Source of the DNA: Plasmodiophora brassicae
Taxonomy: Eukaryota > Endomyxa > Phytomyxea > Plasmodiophorida > Plasmodiophoridae
Reading direction: 5' to 3'
DNA length: 64,000 nt
NCBI GenBank assembly: GCA_039704465.1
Contig: JASFAU010000013.1
Coordinates: forward strand, 186,001 to 250,000
Notes under the pieces: model-generated
Told to the model about the DNA's origin: nothing
The model's input: the letters and a program-made list of their open reading frames with translations, nothing else
Database searches by the model: none
Translations under genes and position numbers: made by a program
In this document: positions 1 through 64,000 of the stretch, piece by piece
Layout: each line of letters starts with the position of its first letter
Position numbering within the stretch: position 1 is the stretch's first letter

Positions 1-499
1 TTCGAATTGTTTCACACTCGGCTGGAAGCGTATCCGTGCTGCGACTCTGCTGAGGTCCCATCCGTTCAGGGCCACTCGAATCGAGCTCCCCGCCCACGCG
101 TCGTGAGAGGATCCCCAGCAGCCGAATCACCGATCACGTACGCGGTCGATGTCGGCTGATAGTGTTCGTCGCTCGCGTCGCAGCTTAAGCCAACCTGGGA
201 CGTGAGCACCATAAATTCGTTTGAATTAAACGATTCAGTGGTTCCCGTTTTTATCCCACAACACGGCGCAATTATGGGATAAAACACGATTACACTGGAC
301 CCGCTGGAGCCAGTTTTTGACAACTCACAAGACGATCTCTAGATCTACCCAGATCAAATCCTTGCAGATATGTATTCAACTGGACGTGATCTATGATGTC
401 CCAAGGCTTGGGAGTCCAGCCTCACGTTACGTGATGAAGCCGTGGCCTCAACTTTTGTTACCGTTTTTTATCCCATATGCAAAAAAGCCAGGGTTAACG
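1..499. other. Left-edge region without a confident gene; repeated ATCCCA/T-tract motif
   Basis: I find no family-level match here. A short minus-strand open frame begins at an ATG at 210-212 and runs to about 66; it could be the first exon of a gene leaving the window on the left, but nothing supports a function. The motif CCGTTTTTATCCCA occurs at 245-258, again with one extra T at 461-475, and inverted (TGGGATAAAA) at 275-284. The stretch lies downstream of the Elongin A stop codon, so part of it must be the 3' flank of that gene. Confidence 0.4.
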
Positions 500-1606
500 T
501 TATCTGCGGCGACCCCGCACGAACTTCTTCTCCATCTCGAGACGTTTCCGAACCGGCCCCACGATCTTCTCCAGCCTGGAGCGCGCAGGGTTTGCCGCCG
601 ATGACGAGGCCGACGTTCGTTGGCGCTTCTCCGCCTTGCGGACAGCGGATGACGCCGCCGGCAAGCGCTTGATGGATGTCTGTTGCTTCTCGACCGCCGT
701 CTTCGCCTGCCGTTGCTCCAAGCTCTTGATGTACTGCTGCTGGCGCGCTTCACGCTCGTTCATAACGGTAACGTAGACCTGACGCCAGAACCCCGGTGGA
801 GTCTGGTGCGATCCCAGTTTCGCATGCTCAGCTCGGTACCGATCGGGAATGTCGAGACGTACGATCCTCTCCCAGGACCCTGAAACAGCACCGTCAGACA
901 CGGCACCGCACACGCTGTCACCTCGCCGACCGTCAAGCTCGCTGACCAGGTGCGGATTGAGGCGCTCGATCCGAATCAGGTCGTCCGCCTTGGCGTTTGC
1001 CACAAACTGCAGAAGCAGCGATGTTGGGAACGCCCGCGGAATCTCGCCCAGCCTCATGATCTCGCGGCGCACGAACCCAACACACAGCGACTCCAACGAC
1101 GGCACCCTGCCAGCGGGACGACGCTGGACCGCGCGCATCTACGAACAGCAGTGATTCAATGTCGACTTACTAACGCGATGTGATACGTGACTGACCGCAG
1201 GCACTGGCGAATTGCTTGCAGCAGGCGTCGTAGTGTCCTGTACGACGGATCGCCACGACGCGATGACGCGTTTGGCGATCCGCTGGAGTTGCGGCGCGGC
1301 GATCCGCTTGCGGGCCGAATTGACGATCGCCCCGATTCGCGTCTCGTGCAGCGTCTTCTTCGACATCGGGTATCGCTCCAGCTCGACCAGCACGGCGTGG
1401 ATCGCCGACGCGTCCTGCGCCGACGAATCCGACGACGCCAGCACGCGCAGGCGCTCGCCCGCCTGCACCAGCGCGGCCGACGCCATCGGCGAGTTCGGGG
1501 CCGAACGGGATTTGTGGCACGCGCCCTCTGCCGACCTGTTCGACAGTGCCGCACACAAAACGGCCCGCTGTCGCCCCGTCGGCCGTCGACGCGACCCACT
1601 CGGCAT
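500..1606 (-). CDS. Elongin-A-like transcription elongation factor (TFIIS-N plus Elongin A domain)
   Basis: Elongin A is the large subunit of the SIII complex: it stimulates RNA polymerase II and, with elongins B and C, can form a ubiquitin ligase. Three exons: 1606-1196, 1138-922 and 879-500, giving about 335 residues. Exon 1 encodes a TFIIS N-terminal/LW helical bundle (ELERYPMSKKTL followed by a basic helix with RIAKRVIASW). Exon 2 has the Elongin A signature with a BC-box-like start (SLESLCVGFV), LGEIP and RIERLNPHL. Exon 3 carries WERIVRLDIP and a basic, lysine/arginine-rich tail ending before the TAA at 500-502. The introns are 57 nt (donor GTCAGT, acceptor CGTAG) and 42 nt (880-921, GTGACA...TTTCAG); the 42-nt intron is in frame and stop-free. 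Start: ATG at 1606. The long disordered middle of animal Elongin A is much reduced. Confidence 0.8.
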
Positions 1607-1749
1607 CTATTTATAATACGTGGCAAGTCTCGACTCTCGACACGGCTGCAGCGCGTCACTGTACGCCGTGCCACAAGCTGCAATCTTCTGTCCGGGAACG
1701 CGGGCGCATTCTTTGTCGGCGACTAAGGCATACTGGCGATGGTGGCCGC

Positions 1750-2304
1750 ATGAGGTGCGTCTGGTGCTGCCTGGCGTTCACCCTGCTGATCGTGGTGGTC
1801 CTGGCTGCCCTGGTCGGCGTGACCGCGTACCGGTTCAAACACGAGTTCAAGGTGCAGGCTGCACTGAGCAACATCGGGCCGATCTCGTTGGCGTCATCCG
1901 GGCACTTGAGCGCCGACGTCGGCGTCCAGGTCACGGTCCATAATCCGAACTTCTTCACGATTGTTGTCAAGGACGGTGAAGTGTCCTTGCTGTACGGGTC
2001 CCAGGCGCTGGCTGCGCAGACGTTTCGCGGATGGGACCTGCCGGCCTCGGCGACAACGTCGAACAACCTGATCTTGAACCTTCGTCTGGCGGTGGGCGCC
2101 GCCCAGCCCATTGCAGCAAACTGTCTGAACCAGACGGATTTCACCCTGCTGGCAACAGGAAGCGTTCGGGGAACAACACGTTTCCTGCCATTCGACATCA
2201 ACAACCCGATACCCGGACATGCCATCACCCTGCCATGCTCAAAGATTATGGACGTCAAGGTGTTTCGCGGGCTGACCCTGAGAAATATCCTGACCCGCTC
2301 TTGA
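1750..2304 (+). CDS. LEA2/WHy-type membrane-anchored protein
   Basis: A single-exon protein of 184 residues starting at the ATG at 1750. Residues 1-30 hold a cysteine-containing cytosolic start and one strongly hydrophobic helix (FTLLIVVVLAALVG), that is, a signal anchor. The remainder matches the general pattern of LEA2/WHy beta-sandwich domains: alternating short strands with VQVTVHNPNFFTIVVKDGEV, then a region ending LPCSKIMDVKVF. In plants such domains occur in NDR1/HIN1-like proteins; in protists their role is unknown. The real start is the internal ATG; the frame is open further upstream but overlaps the divergent Elongin A promoter. No introns are visible. Confidence 0.6.
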   Translation: MRCVWCCLAFTLLIVVVLAALVGVTAYRFKHEFKVQAALSNIGPISLASSGHLSADVGVQVTVHNPNFFTIVVKDGEVSLLYGSQALAAQTFRGWDLPASATTSNNLILNLRLAVGAAQPIAANCLNQTDFTLLATGSVRGTTRFLPFDINNPIPGHAITLPCSKIMDVKVFRGLTLRNILTRS

Positions 2305-2669
2305 CCAGTACACCATACAGACGACAAGATTAACGGGTCGCGAAATGTTTAGCGGTATTCCCGATTGGCGATACTTGGAGATGCCCGCCCGAATAGTACG
2401 GGAGCCGGGACGGTTGGCAGTGTGGTGGACAGGGGCGCCGAAGTGTAAAACAGTGAAGAAGCCCAAGACAATGCCGCTCTCCCGGGACACGATTCCAGAG
2501 TGGCAATCATAATGGTGAAGCTCGCATGTCGAACTGTGGTGCACTCGTAAAACGCTTTAGAACGCACCGCCCGTCAGTGATGAGCGAACCATCCCAGAAT
2601 GCTGAACGATCAACGCGTCGCGAGGTTAGTTTAGTTAGTTTAGTTTAGTTTATTTGTGTTTCGCGCTTT
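2305..2669. other. Gap between LEA2-like gene and repeat region
   Basis: No gene recognised. The stretch 2620-2655 is a low-complexity run built of TTAGT/TTTAGT units. It leads into a segment (about 2640-2685) closely similar to 24310-24345, described as a dispersed repeat. Confidence 0.4.
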
Positions 2670-3636
2670 TCAGGCAGGCGCCTCGGTCTCGGGAATCGCG
2701 AGGTTAGCATCTAGGTCGGATAACGTTTCCGCCATGACCTTTGTCCAGTCGAGCACGATCGGGTGCACCTGTTGACACTCGGGCCATAACGTGGCGCCAC
2801 TGGCAGCCATCGGCGTCGTTTATTCCTCAGCATCGTCATCAACAACTTCAACCGTTGGCGACACCCCGGTTTGCCAACGGCCATGACACCGGGCACCGCT
2901 GGGGGGATGGCAACCCCGCTTAGGTATAGGGATAAAGACAACGTGTGGAGATGCTCTAATTCTACACATGTATTTTCCGAATGGCAGATCAACGCGTGGC
3001 GAAGCTGGCATCGAGCGCACACATCGTCTCTGCCATGATCGTCGGCCAGTCGAGCACGATCGGTTGCACCTCCTGACACTTGGGCCATGACGTGGAGCCA
3101 CTACTGTGCTGCGAGGTGCGATCGACAGGCCCAGCCTGGCGGCGGTGTCGACGCTGGTACTGCGTCTGGATACGCTCAGGCGATCCAGGGTACCGGCAGG
3201 GGAACTCGGCGCCGGGCACTGCTGGGCAATAGGTCTCGATGTGCAACGCGTCGGCACACATCCTCGCCAAGTTGACCGGACCGAGGACGGCATGTCGGAC
3301 CGGGCACCCGGCTGTGCTGTGGTTCGGGGACATGCAGAACATGCGATCGCTGATCAGGAGATGCTGCCCGTAGTCGCGTTGCTTGCTCTCGTTCATCGAT
3401 AGTTGACCGTCGTCGTTCGGGGTGGTCCTCGTCCAACGCTGACTCGACTTCGGCATGGTACCGTCCCGCTGCGTCGTGGCGGCCGGTCGACGCGTTCGAG
3501 TGCTGTTCGGGCCGACCGGGCGCCCGCTTCCGTGCCGGGGATGTTTGGCGGCCGTGCATAGCGCGCAGGTGTATCCCTCGGCTGGCGACCAGGTCGACAT
3601 CGGTGGCCACGTCCCTTGACGAAGGAGCACCACCAT
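2670..3636 (-). CDS. Unrecognised minus-strand coding region with two tandem related C-terminal segments
   Basis: Function unknown; exon structure unresolved. Two segments about 300 nt apart encode related ends on the minus strand, each followed by a stop codon: one ends at the TGA at 2670-2672 and the other at the TGA at 2989-2991. Both read W-P-x-C-Q-x-V-x-P-I-V-L-D-W, then M-A-E-T and L-D-A. Sequence between the copies has diverged, and the conserved block keeps the reading frame while third positions differ, so selection on a protein is likely. The long frame 3636-2989 also contains cysteine/histidine clusters (about 3545-3600 and 3310-3360) that could be zinc-binding, but I cannot assign a family. 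It could be a tandem gene duplication or decayed mobile-element coding sequence. Confidence 0.3.
2700..3105. repeat. Direct repeat pair, about 90 bp, 300 bp apart
   Basis: The blocks at about 2714-2805 and 3014-3105 are similar over their whole length, sharing CCAGTCGAGCACGATCGG, GCACCT and GACAC plus GGGCCAT. Most differences are substitutions. A shorter related fragment (GATCAACGCGT then GCGAGGTTAG) lies near 2608-2630. The conserved coding frame is on the minus strand. Confidence 0.65.
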
Positions 3637-4044
3637 CGCAACTTGCCGTCTATCCCGAATAACGTCTGGTCTACAGTCGGAGGTACGGTCACTGGATCTT
3701 CCAGTGGCGTCCTGTTACCCGGATTCCACAGATTGAGCAGGTACGGTAGACGGCCCAACGCCCCAGATACTGTACACTGCAGTGTACAGTATCTGGGGCG
3801 TACGTACTGTTCCCCAGCCGCCAGGGACGACGCCGATTACCGCATGCTCGATCCCACCGGACGTCAGACCTTCCGCTGCATCAGATTCCTCGGCAGGCGC
3901 ACGCCCGGCAGTGCCCGAAGCGCGTGCAGTCTTCCACGGGGCTGCTCGCCACTGAGCGTTACGTGTCTTAATACAGGTCGGCGACGTCTCCACTGAGCAG
4001 CTGCAGCGGGTGCGCCCAGCAGAGCCTCCCCCCAAAAACCGGCC
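3637..4044. other. Gene-poor stretch holding a perfect palindrome
   Basis: No open frame here shows family signatures. It contains the 44-bp palindrome listed separately and the 5' flank of the coiled-coil gene that starts at 4045. Confidence 0.4.
3758..3801. repeat. Perfect 44-bp palindrome (22-bp arms, no spacer)
   Basis: The arm from 3758 to 3779 is followed directly by its exact reverse complement, 3780 to 3801. The central six bases are CTGCAG and each arm contains TGTACA and CCCCAGAT. The symmetry breaks at 3757/3802. The stretch lies outside any confident gene. Confidence 0.9.
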
Positions 4045-5048
4045 ATGAAACTGGCGCGAAAGTCTGACGTGGGTTTTGCGATGAGATCGACGTCGACGTC
4101 GAAATCGGGTGGGGGGGGGAGGGCGGGCAAACCCGGCGCAAAGCCGGCGGCGGCGGTGGCGGCAGTGCCCCGGCAGCGCCCGCGATCACGCCCGCAATGG
4201 GATGACTCCACACACGACCTGCCGGCCATGTACTCGCTGCCGGACTCGTTGAAGGGGTCGAGAGCGGCCGCGAAAACCGTCAAGTTCGTGCCGGATGCGA
4301 CGTCGACGTCCCCGTCGAAATTCGATCGCCTCCTGCAGCAGCGCGACCCGACCGGGCCGACGAAGCCGCCGACGCCGAAGGTCGACCTGAAGCGCCTGGA
4401 TGGCATCGCGAGCACCGTGGAGACGGCCGTCGCCAAACTGGAGCAGTGCATCGAACAGCTCGAGGACCGGTCGCACGATACGGCCGCGTTCAGGGCCGAG
4501 GTGCTTGGCGCGCTGCAGGACCTCAGGATCACCAACAATGAGCGCAACCGGGCGCTGGACGACCTCGCCCGCGACAACGTCCAGCTACGCGATCGGTCGG
4601 TGGACGCTGTGGCCTGATGGACACCCCAGCGCGTTCGCGCTTGCTGACCTGCGAGCACAGGGTTGACGGTCTGGCGACAACGCTGGAGTCGATGCAGCTG
4701 GAGCTCTCCCGTCTAGCGGACCGATCGGCGGCGGCCTCATCGACGCTGACGACGCAGAGCGTGCTCGGGCGAACGTTCACGCCGACGCCGTACTCGTACC
4801 CGGTCGACGATGTGCTTTCGGGCGATATCCGGATGCCTCCGGAGCAACGCGCCGCGTTCGAGCAGCGTTATCTGGACGAGGGCCGGGCGACCCGGCCCCC
4901 GGTTGTCGTCCGTCGCAGCACGGTCGTCAATGTGCCTGTCGGCGCGAGCAGGGCCTCGGCGCCAAAGTTCCAGCTCGTCAACGATGAGAACCTGATGCAA
5001 CCGATTCGCGTCCCCGTCACTCAGCGGGACGGGTCGCCCGCTCAATAA
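4045..5048 (+). CDS. Unrecognised coiled-coil protein, two exons
   Basis: Function unknown. Exons 4045-4595 and 4661-5048 join to 312 residues; the 65-nt intron (donor GTCGGT, acceptor GAGCACAG, CTGAC near the 3' end) makes the heptads run on without a break (QLRDR joined to VDGLATTLESM). Residues 1-60 are basic and rich in alanine and glycine, about 60-110 are rich in proline and serine, and about 115-205 form a long coiled coil (LEQCIEQLEDR, ERNRALDDLA). The C-terminal third is not coiled and has YSYPVDDVLSGDIRMPP. Start: first ATG, at 4045. It resembles structural cytoskeletal or axonemal adaptors only in composition. Left unspliced it would stop after residue 190. Confidence 0.6.
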
Positions 5049-5207
5049 TATCGGCAGCCGTGCCTGGTTCCCGCCTCCCCCGGTAGGTACGGTTGCACAA
5101 TACACGCCACGACCTTTACCGGCCGCGTCCTTCGGCACGCACACCAACGACAGTAGGGCATCGTGCCATGTGTATCGTTTAGTGCATTGTCTGGACTGGG
5201 CGGGCGG

Positions 5208-8200
5208 TCAGATCGTCATGACAGGTTTGGGGGTCGCCGTCATCGTCACGGAATGGCAGGCGACGACCACCTCGTGTTCGAAATCAACGTGGACGTCGAC
5301 GGCGTGGCTGTTGCCGTTAACCGTGAGCAGGCCATCGTCGCAGCCAGGCAGCACGCGAATCGATTTGATGACGAGCCCCGAATCGTAGCCAGAGGCGCGG
5401 GCCTTTGCCGACAGGCTAAAGGCGTAGACCGCCCCGTCGATATCCACGCGCGACGCCGAGTACTCGACGACCGTGTACTTCCCGTCCTGGATCGTGTTGA
5501 TCGAGAGGCCGTCGTCGAGATAAAGTTGACCTTTGGCGTTGCCGTTCTGGTCCAGCGCGACGTGCAGCGCGACAGGTTGTTGTCGTGCGGCAGCAATCGT
5601 CAACGCGACATCGGGGATGTACGGGATGATGGTCCCGCCGCGCTGGAACACAGGGATGACGTCGATGGGCGTTGGCACGGCAGATGACGACTTTGCTGGC
5701 CGCCCAGATGCCACGTCGTACCACAAACTGGACGCCGGTAGCACACAGGCAACCGACGTCGCTCCCTCGTACAGCTGGGGGCAGACCATCAGCGCCTCGC
5801 CGATCATGAACTGCTCATCCAACGCCCAGGTCGTCGGGTCCTTGGGGAACTCCAGGAACACTAGCGGACAGAACCGTCAGACTGAGACCTGTGCGAGGCG
5901 CCAGCATGAACGGCGTCGTTACCTGGTCGGGCGATGGCACCGCCGAACATGGCCGCCTGGGCGGCCAGCGTATAGTAGTAATGGTGCAGAGCGTACCGAT
6001 GAAGCAACGCGGCACGGGCGACCCGGCGCACGACCGGCCCGAGATTGTACCTGTCAGTTGTACCTGTCAGTTCGTCGTCGTGCCGCGCCATGGGCGAACC
6101 GGGCACGTCGCCGTACGCTTCCTGATGGACGTTGCTGTCCAGCGTGTTGTGATTGCGGGAGAATGGGTAGAATGCGCCCAGTTGGAACCAGCGGGCACAG
6201 AGCTCGACCGTGGTGTCGCCGGCGAATCCGCAGATGTCGGCCCCGACGATGGGGATGCCGAACAACCCCATCGCCAGCATCCCGCCGACGCTCTCGCGCA
6301 TGGACTCGAACGTCGAGTAGTTGTCGCCCAGCCAGTGGGAGGCGTACCGGCCCTGCCATATCTGTTAGCGACGCGCTGGCCGGCGTAAGCAATGCGCGAA
6401 CCGATCCAGGGAAGGTCGAACGCGTCAGGATAACGGCACGTGTGCCGCGGACGACCTCGAGGGCATGATGCGTGGCCATGGTCTGCAGAATCATTAGCGT
6501 GCACAAGGCGCCGACGTCAGGATGGAATGTCCCACCTCGTAGTGTCCAAACAGGTTATGCATGTCCAATTCATACGCACCGTTGTGATGCTTGACGGCCA
6601 TGCTGATGGAGCCGCAGTCGAGACCGTCCGACTTTCCGGTGCGGCAGTTGATCGCCCCATGCAGGGGACCCCTGGAGTTGGGAGACCAGGGGCGGTCCTG
6701 TGGGTATATGAGACGACGACCCTTGGCCGACGAGACCGCGTGCGTTGCGTACGACGTACCCATGTTCCAGTGTCGATCACGACTGAGCATTCGTTGCAAT
6801 CGGTGATGTCATCCGACAGGTTGGTTCGGGAATTGGAAAGCACGCACCGGCCGTCGCAGAAGTTGCTGGCTTCGTTCATATCGGTCCAGCTGACAGCAAC
6901 AGGTCATTTGTAGGTTCAAGCAGACAGTGAATGGTTCATACAGGCCGTCGATGGGGACCATCTCGTGGAATCGTCTGATGCTCTCGGTCCACCATCCTGT
7001 TGCGTTTGGATGCGTCCAATCCTGTACTCGTTGTTCAGATGCGACAGTGGCGAATCGCTCGAACTTATAACGTACCGGATAGTGAACCAGCCCCGGCCAG
7101 ACCTTGCCAACCAGGAACTCATCCTTGGTATATGCGTTAGGGATAGCGCGCAAGAAGACACTGTCGTCGACACCGTCCTGTGGGATTGCCAGTAAGGTTG
7201 GCCGTTCCTGACGTCGGATTCAGGTCTACCTTGTAAACGTCGTAATTGGGGTCGATCTTGACCCCAGGGTCAACAATGGGGATGTAGTGCAAGCCTTTCG
7301 CGTGAATTTCAGCTACGAAACCATCGAGTTAGGTCACGTCTGACGCTGGCGACACTTCTGCGCAATTTACCCAGGAAAGCCTGAAATTCTGCTTTGGGAT
7401 ACGTCTCCTCATTCAGAGAGAATACGCGATAGCCGTCCATGTAGTCCAAGTCATTCCTGATACAGAGGGTCAGCACAATTCCGAGATACCCTCGAAATGA
7501 GTTACCAGATCGTGTCGAGAGGAATACCAGCGGCCGAGTAGTTGCCGACAACGTCCTTCAGTGCTCCAAGCGTGTGGTACCCCCATCGGCACTGATGGAA
7601 TCCCAGGTTCCAGGCGGCTGGGAGCCCAGGACGACCGATCAGTGAGTGGTACTGCTCCAGGACATCCTTGGGCGTCGGCCCAGCGAAGAAGAAGAAGTCG
7701 AATACGCCGCCGACGAATCGATAGGTTAGGCTGTCGGTGCCCAGATCGACCTCCATCGGGTTGCTGGTCAACGCAAACACGCCATGGGCGGTGCCATCTT
7801 CTCGTAATTCCAGGTAGAACGGGTGGCTGCCATAGAGCGGTTTGTTAACGGGCGTGCCCTACGTTGCGCCATGGTCAGATGGCGATAGCGACGGGCAACC
7901 TAAACCTTTTGCGAGATCCGTACCTGATCCGACGCCATGAACGACCACGTCTGCCCGTAAGGAAGCTTCAGCGATGTGATGCGTTCCCCCAGGCCGAACA
8001 AGGCTGGGTTTTTCGGGAGCGACGTCTGCCAGCGAAGGTACCTGTCCTGGAAGACGAGGTCGCGCCCTTCGAACAGCGGGACGTCCGGGGAACCCTTCCG
8101 CTTGACGGATAGCTGAAAATCGTCCCCGTAGTTGATGTGGACGGACAGAAGAGCTTGCGAGGATGGAACCGGCGACTCGGGAAGGCCCTGCAGGACTCCT

Positions 8201-8460
8201 GGAACTTCCCATCGTGCATGGTCGGCGTCGGTGATCCGGACGCGAACAACTGCATCGGACAGGTACGTGATCGCCAGCTGGGCACGTTCAATCGGTGCGC
8301 CAAATCCAATGTCGCCCGGCGAATCTTCCAGGTCGAGCACCGACCCGGACGCGATGCTGTACCGCCCAAACGTCGATGCCGGCACAGGGTCATCCGCCTT
8401 GCACAGCAGCAGCAGCGGCAGCAGCAGCCCAATCGCGACGACGGCCCCGGCGTTCGCCAT
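5208..8460 (-). CDS. Secreted/lysosomal GH31 alpha-glucosidase
   Basis: Glycoside hydrolase family 31 hydrolyses alpha-glucosidic bonds from non-reducing ends. Twelve exons (8460-7924, 7858-7506, 7456-7371, 7312-7230, 7177-7076, 7021-6942, 6889-6760, 6697-6536, 6482-6402, 6352-6117, 6050-5923, 5860-5208) give about 876 residues, normal for the family. The start ATG at 8460 sits in GCCACCATGG and opens a signal peptide (MANAGAVVAIGLLLPLLLL). Family blocks in order: GFHQCRWGY, DTIWNDLDYMDGY, the catalytic nucleophile in LWTDMNEASNF, RSTFPGS, the acid/base aspartate in HWLGDN, GIPIVGADICGF, FSRNHN, and a C-terminal beta-sandwich with VFQRGGTIIP. Introns are 49-66 nt and all phases close. The 66-nt intron 6051-6116 is in frame, and a 13-bp tandem duplication repeats its 3' splice site. 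No C-terminal anchor or HDEL was seen. Confidence 0.93.
6037..6064. repeat. 13-bp tandem duplication at a 3' splice site
   Basis: On the minus strand the sequence ACTGACAGGTACA is present twice in a row at the end of the GH31 intron 6051-6116, so two identical branch/acceptor units (CTGACAG) lie 13 nt apart. Only the distal acceptor keeps the frame with donor 6116. Confidence 0.75.
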
Positions 8461-8834
8461 GGTGGCTTTGTGCACGGTAATGGACAAGTGCGGCGTGCCT
8501 TTGGTCCGCGTACACGCACGCGCACGTCGCCAACGGGGACTAACTCTGACGTACCGCCCCGTTGTAACACGTCGTCGCCCCCACGGACCCGGCCGCGGCG
8601 GCCACGCGCGCCCTGTGGCCTATTTCCGGACCTTGTGCCAAACGCCCGCAGCGCCAAACGCCACGTGCGAACTTTCGTGGCCGCGCACGCCGTCTCGAGT
8701 CGCCGCCACGACGCGGTCCGCACGGAGAATAATTGCGCGCGAAACGGGGGACACCGGACCACCATCCAACCCGGGCGGTTCCTGGAGTGCGGTGGGCAGG
8801 ATGTCGCGTTTTATTATTCTATTGCATCGGCGAG
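8461..8834. other. Intergenic gap upstream of GH31
   Basis: A 374-nt gap between the stop of the TH1-PTEN gene and the start of the GH31 gene, both on the minus strand. No gene is seen; it must contain the GH31 promoter. No clear TATA element was recognised. Confidence 0.4.
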
Positions 8835-11290
8835 TCATATTCGTTTGTTGGCGGCGGCTGCGGCTGCCCGCAGGGTGGCGTTCTCCTGCTTCAACTGGTC
8901 GTTCTCCTCGCGCAGCTCGTCGACCTGCAGGCTGAACAGGCTGTTCTGGTTCTGCAGGTCGAGGCGCAGCGTTTCTAGGTCGGCGATGCGCTGCTCGAGG
9001 CGCTCGACTTTCTTGGCCAGCTCGGCATCCTCTGCTGTCGTTCGAAATCAATGTGTTGTACGGCACACTGCCTCCCTGTTAGGCTACACACCTTTCGTTG
9101 CGTTCAGCACCAGGTCGTCGTCCTTTTCGACTTGCGCTACGGCAGCGTCGTCGGGCCTGAAGAACACCTCGACGGCAAAGTCCGGATCGAACTTCTTGTG
9201 GTCCCGATCTTTGTGGGCTTTGTCAAGCTGGGCGAGAAGCGCGCGGTTAACGATGTGTTCCCGAATACCAAGCGCATGGCAGGAACCTCGAATTTCTCCA
9301 ACTTGATATAGTTGTGCTCGATGAACGACGTGTTTAGCCAAAAGTGAAACATTGGCGTGTCGAATTTGTACTGGTCCTGGTCAAAGAACTCTGTTGCCAT
9401 CTGCCGGTGAGTAGGACGCTGGCAACGCCGCTCACACGCTTCTGACCTAACTTCACGTTGCCGCGGACGTGCACTAGACAGGTCAGGTCGACGCCCTTGT
9501 CGCCGTTTTTGTGTTGAATCTTGACCGACTTCCTGGAATCAAAGAACTGTGTACCCGTACCGTTAAGCGGCAGCGATCGCAAGAACGATTCGAGCGCCCT
9601 TACTCTCTCTCCCGCGGCATTGGATGCCTTGAAGTACGGATTGCACCCATTATCGCCACCGAACCGGGGAGTTGAGGCCAGATGGATATTGGTGATAACC
9701 AGGGGGACCCCAACGAAGGAGAACGGTTTGTCTGGGCCATAATAGTCTCTCAGGAACCGTTCGAAGTAGAGGCAGAACCGGCGTTGTGATGGGATCGTGA
9801 CACCCTTGCCGTTATGCGTGCGCTTGCGGCCAAAGTACCTGCTCCGACAGTAAGCAGAAGACGACCACTAAGTAACAGGAATGCGATACTCCAGAGCCTG
9901 TTCGGCTGTCGGGAACATTTGCGAATACAAGAGGAAGCAGGACAGCATCAGTCCTGATCCCGAGAGAGAGTGGTCAGCGGATTCCGATTTCGCAATCCAT
10001 ACCTCTGGAGATACCTGTACGACCCTTGCCGGCCTTGCAGTGAACAGCTGCTACGTTCCCTGGTGTTTTTAGCCACGACGCGACGTTCCGGCAGAATTCC
10101 AAGATGATGTCAATGTTCGGAACGTTGTGATCCTCGAAAGGGAACAGAGCGACCCGTCTGTGGAATTTGGACGGTTCGTAGGTCCGCTCAGAGCACAGAT
10201 TGTAAACCTTGTATGCGCCGGCATGTCGCGTCTCCAGAAACCGGTATACCTGGGCGGCATCGTTCAGGAATGTCAAGCACAACTCACCGGATTGAACCTC
10301 TCACCTCTGAAAATGGGTTCCTAGACAGACACATGCACTGTTAGCGGCAGAACGGCAATGTACAGTCGCCCAACGGCACGCACCGATAGATTCCATCAAT
10401 GTCATCGCTGGGGAACCCCATTGCAATTAACCGATCCGTGATGTACGTCAAGTCGAGGTCGAAATCGTCCTGCTGGTAGCGAACCTGTTGCCGCTGTCAC
10501 GACCTGGCCGACGGCGCCAGCTTTAGACTCAAACCTTCTTCTTCGACACCAGGCAGCGGATCTTCTGCGTCAGTCCAGTAGCGTTCATCGGGTCCTTCGA
10601 TGCGGTCGGCGATCGTGCCATAATCCGTTTTCGCAAGGCATCGCCCGTCTTGTGCACCATGATCAGCGCCATATTCTTCGTTTGTGAGATTTCGGCCTCC
10701 AGCTCGCGACCCGTCTTGGCCTGGAACACCTCCGCCAGCGTCCTGATAATTTCGCCCCGTCTGTCAAACCGGCGTTCAGTGTCCAGGGCGAGTCGCGAAC
10801 GACAGTCGATGAGAGGGCACCTTAATGAACTGTACCAGTAGTCGTATTCGCCATTAACGTGGATGACGAATTCGGGGCTGGAGTCGGACAGGCTCACAGA
10901 GCTGAGGTGGTCTATCGCGATGACGCGCTTGATCGTGTAACTTTGCGGCTTCATGTTCAGGATGACGGAATTCGTTATGACCAGGACGCGGTCCTGGGCT
11001 TTGTGCCGGCGGTTCAACTTGGTGACGTTGCCGCTGAAATGGATCTTGGCCGCGGCGTCGCTCGCAGCCTGGATTTGCGACATGACGGCTGGCATTTGGT
11101 CGATCTGCAAGTGGTCACGACGATCCCTCATCTCCAGCGACAGCATTAGGCGCTCCGCCTTCGTTCGCTGCATGTCGCCTTGAGCGTCGTCATCGCTGAC
11201 AACAGAATCGAATTCCTCCTTGTCGTATGGAACGCTGTCGTCCAGCTTGTTACCGCTGCGTAGGGACGACGCGGACACTGCCGACATCAT
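8835..11290 (-). CDS. Myosin-I TH1 domain fused to PTEN phosphatase-C2 and a C-terminal coiled coil
   Basis: PTEN removes the 3-phosphate of PtdIns(3,4,5)P3 at the plasma membrane; TH1 domains bind acidic phospholipids. Ten exons: 11290-10821, 10760-10535, 10493-10384, 10320-10305 (16 nt), 10249-10015, 9953-9890, 9838-9457, 9400-9287, 9227-9092, 9031-8835. All phases close to give about 649 residues. Residues about 80-200 are TH1 ([44 protein letters not shown]). PTEN begins near residue 220 ([17 protein letters not shown]), with the P-loop [10 protein letters not shown] and GVTIPSQRR. The C2 domain has [10 protein letters not shown], then LDKAHKD and [11 protein letters not shown]. The last 60 residues are a leucine-zipper-like coil ([10 protein letters not shown]). 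The TH1 and PTEN parts share exon 10760-10535 without a stop. The ATG at 11290 is my choice; an ATG internal to the shared exon (DPMNATG) could yield PTEN alone. No myosin motor is present. Confidence 0.85.
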
Positions 11291-11451
11291 CGTCAGCAGA
11301 GCCGAGGAGCCACCTGGCGGCGATAACAGCTCTCGAGAGATACGCCAACGATCGCCCGATATTTTGAAACCCTCGTGCACGTACGGGGTGGAATATCTAC
11401 CGGTAATGGTGTTCCAGATAATGCTACAGGGTTTACGTCACAGTTTCCACT

Positions 11452-12681
11452 TTACACACGGCCGGACCTCGCTGCCGTTCGCCTCGACAGCTCCAGAATG
11501 AGCGCAGAGCTCATCTCGGATAGCTCGTCCGCTCGTTCGGCTCGCTTCCGTGCTAATTCTTCCTGCTCTAGCCTTTCCTCCTGGAAACCCAACACATCGG
11601 TCAGTACGACAGGTCAAAGTGAAGTTCGGGAAGGCGACCTCCTGGCGTGCCAGTTCTCTCTCAACACGAGATTGTCGAATGCTATGAGGTCTGGCTGCTG
11701 CGGATTGCGACACGCTTGACATGGTCGCCTTCTTCTGGCTCCGCTTCACTTCGCGCTCCTCCACGGCGATCAAGTCGGGAAGCAGCATCTGCAATTGTTC
11801 ACGAAGTTCGCGTTCAGCAGGATTGGTCCGATCAAGGGTCTTGATAAACGACAAGGTCGACTGGACACTGCGGTGCACACCAAACCTGAGCACATCAACA
11901 CCGACCGCGACACGAATCGTACCCATCGCACACAAGTTCGAACCTCCCATCTGGCTCGTTCTTAGTCGGGGCAGCTTGTCGGTACACCCGGCCGTCATCG
12001 TTGCCTACCGTGCAGGTCAGCATGGTTGTTACCGTCGCAGCAACGGTCGCACCGAAGTGATAGTACTGGTTGCGGTTCCGGTCGAAAGCAAACGGCTCAA
12101 CACGCGCATCACTAGGTTCAATGGACCTGAGCGCCTCTCTGCGACACGTCCGTGTCAGGCCGACACATGGCACACAGTGCGTTCCACCTACATACATAAA
12201 CTCGTCCGTCTGTTCTGCATGGTGGCAGACAGCATACACAATGTGAGCCCGACGCTTGGTATCGGATTCGGCGAAAGGCGTCGTCGACGAATCGCCCGGG
12301 GAGATGTCAGCGTAACGTAGATCGACGAGATGGAACACGTCCCGCAGCGGGAACGACTCGTTCGTCTTCAGCAAACGGCGCTCCTCTCGGGAACCCAGAA
12401 CGAGGTGACTCAGGAACGCTGCCGGGACTTGACTGAGAAATCCCCAGGTAGGAGAGACCCGTCCCCGCATACCTTGAAATTTCGGCGACTCGTGAGGGTG
12501 CCGTACTCCATTCTAACACAGGCAGGCATTGAGACCGACGCGGCCAATGCCTGGCACCGCCACCGTTTACCTCAACATCGCCGGGCGTCATCGCTGCCGC
12601 GTGGAGCGTCTCCTGGAACAGCCACGAGAACTGCGATATCCATGGCGCCAGCCACGACTGGCGGCAAATGTCGAATCCCAT
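11452..12681 (-). CDS. DDT/WHIM-like chromatin protein
   Basis: Seven exons (12681-12571, 12512-12473, 12427-12196, 12138-12053, 12004-11923, 11885-11639, 11580-11452) join to about 308 residues. Visible blocks: an alpha-helical start (WISQFSWLFQETL) and FLSHLVLGSREERRLL, resembling DDT; then FAFDRNRNQYYHFG with DGRVYRQ, the pattern of WHIM2, which contacts linker DNA in ISWI-partner proteins; then LSFIKTLDRTNPAERELREQL, like WHIM3; and a charged helical tail. The likely role is as a non-catalytic subunit of a nucleosome-spacing complex; this is inference from weak motifs. One intron is only 37 nt (11886-11922). The frame is open upstream of the ATG at 12681, so 5' exons may be missing. An alternative splice at the 3' end (donor inside the last exon, acceptor about 11414) would join it in frame to the TH1-PTEN gene; I consider this unlikely. 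Confidence 0.55.
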
Positions 12682-14298
12682 CCAGCGGCGGGCGGCCGAC
12701 GACGACTTCGCGCTGCTGCGCCTGGGACCCTGCCGGTTTGGGCGTTCGCTTTCAACCCAGCTGGACGCAATTTTGCGACGCCTCCCCCTTCCCCCCGCTG
12801 TCAGTGGCTTCGGCCCACGCCGTCGGTAACAGGGGCGCCAGTTGACCCGACAAACAGCCCACTGCCACGGCGCACTGCAGCTGCAGTTTGCGGTTGATGA
12901 CGCTTCGGTACCGCGTACCAACAGTAAACGTAGTACACAACCGTCGCGTCGGTATCTCGAGCGATTTCCTACCTCGCGATTCGATGCAGACCATTGCCGC
13001 AATTCCCAATCGCATTCTTGTGGATGGCTGATGCAGGAAACGTCACGACGTTGTCTGGCACGCCGCGACGCGCATTCGATATGACGTGAACGAACGTCTG
13101 CCGAGACGCGATACGGAACGCATGCAATCCCGGTTCGGCGAGCGGCACCGGTCGTCTGCTCAGGCAGACGAAAGCGACAGCTCGTACCAGCACGGGTTAC
13201 AAGCGTCACTGCAGCTGCTCATCGCGATTGTTATTCGAGCCCGGTCTGCTAAAATCGACGATACACGCACCGTCCCAGCTTCGATATCGGGTTCTCAGTT
13301 CCACTTCGTCGATCCACTTTGCCATACCGTCTATCCCGGGGTTTCACGTCCTGACATGCCTTTTGTTATGGGCCGTTCGCGAAGTTGGATTCGACGTCGA
13401 TGTACCCAAGTTGAAGGAGCAGCATGACCGTTACCGTGCTGCCGTGAATAACCGAGACGGACACCGACCTCATGAGGCAGCGAGGATCAAGCCTCAAGCG
13501 ATCCGGTTTTGCTTCACAACGCTACAGCCGACGTCGATAGCCCTGAACCACCTTTTCCGGCGCAGTGTCAACATGCTGACTGATGAGGAACTCGAAGCGA
13601 GCGGCTTGCTCAAGGTGCTGCGAGGCTTGCACCCCGCTAAAACCACGACTAGAGCTATCGCTCCTGTGGCTTGTTGTCCAGCGATGCAGCGACTTTGGTT
13701 TCTCGACTGTGTGATGGTTTCCGCCAGCTCGAGCCGAGCGAAGACGTACTTGGAGGAGTGCATCCCCACGTTCTCTCATGCAAGCACGGGCGTCGAGCAG
13801 TGTCCTACCGCTTGCTTGCCTCTTCCCTCCCGTTCCAATCCCGGCGCTGTCGATACGACATCGGGCTGCCCAACGGATCGGAACGCACCCCGAACGAATT
13901 ATCAGTACGCTACTTGCTGGGCAGCCCGATATCGTAATCGACAGCGCCGGGATTGGAACGGGAGGGAAGAGGCCCGCGTGCGGCATGCCGTTGGCGCGGA
14001 ACTGCGGGAGAGAGAGAGAGACCGTCTCGGGCAACGCTGTCAGTTGCACCCGGCCGCCAGTCGGCCTGACAACACGCTGCCCACTGCCAGTGCCAAGGCA
14101 CGAACCGTAGCTACAGACTGCGATCGGTGACGTCGATCCAGAGGCGGTCCCAGTATACCTCCAGTAGGTAGTCGCTCCCGTCGTTTCCATCGCGGTGGGG
14201 GGCCGGCCACCGCTGCCGAGTCGTTGTTCGTGACGGCGGGGACGCCGTGGCTCTCAGAGGTGACTGACTGGGTGCCGCTCGAGGCCGCGTATACAGCA
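12682..14298. other. 1.6-kb stretch without a confident gene
   Basis: Several overlapping open frames exist on both strands (for example plus 13228-13800 and minus 13494-13769) but none shows a family motif or a clean intron pattern. The stretch should contain the DDT/WHIM promoter and possibly its 5' exons. Around 12780-12880 and 14030-14100 there are similar blocks (both with GCTGTCAGT, then GCCAGT and CCCACTGCCA), suggesting a dispersed repeat. The 55-bp inverted repeat at 13818-13973 lies in it. Confidence 0.4.
13818..13973. repeat. Long imperfect inverted repeat (about 55-bp arms, 45-nt loop)
   Basis: The left arm 13818-13872 and right arm 13918-13973 are reverse complements apart from one substitution and one inserted A (ATCGTAATCG against the complement of CGATACGA). 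The spacer is 13873-13917. An RNA through it would fold into a near-perfect hairpin. It lies outside confident coding sequence. Confidence 0.85.
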
Positions 14299-15742
14299 AT
14301 GGACGGCGACGATCTGTACGGTGTCGTCCGTGCCGGCGGCGTCGCGTTCGACGTTGTCGCCGATGGTGATGAGGAGAAGACCGGGGCGCCGGTCGAGCAG
14401 CGTCGCCCTCGATCGACGACGACGACGCGCGTGTTTCTAAAGGCGCGGCAGAAGCTTGTGCATGCCGCTGTTGGGCGCCTAGGATGGGAACGGGTTCGCG
14501 ATTCCCGATCCTGGTCGCTGGCCTGGGTTGACACCGCAGACAGCGCGTTCTACCGGGCCATGCGCGCTGGGCAGCGCGTCTCCCAGATGCCTGGTATGGA
14601 GCAGCTGTCCAGGAAGAAGAACCTCGGGCGGAACTTGAACGCCATGCGCGAGGCGTTCCCGGAGGAGTACAACATGTTCCCGGTGACATGGTGCCTGCCT
14701 GAGGACTACCGGTCGCTTCGAGACTATGCCGGACATCACGAGGGAACACCGCCAACGTTCATCGTCAAGCCCGACGGGCGATGCGCTGGCCGCGGCATCT
14801 TCCTGGCTGATTCGCTCGATCGGATCGACGCTGCAGAGAACCAGGTATGCACGAGGATACCGTGTCGTAGGCGTGCGCTGGCCAACGCTGACGAACGCGC
14901 AGGTCTGCCAGCTGTATGTCGATCCGCCGTACTTGCTCGATGGCCTGAAGTTCGACCTGCGCATGTACGCGTTGCTGACGTCGGTCGATCCCCTACGCGT
15001 CTACCTGTATCGCGATGGGCTCGTGCGGTTCTGCACGGAACCGTACGTCGCGCCGGTTGGCGACAACCTATCGCACACGTTCTCCCACCTGACGAACTAT
15101 GCGTTGAACAAGACGAGCGGGAACTACGCGGAAGGCAGCAAGTGGTCGTACGCTGCGTTCATCGACCGGATTCGCCACGAGGATCCTTCCACAGACACGA
15201 ATGCGCTGTGGGATGGCCTCCAAGACATTGTCGCCAAAGCGTGCATCGCGGGCGGCGCCGTCCTGCGTCACGAGTACCGTCTGCGGTTTCCGGTTGATCA
15301 CAACGGGGGCAGTACGTTCCAGCTGCTCGGCTTTGACATCGTTCTTGACAAGGACCTTCGTCCCTGGCTGGTGGAGATCAACCGCAACCCGAGCCTACGC
15401 TGTGACACCCCTGTGGATGAGAAGGTCAAGAGCGCCATGCTGGCCGACCTGCTCTACATCGTCAGCGCAAGCAGTGCTGTCTCGTCCGACAAACCCAGGC
15501 TGGATCGCAACCAGCGCAAGGCGCTGTACCCGAACCGATGCGCCGACCTGGCCATGCTTGAACTGGAGCGCAGTGCAGATGGCGGGTTCCAGCGCGTCCT
15601 GCCCGTGCTGGACGGCGAAGGCGTCCCGCCCGACGCCGCCGCGCGCTATCAGACATTCGTCGACCACGCCCAGTCGGTGTTTGACAGTCGAACCCAGCGT
15701 TCCATCAAGAAGACGGGCGTGGACGTGCAACCTGTAATATAG
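14299..15742 (+). CDS. Tubulin-tyrosine-ligase-like (TTLL) protein
   Basis: TTLL enzymes are ATP-grasp ligases that add tyrosine, glutamate or glycine to tubulin, usually on axonemal or cytoplasmic microtubules. Exons 14299-14844 and 14903-15742 (58-nt intron, GTATGC...CGCGCAG) give about 461 residues. Motifs: SWSLAWVDT, LSRKKNLGRNLNAM, FPVTWCLPEDY, then the ATP-grasp core FIVKPDGRCAGRGI. The next exon has YVDPPYLLDGLKFDLRMYAL, the substrate-arm block HLTNYALNKTSGNY, and the metal-binding GFDIVLDKDLRPWLVEINRNPS. Start: the ATG at 14299; the frame is open for 25 more codons upstream without an ATG. The C-terminal 100 residues lack a recognisable domain. I cannot assign the polyglutamylase, glycylase or tyrosine-ligase subtype. 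Confidence 0.9.
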
Positions 15743-15753
15743 TGCATTCGCTG

Positions 15754-16216
15754 TCAAGCGTGTTTAAAGACGAGCGCATCCATGACGCCAACGGTGATGT
15801 ACGCCATCTGGTCCGCTTCATAGCTGACGAAGGCGCCAAAGCTGGATCCGCACACAACGTGCCATGCTGCACCCGACTTCTCCTGGGCGTCTAGCGCCAC
15901 CTTGATCTGCCTGGCGACGTCCTTCCAGAACACGCCCTCGCCCTTCGTGAAGGACAGGTACGCGGCGCGCACGACGTCAACCGCTTCCTGCAACTTGGCC
16001 TGCGACATCGTGCTCGACTTGACAATGCCGGGTGGGGCGATATCCTCGACGTCATCAGTACTGCGCCGACGCACACACACATGTCAGCGGCAGGGCGAGG
16101 TCGCACGCCAGACCGCCACCTGACATGCTCTTGTCCTTACTGCGGTCCAGCTTCGGCACGCGTTTCTCTTTGGCCACCGGGGCCTGCCCCGGCCGGGACT
16201 CCACCGCTGCCGACAT
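15754..16216 (-). CDS. LC8-type dynein light chain
   Basis: A small dimeric hub protein of cytoplasmic and axonemal dyneins that binds intermediate chains and many linear motifs. Exons 16216-16107 and 16060-15754 (46-nt intron, GTGCGACC...GGCGCAG) give 138 residues. The core aligns with LC8: DVARQIKVALDAQ, then AWHVVCGSSFGAFVSYE and a terminal strand ending DALVFKHA. Human LC8 is 89 residues; here a basic N-terminal extension of about 45 residues (KEKRVPKLDRSKDKS) precedes the core, as in some outer-arm light chains. A second in-frame ATG (MSGGGLA) would give a shorter form. The gene is convergent with the TTLL gene, with stops 11 nt apart. Confidence 0.85.
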
Positions 16217-16280
16217 CCGCTGGAACGGTCACCGGTCTGAGTCCAGGGGTGGGGGCTGCGCTGCGCCCGCCCCGCACGTA

Positions 16281-16365
16281 AATAGTACGGCGCAGCATGG
16301 TGGGCCCTGCAGGCTGCAGCCCCCAGAATAGTACGGCGCGGCGTGGTGGGCCCTGCAGCCCCCAG
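16281..16365. repeat. Two-copy tandem repeat in a divergent promoter
   Basis: The unit AATAGTACGGCGC...TGGTGGGCCCTGCAG...CCCCCAG occurs at 16281-16326 (46 nt) and 16327-16365 (39 nt; the second copy lacks GCTGCAG). It sits in the 195-bp region between the divergent dynein light chain and WDR59-like genes and may hold shared promoter elements. Confidence 0.7.
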
Positions 16366-16411
16366 TCGCGCACTGCACTTCAGTCTGCAGTTAAATGCGT
16401 GGCTGTGGTCG

Positions 16412-17739
16412 ATGGAGATGAGCGCCGGTGCGGGCCGCATGCCGGAGCGCCGCCAAGGGTCGATGGATCTGTTGCCGGCGCTGACGCTGTCCGGGTCGTC
16501 GCCGCAGCCGCTCTTCGTCATGGACGACATGTTCGAGAGGAAGACGAACGGGCCGACCGATGCGAACGTGCCGTGCCCGAGGCTGTTCGCCGCGGCGTTC
16601 GGCGCGCACGGCCGCCTCGCCGTCTTCAACAACTTCATCAAGATCCAGGACGTGGACGCGGACGACTTCAATGCACTGCCCAGGTAAGGGATCGTCGTAT
16701 GGGGACGACGACGTTGGTTTCCGACGTCTTCATTCGCTGAGCGGCGCCCAGGTCGTACTTGGATCTGCGAGCATCGCTGTGCATGGTCGGGGGCGACACC
16801 GCCAACTTGGCGCTGTCGTACAGCACGGAAATGTCGACGCGAGGTACAGACGACCTGCTGTCCCATTCGGCGAATTTCGCCATGGACGACATGCCCGGTG
16901 ACGAGTACTTTTCCGCGTTCTACCAGAACGAAGACGTCGTGCATCGTCGGGCAGATTTCGGGCATGTCCCGTTGAAGGGCGATGACTACCCTGCCGAAAC
17001 GGGTGCGGATGACGGCAGCGACGCCGACGATGTCATCTCGTCCTGTTCTGTGGACAGACCGCTGACCAACGTCGCCGTGTTTCGTCTGGGAACACTGTTC
17101 CCTATGGATCAGGGGCTTGCCTCCAAGTATACCCTCGTTGGCAAGAGCCCGTCGAGTATCTGTCGGACGAACCAGGTTGACGTCAATCGTGTCGAGTATG
17201 CTGCGTCCCACTGGGTACTGATCGAACCACAGGACCTAGCACGTGCGGCGGGCAACGGTGTCCACGTCTGGGCCTGGGGAGTGGCGGCCTTGATCTGCGA
17301 CAGGTCGTCGTCGAACGCCGACGACTGGTCCCGGCACCCGTTCGGTGGGCGCCTCGCTCGCCGGCTTGTCGATTCGTGCTGGGCCGTGAACGATGTTCAG
17401 ATGGCCGCACTGCTTTCTTCTGTGCTGGGACTTGGTGAGTCGTACGATGGCGTTCGCTTTGTGTATGCCAACTGTCTGTACCGATACGGCCAGCTGTCCC
17501 AGTCTGCTGAGCTGCTCTCGTTCACGAAGGGCAACGAAGAGCTGGCGTCCCGGTCGGCAGTGCGCTTCGCGCTCCAGAGCGTGCGCTGTGCGCTGTGCAG
17601 CACAATTCTGAAAGGGGCTATTCAATTCTGCAGTACGTGCCTGCATGGGGGCCACCGGTCCCATTTGCAGCAGTGGTTCCGAACACAGTCGAGGTGCCCT
17701 ACCGCTGGGTGCGCTTGTCGCTGTCAACTGGTAAACTAA
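16412..17739 (+). CDS. WDR59/Sea3-like GATOR2 (SEACAT) subunit, C-terminal half only
   Basis: GATOR2/SEACAT regulates TORC1 at the lysosome or vacuole. Exons 16412-16683 and 16752-17739 (68-nt intron, GTAAGG...GCCCAG) give 419 residues. Seen: an early block CPRLFAAAFGAHGRLAVF, as found after the propeller in WDR59; WSRHPFGGRLARRLV; NDVQMAALLSSVLGL; a helical block YANCLYRYGQLSQSAELLSF; and a C-terminal treble-clef RING of the SEA type (CALCSTILKG, HGGHRSHLQQWF, CPTAGCAC). Full-length WDR59 begins with a seven-blade WD40 propeller; here there is none, and the divergent neighbour starts only 195 nt upstream. Either the propeller is lost or it is encoded elsewhere. Start: first in-frame ATG after the repeats; 16418 is an alternative. 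Confidence 0.75.
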
Positions 17740-17850
17740 TGGTTGTTCCGAGGAGGGCGTCGGGCCCGTGAGGTGCAACGGTCTTTCGCATGCGTTTATT
17801 GCAATCATATAGGCACGCGTTATAAGTGATGATGTCGCCAGTTGACATCG

Positions 17851-21319
<3,469 letters not shown>

Positions 21320-21600
21320 GACCCTCACCACCGGCGAATCCGAAATGGCGCCAACCCCAGGCTTTTTTGACGCCGGGTTTTGGACGTGAGGCCAATGGGT
21401 ACCTTCTGCCTGCAGCTGACAGCGTTTGCCAAAAGGGAGGGCACTATCTTCCGCCTTTAACCTCCTGACGTTCATTCGCGATACGAAACGCATTGTACTA
21501 TTATGTTTCGAATAGAATATGCTTGTGCCGAGGCAGAGCGAAATGCAATGGGGCGAATGAGTGGGAATCCGTTGTATCAGGGCGCGTCTTGCGACGAGGG

Positions 21601-22171
21601 CTAGAGGAGCGTACGTCGCATATGGCAATGAGGGATGCCAACTTCCTCGAACGGGTCGCCGTATTGTTCGTATCCCAGCGTCCTGTAGAACCCGGCAGCG
21701 TACTCTCGAGCGTGGAGGGTGACTTCAGTCAGACCAATGTCCCTCAGGTGCTGCTCCAGCCGCCTGACGAGCTGGGCACCGATACCGCGCCCACGGTACC
21801 GCTCGTCAACAGCCTGCCGAGACAGATTAAATCGCTCGTACGAGATCTACGACGCCTAGGCGGGCACCATTTGAAACAGGCGACCGGACCCACGCCCGTC
21901 GGGATGGAACAGGACGCATCCAATCACATTGCCGTCCATAGTGGCAACAAGATGGACCGAGTCCTTTTCGAACGGAAACTCCTCGGCCTCGCCTTTAGCC
22001 GCATGCTCGCCACCCAGTGGTTTCCGCAGCCACTCAAATCGCAGCGCTCTCTCCTACGAGCCGCGGATGTTCACCCATTGAACAACGTCGTAATATGACA
22101 CAGCTAACCTTGTCGTACAGGTCCCGGGACGCGCTCTCTCGAGCCGAGAAGAAACGGTACTCGACGGCCAT
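21601..22171 (-). CDS. GNAT-family N-acetyltransferase
   Basis: Three exons, 22171-22109, 22053-21868 and 21813-21601, separated by 55- and 54-nt introns, give 153 residues. The fold is clear: EWLRKPLG, FEKDSVHLVATMDGNVIGCVLFHP (beta2-beta4), the acetyl-CoA pyrophosphate loop in RYRGRGIGAQLVRRLE (Q/RxxGxG/A), then TEVTLHAREYAAGFYRTLGY, the usual beta5-alpha4 block with its FY. Substrate unknown; the short length and PLG motif are like bacterial-type small-molecule or ElaA-like acetyltransferases. Because both introns interrupt the frame, no single open frame covers it. The ATG at 22171 gives MAVEYRFFSARE; the TAG is at 21601-21603. Confidence 0.85.
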
Positions 22172-22580
22172 CAAATGCGCAGTTGCCGCCGACGTGTTCG
22201 CAACTGCAGTACGCACTCTCGTACCGGCGTCGTGGCTCGTCGCCCAAACATAAACACAGGAGCGCAACTGTGGGCAATGTACGTGGGCTGCTGCGGGAGA
22301 ACAACGGACGGTAGGCTCGCGTTGCTCCGTTGTGATTTGCGCTGAACAAAACAACAGAGCAATGATTTGCCCTTGGCTGAGAATGCCATCGTCTCTAAAA
22401 GAGTAAAGCGTCCGCCCATACAAATCCTAGCTGTGAACGGGTGGCAAGCACTCGATTCTGGGTGGCAGCCCATGTGCGCGCTCACGAAACAAATACAGAT
22501 GTTCCCAACGCGTTCTTTATAACGGTGACTGGTAGGGGGCTTCAGACCCCTTACTCGATCAGCTAATGTTTCCTGTATTA
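22172..22580. other. Intergenic gap between GNAT and LAS1 genes
   Basis: A 409-nt stretch without a recognised gene or tRNA. It holds the promoter of the GNAT gene (minus) and the 3' flank of LAS1. A small stem (GGGGCTTCAGACCCC) is at about 22536-22552, directly downstream of LAS1. Confidence 0.4.
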
Positions 22581-24032
22581 TTACAGAAGCATAGCTATAT
22601 TGTCAGAGTTTACAAGTGGCCGATGACGCTTTTTAGATCCCGCCGACAGACACACGTATTCTGACGATGGCGCCTGCTTGAACAGATTCGAGCCGAACGT
22701 TAAGCGTGTGCCCGGAGGCAGGTCGAGAGACGGTCGGGTTCCATCTGGCAGCAAACCAATTGGAATGGGTGCCCCACTGCAGTACGCTTTCGTCCACCGC
22801 GGTTTCGCGTCAGCCTCTTTCTGGTTTGCCATAAACGCCTCAATCTCCGTCAACGTATCGCTGAACGCGGGCGTCCGATTGCCTTGGCCGCAGAATGCCT
22901 CCAGCAACATGAACGATCTTCGCGATACGGAACCGAAGACAGTCGGTGCAGAGACAAGTGGACGGCGATGGCTGGGAGCCTCGTGCGACAACTTGTCCAG
23001 GACCTGCAGATACGTGGTCAAAGGATTCGCCAGGCAACGCAGTGCCACAATATCGATCGGGATCCTGGACCGGGCCAAGCAGTGGACGGCCCAACGCGTG
23101 TACAGCGCCCGGCGCCATTGGTCACATTCCGTGTCGCCGATAAGGTCAAGCAATCGACCAGAGAGGTCGTCAAACACGCATAACGACCGTTTCGAAAGCA
23201 GGTCCAGGATCGGAGCCCATGTCGCAACCCGTTCGCTCCACAGTGCATTCACTGCCGAATCTGACAGCTCGGTGCATCTTTGTGGCGGAGCTGATAGATA
23301 CTCAGGAAGCATTGCGGAAATATGTTGAGACGTACACTGCTCAGCAACGAGACGAACGACTTCATGCAGACCGGCCCGGGCGGTGTCCGCTCGGGAACCG
23401 AGCCGCGCGGCAGCGGCGAAGTCGCTAAGTGCACGCTGTGATCGACTCCAAAGCGCCTGTTGGTGCTCCTCCTCCACCTGTCGGCACCTCAGCACAAATT
23501 ACAACGTATCAGAACGTTGTGACGCATACCTGCCAGTACGTGGAGCGTAAGAAGTCCAAAGCTTGATCCTTAACCTGAAGCGCCAGAAAAAGCGAAGGCA
23601 GTTCGTTATGCGTCGCAAGATGGCGAACTTCGACGAAAGAGATCGGTATGCCGAGAGCAGCTGCAACGTCTCGGACAGGCTTTGCAAACAAGGATGTCTG
23701 CTCGCGATCCGTCAGCCCATTCACCAACCGGACAGCAGCCATGGAGATCGCGAAACGCAGCGCCAAAGGCGACATGCTACCAGTACGGCACGCGTCATCG
23801 AGCTCAAGAAGAACGCCCGTCACATCCGCTGCGATCGGAAGGTGTCCTCTGCTCCGCCACACGGCAATCTACTGGACGGGTTAGACGAGGAACGACACCC
23901 AACGTAACTGAGCTAAACCTGAGCAACTGCATCCATACGATCTGACACATCAGATGAGAACGCGTTGGCATAGACTCGACGCCATTCCTGGTAATCCGCC
24001 CAGGGAACGGATCGCGGCGGACGGCTCGTCAT
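22581..24032 (-). CDS. LAS1-like ribosome biogenesis endonuclease
   Basis: Las1 is the HEPN ribonuclease that, with the Grc3 kinase, cuts ITS2 in pre-60S maturation in the nucleolus. Exons 24032-23919, 23868-23530 and 23477-22581, with 50- and 52-nt introns, give 449 residues. The N-terminal Las1 domain is intact: VPWADYQEW, SDVSDRMDAV, LALRFAISMAAVRLVNGL, and the HEPN catalytic motif RHxxxH in FVEVRHLATHNELPS, followed by LDFLRSTYW. The C-terminal 300 residues (VEEEHQQALW onward) are helical and diverged, ending in a basic patch GSKKRHRP. Start: ATG at 24032 (MTSRPPRSVPW), at the correct distance from the family start. The 50-nt intron 23869-23918 has a CTAAC branch-like site. Confidence 0.88.
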
Positions 24033-24504
24033 TCCGCCTGCCCTCCTGGCGGACTCCGGAACACTCCGGAAGCCACGTAGAGAGCGACCCGCAGAAAACT
24101 GCGCCTACATAGTGTCAGGGCTGCGTTGCAGTTCGCAGTAGCCTCCGACGTTCGCGCATGTGGCCACCTCTGTCGTCCTTTCGGACACCTATCCAGGTGC
24201 AGCCGCCCATCGGTGCGGTTATTTCGCCCTAGAGATCACGTCACCGGCAGACTTTCTAGTGCCACCAAGCGCGTGTTCCGCGTGTACGATCACCCAATCG
24301 GCAACTGTCGTTTAGTGTATTTGGGTTTCGCGCTGTTCACGCAGGCAAGGCAACTGTCGTTTGACAATGTGACGCCTTGTGATCAGTGCCTTCTTTCGAT
24401 ATTACACTGCCTCAGTGCCAATGAATTGCTGTGCCAATGACGCATAGTTCAAGTTGGTACCGATCGATGCATGTATACAGATGACCGATGCGAAGGTTAC
24501 AGGT
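24033..24504. other. Gap with a dispersed-repeat copy
   Basis: No gene supported. Positions about 24310-24345 resemble 2640-2685 (GTTTAGT, TATTT, GGTTTCGCGCT, TTCA, GCAGGC). A second nearby block repeats GGCAACTGTCGTTT (24300-24315 and 24348-24361). Confidence 0.45.
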
Positions 24505-26038
24505 TCAGGCGTAGAACTGGGTCAGGAGTGTCATCTGGCGCCTGCGGAAGACGATGAAAGATACGGCACCAGCGGCGAAAACGAGCGCGGCACCGCCGCC
24601 AATCAATGACCAGATGACGGCCATGTTTCGTGTCGTCACTTTGGGCGGCTTCGGGGCTGGCGATGAGGTCCGCGTACCGAATCCCAACAGCCCTGTCGCA
24701 CGCGTTGCCGTCTTCTCTAACGCGTTCCTCATGCCGCTCCTGCCCGTTACCATATCGTAGAGCATCGATCCAGCGGCGGCCGTCCCGACGATACTGGCCG
24801 TCGCCACGGTCAGCTGCTTCGCCAATGTCGTCTGTGTCTTGGGGACCACCGGCTGCCGCTCCGCGAAGAGTACACTGGACGCCAGGCTCGATGCGGCTAA
24901 TGTCTTGCTTAACGACAGTACTGCCAGAGCCCCAAGCGTGCTGGTTGCCGTCAGGGCCCCGCGATTCTTGGACGACCAGGTGCTCTGGTACGCTTCGAAT
25001 TGCTCAACGGCGGCATCGTGGCGTTTCTTGGTGTCGTCAACAGTGACCCGGGCACGTTCAACAGCATCGCGTGCGACAGAAACAGCCAGGTCGGCGTTTT
25101 CGAACGCGACGCGTGCCTTGGCGTCTTTGTCTCTGGCCATATTCAGTTCCTTGAACGCCCATTGTTGCGCCGATTGCAACAGCTCCAGCGCGTCCTCCGC
25201 TTCGGCCAGATTCCTGTTCTGTTTCTCGACGTCATTCTTTGCCGCTGTTAGCTGGCCCTCGACCTCGCCGAGCTCGGCGCGCGCAACGTCGATAGCTTCT
25301 GTAATGCTATCAGGAATGTGTGCATGCTGCTCGCCAATGTCGTCGGGAGGGGCCATGCTGGCAACAAGCTCGGCAAGCATCCGAGCATCGCGCCTATTTG
25401 GCAACGGGAACCCAAATCCAAAGTAGCCCTTGTCCTTCTCGTCCAGCAAAGCCTCGATCGCCTCGGGGGTCCGGCACGCGATGACCGCATCGGCGCTAAC
25501 CCCGACTTCTTTCCGCGTATCTCGGTCGAGCACGGCTCTGATGGCGTTCTCGGCATCGCGCACCCTCGTCTTGTACTCGTCGGCGAGCGCCTGATTCAAC
25601 TCTTGCAGGTGCCTCTGCTGTGCCGCAACCGCCGCATCCTTCTTACGGGTGGCTTGGTCGACGAGTGTCTCCAAGTCTTGGATCTGATCTGCCAGGGCCC
25701 GTATCCGGCCTACGACGCCCTTGCGATTGGTAACGGTCTCGGCAATGGCGTTGGCCACTGCATTGAACGTGAATTCGGATTTGGCAACGTCGTTCACGGC
25801 CGCGGTGGACGTGTTGGTCGCATTTTCCAGTTGGGCTTGTGCGGTTTCCAGGACGGCTTCCCGGGCAGCCAGGACCGCTTCCGCATCCTTTAGCTGGGCG
25901 CACAACGATTCGGCCACCTTCGCGCGGTCATTGGATTGCGACGGGAAGGCATGGGACGCGATCGACAACGCCGTGAAGGTGAGCAAACTCCAGAACGCCA
26001 TCGTGACGTCCTTGAAGATACCCGACATTCGGTTTCGG
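24505..26038 (-). CDS. Unrecognised secretory-pathway coiled-coil membrane protein
   Basis: Function unknown. A single exon of about 510 residues starting at the ATG at 26038 (MSGIFKDVTM); MAFWSLLTF a few residues on may be the true start, giving a clean signal peptide ending near SHAFPSQ. Residues about 35-330 are almost entirely long alanine-rich coiled coils (AQLENATNTS, LQELNQALADEY). They are interrupted by a short globular patch YFGFGFPLPNRRDARML. A region with small hydrophobic residues follows (ATSTLGALAVLSLSK, VGTAAAGSMLYD), and the C-terminus has one strong TM helix (WSLIGGGAALVFAAGAVSFIVF) before a basic tail. The topology suggests a large lumenal/extracellular coil anchored by a C-terminal helix. 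It is divergent from the tandem lipases. Confidence 0.65.
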
Positions 26039-26308
26039 ATTTGCTGCTCTGAGCGTTGCCGAAGGGTGGGCGCTGGGGCCGAGTACAATTTCGGACGTCA
26101 ATGACCGTCCGATCCCCTTGGCCCCGGTCCGGTGCGTCCAGATTCCCGAATCGCCGTCCGGTGCCCGCAAGATGGGGCGCATTCCCCCGATTTAGCAGTG
26201 TTTCGTCGCCGAATCGGCGCCGCGGGGGCCAGTCAAATGACTCGCGGCAACGACGCTGACGTCGTCGTTCGAGCAGTCCAGCGATCCTTTACCAACTGAT
26301 TGCGCGAT

Positions 26309-27538
26309 ATGGTCTGCCAACTTCAGACAAACGTCGATAGGGGTATGCTGGCCACAGGCGACGCCGTCTCGAGGACGTCGTTGTTCCTCGCGTTGCTGCT
26401 GCTGATCGTCTGGCCGTTTCCAGTCGCCGGGGAACGGCCGACGAACTTCGACGCTGAGCGCAACGTTCGAGCCTTGCGCTATTCGAGCGCAGCGTACGAC
26501 GCGGGGAACTCTGAGGCGGTCAAGCAGAAGACAGGCGTCGAGGTCGACGAGCGCTGCTTCATTAGGGACCCGAATTCGCGCGGCTTCGTCGGGTACTACG
26601 GGGGCGGAAATGTAAACGAGGTTGTCGTCGCCTACCGGGGGACGACGGATGGCTGGGAGGGAGTGATGAACTTGTACACGGACGGGAACGCCAAGTTCCA
26701 CTTGCATCCGTCAGGGGCAAGCCTTCACCAGGGGTTCGCTAATGCTTTCGCGGTGACATTCCAGGCGTACGGATTGTGTCTGGTCGAGCTGCTGAACAAG
26801 CATGCCGATGTTGACGATGTCGTGTTCACCGGCCACAGCTTGGGCGGTGCGCTGGCCACATTGGCCGCCTTCGAATTCGACATCGTCGCCCGTCGAGCAC
26901 GGGTGCAACCGCATTTGTACACGTTCGGATGCCCGAAAGTAGGCGACCTGGAGTTCGCCAGACTGTTCGGCAACACGCTGGTGGCAGGCTATGCATTCCG
27001 GTCTGTGAACGAGCTTGACCTTGTGCCCAAGGTTCCTTCCGTCGACATCTCCATTAACGATGCAACCGCGTCGCTGAAGGGCGGTGCGGTGAGCGGTTTC
27101 GTTGGAGGAAGCGCGCGCTCGGTCGCATCCGCGGCCATGGACAGCACGAAAACGGTGACCGTCGTCGTGCTGGAAGACAGAAGGTACTGGATCCAGAAGG
27201 TGCTCCGCATTGGGAAGCTGACCAAGGTCGAACGCATCGTTCCTGCCGCAATGAATGCTGCCACGATGGCGAACGTTTGCAAGAGCGTCGGGCGCAACGC
27301 CGGGATGAGCGTGATCTCGGCAGCGGTTGCCCGCGGGGTTACTTACGCCTGCGAACGGGTCTTCGCCGCGACGTTCGACGGGAACGTGTGCAACAAGTTC
27401 CATCACGTCGGGCACGAGATCCGCTACACGCCTCCGAAACGATTCATCGACCGCGTGAAGTCGGCGAGCGTGTACCACCACAAAATCGAAGGGTATATGA
27501 CGATGGCGAACGAGCTGGCAATGTTGAAGGGCGCATGA
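26309..27538 (+). CDS. Secreted class-3 lipase, tandem copy 1
   Basis: Fungal-type lipase 3 family (alpha/beta hydrolase; triacylglycerol or phospholipid hydrolysis). A single exon of 409 residues from the ATG at 26309; an ATG at 26345 gives a cleaner signal peptide (FLALLLLIVWPFPVAGE). Motifs: EVVVAYRGTTDGWEG (oxyanion strand and loop), the nucleophile elbow VVFTGHSLGGALA with serine, the acidic-residue block YTFGCPKVGD, SVNELDLVPKVP (catalytic aspartate region), and a C-terminal KFHHVGHEIRY that may supply the catalytic histidine. Between the aspartate and the histidine lies an insertion of about 110 residues without similarity to other lipases, except to the neighbour. The paralogue starting at 27902 is about one third identical by eye and lies 363 nt downstream in the same orientation. 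Confidence 0.88.
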   Translation: MVCQLQTNVDRGMLATGDAVSRTSLFLALLLLIVWPFPVAGERPTNFDAERNVRALRYSSAAYDAGNSEAVKQKTGVEVDERCFIRDPNSRGFVGYYGGGNVNEVVVAYRGTTDGWEGVMNLYTDGNAKFHLHPSGASLHQGFANAFAVTFQAYGLCLVELLNKHADVDDVVFTGHSLGGALATLAAFEFDIVARRARVQPHLYTFGCPKVGDLEFARLFGNTLVAGYAFRSVNELDLVPKVPSVDISINDATASLKGGAVSGFVGGSARSVASAAMDSTKTVTVVVLEDRRYWIQKVLRIGKLTKVERIVPAAMNAATMANVCKSVGRNAGMSVISAAVARGVTYACERVFAATFDGNVCNKFHHVGHEIRYTPPKRFIDRVKSASVYHHKIEGYMTMANELAMLKGA

Positions 27539-27901
27539 TGATGACGACGCGGGCTGCTGTGAGCCACTCCGATTACGACCACGATTCAATACAACTTCCA
27601 GATCACCGCATGTCGGTCTCTCCCGTTCGGGCGTGTCATACGACATTGCCCGATGCTGGTCAACTGCCTGGCGTGATCTGCCAGAGATTTGAACCTCCCG
27701 AAGGGACTGTTGATAGGAAGCCAGCAGTGTCGGGTTCGTAAGGTGAACCGTGAATGCCCGCGGCAATGCGGGCGACGTTTGCTAATTTCGTCCCGGTGCG
27801 CCCGTTTCCAGTGCCGTTGTGCTGATCGAGGGCGCGCCCTGTCCTCAGCAACCACGGAACGGCTTCTGGAGCCGGCTTGCTGGGTCGTGATTGACACACC
27901 G
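27539..27901. other. Gap between the two lipase genes
   Basis: A 363-nt region with an open frame continuous with the downstream lipase but without an ATG before 27902. I regard it as 3' flank of the first and promoter of the second lipase. Confidence 0.45.
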
Positions 27902-29101
27902 ATGAGCAAGCCAGTGTTCTTCGTGCTGTTGCTGGCCGCCTGGTCACGTTTGGTCGCAAGTCTCCCGTCGAACTTCGACCGGGCGCGCAACGTCCGCGCT
28001 GTGCAATGGTCGCACGCCGCATACCAAGCCACAAGTGCTCGAAACGTCAAGGATCTAACGGAGGGCGTCATCGTCGACGACGGTTGCTTCATCGAGAACC
28101 AGGCTTCGCGTGGATTCGTCGGTTATTACGAATCGAATGGTGGCGTGCGCGAAATCGTGGTCGCCTACCGGGGCCCGACTGTTGACTGGGACATGGAAAT
28201 GAAGCGGTACATGGATTCCAAGCAGATGTACGATGACAAGTGCAGGAGCTCGGGATCACCGGCACACGTTCACTTCCATTTGGGAGTGTACAGCAACTTT
28301 CGACCGACATCCAAAACCTACGGGTCGTGCCTGGTTCAGCTGCTCAACGCGTATCCCCACGTTCGTGACGTCGTGTTCACCGGGCACAGCCTGGGCGGGG
28401 CTTTGGCCACATTCGCCGTCTACACATTCGATGTCGTCATCCGTCGAGCAGGCGTGCAGTCGCATCTGTACACGTTCGGGTCCCCGAAGATAGGAAACGA
28501 CAAGTTCAAGGACAGCTTCGAGAAGACGAGGGTGGCGAAACACGCGTTCCGCTCTGTGCTGGAGACTGATATCGTGCCCCTGGTGCCGTCCGCTCAGATC
28601 ATCATTGAAGATGTGGGCAAGGTTCTGAAGAGCGCTGCCATCCACGGTTTGGTGGATCAGGGTGTCAGGGCAGCCGCCGGGGCAGTTGCGAGGGCGGCCG
28701 GGGCAGTCAAGAAAGCGGTTACAGACGCGATTGTACCGGCCGCTCCAGTGCCTCCACCAAGGCCGAAGACCTGGGGGCAATGGGTGTCCGGTGTGTGCAC
28801 CTTCAGCAAGCAGAAGGTCGTTCCTCGACCAGCGACAGTAGCCAAGGCGTGTACTGCCGCAGCACTGGCCTCGAATATGGGCTATGCCATAGCGGTATCT
28901 GCCGCCGTGGACGGCTGCATCTGGGTCGTGAATCGTGCGCGCGCCACCAGGTTCGGCGAAGACGTCAGCGATTTCTACCACCACGTCGGCCACGAGATCC
29001 GCCGCGCGTCCGGCACCGTCCTGCCCCGAGTCGCCAAGTGGGTGTTCTGCGCCTGGGACCACAAACTTGACCAGTACATGGACATGGCGAAACGCCTGTG
29101 A
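27902..29101 (+). CDS. Secreted class-3 lipase, tandem copy 2
   Basis: A single exon of 399 residues. Start ATG at 27902 with a short signal peptide (MSKPVFFVLLLAAWSRLVAS). Conserved with copy 1: NFDRARNVRAVQWSHAAY, a DDGCFIENQASRGFVGYY block, EIVVAYRGPT, the elbow VVFTGHSLGGALATF with serine, YTFGSPKIGN, SVLETDIVPLVPS, and FYHHVGHEIRR. YRGPT replaces YRGTT of copy 1. A variable stretch (residues about 245-330) contains an alanine-rich segment (VRAAAGAVARAAGAVKKA) and a PPPRPK linker that copy 1 lacks. The tandem arrangement and shared C-terminal block indicate local duplication followed by divergence. Confidence 0.88.
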   Translation: MSKPVFFVLLLAAWSRLVASLPSNFDRARNVRAVQWSHAAYQATSARNVKDLTEGVIVDDGCFIENQASRGFVGYYESNGGVREIVVAYRGPTVDWDMEMKRYMDSKQMYDDKCRSSGSPAHVHFHLGVYSNFRPTSKTYGSCLVQLLNAYPHVRDVVFTGHSLGGALATFAVYTFDVVIRRAGVQSHLYTFGSPKIGNDKFKDSFEKTRVAKHAFRSVLETDIVPLVPSAQIIIEDVGKVLKSAAIHGLVDQGVRAAAGAVARAAGAVKKAVTDAIVPAAPVPPPRPKTWGQWVSGVCTFSKQKVVPRPATVAKACTAAALASNMGYAIAVSAAVDGCIWVVNRARATRFGEDVSDFYHHVGHEIRRASGTVLPRVAKWVFCAWDHKLDQYMDMAKRL

Positions 29102-29352
29102 ACCGCAACGGGCCGGGCATTGGACCAGAGACACCTAGTCACACTTTCCAATTCACCATCCATCATGCTTCTCGCTGGACAATGGTTGCTCCGGATAGTC
29201 TGTCCGTAAACTGTGGTTAACTTCCTATCGTCCAAAAAGGACGCAGCTGTGGACAGCGGCGTCGGACTGCACTTTGCAGTTCTGACTGGCGACGAATGCT
29301 CCCCGCTGACTGAGTGAGGGGTGCCCATTTTCGGAACGCGCGTGCCGCCGGC

Positions 29353-29675
29353 ATGGTGGAAGCGGCGCGCCCGTCAAGAACGTCGTTCTCCTGGGAGCGC
29401 AGTCCCGACGCGACCGGACGGCTGCTGGACGCGATTGCCCGGCGCTGGCGTCGGGTCGGGGCGGAACGCGTGCCACCCGCCGTATGGGATGCCGTCGCGG
29501 ACGACGTAAACGTTTGCGTCGAATGTGGACACGCTGCCTGGGCACTGATGGTCGCCCGTTGGCACAGATTCGCCGACGGTTGTCTGGCCATGCTGGCGTG
29601 GACGCGATTACTGGGAAATCCTGTCAAAGGCGCTGGAAGCGCCTGGTCGAGGCCGCCGACCACCCTGAACGGTAA
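29353..29675 (+). CDS. Small SANT/Myb (trihelix-like) protein
   Basis: Exons 29353-29505 and 29568-29675, with a 62-nt intron (GTAAAC...GGCACAG), give 86 residues. The spliced product reads as one SANT/Myb-like three-helix unit: an N-terminal helix LLDAIARRWRRVG, then VPPAVWDAVADDIRRRL, and the recognition-helix signature GKSCQRRWKRLVEA (compare GKSCxxRWxxxL in Myb repeats). Unspliced, the frame would run out of phase with this signature. Likely a small nuclear DNA- or histone-tail-binding protein. The upstream frame is open to a GTG at 29314 but has no ATG before 29353. Confidence 0.6.
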
Positions 29676-29828
29676 CGAGCCTCGTCGTCATCTCGGCTTC
29701 CTCGCCATTCATTCTTGTTTTCGCTCAGAGCAACCGCTGGACCACTACGATTCGCTCAACGGGTTCGCGCAATTCGTAGCACCACCCGACCTGGTCGTCA
29801 GGCAGTCGGTGTGTCCGAGCCGCCGTCC

Positions 29829-30810
29829 ATGAGCTCGGTTCGGCGCCCCGACGTTTCCCCAGTCGTGCGATTACCCAGGCGGCCGTATAGGGTATACCCG
29901 CGTATGCCGTGCACAGGAGGCCCAACAGTGACGTCCATGATGGCTAGTGTCCGGCCGCTGTGAGGCAGCGTATCGAGCGAACCTTAACGCAGCGGATGTT
30001 TCTGATCGCACGAGAGCGCAAGCCTGACAACGCCCTGTCCGAATCGTTCAGCGTCCTTGGGTCTATCGGCAATGTACATTTGTGTACGAAACGCTTGCCG
30101 CCTTGTTGTCACACTCGTCTTCGCCCAGGTCTATACGGTCACCATTGACGCAACGCCTACCTGTACGTGTCCCGATGCGCTTAAAGGAAACCTGTGCAAG
30201 CACATTGTGCGTTCGCCCGCTATTGGCCTCCCGCCCACTCTTACCCCATATGGTGCAGCTGTTCGTTAAGCTGAAAGTACTGCGCATCGACCCTTCGTCG
30301 GAGTTGATCTATGCCAAGCAGCTGACCGATGATGAGCTTCGTTTCGCGTTCTCGAACGCGTGTCCGGACCCTTCAGCTGTTGCAAGCCGGCATGTGCGGA
30401 AGAAGTTCAAAGCAGTGATGTCGGGGACGGTCGAGGACGAACCGAGGGGACGACGCCTTCCGACAAACGACGACTGCTGCCCGATATGCTACGAATGCAT
30501 GTCGACGAACGAGGACCTGGTGTACTGCCCCAGCGGCTGCCATCGGCCCATCCACGCTCTCTGTTTCGGTCAGTGGCGATCCGCTTGCATTAACCGTGGC
30601 AACCCGGTTACGTGCGTGTACTGTCGCACCGGGTGGGCGTCAGCGAGACCTGCCAACGTCGGCCCTGAAGGATACGTCAACCTTGCCGATATCGCCGGCT
30701 TGCCTCACGAGCGAGACACAAGCTCCTATCGCGGTTACTTTGGTGGGGACTATGACAGCGACGACGACGACCGCTGGGGCAGTCGTCGGCGTAGGCGCCG
30801 ATGGTGGTGA
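29829..30810 (+). CDS. SWIM-RING (ZSWIM2/MEX-like) E3 ubiquitin ligase
   Basis: Four exons (29829-29927, 29969-30073, 30129-30206, 30259-30810; introns 41, 55 and 52 nt) give 277 residues. The SWIM domain is assembled only after splicing: FSVLGSIGN joins VYTVTIDATPTCTCPD and KGNLCKHI (CxC...CxH), then LFVKLKVLRID. A long-loop RING follows (CCPICYECMS, YCPSGCHRPIHALC, VTCVYCRTGW). The C-terminus has a glycine/aspartate patch and ends with a run of arginines and two tryptophans. SWIM followed by RING is the architecture of ZSWIM2/MEX, which regulates ubiquitination in death-receptor signalling in animals; the substrate here is unknown. The first exon and its 41-nt intron are less certain than the rest. 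Confidence 0.8.
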
Positions 30811-30856
30811 AAGCAGCCGAAAACGTCCCGACGAGTCTTAATACATGCAACCTACG

Positions 30857-32686
30857 TTAGGTTCGGGTCGTGAACGGCACGTGCGCACCAACGATGGCAT
30901 CGCTGATGTGCGGACGTGGCTCAGCGGGCACGAGTTCCCTTGCCCATGGGCTTGCATGGTAGACGCGGTTGCTAGCATGGTACCCGGACTGTGCCATCGC
31001 GTTCCCGATACGTAACTGTGCAGCAGCAGCAGCAGCAGCAGCAGCAGCGTCGCCTTCCACGACCGGGTCGGCCGCCCTTCTCGGTCGGCGCCGTTCCCGA
31101 TCGAACTTGGATCGGCAGATCCTCGCCGAGTACCATCCTGCAGGTTGCTGCTGCTGCTGCTGCTGCAGGTACAGCGAATGGATCACGTTCGGGTGCTTCC
31201 TAGGAACGCGAGCATCCGCGTTCGGCGGCGGCGGTGGTGTTGGTGACGGAGGCGCCGGGCCTGGAGGCGTCTCCAGTTGCAAACGCATCTCTGGCCGCAT
31301 ACCGTCGTGGTTCTGTCCAGCCGATTCCGGCACCGGTGCCGGATGGGAGAGCAGCGCCTGCAGCAACCGGCGCCTTCGTCGGCGCTCCTGATGAGGCAGC
31401 GGCCTATATCCGGCAATTGTCAGACGCGATCGCTGCGGGTGAACAACGCGTTCTTCGTACAGGACGCGCTGCTGTGCCTCGATCTCGCGATCAACAGCAG
31501 CATCCGCCGTTAGACGCTGCTGGAGGAGGCGCTGCCGGACGGTGCAGGCGACCAGGGACCGGGCGGTGGGCCCCTCCCTGATTAGGTCCTCGAACTGCCT
31601 CTGCTGGTCGACCCGGTGCTGCATGATGGACGCCTGCACGTCCATCAGGACGCGCAGGCGTTTGGCGAACTTGGCGCTGGATTGGCACGCCTGCATGAAC
31701 GAGTCGACGCGGGACACCAGCGCCTGCACGTCGGTCTGGGCGGTCGCGTTCCACGCCAGGTTGGGCAATTGCAGGCCGACAATCTCGCCCTTGCCGAACA
31801 TCCAGACGGGCTGTTCTCGTCGAACCATGGGCAGGCGAACGCCATCGGGCGGGTCGGGGTGATGCAGGGGTACGTTGACGGGAAGCGCGAATCGTACCCA
31901 GCCGCGTTCGATGACGAACAGGTCGTCGCGCCCCGCCCGGAACAGGCGCGTATCACGAGGAATCGCGCGACGCCTCAACGTGAACGCCACCGACAGGAGG
32001 TCGGCGTCGTTCCCGTCTTTGAAGACGGGCATGGCCTTCAGGAGCGCGACCGTCTCGTCCAGATGCGCATTGTACACGTTGACGGCGAACTCGATGAAGT
32101 CGTTCGCTGTCCACGACACGACCGTGCACTGGGTTCGCGCCTGGGCACAGGTGACCCGGTTGACGGGTTGCGATCCCTCGAAGACCTCCTGGAAGCCGAT
32201 AAAGCACCCGACGGTCGCGATCGACCTGGCACGCAGCGACCCATTCGCCACCGATAACGACCGACCGTGTCGCCTCGATCCAGAGTCGCCCAGCAGTTCC
32301 ACGACGCCGTCAACGACAAGGTAGACGCGGTCCGAAGGCGACCCGGTCCTGTAGATCGTGTCCGATTCCTGGTACTCGGTGACCTGGGTGCCCGACATCA
32401 GCAGGATGTCGATCGCGTCCTCGTTCAGGGACAAGTTCGCCCCGAGACTTTCGCGAAGGAATCGTACAGCAACGGGGCCGCCCGTCGTGAACTCGTACGA
32501 TAGACGGGCGAGGCTGGGCACTGGTGTGAACCGAACTCGGTTGCGGTCGCTGAGCTCGGCGCTGGCGACCGTCAGCGCCTCCTGGCGAATCCGGGAACGG
32601 ATCTTGACGGATCGGGTGGCGCGTTTCGCATTCACACGCAGGCGGGCCAATGTCTCCAGGGCCGCTCCCTTGGGCGTCACCACCAT
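30857..32686 (-). CDS. Cyclic-nucleotide-binding-domain protein with polyQ and polyA tracts
   Basis: A single-exon protein of 609 residues; ATG at 32686. Residues about 80-230 form a cNMP-binding fold: SDTIYRTGSPSDRVYLVVDG, then a loop, GCFIGFQEVFEG, CAQARTQCTVVSW. The phosphate-binding cassette is poorly conserved (no FGExAL), so nucleotide binding is uncertain. A second, weaker cNMP-like unit follows (VFKDGNDADLL, RDDLFVIERGWVRF, FGKGEIVGLQ). A helical region comes next, then a proline-rich linker. The C-terminal low-complexity tail has seven glutamines (about 31144-31168) and ten alanines (about 31021-31050). The overall plan is like CNBD2/CRIS-type sperm proteins of animals, but that resemblance is inference. 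Confidence 0.75.
   Translation of the reverse strand: MVVTPKGAALETLARLRVNAKRATRSVKIRSRIRQEALTVASAELSDRNRVRFTPVPSLARLSYEFTTGGPVAVRFLRESLGANLSLNEDAIDILLMSGTQVTEYQESDTIYRTGSPSDRVYLVVDGVVELLGDSGSRRHGRSLSVANGSLRARSIATVGCFIGFQEVFEGSQPVNRVTCAQARTQCTVVSWTANDFIEFAVNVYNAHLDETVALLKAMPVFKDGNDADLLSVAFTLRRRAIPRDTRLFRAGRDDLFVIERGWVRFALPVNVPLHHPDPPDGVRLPMVRREQPVWMFGKGEIVGLQLPNLAWNATAQTDVQALVSRVDSFMQACQSSAKFAKRLRVLMDVQASIMQHRVDQQRQFEDLIREGPTARSLVACTVRQRLLQQRLTADAAVDREIEAQQRVLYEERVVHPQRSRLTIAGYRPLPHQERRRRRRLLQALLSHPAPVPESAGQNHDGMRPEMRLQLETPPGPAPPSPTPPPPPNADARVPRKHPNVIHSLYLQQQQQQQPAGWYSARICRSKFDRERRRPRRAADPVVEGDAAAAAAAAAAQLRIGNAMAQSGYHASNRVYHASPWARELVPAEPRPHISDAIVGAHVPFTTRT
31019..31168. repeat. Oppositely oriented CAG and CTG triplet tracts
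   Basis: On the plus strand there is a (CAG)n run at about 31020-31048 and a (CTG)n run at about 31144-31166, about 95 nt apart. In the minus-strand gene they are read as polyalanine (GCT codons) and polyglutamine (CAG codons), respectively. Confidence 0.8.
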
Positions 32687-33016
32687 CGTACTGCTCGGGT
32701 CAGGTGACTGTGCGGCACGTGCCGTGCGGTTCTGGATATCTTCGCAGGTTTTGTACTTTAAACGGGCGGTGTGGTACTTCTACGCGTGCCGCGATTCATA
32801 CGTCTGCAAGCAACGGGCGAATCGTGTTCGGTTGTGTCATGTGCGAGCTAGCGGACACGACCGCCAATCCCCGATCGACTGATATCGTCGGTCACCGGGA
32901 TCCTGCAATTGGGATTTCAGGACGTGTTGACCGCTACCTTGCAATTAAACCCAATCCGACTGGTACACGGCAAGGACAGGCAACAAACAGGTTTAGGTTT
33001 GGCACGTCGGTGGCGT
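32687..33016. other. Intergenic gap
   Basis: 330 nt between the stop of the lipase-like gene and the ATG of the cNMP-binding gene, both minus. No gene or repeat recognised; it must carry the cNMP gene promoter. Confidence 0.4.
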
Positions 33017-34656
33017 TCAGTACTGTGTCGTACCCGGGACGATGACGCCGTCGTTGATGTTTGTGAAGTAGGCTATCGGCATCCGTTCGCTGACGGACGG
33101 GACGCACGGTCTTGCGATCAGGAAGAACACGAGCGCCGATAGTGCCTCCGTCCTGTTCCTGCCGTTCATCAGGTCGCGTACGTGCTTCGGGATGTCGTTC
33201 GCCCGGGCGACCTCCTGCCATGTCTTGAAGAAGTTCGACAACGGGGACCCGGGCGCAGGCGATTTCAGGAGGACGCGCTGGCCAGCGGATTTGAGCCCGA
33301 TCGGATGAGCGACCATGACGTCGAACTCGTTGCAGACGCGGAACAAGCCCGAATCGTACGTCAGGCCGCGCTTGTCGAACTCGCGGCAGTACAGAGCGTC
33401 GCCGACGCCAAGCGCCCCGAACGTGTATCCGACCATGGCGCGTTCACCAAAGTGGCCGGGGGCGCCCAGCTTCAGGTACAGGAACAGCTCGGCCAGGGAC
33501 CCACCAAAGCCGATCCCGGTCACGAACAGGTTCGGTTTGGCCGAACGCGACGACGGCCAGCCTTCTCGTCGGATGGCGTCGAGCTGCTTCGAGATCAGGA
33601 AGAACGGGATGGCGCCGGCACGTTCGGAGCAGAGCGCGCGCCACATCCCGGAATGGCACTGACCGCCATCGCGAAGCCGGACAGTCTCGCTGGACACGTT
33701 CGACATGCCGGTCGTCAGGTCGGACAGTTCGGCGCCCTTGAACGCCAGCGTGATCCACCCGTCCGGGACGCTCCAGAAGACGACGGCAAACGTGTTCGGC
33801 CAGCGTTCGTCGCGCAAGACAACCCGGGCGGCGACGCTTTCGGAGAACCCTTCGGGAACGTCAGTGACCAGATGCGGTATCGTTCGCCGGCCCGCCTCCC
33901 CCCGCCTACCGTAACGCGACATGATGCTGAACTTGGTGGATGACCAGCCGAGGTCGTCGTCGGTCGCCAGGGCGAAGATCTCGTACGTCGTTGCTGAAAA
34001 CCTCGTCATGACCGACGCGATCTCCTTTGAGAACGTTCGCGCCTGAGGAGGTGACGCCAGCACGGCGAGTTCGCCGGCGATAACGCCGACGTGCGCCCCG
34101 ACGGCACGAATCGAGTCGCCGGGCAGGCGCTCCCGGGCTGTCAGCAGCTGGGCGGCTTTCGACGAGTTCGTGGCGGACGTCACGGCGGCATCTTGCAGGA
34201 CGTACACGTTCGACTTCTGGTCTGTGTCCCCATACGGATGCGTTCATCAGCCAGGTTGTGCGGGTTCCATATGCACTCGTGCGCATGTACCGTTCGTCAT
34301 CTCGACGACATAGCGAGTGTTCCCTTGGCGCGTCTCGCAAACGTGGCCGTGCCGGAGATGGCCCAGGAAGTCATCCGGGCGCTCACCCAAGGCCACTCGT
34401 ACGTTCGTCAGGGTGAACCCGTGAGCGCGTTCGACAAAGATACGGTCCAGGTGCGCTCGGACGCAGCGGTGCACGCCGACGATTTCCAACACACTGGTGG
34501 CGGCCATGTCAGCCGAACGTCGGATGGCAGGTTACGCATGACGTACTTGGAGATCAGCAGAGCGACGAGTACGACGGGAAGCAGGACCACGAGGAACATC
34601 AACGTGAAGTGCTCCCTGATGCTGTACTTGGCAACTGGATTGACCTTCACACGCAT
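33017..34656 (-). CDS. Membrane-anchored class-3 lipase-like protein lacking the nucleophilic serine
   Basis: Exons 34656-34547, 34493-34291 and 34221-33017, with 53- and 69-nt introns, give 505 residues. Residues 1-36 are a basic start plus one strong TM helix (TLMFLVVLLPVVLVALLIS), unlike the signal peptides of the two secreted lipases in this window. The C-terminal half follows the lipase-3 order: NTFAVVFWSVPDGWITLAFKG (the beta strand and oxyanion position), LFVTGIGFGGSLAELFLYLK at the elbow, YTFGALGVGDALYC, and VCNEFDVMVAHP. At the elbow the GHSLGG of active enzymes reads GIGFGG, so both histidine and nucleophilic serine are gone. This predicts loss of hydrolase activity; a scaffold or lipid-binding role is possible. 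The TAC-TAA end and all phases close. Confidence 0.7.
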
Positions 34657-35182
34657 TCAATGACATTCATTTCAGGTGCATGAAAGCACACCGTCAACCT
34701 TGCTCAGAAACGGGACCCAGGACAACGTGATCACGCTCAACGCCAGGCTTTCGCACACGTTAAAGTACCTGCGCGACACGTGTCAACCGCCGTACACATG
34801 TCGAGGAACGCACCCATACAGGGTCGCCCAGGCGCGCGCCTGCGCGAGACGCCGCGACGCGGCGCCCTGGCCCGGCAGCGCCTCCATCGTCGGCCCACCG
34901 GTCCCGCTGACGCCTCGGTCGGTGCGGCGCCGCGTTTGGCTCCGGCACGGACGAACGTCGCTGCGTCTCGAGGCTCGGCACAGAACGAAACAAAAACGCC
35001 GCCGAACGAGATGGGCGCCCCAGTCGTCGCCCGCGCGCTTTTTCATCCGCCGCGTCCCGGAATAGAAGCGCGCAGTCCGTGGGTCCCGCGGCCACCCAGC
35101 CCTTGCTGCCGCAGTCGTCACACACGTCGCGTCGTTTATGTTAACAGCGGCTGTGCCCTGTATTTGTTAGGCGCACGCGCGG
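34657..35182. other. GC-rich intergenic gap
   Basis: 526 nt between the start of the lipase-like gene and the stop of CCDC39. Open frames in several registers are expected from the GC content; none has motifs. No gene supported. Confidence 0.4.
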
Positions 35183-38100
35183 TCAGGCCCGTCCGGGGAC
35201 CGCCGACTGTTTCGACGTCGATGGAGCCAGCTCCGGGAACCGGTCGGCCAGGTTGGTGAGCGCTGACTGAAGCGCATCCGTTTTCGCCTGTTCGTGCTGC
35301 AGCATGATGAAGCGCGACTCGACGTCGCTGCGCTCCCCGCTCTTCTTCAGGTCGCTGATCGCTTTCAACGCTCGATCAGCCTGTATCGTCCCATGCTGCT
35401 CAGAAATTGTGACGCACCAACAACAGACCGTGTGTGTCAGTACCTTAATGGTGTTCTGGTCCAGGGCGTCCTTCACTGTTTGAAGTTTGGCGGCACGCTG
35501 AACGATCGCCTCCTGGACGTTATGCACATCGTCCTCCATGTCCTGCAGCATCCGCTTCCGCTCCTCGAAGTCGCCCGTCAGCTCCCGTAGCATTGCCTTC
35601 TTCTGGTTCAGCGCATCTGCCGCAGGACGTTCAGTCCGGCTGCACGCCCGCCTCTACCGGCACCGGCACATACCTAGCGTCTTCTTCCGTTTGTCGTCCA
35701 GCTCGCTCTTCAGTCGAGCGTCGGCGCCCTCCGGATCAGCCCGATGGAAGCTCAGCCGGTACTGCGTGTTACGCTGCTTCAGGTCGTCCCTGGTCGTCGC
35801 CAGCACCCGCAGGTTCCTCGATTCCTTCTTGATCGCCTCGTTCAGCAGATCGCCCGCCCTCTTCAGCTCCTCCTTCGCCTGCGCAGCTTGGATAATATAA
35901 TACGCCTGCAGGCGCATCTCAGCACCGCTTCCTGCATCGTGGACAATCGGCAGACCTGAGAGTGCTCGGTCCCTGCCGACCCGCGTAGACGACTAGCGAC
36001 CGTCTCGTACTTGTTCCTGAGCGCATCGACACGCTGCTGGCGCTCTTTCACGTCCAGCGCCACCCGATGGCGCGCCTCTTCACACATCTTCATCTCGGCG
36101 TAATGAAGCTCGCGCTCCATGGCCACCTCCTTCTCCCTAACGCCACGATGTCAGGGGGACAGCAACACATACACTCGTCACCAAGCCTCAGTAATAGCAC
36201 GAACCGCTTCTCAGACGCCATACGCATCTGTGCCTTCCTGTTCTCCAGGGCGTAGACTTGGTCGATGCGTTCCCGCAGGCTCGTCTCCAGGCGCTTCGCC
36301 TCGAGCTTCAGCACGTCGCACTGGACGATCAGCTCGTCTTTCTCGGCCTGTGCACCGCCCAGATAAGCGATAGCGGGTCCCCCTCGCTCCAGCGCCCGAC
36401 CTCGAAATTGGCGAGCTCGACCTCACTGGTCTGGTTCTCCAGCATGTGCTCGTTCATGGACTCGTTCAGCTGGGCGAGCTCCTTGCGCGTCGCCGCCAGC
36501 TTCTTCCTGCACGCTGCCAGGTCGATCTCGATCCGCTTGACTTGCCCAACCAGCATGCGCTCCTGCTTGCGTTCGGCGGCGAGGTCGCCGTTCAGCTTGT
36601 CGATCTGGACGTTCAGCTCGGCCTTCTCGCTGAACGTGCGCTTGCCGCCGGCCCGGGACACCTTCCGCTCCATCTGCACCAGCTGGAACTCGATGCCATA
36701 CAGCATCTCCTGCTGACCGATCGATTGCTGGTCCTTCTCCACGATCTGGCTCTGCACGTTCTTCAACGACACCTGCAGGCCGCTGATGTCGGCGACCGTG
36801 TTCGCCTCCAGCTTCCGGGCGTCGAACAGCTCCTGGTTGTGCTTAATCACCGCGTCCGACAGCGTCTGCAGCAGCTTCTCGTCGTTCGCCTGGCGCTCCT
36901 GCGACTCGTCGAACAGCAGCTGGACCTGGCGCGCGTGCTGCTCCAGGTCGCCGCACTTGCCGAACTCGGTGTCGAGACGCGCCCGCGTCTGTTCCGTGCG
37001 CTTCTCCGCCTCGTCCTGCTGCGTCAGGCGCTCCACCTGCAGCTGCTTCCCGTTCGCCACCTGCTGCTTCTCCTTCTGCAGCATGCTGGCGGCCTCGCCC
37101 AGCTCGCGGCGCTGCGATTCCGTCTGCAATTGCAGCGTCGTGAGCCGCTGCTGCTCGGCCTGCATCTGCAACTTGAGCTTCTCCGAGTTCCGCTCAGCGG
37201 CGCCGATGTTCATCTCCAGCGCCTGGTTGTTCGCCCGCTCCTGCTCGTAGATGCGGCGGATCTCGTCCTCCTTCGCCTTCTTCGCGCTGATCTGCCCCTT
37301 GAGGTTCTGCACATCCAGCGCCATCTGGCAGATCTCGTTGTCGCGGCTGCCCAGCTGGCGCTGCGTCGCCTCCCATTGCCGGACGATCTCCTGTCGCTCC
37401 AGGTGCAACGTCCGGAAGTCCTGCGACGTCCTGTCCAACTCGATCTGGGCCGACTGTGTCTCGGTCACCTCCACGTCCAGCTGCTGTTTCAGCGCATGCG
37501 CCTCCTGCCGAGAGATAGAACGTCAGCGGAACGCGGCCGACCGACCGACACCGCTGCTGTTAACTCGCCTTGGTCAGCTGTTCGATCGTCATCGCACCGG
37601 CACGAAGCTTGGCGTTGTCGGTACGTCGGTACCGGTTCAGGGCGGCGGCGTCGTCTTCGTTCTGCTTCACGGCCAGCGACCACTGCTCAAGTTCCTCTGC
37701 GACCCCCCTGCCGTCAGCTCCCGACTAGGCCCATGTGCAGGTGCGGTAGCGCCCGACCTTGGTTCCAGTTCTGCTGGAGGCGGAACCGTTCGAGCTTCTC
37801 GTTGGCGGCGAACATCTGGTTCTGGGTGGCGCGTATCTTCTCGTTGGCGGCGATGGCCTGTTTCTCGGCGTTGACGGCGTCGAGGCGCAGGCGGGACAGC
37901 TCGCGCTCGGCCAGGCGTTTCATGTGATCCTCGGACTCGATGGCCTTCGCCTTGGCGTCGAGGAGCTCCTGCGTCCGCTCCAGCTCGGTCTGGACGTTCT
38001 TCAGGTGCTCGGCCATGATCGTGATGCGCTCCTCGGTCTCCTTGACTTCGGCGTTCTTGCGGTCCAGGTCGCGCTCCCTGCGCTGGACGCGGTCGTGCAG

Positions 38101-38244
38101 GTCGCGACACGCCTTGCTCGCCCAGGAGGGCAGCGCGTCCTCGTCGCCGGGCACCGGCGCATCCGCGTCGATCTCATCGTTAACGATCAGGTCATCCTTG
38201 GCGTCGGGACCGCCCTCAGCCGGCTCCTCCGACAACGACGCCAT
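35183..38244 (-). CDS. CCDC39: CCDC39/FAP59, axonemal 96-nm ruler coiled-coil protein
   Basis: CCDC39 with CCDC40 forms the ruler that sets the 96-nm axonemal repeat and docks inner dynein arms and the nexin-dynein regulatory complex. The gene is split by several short introns not all resolved; the stop is at 35183-35185 and the ATG at 38244 (MASLSEEPAEG). Family-specific blocks in order: ERITIMAEHLKNVQTELERT, ESEDHMKRLAERELSRL, RLQQNWNQ joined over a 60-nt intron to EELEQWSLAV, QSAQIELDRTSQDFRTLHLE, RQEIVRQWEATQRQ, then GIEFQLVQMERKVSRA. Nearly the whole protein is heptad repeats, as in the family. The C-terminal 130 residues contain QHEQAKTDALQSAL and a serine-rich end. It is good evidence for a motile flagellum. 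Two upstream in-frame ATGs exist; I prefer 38244. Confidence 0.85.
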
Positions 38245-38501
38245 CGCTGCCGGTGTGGCGCTAAGACCGCCACCCAGGACGAATCGATCCAGACGGTACC
38301 TACCCGAACATGGGTCCCCCATGATGATCCCCGACGATACACAGTGGGGCGGCAACGTCTCAGGCCATAGGTCGGCGGCAGCAGCAGCAGCAGCAGGAGG
38401 AGGTGACCCCAGGTCAAGACACGTGCGTGACTCGGGTCTCGTCTATTTCCAGCAGCGCGCGCGGCATGGGCACAAACGACCACAACAGATACCGGGCTGG
38501 T

Positions 38502-39101
38502 ATGGCGCGGCCGATTTCGATGACAGCCACCCTCGTGGTTGTGCTGGGAATTGCTGTTAGCGTGTCGGCGACGGAATCGTCCGTCGAGAAGGCACTGTTG
38601 AAGCAATGGGCGACGTTCAAGGACGACCCGTGGCGGGTCAAGGCGATGAAGACGGGCGCGCTTGCGCTGGCCGGGAAGGGTCTGTACGACCTCGGGAAGA
38701 GGAATGCGGAGGAAGACGCCCCAGAACCGATCCATGGCCATGGCAATGGACTGACGCTGAAAACGGTGGCCGTCTGGGGCACACCTTTGACCGTACTTGG
38801 CCTTAGGGTCGCCAGACCGGAGACGCTGCAAGCCCTGGTATCGAAAGCCATCACAAGGGCTGTGCCTCGCGCTGACGAGGCGCACAACGGCGATGAAGAA
38901 CGGGCCGTGCCGAGCGCGGGCCAGGCGCAGAACGACGAGGATGAACGGGCCGTGCCCGACAACCCGCGTAGCACGAAGGACCCTATCGGCACTGGGAACC
39001 GCAAGGTCCACCTGAGCCGGTCACTGACATACAGTTCAGTGTCCAGGCTGTCGGCACTGATAGGCCCGGCAGTGACCGTTCTACTGGGCCTGATGGCCTA
39101 G
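38502..39101 (+). CDS. Unrecognised secreted/membrane protein with an internal repeat
   Basis: Function unknown. A single exon of 199 residues from the ATG at 38502. Residues 1-25 form a signal peptide or anchor (MTATLVVVLGIAVSVSA). Charged and small-residue segments follow, with a short direct repeat (EERAVPSAGQAQNDED then ERAVPDNP), and a hydrophobic C-terminus (LSALIGPAVTVLLGLMA) that could be a TM helix or GPI signal. No cysteines beyond the start are prominent. It is divergent from CCDC39; the 257-nt space between them contains a GCAGCAGCAG run at about 38380-38396. Confidence 0.55.
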   Translation: MARPISMTATLVVVLGIAVSVSATESSVEKALLKQWATFKDDPWRVKAMKTGALALAGKGLYDLGKRNAEEDAPEPIHGHGNGLTLKTVAVWGTPLTVLGLRVARPETLQALVSKAITRAVPRADEAHNGDEERAVPSAGQAQNDEDERAVPDNPRSTKDPIGTGNRKVHLSRSLTYSSVSRLSALIGPAVTVLLGLMA

Positions 39102-39639
39102 CGTCGCCCAGCTGCTTCACGTAGATGTCATAAAGTGGAAGCGAAGTTACGGATACGATCGCAGTACGTCCCCCTGATGCGTTCGACCGCGATGCCATGG
39201 ATTGCCCTGACAGGGAGCATATGCCGAAAGGTCGTCAAGCATCAGTGTCATCACGATGATATCGCCGGGCGCCCTCGCTGGATTGACCAGATTGAGTTAT
39301 CCGTTCGCCGGGGGGCAGGCAAGGCATCACCCGCAGTCGACCTGGCCAACATGTGTGGACCATCATTGACCCCATATCAATTCGCAACGACACGAAAGCC
39401 GTTCGTCGCATTTCTCAGCAACGTCGCAGCGCGTTACCATGACTTACAACCACAGCCGCAAGCGACTGCCGTCTTCTCGACTAAAACGCATAAACCATCG
39501 TCTTAAGGGGCACTCAACACGTCATCAACAGGCACGTCGTCTGAGAATTGGATGTCTACGCCGGCAGGCCCTAGGGCGCGCCGCCGACGATGAGGACGAC
39601 GGGTTCGGATAACACGCCCGTGTAGAGAAGTACAGCCGA
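39102..39639. other. Gap without a supported gene
   Basis: 538 nt between the secreted-protein stop and the LYR gene stop (convergent). A plus frame to 39506 is open but begins with GTG and lacks motifs. Confidence 0.4.
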
Positions 39640-39951
39640 TCACTTCAGATCCAGCTTCCAGTCGGACGCGTTACCCGACGTCATCGACTCGTACATGTTC
39701 AGCTTATCCAGCCCATCCCGGGCCGTCGCCAGCTGATTCTTCAACCGCGTCGGGTCCGCCTCGTTCTTGTTCTCATGGAACTCTGCACACACACACGGTG
39801 GGTCACCCCCGGCGCCATGCACGAACCCCGTCCACACCCACCCACCGTCTTTGATGCTCTGGACGAGCCGGTCCCGCCCAACGCTCGGGAACCGCTGCGC
39901 CTTCCTCAGGATCTGCCGGTACAACTGCAGCACCTCCCGCCGGCTCGCCAT
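39640..39951 (-). CDS. LYR-motif (LYRM/Complex1_LYR) mitochondrial protein
   Basis: LYR proteins bind the mitochondrial acyl carrier protein and assist Fe-S transfer or respiratory-complex assembly in the matrix. Exons 39951-39846 and 39782-39640 (63-nt intron, GTGGGTGG...GTGCAG) give 82 residues. The motif is in EVLQLYRQILRKAQRF near the N-terminus (L-Y-R, followed by the conserved phenylalanine). After the splice the typical third helix IKDEFHENKNEADP follows, then LKNQLATARDGLDKLNMYE. Length fits LYRM2/LYRM5-like members; I cannot choose between them. The ATG at 39951 gives MASRREV. Confidence 0.85.
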   Translation of the reverse strand: MASRREVLQLYRQILRKAQRFPSVGRDRLVQSIKDGGWVWTGFVHGAGGDPPCVCAEFHENKNEADPTRLKNQLATARDGLDKLNMYESMTSGNASDWKLDLK

Positions 39952-40383
39952 GCGCCGCACTGAAATATCGCGCTGACAGTGACGCCGCCGCCGCCCGCGC
40001 AGCTCTCCACGTGTTGATGTTACGGGCTTTAGTCGGACTGTTCGGTGGGACGGGGGGGGGACGCACGCCCCTGCAACTTGATCCACCGAGGTCGCCCCCT
40101 CGACACGTGCGCGGCGCGACCGGTCGGATTCCTGGGGGGCGACGACTCCACAGCAGCAGGCAGGCGCCGACGTGATCCACCAGCAGCGTCGTCCGCCCGG
40201 TATACGGGCATAGATCGAGCAAGGCCATGGCGGCGTTGGGGGCGCGCAACCGGGCGCAGCAGGTGCGTTACATAGCGTTACGTGACGCGCACCACGTTAG
40301 GGACAGTGCGCGTACCCTGCCAGGTGTATTCCAGTCCAGATCGATCCAGGTACCGTGTTTGGGAAACGGCAGGTGGCGACGTC
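39952..40383. other. Divergent promoter gap
   Basis: 432 nt between the divergent LYR and EB1-NHL genes. GC-rich, includes a run of nine G at about 40054-40062. No gene seen. Confidence 0.4.
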
Positions 40384-42408
40384 ATGACGGTGCCGGTTGT
40401 TCATCTGGGGGTCATCACGTCGTCGCGGCCGTCGTCAGCGTCGGCTGTTCCTGGGCGAGGTCGTGGGGCGCGACGACGGTCGGTCAGCGTCGGCAAGCAG
40501 CGCGTCGCGAACGAGGTCGCGTACGGCGGGCGTTCCGACCTGCTCGACTGGGTCAACGGGTTCCTGAACCTATCGCTGTCGTCGATCGAGCAGTGCAGGA
40601 CCGGAGCCGTCTACTGCCAGCTACTCGACGCGCTGTTCCCCGGTGATGTCGACATGCGCCATGTCAGCACCGACGACGACGACCCACGTGCTGCGCTGGC
40701 CAACATGCGCGTCGTCCAGCGAGTCCTCGCCAAGCACGACATTCACCGCGATGTCCCGATCGCTGAAATCGTTGCAGGTTGGTACCACAACTCCCAGCGT
40801 CATACGACCTTCCTGCTGACCACTGCTCTTCGCTAGGGCGCACGAAGGACAACCTCGAGTTCCTGCAATGGCTTCGAATGCTGTTCCGGTTGCGCTACCG
40901 TGGGGTACGTCCCTTCTTGTCGACGGAAACCTCTTGTTCTGACCGGGCGTCCTCAGGCGCCCTACGACGCTGAAGGGCGCAGAAAGCTTTCGACAAGGCG
41001 GAAGTATCGGCGACGAGCGCCGAGCGTGCCACCGGCAGCGTCGACGGCAACGGTGATGTCATGTCGGGTGTTCGTTGGTGCCCCGGATGAATTCGGGCGC
41101 GTTGTCGATGGGCGGTTGGTCGACGCGCGGCTGAACGGCCCGGTGGACGTCGTTGTCGACCGGTCGGCGCACCTGGTCTACGTCTGCGAGTTCGGGTCGC
41201 ATTCGATCAGGCGGGTCGACCTGGACGCGTGCAAGGTCGACACGCTGATCGGCCGGGCCGGGTTCGGCGATGCCGATGGCGACAGGAACGACGGCCAGCT
41301 CGCCTGCCCACTAGCCCTGGCGGTCTGCCCCGACTCCCGCCGACTCTACATCGCCGATGCCGCCTTCCACTTAGGTGTAACCCGTGCCGCAGCGTCCCGG
41401 TTCCCAATCTGACCCGTACGGTAACCCAGTTCGTGTCCTGGACCTGTTCACGAACCACTTAACGACGATGGTCTCCTCGGGGCTGAACCAGCCGTCGGCA
41501 TTGCTCGCCGATGGGCCCGATCGCCTGCTGATCGCCGATCGCGCCGCCATCCACGTCGTTGACACGAACCTGCGAAACGGCGTCGCGCCTCGTCACGTCG
41601 TCAACCTACAGCGCCCGTCCGACCTCGCCTGGCTTCACCATCGGGTCCTGCTCGTCGTCGAACAGGTGCGCACCGAGCGCGGGGGGCTCGCCGCGTAGCC
41701 GCGGGTAACCGTTTCGTGGTTCAGGATGCGCATCGTGTCGTGGAGCTGGACCTGCGCAGTTCGTCCGTGGAAGCGCGCGCCTTCTGCGGCAGCGGCACGG
41801 CTGGCTTCCTGGACGGCCCCGCGCTGTCCGCCCGGTTCAATCGCCCGCAGCGCCTGGCCGTCACGAAGGACGCCGTCCTGGTCACCGACCTGAACAACGC
41901 GGTCCGGCGCCTGACGCTGTCCACCGGCGTCGTGGACACGATCGCCACCGGCATCGACTTCCCGGGTGGCATTGCCGTCCTCGACGCGAACCGGATCCTC
42001 GTGGCGGATAGCGCTGGCAACTGTATCCGGGACGTCGTCGAAGGCGGCGCTCCCCGACGACGCCGGAACAGCGTGCCGAAGGACAGGGTGGACGACGATG
42101 ACGGCACCGGCGTGATCGTCGAGCATGTTCGGCGTCTGGCGGTGACGGGGGCGGGCGACGATGGCGTCCGGTCGGCTGCTAACGCGATCTGCATGGCGAT
42201 CGTCGGGCACGACGGCCTGCATGACGTGCAATCCACGAGCCTGGCGAGGAGGTTCCTCCTGGGTGCCGACCTGCAATCCAGGCTGCGCCGGGCGCTTCGG
42301 GACCGGGCGACGATCCGCTCCAGACGGGACGATATTCTGGCCATGTCCAACCGGGTCGAGGACGGCCCGTTGCGACGGTTCCTCATCAAATCCGTCGCTG
42401 GCGAATAA
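40384..42408 (+). CDS. EB1-type CH domain fused to an NHL-repeat beta-propeller
   Basis: EB1 (MAPRE) proteins track growing microtubule plus ends through a calponin-homology domain. Exons 40384-40777, 40837-40904, 40957-41374, 41430-41665 and 41725-42408 (introns 59, 52, 55, 59 nt) give 599 residues with all phases closing. Residues about 50-165 are the EB1 CH domain: GRSDLLDWVNGFLNLSLSSI, EQCRTGAVYCQLLDALFPG, then DNLEFLQWLRMLFRLRYRG and APYDAEGRRK (family pattern YDGxxYDPxxxR). A basic linker (TRRKYRRRAPS) follows, as in EB1. Instead of the EB-homology dimerisation domain the frame continues into NHL repeats: VVDRSAHLVYVCEFGSHSIR, LYIADAAFHL, FLDGPALSARFNRPQRLAV, ILVADSAGNCIRDV. If the third exon were not spliced in, a stop would follow at RR-TGA and give a CH-only form. 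An ATG at about 41057 could start NHL alone. Confidence 0.8.
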
Positions 42409-42468
42409 CAGAAATCGCACCCCGGATCTGTCTACGTTAGCGTTGTTAACCTAGGGAACAGCAGGCGT

Positions 42469-42620
42469 TTACAGAACGAGCGCGAAGACGGTCAGGAATG
42501 CCAAGCTGAGAATGGTCGCCGGGACGCCGTTCGGATACAGGCCCTGAAACGGGGTTTCGGAGGCGGCGCGAACCCCAGCGGCCGCGGCGCTCTTGTACGG
42601 GGCCGGCCAGCAGGACTTGG
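42469..42620 (-). CDS. C-terminal exon of a small single-TM protein
   Basis: A 152-nt minus-strand open segment preceded by an acceptor (GCCTGACAG) encodes KSCWPAPYKS, an alanine-rich stretch, LYPNGVPATI and a hydrophobic helix LSLAFLTVFALVL before TAA at 42469-42471. It looks like the tail-anchored end of a small membrane protein. The upstream exon is not settled; one candidate starts at an ATG near 42837 (MAKDMACNERTYR) but would need an intron longer than usual here. Confidence 0.35.
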
Positions 42621-43191
42621 CTGTCAGGCTACAGGGAAAGCCTTGCAACGATGCGCCATCTCGATGTTGACAGTATAGCTGTACACCGATGCTGCAGTGA
42701 GCACCCCCGCTCCGTTAGCATCGTCGTCAATTGTCTCAGTCGGCAGGCGGGCGGGCCTACCAGAACACGACGAACGAGACACATTGGATGGCGGAGCTTC
42801 GGTAGGTTCGTTCGTTGCACGCCATGTCTTTTGCCATGGCCTTCCGCGCCAACGCCGGCACCATCGATGCATTCACCTACCCAGACTGTACGAGTCGATT
42901 GGCAATCGATACGAAAATAGAAACACGACGCGGGCACCGGTTTTAGGCATCCCCAAACCGACCCTGACGTGGCAGTCAGGTTGCCCTGAAGGTTGCCGGA
43001 GCGCAGCGAAGCGTCGCACGAACAACTCTAGGTCATTCAGGCCTGTCGGCAGCGGAACGTTGAGTCACACTGCTGGACAGTTACGTCATGGTCGAGATTT
43101 CCACCCCGGTCGACGGGGCAGCTGCTGAGCCCGGTCGCATTGCTATCTCGAGGTCCTATTTCGTACTCCATCACCAACTCGAACATTGCAT
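42621..43191. other. Gap, possibly with 5' exons of the small TM gene
   Basis: 571 nt upstream of the transporter gene. Apart from the candidate upstream exon near 42760-42840 (minus) no gene was recognised. Confidence 0.35.
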
Positions 43192-43905
43192 ATGGCGTCC
43201 AAGGACGCCAAGACGTCACCCAATGCGGCTACTGGTCAGCTAGCGGTCGACAATATGACATCGGTCGGCCTAATGACGCTGGGCGTGTGCACAATGGTGC
43301 TCGGACTGCAGCACCTACTTCTGGGCGTGGAATCGCTTACCCTGCTTCCCGTGATAATGCTGGGAGGTTTCCTCATGCTCGTTGATGGGTTCACCATCCT
43401 AAGGAGCGCAGGCGGCTTACTTGCCGCCGCCATTACTGTATTTGGAATATTCTTCGCCAGCGTCTCCATCCTGGAGCTGTTCAATAAGGCGTGGAATATG
43501 GAGCACGATCCCATACCCTTGGCGATCTTGTTCGGATGCTGGGCGGGTCTCGCGATCCTGTTCGCGGCAGGTTCTGTTAGGCTGCCTAAAGCCATCCTCG
43601 TTGTTTTCGTATTGCTCGCATTTGCGTTTACGCTGTCAACGGTCGCCGTTGTGATTGGCTACCCGGACCTGTCAGGCTCGTCGCTAATCTGCCCCGGCAT
43701 CGCAAGCCTGTACGTTGGGTCGGCGCAAATGCTCAACACAATCTGGGAACAGAGAATATTGCCACTTGGTGAAGCGGTGGTCCCAGATGCCAAGGAGAAG
43801 GATCACAAACCTCGCCAGCAGGAGAGTGGCGAAGACGGCCTCATTGAGTTGTCCATCACAGCAGAGTGCACTGAGATGTCCATAATAGCAGAGTGCAATG
43901 CCTAA
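43192..43905 (+). CDS. GPR1/FUN34/YaaH-like six-TM membrane protein
   Basis: A single exon of 237 residues from the ATG at 43192. Six hydrophobic segments are evident, beginning SVGLMTLGVCTMVLGLQHLL, LPVIMLGGFLMLVDGF, AAAITVFGIFFASVSILELF, PLAILFGCWAGLAILFAAGS, AILVVFVLLAFAFTLSTVAV and ICPGIASLYVGSAQMLNTIW. Order and spacing, plus the final ILPLGEAV, resemble the acetate/ammonium-linked GPR1/FUN34/YaaH (SatP) family, in which the last helix is followed by LPLG. The N-terminal NPAPLGL signature of that family is not kept (only VGLMTLG), so the assignment is tentative. The cytosolic tail is acidic with a short internal repeat (ITAECTEMS then IIAECNA). Convergent with SDHA, 103 nt apart. Confidence 0.5.
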   Translation: MASKDAKTSPNAATGQLAVDNMTSVGLMTLGVCTMVLGLQHLLLGVESLTLLPVIMLGGFLMLVDGFTILRSAGGLLAAAITVFGIFFASVSILELFNKAWNMEHDPIPLAILFGCWAGLAILFAAGSVRLPKAILVVFVLLAFAFTLSTVAVVIGYPDLSGSSLICPGIASLYVGSAQMLNTIWEQRILPLGEAVVPDAKEKDHKPRQQESGEDGLIELSITAECTEMSIIAECNA

Positions 43906-44008
43906 ACCAGAATACGTGTCGCCATAAACATGAGACATGTTACAACTCAATTCCAGCAGTATTGCAGTCATCTCGTTGTAATGATACATGCGACATTCTT
44001 CGGCCGCA

Positions 44009-46270
44009 TCAGTAGACACGTGCCTTGGGTGGGATCGTCTGCATCTCCTTCTCATCGAGCGTGTTTGTGTGCACAGGCCGGTAATCCAGACGCACTTGAC
44101 CAGATGCGGAGTCAAAGAACGACAGGGTGTGCTTCATCCAGTTCTCATCGTCCCGTTTCGGATAGTCTTCGTGGGCGTGCGCACCTGGACGAAACGATTC
44201 GTGTCAAATCGGGGCAGGGCGACACAGCATAGCACGCGGATGTCATCCGACCTCTGCTTTCTTTGCGATTTTCGGCGCTGACAATAGTTTGCGATGCTTG
44301 GGATACGAGGTTATGCAGCTCGAACGCCTCTATCGCGTCCGTGTTCCAGACGCGAGACCGATCCGTAACTTTGAGGTGTTGCAACTGCTTGGCGACGTCG
44401 GCCATTTTCTCGCAACCTTCCTTTAACGACTGGCTCGTCCTGTACACGGCGGCATGATCCTGCATGATGCGCTGCATGTTCATGCGGATCTCAGCAGTGC
44501 TCATGTCACCGTCCGCCGTGCGTATCTTGTCGAAGAACGCAACCGATTCTTCGCCCGCTGATTTTGGAAGCGCGGCCTGCATGCATGTCAGCCGACTCGC
44601 TACGTATTCTGCCAGGGGCGAACATACCTGTGGAGCTCCGGGTTTCAGATGGCCGCCGATATGGTTCGCGACAGCGCGCCCGAACACGACAATGTCGAGT
44701 AGGGAGTTCGCGCCAAGCCGGTTGGCTCCATGGACCGACGCGCAAGCAGCCTCTCCGGCCGCGTACAAACCGGGAACAACAGTGTCTGGAGAGTCCTTGG
44801 TCTTGTGGACGACTTGACCGAAGTGGTTTGTAGGGACGCCACCCATATTGTAGTGCACAGTGGGCAGAACAGGAATGGGCTCCTTTGTTACATCGACGCC
44901 GGCAAAGATTGCGGCCGTTTCGCTGATGCCCGGCAGACGTTCCGCAAGAATCTCCGGTGGAAGGTGATCCAGATGCAGGTAAATGTGGTCCTTCAGTGGG
45001 CCTACACCGCGACCTTCACGAATCTCCATTGTCATGGCCCTAGACAGTAGGCACCATCAGTGCGTAAGAAGCAAGAGTCTACGGTGCTGGGCACGAACCG
45101 GGACACGACATCTCGAGATGCAAGGTCTTTAGCAGACGGAGCATAACGCTCCATGAAACGCTCGCCCTCGGAATTGCGAAGGTACCCTCCTTCACCTCGC
45201 GACCCTTCGGTAATCAGGCAACCAGATCCGTAAATGCCCTATGTGTCACAATCGCTTCAGATCGCGTGCCCAGCGCTACTGTGGATGCAGCAAATACCGT
45301 TGGATGGAACTGGACAAACTCAAGATCCTGGAGAGGAAGGCCCGCCCGCGAGACCATCCCGCCGCCGTCGCCCGTGCAAGTATGGGCAGACGTCGCCATG
45401 AAGTAAGCGCGACCATATCCACCAGTGGCCAATACAGTGCTGTGTGCCTTAAATCGATGGAACACACCGTCCTCCATGCACATCGCCATGACACCAACGC
45501 AAGTTCCCTGAAGCACCCTCAGCGGCCGTTCATCAGCAGCCATCCACTCGTCTGACGTTGTTCATGATAAGGTCCGTCGCGAAGTACTCGTTGAAAAACT
45601 TGGTCTTGTAACCGACAGCCCTGCCGTAGAGCGTGTGAAGCATGGCGTGGCCAGTACGATCCGCGGCACACGCGCAACGCCGCGCCTTCATCGAACGCGT
45701 TATCAAACCGTGCTTGCGAATGCATGATTGACACTAGAATTACCTGTCCGCCTTTACCGAAATCGAGCGATTGACCACCGAACGCACGTTGGTATATCGT
45801 GCCCTTCTCCGTTCGCGAAAACGGCAGACCGTAGGATTCGAGTTCGAGGACGGCGGCAGGCGCTTCGCGGCACATGTAGTGGACAGAGTCCTGGTCGCAC
45901 AGCCAGTCGCTGCCCTTGACCGTGTCATCTGCAGCAGACGATAATATGGTCAAGATATCGCGCCCATCGGCAGTAACGTGATCGGCGGGAACTGACATGC
46001 GTGCCATCTCCAGTCGTCTTCTGACATGTTGCCCAGCGCAGCATTGATACCACCCTGTGCGGCGACCGTATGCGATCGCGTCGGGAACAGCTTCGAGATG
46101 CACGCGACGTTGAAGCCCTTCTCGGCGAGACCGAACGCGGCCCGCAGGCCCGCCCCGCCGGCCCCGACAACGGCGACGTCGACCTCGTGGTCCACGATCG
46201 ACGACATCGACAGGCGGCGCCGGCTTGCGTCGGCACAGCGCCGCGCCGACCACCCGAAGCGCATCATCAT
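44009..46270 (-). CDS. SDHA: Succinate dehydrogenase flavoprotein subunit (complex II), mitochondrial
   Basis: SDHA oxidises succinate to fumarate with covalently bound FAD in the mitochondrial matrix side of complex II. Several short introns interrupt the gene; not all were placed. Start at the first of three ATGs at 46270; the first 20 residues ([17 protein letters not shown]) form a basic, amphipathic targeting presequence. Then [19 protein letters not shown] (FAD Rossmann), [18 protein letters not shown] with the FAD-linking histidine, [10 protein letters not shown]. Later come [36 protein letters not shown] and [11 protein letters not shown]. The C-terminal exon has [19 protein letters not shown] and [15 protein letters not shown], and ends with ARVY before the TGA at 44009-44011. 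All hallmark blocks are intact. Confidence 0.93.
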
Positions 46271-46500
46271 TGCCCACCGATCCGCAAATGACAACCGGGA
46301 GCCAACGGGGGCGCTACGTAACTCCCGTCGGGCACCGTGCGTGAAACTTTTACTTCCGCCCGCCCACTGTTCGGACGACGTGGGGGCGTGCGTCGTCCAA
46401 AAAAGCGTCGCGCTGTCCGACTCCACCTCTGCGCACGCGAAAGGAATATTTACCGGTTATAATGCGACATGTATTTTAGCGTTTAGGATACTGAATCGAG

Positions 46501-47151
46501 TCATTCGTCATCGTCGTCATCCTTGGCATGAGCCTCCCGGAAGCGCTTGACGGCCTCGAACTCGTTGTAGTGCTGGCGGCGTCTGGCTCTGAAATCGCGG
46601 TCTCTGTCGGGCGCGACGTGCATCGATTCTGCAGGCGCGTTCAGTCACCCGGACCGGGCACGGGCGCTCGCGCCGCCTACCGACCTGCGTCCTCCGATTC
46701 TGATGTCTCCCACTCATGACGCCGATTCAGTGCTGATTCGGTGATACGAATCGCCGCAGATTGCATGATCGATGGCGTGGCTCTCGTCGTCGGCCTGCTG
46801 GATGATGTGTCAGAGGACAGCGACCCATCTGGTTCTCATAACGCATCCCTACACTTTGCACTCGTCGTCGTTCTCGTTATCGGCAAGGTCCATCATCTCC
46901 AGGTCGTCATCACCGTCGTCGGAGTTCGGATAATGGAACGGCGTCTTCGGCTCGTCAATCTTCATGCGCTCCGCGGGGCGCTCGCGAATATTCAGGTCCA
47001 GGTTGGCCTCGTCGAATTTGACGGCCTTGCCGCGCGGCGACGACCTGACCTTGAGGATGCCGCGCACGGGCCTGGACCTGCCCGCCAGCGGCGACGCATT
47101 GCCGCTGTCCTCAAAATTCATCACAGCGCCATTGAACTTCAGATCCACCAT
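46501..47151 (-). CDS. Protein phosphatase 1 inhibitor-2 (IPP2)
   Basis: Inhibitor-2 binds and chaperones PP1 catalytic subunit. Exons 47151-46862, 46794-46685 and 46628-46501 (introns 67 and 56 nt) give 175 residues. The three PP1-contact regions of the family are present in order: RPVRGILKVRSSP (KGILK motif), KAVKFDE (RVxF-like), and after the splices RRRQHYNEFEAVKRFREA, the HYNE helix that occupies the active site. MKIDEPKTPFHYP, the GSK3 phosphorylation block of inhibitor-2 (TP), is also kept. Acidic stretches (SDDGDDDLEM, SETSESEDAE, DDDDDE) are typical. Start: ATG at 47151; a later ATG (MNFEDSGN) is possible. Confidence 0.87.
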
Positions 47152-48324
47152 CGGCCCAGCCCACCCGACGGACTTCAAGCGGCACCACGCGGGGTGCCCC
47201 AGTCGGCAGCCCTCACCCAGACACTGTCGTGACTCGTCACTGAACACCCAAACGACCAGATCACTGGTCGCCGCCCGACGCCGAAAATATCACTTCCGGG
47301 AAGGTTCCACCACTCACTGGAGGCGCCATGCACGCTCTGACTAAACTGTCTGGCGACAGCTCTTTGCTGTGCCGACTGGGACCGCAAGGCAACGCGTATA
47401 TCTTTGCATATTCATTGACAGACCCTGTAGAAGCCCAGTGGGAGAGAAGTGGCGTCCGATTGTCCGATACGAAGACGCCATCCAGGACGGGGACCGTCCC
47501 CGTCCTGACCTGTTTCCGTCTCATCGTCCAGCATCGCCTTCGTCTCCTGCAAGGTCCGCAAGACCGCCGTCGGTTCCGCGATTTCGTGTCGGGCCTATCG
47601 ACTGATCCCGGCCTCCATCCGAAAGCTCGTCGTGTTGCCGACGAAGCAGCGCATGTCCTTTCCAGCTGATCACCCTCAAGTTCACGGCCCGACGTCATTG
47701 CATCAACACACTGTCTACAACAGTAAAGACAAATTTCATGCAAATTGTCTTGGCGGCTGGTGATCCTTTCTCGTCTGTTGTCCGTCATCATCGATGGTTG
47801 CTTTGATCGACCAGCAGACCTTTCGCTTGCAGCAGACGCGTACGGATGACGGGACGATGCTATGGCTGTATATCATCATGGCAAGGCAAATTCATTTCGC
47901 AAGATAGAGAACGGGCACATCCCAGGCAGGCGCCGTCAAGAATGGCCAATAAACATTGGCGTACCCAACATCATAGTAGCAGGCCCCGCAACTCACCACA
48001 TCGAGACGCGCCGTTTCGTCGTCGCGAATTCGAGAGCTGATTGTTGTGGTGTTTGAAATGATATGGGCAGCGATGCTCTCTACGGCCAGGTTCACAAATA
48101 ACCACGTCGATTGCTTTACGTGGACCGCTGCCCGGTTAAACGTGTATCGGCGTGTCTCAGAGACGAAACATTCGAGAGATGCATGCGTGTGTTCGGGAAT
48201 ATTCGAGACCTGGCATGCGATGGCTTGAGTGTCGGTAGTCGAACATTTCAAGGGCCAGTCTGCAAGAGCTGGCCGCCGGGTGCGGGACGGATCGGCGCCG
48301 CCCCCATCCCGACCTGGCGTTGTC
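47152..48324. other. 1.2-kb gap without a confident gene
   Basis: Lies between the divergent IPP2 and PX-SH3 genes. A plus open frame with ATG at 47328 (113 codons) and a minus frame over 47261-47791 overlap, neither with motifs; at most one is real. Within them is a 23-nt near-palindrome (AGGACGGGGACCGTCCCCGTCCT, 11-bp arms) at about 47482-47504. Confidence 0.35.
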
Positions 48325-49793
48325 ATGAGCGGGCAGCGCTCCCCGGCCAACAAGTATGTGATGATAACCGTGCCCGACGCGTCGAAAATTGTCGACTCAC
48401 ACGGCAAGGAGCACGTCGTCTACAACGTCCAGATCAGGGCCAGGGGCGTCAACCGAATCATCGCCAAGAAGTACAGTGAGTTCAGGCAGTTCGATACGGT
48501 CTGGAGAACAAAGTCGGTAGCGGGCGGGCGCCGCCCTGTCTAACCGAGCGGTGCCTCGCTGACGTCCCGCGTACAGGTACCCGACCGTGAAGATACAGCG
48601 GCCGCCGAAAGTCTGGATCAACAACCGATCCGACCGAGTGGTCGCTGAGCGGAAGGTCCTGCTGCAGACCTACCTGAACGGCCTGCTGGAGATCAGATCG
48701 ATCCTGCCATACATGAGCAAATTCCTCGGCGTCCCCGTTGATGTCTTGCAGCGCGGGCAGACGACCAAGCCACGGCCGCCCTTGCCTATAACGCCATCCA
48801 GCAAAGACAGTACCGGCGCAAGTCGGCGCTCTCGCGACCGGTCTCCAGCGGCCTCCAATGCGTCCTCCTCTGATACGTCGGTTGATGCCCCTGTCCGACG
48901 TGTGGTCGGTTCGGCGCCCAGCCCAGCAGCGCGTTCCTTCAACCCGCTGAACGAGCAGGGCCCTTCGGCGCCGCCGCCCAGACTCCCAGTACCACCTCCG
49001 TTTACGCTGGACCAGCGCCTCGATGCTGTCGAGCGGTCCAACCTGCGTCCGCTGTCGGCTCCAGCGAGTCGCCCACCGGAACCAGCCGAGACGGCGCCGT
49101 CCCGCATCCAGCCACCTACCGGAGACGCGCCTCGTCGCGTCCGCGGCCGGTCCCCGTCACCAGTGCCCCAAGCGCAGCGCGAAAGCATCGACGCATCCGA
49201 CTTCAACGCCGCTCTCCTGGGTGCCCTCAAAGCGATGACGATTGCCAGCATGGATGGGCCGGACGCGAACGGCACCGTGTTCGATGGCGACGATGTGCCC
49301 CTGCTGCAAGGGACGTGGACCCTTCGAGGGCCATCACCGCCGCCGAACAGGCGGAAATCGACGAGTTCGCCGGCCCTGTTCATGATGGACAGTGCCGCAC
49401 GAGACGCGCAAGGCGCCCGCCCGGTGGACCACCGTCTGCCAGCATCGGCGAGTTCGTCCAGGTTAGCAGCGTTCGCCGCCCCGTTCGGATTGACGCCCAG
49501 CTCGTCGTCGGGCGACTTGATGGACCCGGGCAGGTACTGTCCAGCCACGTTGCGTCTTGGGCCAGGTCTTCACATTCGCGTTTGTCAGCAGTCAGTCGTT
49601 GCCGTCGATCAAGATGAAACGGTTCCTGCGATGTGTGCTGCCCTACGAGGCCAAGGATGCCACACAGCTGTCGCTAGTTGAAGGCGAGATCATCGAGGCG
49701 CTCGACACGTCGTTCGATCGCGGGTGGGGCTACGGCAGAAACCGAAAGGGCAGACAGGGGTACTTCCCCAGCGATTTCGTCGAGCCGATGTGA
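48325..49793 (+). CDS. PX-SH3 adaptor protein
   Basis: Exons 48325-48512, 48577-49533 and 49589-49793 (introns 64 and 55 nt) give 449 residues. Residues about 5-130 are a PX phosphoinositide-binding domain: YVMITVPDASKI, VYNVQIRARG, KKYSEFRQFDTVWRT, then after the splice YPTVKIQRPPKVWINNRSDR and ERKVLLQTYLNGLL. A disordered region rich in proline and serine follows (PSPAARSFNPLNEQ, PPPRLPVPPPF), a potential SH3 ligand. The last 60 residues are an SH3 domain: CVLPYEAKDATQLSLVEGE, GWGYGRNRKGRQGYFPSDFV. The domain plan recalls Bem1/p40phox/SNX9-type adaptors in membrane-actin signalling, without a PB1 or BAR domain. The proline-rich middle may give an intramolecular SH3 contact. Confidence 0.82.
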
Positions 49794-49854
49794 GGGCGGC
49801 CAATGGTGCAGACGTGTACCGGTAGCACAAGCAGAATGAACTGGTGGATTTATC

Positions 49855-51032
49855 TCATTTGTTGACATCGAGCAGGCTTCGGATGCCGGCCGGCGTGCTA
49901 TCGTCCGAGTAGTGTAGCGTCGAGTATCGGAGCATGTTTGTTAACGAGTTCTGCGTCGGGTACTCCTTGACGACCAGCTGGACGGCCTGCTTGATGTTGA
50001 TCCCGGATTTCTTGACGAAGGCGCCGCCCTCCAGCGATACGTGATCGAAGAGGACGATGGAGCCGACCATCACTCGCACCAGAAGCTGGTTTGTCTCCGA
50101 GGTCGTGAACCTGCACACCAGCAAACGCGTGTCAGTCGCACGTGGACACATGCGATGCGACGACGGCTGCGACCTTTTCGATTTGAGCAGCTCGAGGCAG
50201 ACGTTGGCCATCAGCGCCAGCGCCGCGGGCACATTCGGGTTCGAGACGTACAAGCTGGAGGTCGACTTCGCCAGTGCCGTCATCATGGGGATCGGTTGTG
50301 CAATGTACAATGAAATGAAGCTGGCTTCTTCATCCCGCACCTGTGCATACAGGCTGAGCGCGACGAGCCCAAGAACATGGTGAACCATGGGCATACCTTC
50401 AGGTCGGGGTCGTTGCTGTGCTTTGGCAGGACACGACGGTAGTACGAGAAATCGTTCTGGATGCCGGGCCGGAGCATCTTCAGCTCATCGAATCGCAGAA
50501 CGAAATCGAGCAGGCGTCCGAGTTGTTTCACTGCGTGCGCGCGGGCCCAACGTCAGCCGGCATGGAATCAACGCAGGCACACCGACACGGTCGACAAACC
50601 TGAAAACTGATGCGCACAGAAGGCCTCCTTCTCCTGCCCGGTCGCCAGCGTCTTCAGCAGCTCCCGGACCATGTTGGCGACTTCCTTGCTGAAGTTGAAG
50701 AACATGTTGATGATCGCGACGTTGGCCTTGACGGCCTGGAACGCCTCCTGCTCCGATTTCGGGTTCGGGTCCGACAGCGCCTTGCGAATTTGTGCCCCGC
50801 AATTGGCGTAGGCCTCGAGGGCGGCAATCACGCCAGGTGCGCGCTCGAGGATCTCATCGGCCGCCTCGCAGATCTGCCTCTCGGTATCATCGCCGTATTT
50901 CGCACCTGGACGTCGCGGGTCAGCGACCGTCGCCAGCGGAGCGGCGCAGACCCGGCAGCACTCACTCTCGAAGTCGACGAACACGTCGGTGACATCGATG
51001 CGCCCAGTGAAGCTGCTCAGCAGTGCGCCCAT
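49855..51032 (-). CDS. CYRI (FAM49) Rac1-binding regulator of the Scar/WAVE complex
   Basis: CYRI binds active Rac1 and restrains Scar/WAVE-driven actin branching. Multiple short introns; stop TGA at 49855-49857, ATG at 51032. The N-terminus MGALLSSF begins with glycine after the initiator, fitting N-myristoylation as in CYRI. Conserved DUF1394 blocks: [20 protein letters not shown], then [13 protein letters not shown]. The Rac-binding helix [11 protein letters not shown] has both arginines that are essential in animal CYRI-B. Further on are [40 protein letters not shown] and [13 protein letters not shown]. Length matches the family (about 320 residues). It is convergent with the PX-SH3 gene, 61 nt apart, and divergent from TECR. 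Confidence 0.88.
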
Positions 51033-51564
51033 GTCCCAGCGTTGTCGTCGCGCCCCGCTGCCGTCCCCTGTTAGCACCGCGTTCGGCCCCCGTCGATGAT
51101 CGGTAGGTCGGCCGCAATCGAATTGTGTGTGCTCTGGGCCGGCGACAGCGCCGATTTAGCACGGCCTCCAGGGACCGTACGGAAATAGAATTCCCACGCA
51201 CGCAGCCCCGCCCTGCGGAGCGGCCTCGCCCGGCAATTCGCGACGCCCCAAGCCGCCATTCCCGGAACGACAGCAACCTGCCACTTTGGCCCAGGATGCC
51301 GTTCACCTCTGATACGCCCCGCAACGATATCTCACGGTGGGCGGGTTCCATGGTGCCAGCGCGGCGGCAATCCTCACGAGCGTACGCCTGCTGCGTTTGC
51401 AGACACGCAGCAGTCTCCGGTGAACGTTCTGCAGTTGCGGGTCAGGCGGCAGACGGCAGCGGGTCGCGATTGTAGTGGCGACTGCTTCGGTGCTGCTTGC
51501 GTCACCCCCAGTGGCGCGGCGCGCAGCTGCGGACTGCGTCGTCAAAACGTGACGCGCGACGACG
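51033..51564. other. Divergent promoter gap, CYRI/TECR
   Basis: 532 nt without a supported gene between divergent CYRI and TECR. It contains CCAAT-free, GC-rich sequence; open frames on both strands lack motifs. Confidence 0.4.
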
Positions 51565-52903
51565 ATGACGAAATCGATGGTGATCAACATTGACGTGCGC
51601 GATCGTAACGATCGCCCGGTGGCCAGGTTTGCGCATTTCCTGCCGGTGCTGTGTCCGGACGGTTCGGTTAAATGTAGTATTGCGCGTTCACAGCGTCGTC
51701 CTGGAGTCGTCGAGCACGCTGATGGACCTGAAGAAGGCGCTGCATCGAAGCAGTACGGGGTATGTTGCTGTTCGTCCGTCTACGCTGCTGACCTGCTCGT
51801 TGATGCTGCACAGAGCCCAAATACTACCCGTCTCGGCAGTATTTCACGCTCGGCCTTGGGCCGGATCGCGTTGTCCTGAAAGGCGACTCGGCGACGCTTG
51901 CTGACCTACTTGGTCCGGCCCCCGCTGAGTGATCCGTTCTGGCCACTGATACTTGGCGAGCAGAACCGGCACTCAAGTCGTCGTCGTCGTCGGTGACGCT
52001 GTACTTCAAGGACCTGGGTCCACAGGTCGGCTGGCGCACGGTCTTCTTCGTCGAATACGCTGGGCCGATCATCGTCCACATGCTGGTGTACCTCTGCCCG
52101 CAGCTATTCTACTCTGCGCCCATTTCCCATCGTTGCCTCCCCCAAAAGTCCATTGAACTGGTTCCTTTCGTACCTGACGTCATTCGCCTGACCACCCCCG
52201 TGCAGGATCGGGTTCGGTTTGGTGCTCATTCACTACATCAAGCGTGAACTCGAGACGGCCTTCGTTCATCGATTCAGCAACGGGACCATGCCGCTGCGTA
52301 ACATCTTCAAGAACAGCTTCCACTATTGGGGACTAGGTAGGCAGGCATGGTTGGAACATCGCCGGTTTCTTATAACCGACCAACATGGCAGGGGGGCTGT
52401 TCATCGCCTACTTCCTCTATCATCCGCACTACACCCAGGGCGTGTCGGACACGACCGTCATGGTCTGCGCCGCCGTGTTCGTCGCGTCCATGCTCTGCAA
52501 CTTGTACACGCACATCATCCTGATGCGCCTGCGCCCGTCGGGCTCTACCGTGCGCCGGATCCCGAATGGGTTCATGTTCGAGTACGCCCCCTTGTGACCG
52601 TGTCTTGCCCGCGCCAGCATACCTGTGAACACGTGACGACAGGCTCGTATCGTGTCCGAACTACCTGTTCGAGACCATGGCGTGGGTGTCGTTCGCCGTC
52701 ATGACGTGTACGCTGACAGGTACGGCGATCGCGTCGGCGTCGTTCGGATTGCTCGTTGACATCAGTTGTCTCCAGCATACTTCTTCGCGTGCGTCTCGGC
52801 CGGACAGATGTACCTGTGGGCGGTCGGCAAGCACAAGGCGTACAAGAAGGAGTTCGACAACTATCCGAAATCGCGCAAGGCGTTCATCCCGTTCCTGCTG
52901 TAA
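51565..52903 (+). CDS. Very-long-chain enoyl-CoA reductase (TECR/Tsc13)
   Basis: TECR catalyses the last step of ER fatty-acid elongation, reducing trans-2-enoyl-CoA. Several introns; the ATG is at 51565 and TAA at 52901-52903. The N-terminal ubiquitin-like segment (SMVINIDVRD, then STLMDLKKALHRSS) is followed by VTLYFKDLGPQVGWRTVFFV and EYAGPIIVHMLVYLCP. The steroid-reductase-like membrane core includes LIHYIKRELETAFVHRFSN, TMPLRNIFKNSFHYW, and the NADPH-site block RRIPNGFMFEYVSCPNYLFE (assembled over an intron at about 52592). The end is AYKKEFDNYPKSRKAFIPFLL; a lysine-rich C-terminal region is usual for ER retention in this family. Confidence 0.9.
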
Positions 52904-53044
52904 TCTCGTGCACATCAATGCCCTGCAGTGTCTCCATGTAACCCCGCATCGTCCGTTAACGCCTCATCCGACGCGCCTACCGTGTCGGCCGCTAGTGCAT
53001 GTTTATAGCTGACGACAGCGATACTCGTTTTGACGGCTATTGTA

Positions 53045-53712
53045 CTAACCGAGGGACATGCCCTGTGTCAGCATCGCCCTGACGTCCTGCTGGCAGATCT
53101 GCGGACGGTACATAGTCAGCGCCCCGTCAATGTCGCACGCGCCGCCCTACCGGGCACGTTGAATGCTGCTGGAACCACTCCGATATGCACGCCGCGTGGA
53201 ACGCATGCAGGCACGGCAGCAGTTTGACCTCGTCGCCTTCTTCGAAATCCAGTAGGCAGACGATGCACGACGTTCGTTCGGTTGACGAGGACGGCCTGCG
53301 GACGCGTGTGTCAGGCGTAGGCACGGGCGTATCCGGGTGGCGCGAGCGCGTCCTACTCGGGCCGCTTGAAGCCGAACGACGGGATCAGCGTCGGGTCGAC
53401 CGTCTTTCGTGCCGGCGCCTGTGCACTCCGGAACACCATGACCTGGTGCCCATTGACGTTCAGCACCTCGACGGCGGGCGCTTGTGCGACTACGAGGCAC
53501 GCGTCAGCGCGTCGCACGCGGCATGCAGGGAGATGGCCACCTGGCATGGACAGTCGGGCGTTTCCGTTGGCGGGGGGCGCCACCACCACCGCCGCCGCTG
53601 GTTCGTTGGCCGGATCAGCGGCAGGTGCCTGGATCGCGGGCGGCGCGTCCAGGGAGCGCCCCTGGCGTCGTCGTTCCTTCCACCGGTCGTATCGCGACCG
53701 TATTGATTGCAT
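53045..53712 (-). CDS. RING-H2 E3 ubiquitin ligase
   Basis: Exons 53712-53357, 53295-53151 and 53098-53045 (introns 61 and 52 nt) give 184 residues. The RING-H2 is split by the last intron: CIVCLLDFEEGDEVKLLPC, HAFHAACISEWFQQHSTCP joined to ICQQDV. Eight metal ligands are present in C3H2C3 order. The N-terminal 120 residues are basic and then alanine/proline-rich (SRYDRWKERRRQ; AADPANEPAAAVV) without TM helices, so a soluble ligase is likely. ATG at 53712. Without the last splice the second metal-ligand pair at the C-terminus would be lost. Confidence 0.85.
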
Positions 53713-54041
53713 CGCGATCTGCGTTCTGGCGCGTGCCTCTCGCGCGGTCCTGGCACTATTGTTCCAGATCTATAATATAGCGACCCACACACACGCCGCC
53801 ACCTATCCGAGTCACAGGAGCGGAGGGTCGCCCTGCCCCGGCAGGCAGTCTGGAACGTGATCGGGGGTGGGCCCAAACGACAATGACGATCGGCATCGTT
53901 TATACCAACATGGGGATAACAACCGGAGAATGAAATAGCAAATATAAGTAGTAGTAGTAGAAGTAGGAGTACGACGACGACGACGGGGTGGTGGTGGAGG
54001 ACGACACGGGCGCACCCACCCGCACCCCATCATCGTCATCG
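53713..54041. other. Gap with triplet-repeat tract
   Basis: 329 nt upstream of the RING-H2 gene. Around 53945-54000 it holds runs of AGT/GTA, ACG and GTG triplets. No gene seen. Confidence 0.45.
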
Positions 54042-55100
54042 TCACTCGATCTTATGGATTCGCTTGTGCGCGTTCAGGCTCCAGTGCGCCTTGAAGACCT
54101 TGCCGCACAGGTCGCACGTGTACGACGAGACGGCGTGCCTGTACGCGTGCCGCTTGACCTTGTGCAGCGACGTGTTCGGGATGCGCTTCCCGCAGACGCA
54201 GTCGTACAGGAGCGGGCCGCCGACGCCGTCCGACCAGACGCGGATCCTGTCCAGCGGCGACGACGCGCCGTGCAGGCCGGCGAACACGAGCCGCTCGTAG
54301 TGGTGCTGGTGGCGCGGATCGATCCGCATCGTGTCGCCGTTGTCGGGCAGCGGCGTCTTGGACGGCACCGTCCCCGTGCGGTGCGCGGGGACGGCCGGCG
54401 TCTGCGACGACGACTCGTCGCCCGACGACACGCTGCAGGCGGACCCGGTCGGCGACATCGAGTAGTCGTTCGCGATCGACGCGTGCGCGCAGATCGCCCC
54501 CGTCTGCATCTGCTGCTGCCGGATCAGCAACGATCGGCGCAGGGAGCCGCTGGACGACGGCGGGCGGGTCGGGGTCGCCGGCGCGAACGCCTGCTGCGAC
54601 GACACGCCCGGCAGCAGCGGGCTGCCCATGTTGCCCGGGACCATGGCGTAGGAGAATAGCGGCGACGGCGTGCCGTCTTCCCTGTGGATCGGCGTCGACT
54701 GGTGGAACGCGGACCCGGCGATACGCGCCGGTGCGGCGGCGGCGGCGGCGGCGGGTGGTGCGTCCCGCGCCATCGGGGCGGCCCGCGGCACCTGGTAGAA
54801 CGGGGGCGTCGGCGAGTTCTGGTGGGCGACGGACGCCTGGACGGCGGTCGGGACGGCCATCGACGGCGTCGACAGGAGGAGCGGGCCGCCGGGCGACCCG
54901 CCCAGGCCCGGGAAGTTCATCGGCGAGTTGAACCCGAGGTTCATCGGCGAGAAGCAGGCGGACGCGTTGAACGCGTTGTTCCACATGGGCGATCCGGCGC
55001 CGCCGACCGCCACCGGCGTCGGCACCTGCAGGGCGGCCGGGCGCGCCTGGAAGTACAGCGGCGGGCGGCGCGGCTCGCCGGCGCTGGGCTCGTCGAGCAT
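54042..55100 (-). CDS. C2H2 zinc-finger transcription-factor-like protein
   Basis: A single exon of 352 residues from the ATG at 55100 (MLDEPSAGE). The first 280 residues are disordered, rich in proline, serine and alanine, with repeats like GSPGGPLLLSTPS and SPMNLGFNSPMNF and an eight-alanine run; such regions act as activation domains in many regulators. The C-terminus has two fingers: an atypical CxC type (YDCVCGKRI then HKVKRHAYRH) and a canonical C2H2 (YTCDLCGKVFKAHWSLNAHK, with the final H). The order 'odd finger then canonical finger at the very end' resembles oxidative-stress or nutrient regulators of protists and fungi only generally. Upstream frame is open without ATG to 55277. Confidence 0.72.
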   Translation of the reverse strand: MLDEPSAGEPRRPPLYFQARPAALQVPTPVAVGGAGSPMWNNAFNASACFSPMNLGFNSPMNFPGLGGSPGGPLLLSTPSMAVPTAVQASVAHQNSPTPPFYQVPRAAPMARDAPPAAAAAAAPARIAGSAFHQSTPIHREDGTPSPLFSYAMVPGNMGSPLLPGVSSQQAFAPATPTRPPSSSGSLRRSLLIRQQQMQTGAICAHASIANDYSMSPTGSACSVSSGDESSSQTPAVPAHRTGTVPSKTPLPDNGDTMRIDPRHQHHYERLVFAGLHGASSPLDRIRVWSDGVGGPLLYDCVCGKRIPNTSLHKVKRHAYRHAVSSYTCDLCGKVFKAHWSLNAHKRIHKIE

Positions 55101-55626
55101 CGGCGGTCTGATAATCGCGGGGTTGCTGGGCGCCGGGTCCGGACAGGCGGCGATCGTCGACCCCCTGCAAGACACGGTTTGCCTAATGCGGCTGCGATCG
55201 GCTGACCTCGATCCGCTGCTTCGGGCTGCTGGGGAATCGGGCCCCCATTTAGTCAGGACGCGCACTTTCCCCCGCACTGACCCAAACCCGCCCGGTCAAA
55301 TAAAGCCGCGCCGTCGTCGCCCCGTCCGACGCGCACGCGCAGCGCGTCTGCCTGTCTGTCCCTGGGGCGGTGGGTCCCCCCCCGGAGACGCGCTGCTGCC
55401 CGCACACGCGGCGGACATCAGACCGGCCGCCGCGGCCCTGTCGACGACGACGACGCCAACCACCTGCGGGCGTTCTGTATGCGTCGGTCCGGTTGCCGAC
55501 GACGAATCGCCAGTTGTCGTCGTTGAGCGTCGGCACATAGCAGGTTGATATTTTTAGACGGGGCAACTCGAGCAGGACCAGCTCGCTGGGCCCGGTGCGT
55601 TGCGCTGTCGACGCGACGAGGCGTCG
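55101..55626. other. Intergenic gap
   Basis: 526 nt between the C2H2 start and the stop of the APH-kinase gene, both minus. No gene supported; contains the C2H2 promoter. Confidence 0.4.
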
Positions 55627-57344
55627 CTACACGTCGTCGGAGTGCGACGCCAGGCCGACGCGGGCGAGGGCGGCGCGCGCTCGCCCGCACATGTCGCCGA
55701 TGGACCCGGACGTGTCGACCGGGACGACGCCGGGCGTGTCCACGGTCGGCCCCTGCCAGGTCGCTGCCATCGTCAGGTAGACGTTCCAGTCGGCGTCGGA
55801 GGCGTCGCCCGTGCGACGCTCCAGGCGACGCCTGACGGCGGACCGGTCCGGGCACTGGCACAGCAGGATGACGAAGATGACGCCGAGGTCCCTGGCGACG
55901 TGGCGGAACGCGTCGACCTGCCCGGCGAGATTGAACGTCGCGTCCGCAATGACGCGCTTGCCTTCGCGTAGATGGTGGGCGGCCCGCGTCGCCAGCTCCT
56001 CGTAGATGACGCGCTTGGCATCGACGTCATAGGCAGGGGCGACGTCGTCGCCCTCTTTCCTGATCGTGTCGGTTCGCAGGACGACGGCGAGCGGCACGTC
56101 CAACGACTTGGCGATGGTCGACTTCCCCGACGCCGGCAGGCCGGTGACAATGATCAGGCCGGGTCGGGAGCCGGGCTCCTCAATGAGCGTCAGCGCGACG
56201 TGCCAGTGACGGCGGACGCGGCGTTGGGCGGCGCGACGCTCGTGTTCCTGGACGGTTTCCTCCCGGGCCTTCAGCCCGACGACCTTGGCGCGGACCACGC
56301 TTCGATAGCAGGAATACCACGACACGAGGCGGTCAACGGCAGGCGTTCGTTTCACAGCGCACGCGGACAGGTACTCGTCCAGCAGCACGTCCGACCAGGC
56401 CAGCTGGCCCGTTTCGTACAGCAGATCCATCAGCAGGAACGCAATGTCGGATAGCGGGTCGCCGTACCGGAGCCTGACGTGCCTGTCAGGACGTCGCCCC
56501 ACCGCACAGGCACGCGTATGCACACCGACCGGTCCGAAAACTCGACACAGTCGATGATGCTGATGCGCCCGTCCTCGACGTAGACGTGCTCGAGGCGCAG
56601 GTCGCCGTGCGCGTCGCAGGGGACGCCACGCGCGACACGCTCCTGCATGACCGGCCGCAGGGACTCCAGCCCGGCAACGGATGCGGATCGGACCCGCTCG
56701 TAGACGGCCTGCGACACCCACCCGTGCCGGACATGGTCGGGCGTCTGCCGAAAGTTCTCGCTCATGTTGAACGCCACGTTGTCGTAGGCGCCGAACTGGG
56801 CAATCGCCGGCGATCGCGCCGCGATGCGCGTGTGGAAGTCGGCGAGCAGCCGCGCTATCGGCAGCAGCGTCTCGGACGAGACCGCCGCTCCGGTGCGAAC
56901 CGCATGCAGCAGCGTGTCGTCGTCCGCCAGTCGCCGCATCTTGACGGCGTACTCGACGACGTCGGGCGGCTGGGCGGCGTCCTCGTCCGCGTCGACGAAC
57001 AGCGACCCGGTGGCGGCATCGAGGCGGATCGCGACCACGCCAATGTAGACCGTCGGCGCCATGCGCCTGTTCAGCAGCACCTCCGCCTCGCAGAACCGCC
57101 TGCGCTTCTCCAGCGTCGAGTAGTCCACGAAGCCGAAATCCACCGCCCGTTTGACCTTGTACACAACTGGGCGGTACGGCCGGCGTCAGTCAGTCGGGGG
57201 CGTTCGCCCGCGCGCGCCGCGCCTACCGTCGTCGACCAGGAACACAACGGACAGGTGCGTCTGCTTGACGACGATATCGGATCGCACCTCGAACGGGTAC
57301 GCCGCCGGCGACGCCAACGCCGCGATCAGCGCCGGCACCATCAT
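55627..57344 (-). CDS. Bacterial-type fusion: aminoglycoside-phosphotransferase-like kinase plus P-loop kinase
   Basis: This matches the bacterial two-domain proteins that join an APH/ChoK-like kinase (COG2187) to a gluconate-kinase-like P-loop ATPase (COG0645). Exons 57344-57227, 57166-56530 and 56473-55627 (introns 60 and 56 nt) give 533 residues. N-domain: KQTHLSVVFLVDD joined to VVYKVKRAVDFGFVDYSTLE, FCEAEVLLNRRMAP, the catalytic loop CDAHGDLRLEHVYV, IIDCVEFSDR joined to LRYGDPLSDIAFLLMDL. C-domain: Walker A GLIIVTGLPASGKST, then LRTDTIRK, a lid region KRVIADATFNLAGQ and LLCQCPDRSAVRRRLERR. Substrate unknown; the name 'aminoglycoside' refers to the fold only. Both introns fall in family-conserved blocks and restore them exactly, so the gene is nuclear, not contamination. 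Confidence 0.85.
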
Positions 57345-57560
57345 GGGGGGACCGTCGCCCCAGGCAGCCCCACGCACACGATGCTTCACACAAAACGAAG
57401 GGCGCCGCGGGAATGGGATGACGCCCGCCCAGCGCAGCACGCCGCGGCTGGCACACACTCGAAGCCCCACTGCAGGCGCCCGTCGCGCCTGGGATGGCGT
57501 CCGGCTAACACACAAGAGTTTCAGTCAGGATTCGCGCCTCAGCGCGTTGCTTTATCATCG

Positions 57561-59142
57561 TCAGTGATGGCGCGTCGTCTGTTTGTGGCCAGATGGTGCG
57601 ACAGGTCTGGTAGATGGCTGGACAACGATATGGCGAAGCTTAGCGCTGGAAGGTAGAAGGAGGCCGAGTTTCGGTTGGAAGATGGCGACGCGGAACGCGC
57701 TGTCCAGGGCTCTGCCGGTGTAGGCAAGCGCCCACGAGACGGTCCAGCCGCTGGGCGTGTTGGCGTACGCTGGGACCAGGCCGATGGTTGCCGCTCCGAC
57801 GCAGTACATGATGGTGGAGAGCGACAGGCCGAGTGCACATCGGCTGAGCCGCACAAGGAACCTGTCAACGGACGCCTCGTGGCCGGCGGAGCTGGAGGAC
57901 CTCGCCTGGATGCCCGCGGCCGTGGAGGAGTACTTGGCGACGCCCGTCAGGACGTGGCAGCTCAGAACGATTTGCATCAGCATCAGAACGCCGGACGCTG
58001 CTGCCGTCAGCAGTGGCGGGAAGTAGTACATCGCGAAACATATCGAGATGGACGTGTCCAGTATGACCGGGACGATGTTCAGCAAGGCATAGACGACAGG
58101 GTATTCGCCGGAGACGACGCGCGTCACAAGCGACTGCTGTTTACCTGGCATCAGGTCGCCCAGCTTCCTGACCCAGACGGTCGCGCAGGCCATGGAACAC
58201 GCGAACGACCAGCCGGCGAGCAGAGTCAGGAAGTAGTTCACGACAGAACAGGGAAGGGTAGGCGTGCTTTGAAACCCGTCAACTGCGGTGACAACGCCTG
58301 CCAAGGTGGCAGTGGTCAGCTCTGTGAACAGGACGAAATGTGGCAAGTCGACAGCTCTGGACACGAAGCGCACCCAGCGGCGAATGGAGCGGCGCTCCTG
58401 CCCGGACTCGTCCTTGAACCTCTCGTGGATGATCAGCATGTGGGCGGCGAAGAATACGGCTGCCGCGCACCCGGCCCCGACCAGGATCGTGCTGGGAATG
58501 ATGCGGACGAACAGCTGGTAGTACCACGAGGACAAGACAGGGGCCCATACGTTAAAGTCAGGGTACACTGTGGCATTCAATCCAGGAGCTTGCGCCACAA
58601 TGTCGTCGTACAGGGTTGCAGAAGGTGCGATTGCCAGGAACAGCATCTTGTGCGATCGCGTTCTTGAACCACGCGACCCGTCGTTGCAGTACAGGCTAGA
58701 GCCGACCGTCCTCTCCGAATACGACACTAGAGAAGAATGTAAGATCCAAAGCACATATTATAAGGATGGGGTTGGGGATCTCACCAATTACGGCTGCAGG
58801 GCCTTGATTCTCCATGTTGGTGTACGCCTCCTCACTGGAGCAAGCCATTGCACTGGCGGCTTCCAAAGAGACAATGACGATGCGCTGACGAACGACGTCG
58901 GACGGAATGGATTGACGATCACATAGGTCGCCGCTGTACAGAACGACAGGCCTGGTAAGAGCCGTGGCATTGTCGGACCACTGCGGCCCCAGGAACGATG
59001 TCAGTGGAGGCGAATATATGACGGCGTCCGTCAGGCCGGGGCTTGTCGCCCCAGGAAAGGACAGCGTCGCTTTGGCAAAGCGGTTCAGCAACAGTTGCAC
59101 TAACAGGACAGAAAAGCGGGCAGCGTTTGAAGTCGTCACCAT
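57561..59142 (-). CDS. Polytopic membrane protein with an extracellular PA-like domain
   Basis: Exons 59142-58785 and 58726-57561 (58-nt intron, donor GTGAGA, acceptor TTCTCTAG) give 507 residues. A signal peptide (FSVLLVQLLLNRFAKA) is followed by an ectodomain with a protease-associated-like block: VVLYSGDLCDRQSI, RQRIVIVSLEAASAM, ENQGPAAVI joined to VSYSERTVG. Then seven or so TM helices: LFVRIIPSTILVGAGCAAAVF, FVLFTELTTATLAGVV, NYFLTLLAGWSFACSMA, YALLNIVPVILDTSISIC, LTAAASGVLMLMQIVLSCHV, GLSLSTIMYCVGAATIGLV. The C-terminus is cytosolic and basic. An ectodomain plus seven helices suggests a receptor- or PA-TM-like protein, but I recognise no specific family. N-glycosylation-type sites (NAT) occur in the ectodomain. 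Confidence 0.65.
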
Positions 59143-59688
59143 GCGATTCCGTCGTTCCGTGCCCGTGCGATGCAACTCCAACGAGGTGGCGTACCCGATC
59201 GATCTTCCGTGGGTCATTGCTCGTAATCAATTTTAAAACGGTGAGCCGCGACCCAAAGTAACCCAACGCTGCAATATCGAGCGCAATTATAGGGACCGCC
59301 TATACCCTTCGTCGCGTTGCCCACGAGGACGTCAGACGGCACGTTCCATTTTGACGAAAGCCGTTGCTGTACCGGTGTGCAGCGGGTGCCTGCCAGAAGC
59401 GGTCCGGGTGAAAAGGAAGCAGCACGAAGACCGTGAAAACAACTCCAGACGGAATATCTAGTGCATTCTTACAGCAGCATAGGTTTCAATGTTCATGCCG
59501 TTCCGCCTGAGGTGCCTGATCGCACGTGAAAACTGGTCACGGCGTGGATAATACGGGCATTCTACCGATCGTACGCATGCCACGCGTGATCAATTCACCA
59601 CATAGAATATATTACTCTTTGGAATCTTGTGGTGTTGATTAACACCAGTTGTTGGACGTCAGCGATGGTACGCCGATCAGGTGGCCGC
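59143..59688. other. Gap between H3 and the PA-like multi-TM gene
   Basis: No gene seen. It includes the H3 3' hairpin (59631-59646) and the promoter of the multi-TM gene at its lower end. Confidence 0.45.
59631..59646 (-). terminator. Histone-type 3' stem-loop downstream of H3
   Basis: Minus-strand GGTGTT-AATC-AACACC: a 6-bp perfect stem with a 4-nt loop, 42 nt after the H3 stop codon. Stem and loop sizes equal those of the metazoan histone mRNA hairpin, but the sequence differs from GGCYCTTNNCAGRGCC. A purine-containing stretch (CAAGATTCCAAAGAG) follows, in the position of a histone downstream element. Confidence 0.65.
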
Positions 59689-60749
<1,061 letters not shown>

Positions 60750-60786
60750 GCAATTCCATCTGCCCCATTTGCAGCAAATCTTAAAC

Positions 60787-60803
60787 GGTGTTTAATCAAC
60801 ACC
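60787..60803 (+). terminator. Histone-type 3' stem-loop downstream of H4
   Basis: GGTGTT-TAATC-AACACC: the same 6-bp stem as after H3 with a 5-nt loop, 37 nt after the H4 stop codon, flanked by AAAC on the 5' side and TCAAAC on the 3' side. Sharing stem sequence, spacing and strand with the H3 copy is the main evidence that it is a processing element. Confidence 0.65.
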
Positions 60804-60899
60804 TCAAACGTCACAATACAACAATCGCCTCCTCCAGACAACGCGAGATTCTGATTTCAGCACGTGTGCGCGTCATGGTGACACGTTCATATCTTGGGG

Positions 60900-61316
60900 A
60901 TGCGGTTTGTCATCATCGTCGTCGCGGTCGCATGCGCCGTCAACGCGGCTCCGTTCACCGGGCGCATATTGCGATCCACAGCACAGACGCTGTTCATCAG
61001 GCGTGCAGCAATGTCGACTACCGACCTGCAGGCCATGCATCGTGACCGCCGAGCGGCCTACCCGGTGCTCGTTGACCCACAGTCCACGCAACGGCTGTCG
61101 ACTCGGGCGCCGGTTGCGTTTCTCGCCTCTGACACATCGCTAGCGTCGTCGTCGCGCCTGCTCCTGCTCCTGGTCCCCGCTGTACTCACCGGCGTAATCG
61201 CACTCAGCGTCTCCTTGTTCTACCGCGTCCTGGCCGCTCGACGAGTGCACCAGGACGCATCGAAACTCGGCCAGACGGTACCAGTCGCCGCCGCCCAGTC
61301 CCCACAGGTGTCGTGA
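60900..61316 (+). CDS. Unrecognised signal-peptide, single-TM protein
   Basis: Function unknown. A single exon of 138 residues from the ATG at 60900. A signal peptide (FVIIVVAVACAVNA) and a lumenal/extracellular segment of about 70 residues without cysteines (TLFIRRAAMSTTDL) precede a TM helix (LLLLLVPAVLTGVIALSVSLFY). The short cytosolic tail is polar (RRVHQDASKLGQ). A type I membrane topology is predicted. Its stop lies 67 nt before the stop of the convergent RING-H2 gene. Confidence 0.55.
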   Translation: MRFVIIVVAVACAVNAAPFTGRILRSTAQTLFIRRAAMSTTDLQAMHRDRRAAYPVLVDPQSTQRLSTRAPVAFLASDTSLASSSRLLLLLVPAVLTGVIALSVSLFYRVLAARRVHQDASKLGQTVPVAAAQSPQVS

Positions 61317-61382
61317 TACAATGTACGTCTGTGCAAGCAATGCGCCCCAATCCTGGTCGTCATCAGATGCTCGGCGATGTAT

Positions 61383-61789
61383 TCAGACTGCAGTGGCGTT
61401 CAGCTCGGCAGGGACAGCGGATGGCCGGACCGGTTCCCGACAGTTCGGGCACAGGCTTTGGATGGTCGGGTTCCAGTCCGCTGTGCACGATCGATGGAAC
61501 AGGTGCCCGCACGGCAACCGGTTCAGTGGTTGGGTGGCGTCGAAATCCTCCATGCAGATGGTGCACCTGTGGGACGTTCGTCAGGGGAGGCGGTGACCCG
61601 TAGTTACGATGCTACGCTGTGAACGTACAGGTCCCGCATTGATCGGCTATCGTCATCGTCAAGGTACACGACAGGCAGGTCTTTGCCGACCAGCATCGCG
61701 TCCTGTTGCTGCCGGGCGCGTCGCGATACCCAGATGCCAATGGCGAGGTACGCCACGATAATCGTCGGGACCGTGCACAGGCCTGGCAT
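61383..61789 (-). CDS. Small membrane-anchored RING-H2 E3 ligase
   Basis: Exons 61789-61629 and 61566-61383 (62-nt intron, GTACGT...CCCACAG) give 114 residues. A TM helix at the N-terminus (VPTIIVAYLAIGIWV) is followed by a basic stop-transfer (SRRARQQQ) and an acidic linker (YLDDDDSRS). The intron falls right before the first RING cysteine: MRDL joins CTICMEDFDATQPLNRL. Then PCGHLFHRSCTADWN and SLCPNCREPVR complete the C3H2C3 ligands. This is the compact plan of ATL/RNF-type transmembrane RING ligases. ATG at 61789; TGA at 61383-61385. Confidence 0.82.
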
Positions 61790-61887
61790 CGTGTTCGGGA
61801 AATGATCAGCAGCACCCGATTCGGGTGAGATTCGGCGCCTAAAATTAGAAACAACAACACCAGTTTAGGAACGTCATGGACACTGTA

Positions 61888-64000
61888 TCACTTGCGGGAC
61901 GCCTTCTTGTTGCCCATCTTGTTCTTCTTCGTCTTCGCCGGCTTCGCCGAATGGTCCATCTTGCGTTTCTTATCGGCAGACGACTTGACCGAGATGGTCG
62001 ACGGCGGCGCCGCTGCATTCGACGGCAGCGCCTCGCTCCACTGGTCGTCCGTGCTCTTGATGGCGTATTCGGCCAGGTTGGTCGACTCCAGTAGCGCCTG
62101 CTGCTTCGCGTACAGCATTACGTGCGTTTCCCGGGCGCCTTCGGCCAAGTCCTTCGACAATGATTGCCGGACGGGTCCACTGGGCAACGGGGCTCGCGGT
62201 GGCGCGCTCGCCATCTCCGACTGGATCGCGGCTCGCGCTTCGCCTTCCAGCAGGCTGTTGAAGAACGCGACGACCTTCCGGATCAGTTTGTTGAGCAGGG
62301 CCAGGATCTGGTTGGATTCAATCTCGAGCTCCGCCTGCATTTCCGACACGCTCTTGAACTGGAGGCCGATGCCCAGCGCCAACGCCGCCTGCGTGAAGCT
62401 CAGGCGCACGGTCGGCCCCATCTGGTCCTGGAACAGCATCCGGGCGATGCACGGGATCAGGTCCAGAATAAGATGGTAGTCGACGAGTGACTTGGAGTAC
62501 GCTTCCAGCCTATGCAGACGACGGTTATCGGGTCGGAAGTCCCATCGAACATCAGGAGACGCACCTTCGCAGGTCGAACTGGGAGAACGCCCGCTTCAGC
62601 TGGACGACGTCGATGACGTTGGCGTTCGGGTTCGGGTTGCCGGTGACCAGGCTGCCGGACGGGTTGACGATGCTGAGCGCCAGCTTGACAGGGATGGATC
62701 GGAACGCTTGCGGGAGCAGCGCGATGAACCGGTTGCGGAAGTCGTCCGAGAACGCGACCAGCCAGTCGTTGCCGTCGCGATCCAGGCGGTTGACCAGGAT
62801 CACCGTGTTCTCCCCCGTGATTTCGTTCGTCGTCTGGCGCAGGTAGATCGGGACGTAGCCGAGCTTGGCCCAGAAATTGTACAGCGACTGGGTCATGCCG
62901 AACGACGTGCCCAGGTAGTCGAGCTGCTCCGCTGGACGATCGGGCAAGCGGTCGAGGATCGGCGGAAGACCCGCCCGGGGAGCAATGACCTCTTCGAGAA
63001 GCCCTTTGCCTGCATCGGCAGCAGGTTGAGCTGGCTCGAGCGGGACAGCGGGCCCGCCTGCCGCTTCAGGTGCAATGCTGGACATCTCGCCAGAATAGTA
63101 CATCCGAAGCAGCGACAGTGCACGAGACCCGTACCTGCAACGGAGGTCACGATTAGCTCACGAGAGGCGCAGAACGACACCATGGGCGGTACCCCATCCT
63201 CTGCAGGCTCGGGTGGGTGGCGATACGCACGATACGTGCCCCAGACAGGCCCGGGAACTGATCGTCCTGGAACTGCTGCGATACGGTCCATGGGATCAGG
63301 TCGCCGGTGGGTTGCATAGCGCGCGCCAATTGATCACGAACATGACGCTTCGAAATCTCGCCTGACGCCCCGGTTCAGCGGACGGATTCGTAGATCTGGA
63401 CAGCAGTGTACCTTCAAGCGCCACTTGAATAACGGCAAGAATGTCAGGGATCTCGGCAGAGTCGCCCGACTGCGGACCCAATAGGACGAAGAGGTGATGG
63501 GCAGGCGCGTCGCTCATCAACTGAAGGTCGTTCGGCGAGTTCTTGTAATGGGACGACACGAACAGGGACATCAGTCGCTGGAGGAACGCTTCCGATGACT
63601 ACGACAGCAAAGCACTTAGTTGGGAAGGGCGCCAACGACGACGCCTAGGAGCTGATATTGCACCTTGTGATGGGAGAACAGCGTGTCGCGATTCACGTAG
63701 TACAATTCGCAGGTAGACGGATGAGGTGCGCCTCTTGTCACCGGAGGTGTGGAGCAATCCAGACAGAGCAGGTCGTTGAGCCACTTCTCCACACAGTCCC
63801 CTGAGCAACGTATCAAACAATGGCAGCAACAGATGCGCGGTCCCCATACCATGGCCATAACGGATAGGGCGCTCCAGCTTGATTTCGACGAACGGCGCTT
63901 CCGATTTCGTCTTACGCAGGCCAGTGAACAGCTTCAGCGACAGGCTGCGTCCCGTCCCTTCATACCCGTTGATGGTCGACGACAGAACGGTCAGGAAGTT
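61888..64000 (-). CDS. NAT10: NAT10/Kre33 RNA cytidine acetyltransferase (3' part; runs off the right edge)
   Basis: NAT10 makes N4-acetylcytidine in 18S rRNA and tRNA in the nucleolus, using ATP and acetyl-CoA. The 5' half lies beyond the window. From right to left (N to C): LYYVNRDTLFSHHKVQYQLL; SSHYKNSPNDLQLMSDAPAH and LFVLLGP; DILAVIQVALEG, the start of the GNAT module; then LDYLGTSFGMTQSLYNFWA, LGYVPIYLRQTTNEITGENT, and the helical tail domain DFRNRFIALLPQAFRSIPV, LSFTQAALALGIGLQF. The C-terminus is lysine-rich (KKRKMDHSAKPAKTKKNK), a nucleolar localisation-type tail, with the TGA at 61888-61890. Several short introns interrupt it. The order and every block match the eukaryotic family. 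Confidence 0.9.

Follow-up and report, generated by a model that had tools for sequence, protein, structure and literature searches.

A TH1 domain and a complete PTEN share one reading frame

The window analysed here, a 64,000-nucleotide stretch of the genome of the clubroot parasite Plasmodiophora brassicae (C13:186001-250000; source assembly of 25.3 Mb in 21 contigs), carries on its minus strand a gene at positions 11290-8835 that is predicted to encode a Myosin_TH1 domain, a complete PTEN phosphatase-C2 unit and a C-terminal coiled coil. The gene has 11 exons (11290-10821, 10760-10535, 10484-10384, 10320-10305, 10249-10015, 9953-9890, 9838-9604, 9546-9447, 9390-9287, 9227-9092 and 9034-8835), ends with a TGA stop codon and specifies 628 amino acids; its ten introns are all of the GT..AG type and measure 50 to 63 bp. 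An AATAAA on the same strand (8810..8815), 20-25 bases past the stop codon, is a possible polyadenylation signal. As the initial annotation had it, all exon joins are in phase through the C2 domain and the coiled coil, but that annotation missed one intron and misplaced one acceptor. The missed intron, at 9603-9547 in the C2 region, is 57 bp long, GT..AG, stop-free and phase-neutral, and P0001, the protein record available for P. brassicae, does not contain its translated sequence; the second intron ends at 10485 and not at 10494, giving the junction SKKK|VRYQQ, which matches PTEN and P0001. P0001 was the best protein match of our first, 646-amino acid query (97% identity over 100% of its length), and the corrected 628-amino acid prediction matches the last 628 residues of P0001, which has 958 in all, without a difference. 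At the last intron, whose acceptor reads CAGCAG, P0001 agrees with the first CAG (9035); this tandem acceptor (window 9037-9032, minus strand) could yield proteins with or without one alanine. The source name of P0001 says '(mitochondrion)' although the protein is intron-rich and nuclear-type, which is probably a record-level labelling error.

The join itself lies in exon 2 (10760-10535, minus strand), a single stop-free exon in which we confirmed that the end of the TH1 domain and the start of PTEN (LVSKKK) are read in one frame, and since the two are joined inside one open exon, the fusion does not depend on splice choice. This bears on two other explanations of the locus. One holds that chance splice choices in the gene model or an assembly error joined neighbouring genes, and P0001 gives it some ground, because in that record an upstream gene appears to be merged in, a sign that automatic models of this region can be chimeric; a join within an exon, not at a splice, speaks against it. 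The other holds that there are two genes or isoforms, with PTEN made mainly from an internal ATG and TH1 as a separate or minor product. Such an ATG is indeed present in frame, at 10588-10586 (within 10535..10588, minus strand) and not near 10570 as first reported, and the basic motif LVSKKK follows it, so that a protein from this possible alternative start would have an N-terminus like that of an ordinary PTEN; moreover, exon 2 left unspliced reaches a stop just after LVSKKKV, and intron retention would give a TH1-only protein. Against this explanation, one open exon spans the join, with no stop between TH1 and PTEN.

P0001 also has a further N-terminus of 330 amino acids, encoded by exons at 11291..12681 (minus strand) that probably belong to a separate upstream gene. 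Its match to WSD is weak (19.8 bits, below the cut-off of 25.4), and in the AlphaFold model its fold is mostly of low confidence except for a helix at 243-295. In 29/31 relatives the TH1 domain begins no later than residue 77, and in the remaining two it begins at 152 and 160, versus 373 in P0001. With the WSD match below threshold and TH1 starting at 1-160 in 31/31 relatives, we set the extension aside as a part of the TH1-PTEN protein, though it is not disproved; judged from sequence, P0001 probably merges two genes in annotation, of which the upstream one is perhaps of a chromatin type. Downstream, the next gene (window 8460-7900, minus strand) opens with a signal-peptide-like stretch and, judged from a motif, presumably resembles a glycoside hydrolase family 31 enzyme.

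The TH1 domain keeps putative lipid-binding positions

The Myosin_TH1 domain occupies residues 57-186 (10673..11122, minus strand, split by the intron 10820-10761). In a Pfam scan, run on the 646-amino acid version that still included the C2 intron, PF06017 scored 69.0 bits (cut-off 31.1, E 5.6e-19), so the possibility that the TH1 score would fall below threshold, raised with the initial annotation, falls away. The match covers positions 11-149 of the 185 in the profile, and the domain is thus not full-length, its last fifth being missing. In the AlphaFold model of P0001 the domain has ten-residue confidence means of 88-97 over residues 391-510, lower at the edges, and its predicted fold is that of the solved Myo1c TH1 (PDB 4r8g); the alignment of the P. 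brassicae model to 4r8g came out at 39 A and is meaningless.

In Myo1c, K892 and R903 are both required for PIP2 binding and for reaching membranes (PMC4852769), and class-I myosin TH1 domains are described as binding phosphoinositides including PI(3,4)P2, PI(4,5)P2 and PIP3 (PMC12676778). Equivalents of both residues, whose numbers we placed on the Myo1c sequence ourselves from the spacing of the two, are present in the window protein, and among its relatives the lysine is kept in 22/29 and the arginine in 25/29. They are likewise both kept in all six P. brassicae TH1 domains compared and in 15/15 of the TH1-AGC kinases compared (16 found; see below), while one or both are lost in some relatives, among them P0012, P0021, P0029, P0031, P0072 and P0124. 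With its binding positions kept, the TH1 domain of the window protein is a putative binder of acidic phospholipids. It might instead serve as an intramolecular or protein-binding module, such as an autoinhibitory cover or a scaffold contact. The C-terminal truncation relative to the Pfam profile, the loss of the K892/R903 positions in some relatives and the membrane motif that PTEN retains for itself fit this role, but the lysine and arginine stand in the window protein, in most relatives and in every TH1-AGC kinase compared, and we consider it unlikely.

The likeness to a class-I myosin tail (Myo1c, 4r8g) goes as far as the TH1/PH fold and the two kept positions; the window protein differs in lacking the motor, IQ, TH2 and SH3 parts and in having a TH1 domain that is N-terminal and truncated. 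The Pfam scan of the window protein returned no Myosin_head, and none of the genome's 49 Myosin_head matches falls within the window. The proposed link to actin-rich membranes is weak, the weakest step of the whole reading, because the protein has the PH-like TH1 but neither a motor nor TH2 or SH3.

The PTEN part retains its catalytic residues and its own membrane motif

The phosphatase P-loop, at residues 341-350 (9952..10042, minus strand), is divided between exons 5 and 6 by the intron 10014-9954 and holds the catalytic cysteine and arginine and both lysines that characterize PTEN. Equivalents of Asp92 and His93 in the WPD-loop (FEDHN) and of Gln171 in the TI-loop are also present, and all three are kept in 32/32 TH1-PTENs; the compared rows had been chosen by the pattern HCK[AS]G[KG]GR, which makes P-loop counts circular, and those counts were left unused. 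The C2 domain follows at about residues 416-544 (9147..9705, minus strand; introns 9603-9547, 9446-9391 and 9286-9228) and scored 88.6 bits with PTEN_C2 (cut-off 27.1, E 3.7e-25) in the scan of the 646-amino acid version.

In front of the phosphatase, the basic motif VSKKKVR of the window protein aligns with PIP2-binding motifs of the VSRNKRR type, and VSKKKxR is found in 25/32 TH1-PTENs, with variants in the other 7. The suggestion that TH1 replaces the membrane motif of PTEN finds no support in this and is rejected, and TH1 more likely supplements the recruitment that PTEN achieves by itself. The wider proposal of a PTEN targeted to lipid through TH1 otherwise holds up, in that the order TH1, PTEN, coiled coil is conserved and catalytic and lipid-binding residues are kept. 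Comparisons that ignore relatedness gave a slightly less basic N-terminal motif in TH1-PTENs (net charge 3.97, n=32) than in TH1-less PTENs (4.44, n=108; p 0.0008) and a more acidic CBR3 loop of the C2 domain (mean -1.97, n=31, versus -0.18, n=108; p 0.0015). An acidic CBR3 was dropped as a diagnostic of TH1-PTEN, since many TH1-less protist PTENs are acidic there too, and for the same reason compensation by TH1 is no more than a possibility. From its residues, the TH1-PTEN looks enzymatically active, with two membrane-contact sites in series.

A phosphorylated S/T tail cluster and a PDZ ligand are features of human and other animal PTEN. The window protein lacks both, and compared with human PTEN (PDB 7jul, 1d5r) it adds the N-terminal TH1 and the C-terminal coiled coil and has an acidic CBR3 loop. 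Two other PTEN forms offer parallels. PTEN proteins for which a PH domain (PF00169) is listed (P0071, P0105, P0106; perhaps also the L010 and L012 loci of this genome) share with it a PH-fold lipid module, but theirs is an ordinary PH and not a TH1. Voltage-sensing phosphatases, which carry an added N-terminal membrane module, resemble it in the PTEN catalytic-C2 part (Ci-VSP, TPTE2); they use a transmembrane voltage sensor where the window protein has TH1, and no voltage-sensor domain was matched in the window protein by Pfam up to E 1.

The C-terminal helix is probably a coiled coil

The protein ends in a long helix at about residues 561-628 (8838..9098, minus strand, across the intron 9091-9035), which in the AlphaFold model corresponds to P0001 residues 891-957, with a ten-residue confidence mean of 59 at the start and 82-91 thereafter. 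Its sequence has a heptad pattern (p 0.02). By a rough test, in which a constant distance from the P-loop defines the tail, heptad-patterned tails occur in 21/32 TH1-PTENs (27 long enough to test, including five near-copies) and in 6/126 TH1-less PTENs (75 long enough to test); the same test gave no coiled-coil signal in the Amorphochlora protein P0050 and its kin P0042. Model and heptads together point to a probable coiled coil, which probably dimerises TH1-PTEN.

TH1-PTEN is a conserved architecture

The relatives were drawn from two database searches, the best 120 of each, giving 159 proteins. Among these listed matches, 27 carry precomputed Pfam TH1 and PTEN-type phosphatase domains, 26 of the 27 together with PTEN_C2. 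The co-occurrence that the initial annotation had proposed to look for in related protists thus exists in 26 listed proteins besides the window's, including one from the rhizarian Amorphochlora, and a profile built from 16 TH1-PTENs recovers TH1 in 32 of the 159 listed proteins, always before the P-loop. Two of the proteins, P0012 and P0047, come from EukProt under Trinity transcript names, and our own scan reproduced their domains; their transcript origin places TH1 and PTEN on one mRNA there, so that for separate transcripts of the two parts, the other possibility raised with the initial annotation, the answer comes from relatives. The explanation by two genes or isoforms has these 26 further proteins with TH1 before PTEN, two of them transcriptomic, against it, and we regard it as quite improbable. 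The recurrence of the domain order in other assemblies and in the two transcript-derived proteins likewise tells against a gene-model or assembly artefact, which is largely refuted for the TH1-PTEN architecture and seems to us extremely improbable.

TH1-PTENs that bear organism names come from P. brassicae (Endomyxa) and Amorphochlora amoebiformis (Cercozoa), both Rhizaria; the remaining ones are metagenomic or transcriptomic, so a restriction to Rhizaria does not follow. A quick tree search on the PTEN part took in 141 of the 159 proteins, excluding those without the pattern HCK[AS]G[KG]GR and TH1-less ones with two copies of it, and placed 31/32 TH1-PTENs in one group (SH-aLRT 93), which includes one TH1-less protein, P0030, from a 1607-base contig. 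Outside this main group lies P0155, in which TH1 scores 30.3 bits, just under the cut-off of 31.1, and is separated from PTEN by a DEP-like stretch; it may represent a second, separate fusion. In the TH1 tree the TH1-PTENs do not form one clean group (5 changes), and two myosin rows sit at the same unresolved fork. Pairwise distances of the TH1 and PTEN halves are correlated (r 0.74, p 0.0001, 30 rows), weakly so for the 25 non-redundant rows (r 0.28, p 0.007). Taken from these sequence comparisons, a single origin of the fusion, at an early stage of Rhizaria or still earlier, is most likely, with inheritance mostly as a unit since then; the fusion most likely predates the split of Phytomyxea and chlorarachniophytes.

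The initial annotation knew of no described TH1-PTEN protein, and among the open papers listed on PTEN with TH1, on Myosin TH1 and on Rhizaria, none describes one in its title or abstract; TH1-PTEN proteins are already in public databases, with their Pfam domains computed. A paneukaryote myosin survey, which included a single rhizarian, regards TH1 as a tail domain of myosins (PMC3942036).

TH1 occurs on further proteins without a motor

The P. brassicae genome has one ordinary class-I myosin with TH1 and adjoining motor exons (contig C6; an SH3-like stretch was read by eye). Besides this myosin and the window gene, it holds four TH1 genes without motor matches on their contigs. One of them, L014 (contig C3, 2472-4263, minus strand), joins TH1 (70.7 bits) and an AGC kinase (239.1 bits) in a single exon of 529 amino acids; of the structures solved so far, those of S6K, Akt and SGK resemble the kinase most. 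A search with the TH1 of L014 alone found 16 proteins among 1239 candidates, 16/16 with Pfam TH1 and kinase, and by this sequence evidence TH1-AGC kinase is a second conserved fusion. L016 (1643-4769, minus strand) and L017 (about 4330-6800, plus strand), the two on contigs C14 and C8, are TH1 genes running into PH stretches, which the PH search matched. As read by eye, both apparently continue into a part resembling a class III nucleotide cyclase, and RGS- and FYVE-like stretches were likewise read by eye in one of them. In L015 (about 4150-4650, plus strand), TH1 exons lie downstream of a coiled-coil-like stretch, with no motor nearby.

Six further PTEN_C2 matches (L008-L013) are present in the genome, four of them beside a P-loop (L008, L010, L011, L012), and PH matches lie upstream of L010 and L012; none of the six adjoins a TH1 match. 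Akt in animals uses a PH domain. A PH-bearing Akt did not turn up here, none of the four Pkinase_C matches lying near any of the 67 PH matches in the genome, though an intron-split one could escape such a search. We tentatively propose that in Rhizaria TH1 has come off the motor to become a common phosphoinositide-reading module in the PIP3 pathway, carried by TH1-PTEN, by the Akt/S6K/SGK-like TH1-AGC kinases and apparently by cyclases, where animals have the PH domain of Akt; this is possible, but we hold it to be somewhat doubtful.

A PTEN with a probable added lipid anchor

We favour, with a probability of roughly 0.7, the reading that the window gene encodes a PTEN-family PIP3 phosphatase to which an N-terminal TH1 of PH fold gives an additional membrane anchor that binds phosphoinositides. 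Architecture, conservation, predicted fold and kept residues are established, and we infer lipid specificity, catalysis, dimerisation and cellular site. In the proposed mechanism, TH1 would hold the enzyme on a membrane bearing PIP2 or PIP3, whereupon the basic motif, phosphatase and C2 domain of PTEN would dock there and dephosphorylate PIP3 at the 3-position. The substrate would come from the cell's class-I-type PI3Ks, a source made plausible by two PI3K-RBD matches beside PI3/PI4-kinase exons on contig C5 of the genome. The coiled coil, which would occupy the place of the phospho-regulated tail and PDZ ligand of animal PTEN, probably pairs two copies, and two TH1 domains would then give higher avidity; TH1-PTEN would thus work without a phospho-tail switch.

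PTEN is among the best studied enzymes, and its regulation centres on the way it reaches the membrane; PIP3 signalling in Rhizaria has, to our knowledge, been little studied. TH1-PTEN joins the PH-bearing PTENs and the voltage-sensing phosphatases as a form of PTEN to which a lipid module has been added, and its conserved design suggests that a key signalling enzyme is here brought to membranes by an unusual route. For annotation, it means that TH1 alone is no mark of a myosin. Evolution seems to have used a myosin-tail module for the membrane targeting of PTEN, and these proteins could show, as an experiment of nature, whether a PTEN that is anchored to lipid and probably dimeric can function in the absence of the phospho-tail switch. 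The TH1-AGC kinase in turn suggests a rewired PIP3 pathway, in which a substitute for the PH domain of Akt in Rhizaria becomes testable; if the shared use of TH1 is true, the removal of PIP3 and a possible PIP3-responsive kinase would both be under the control of one type of lipid module.
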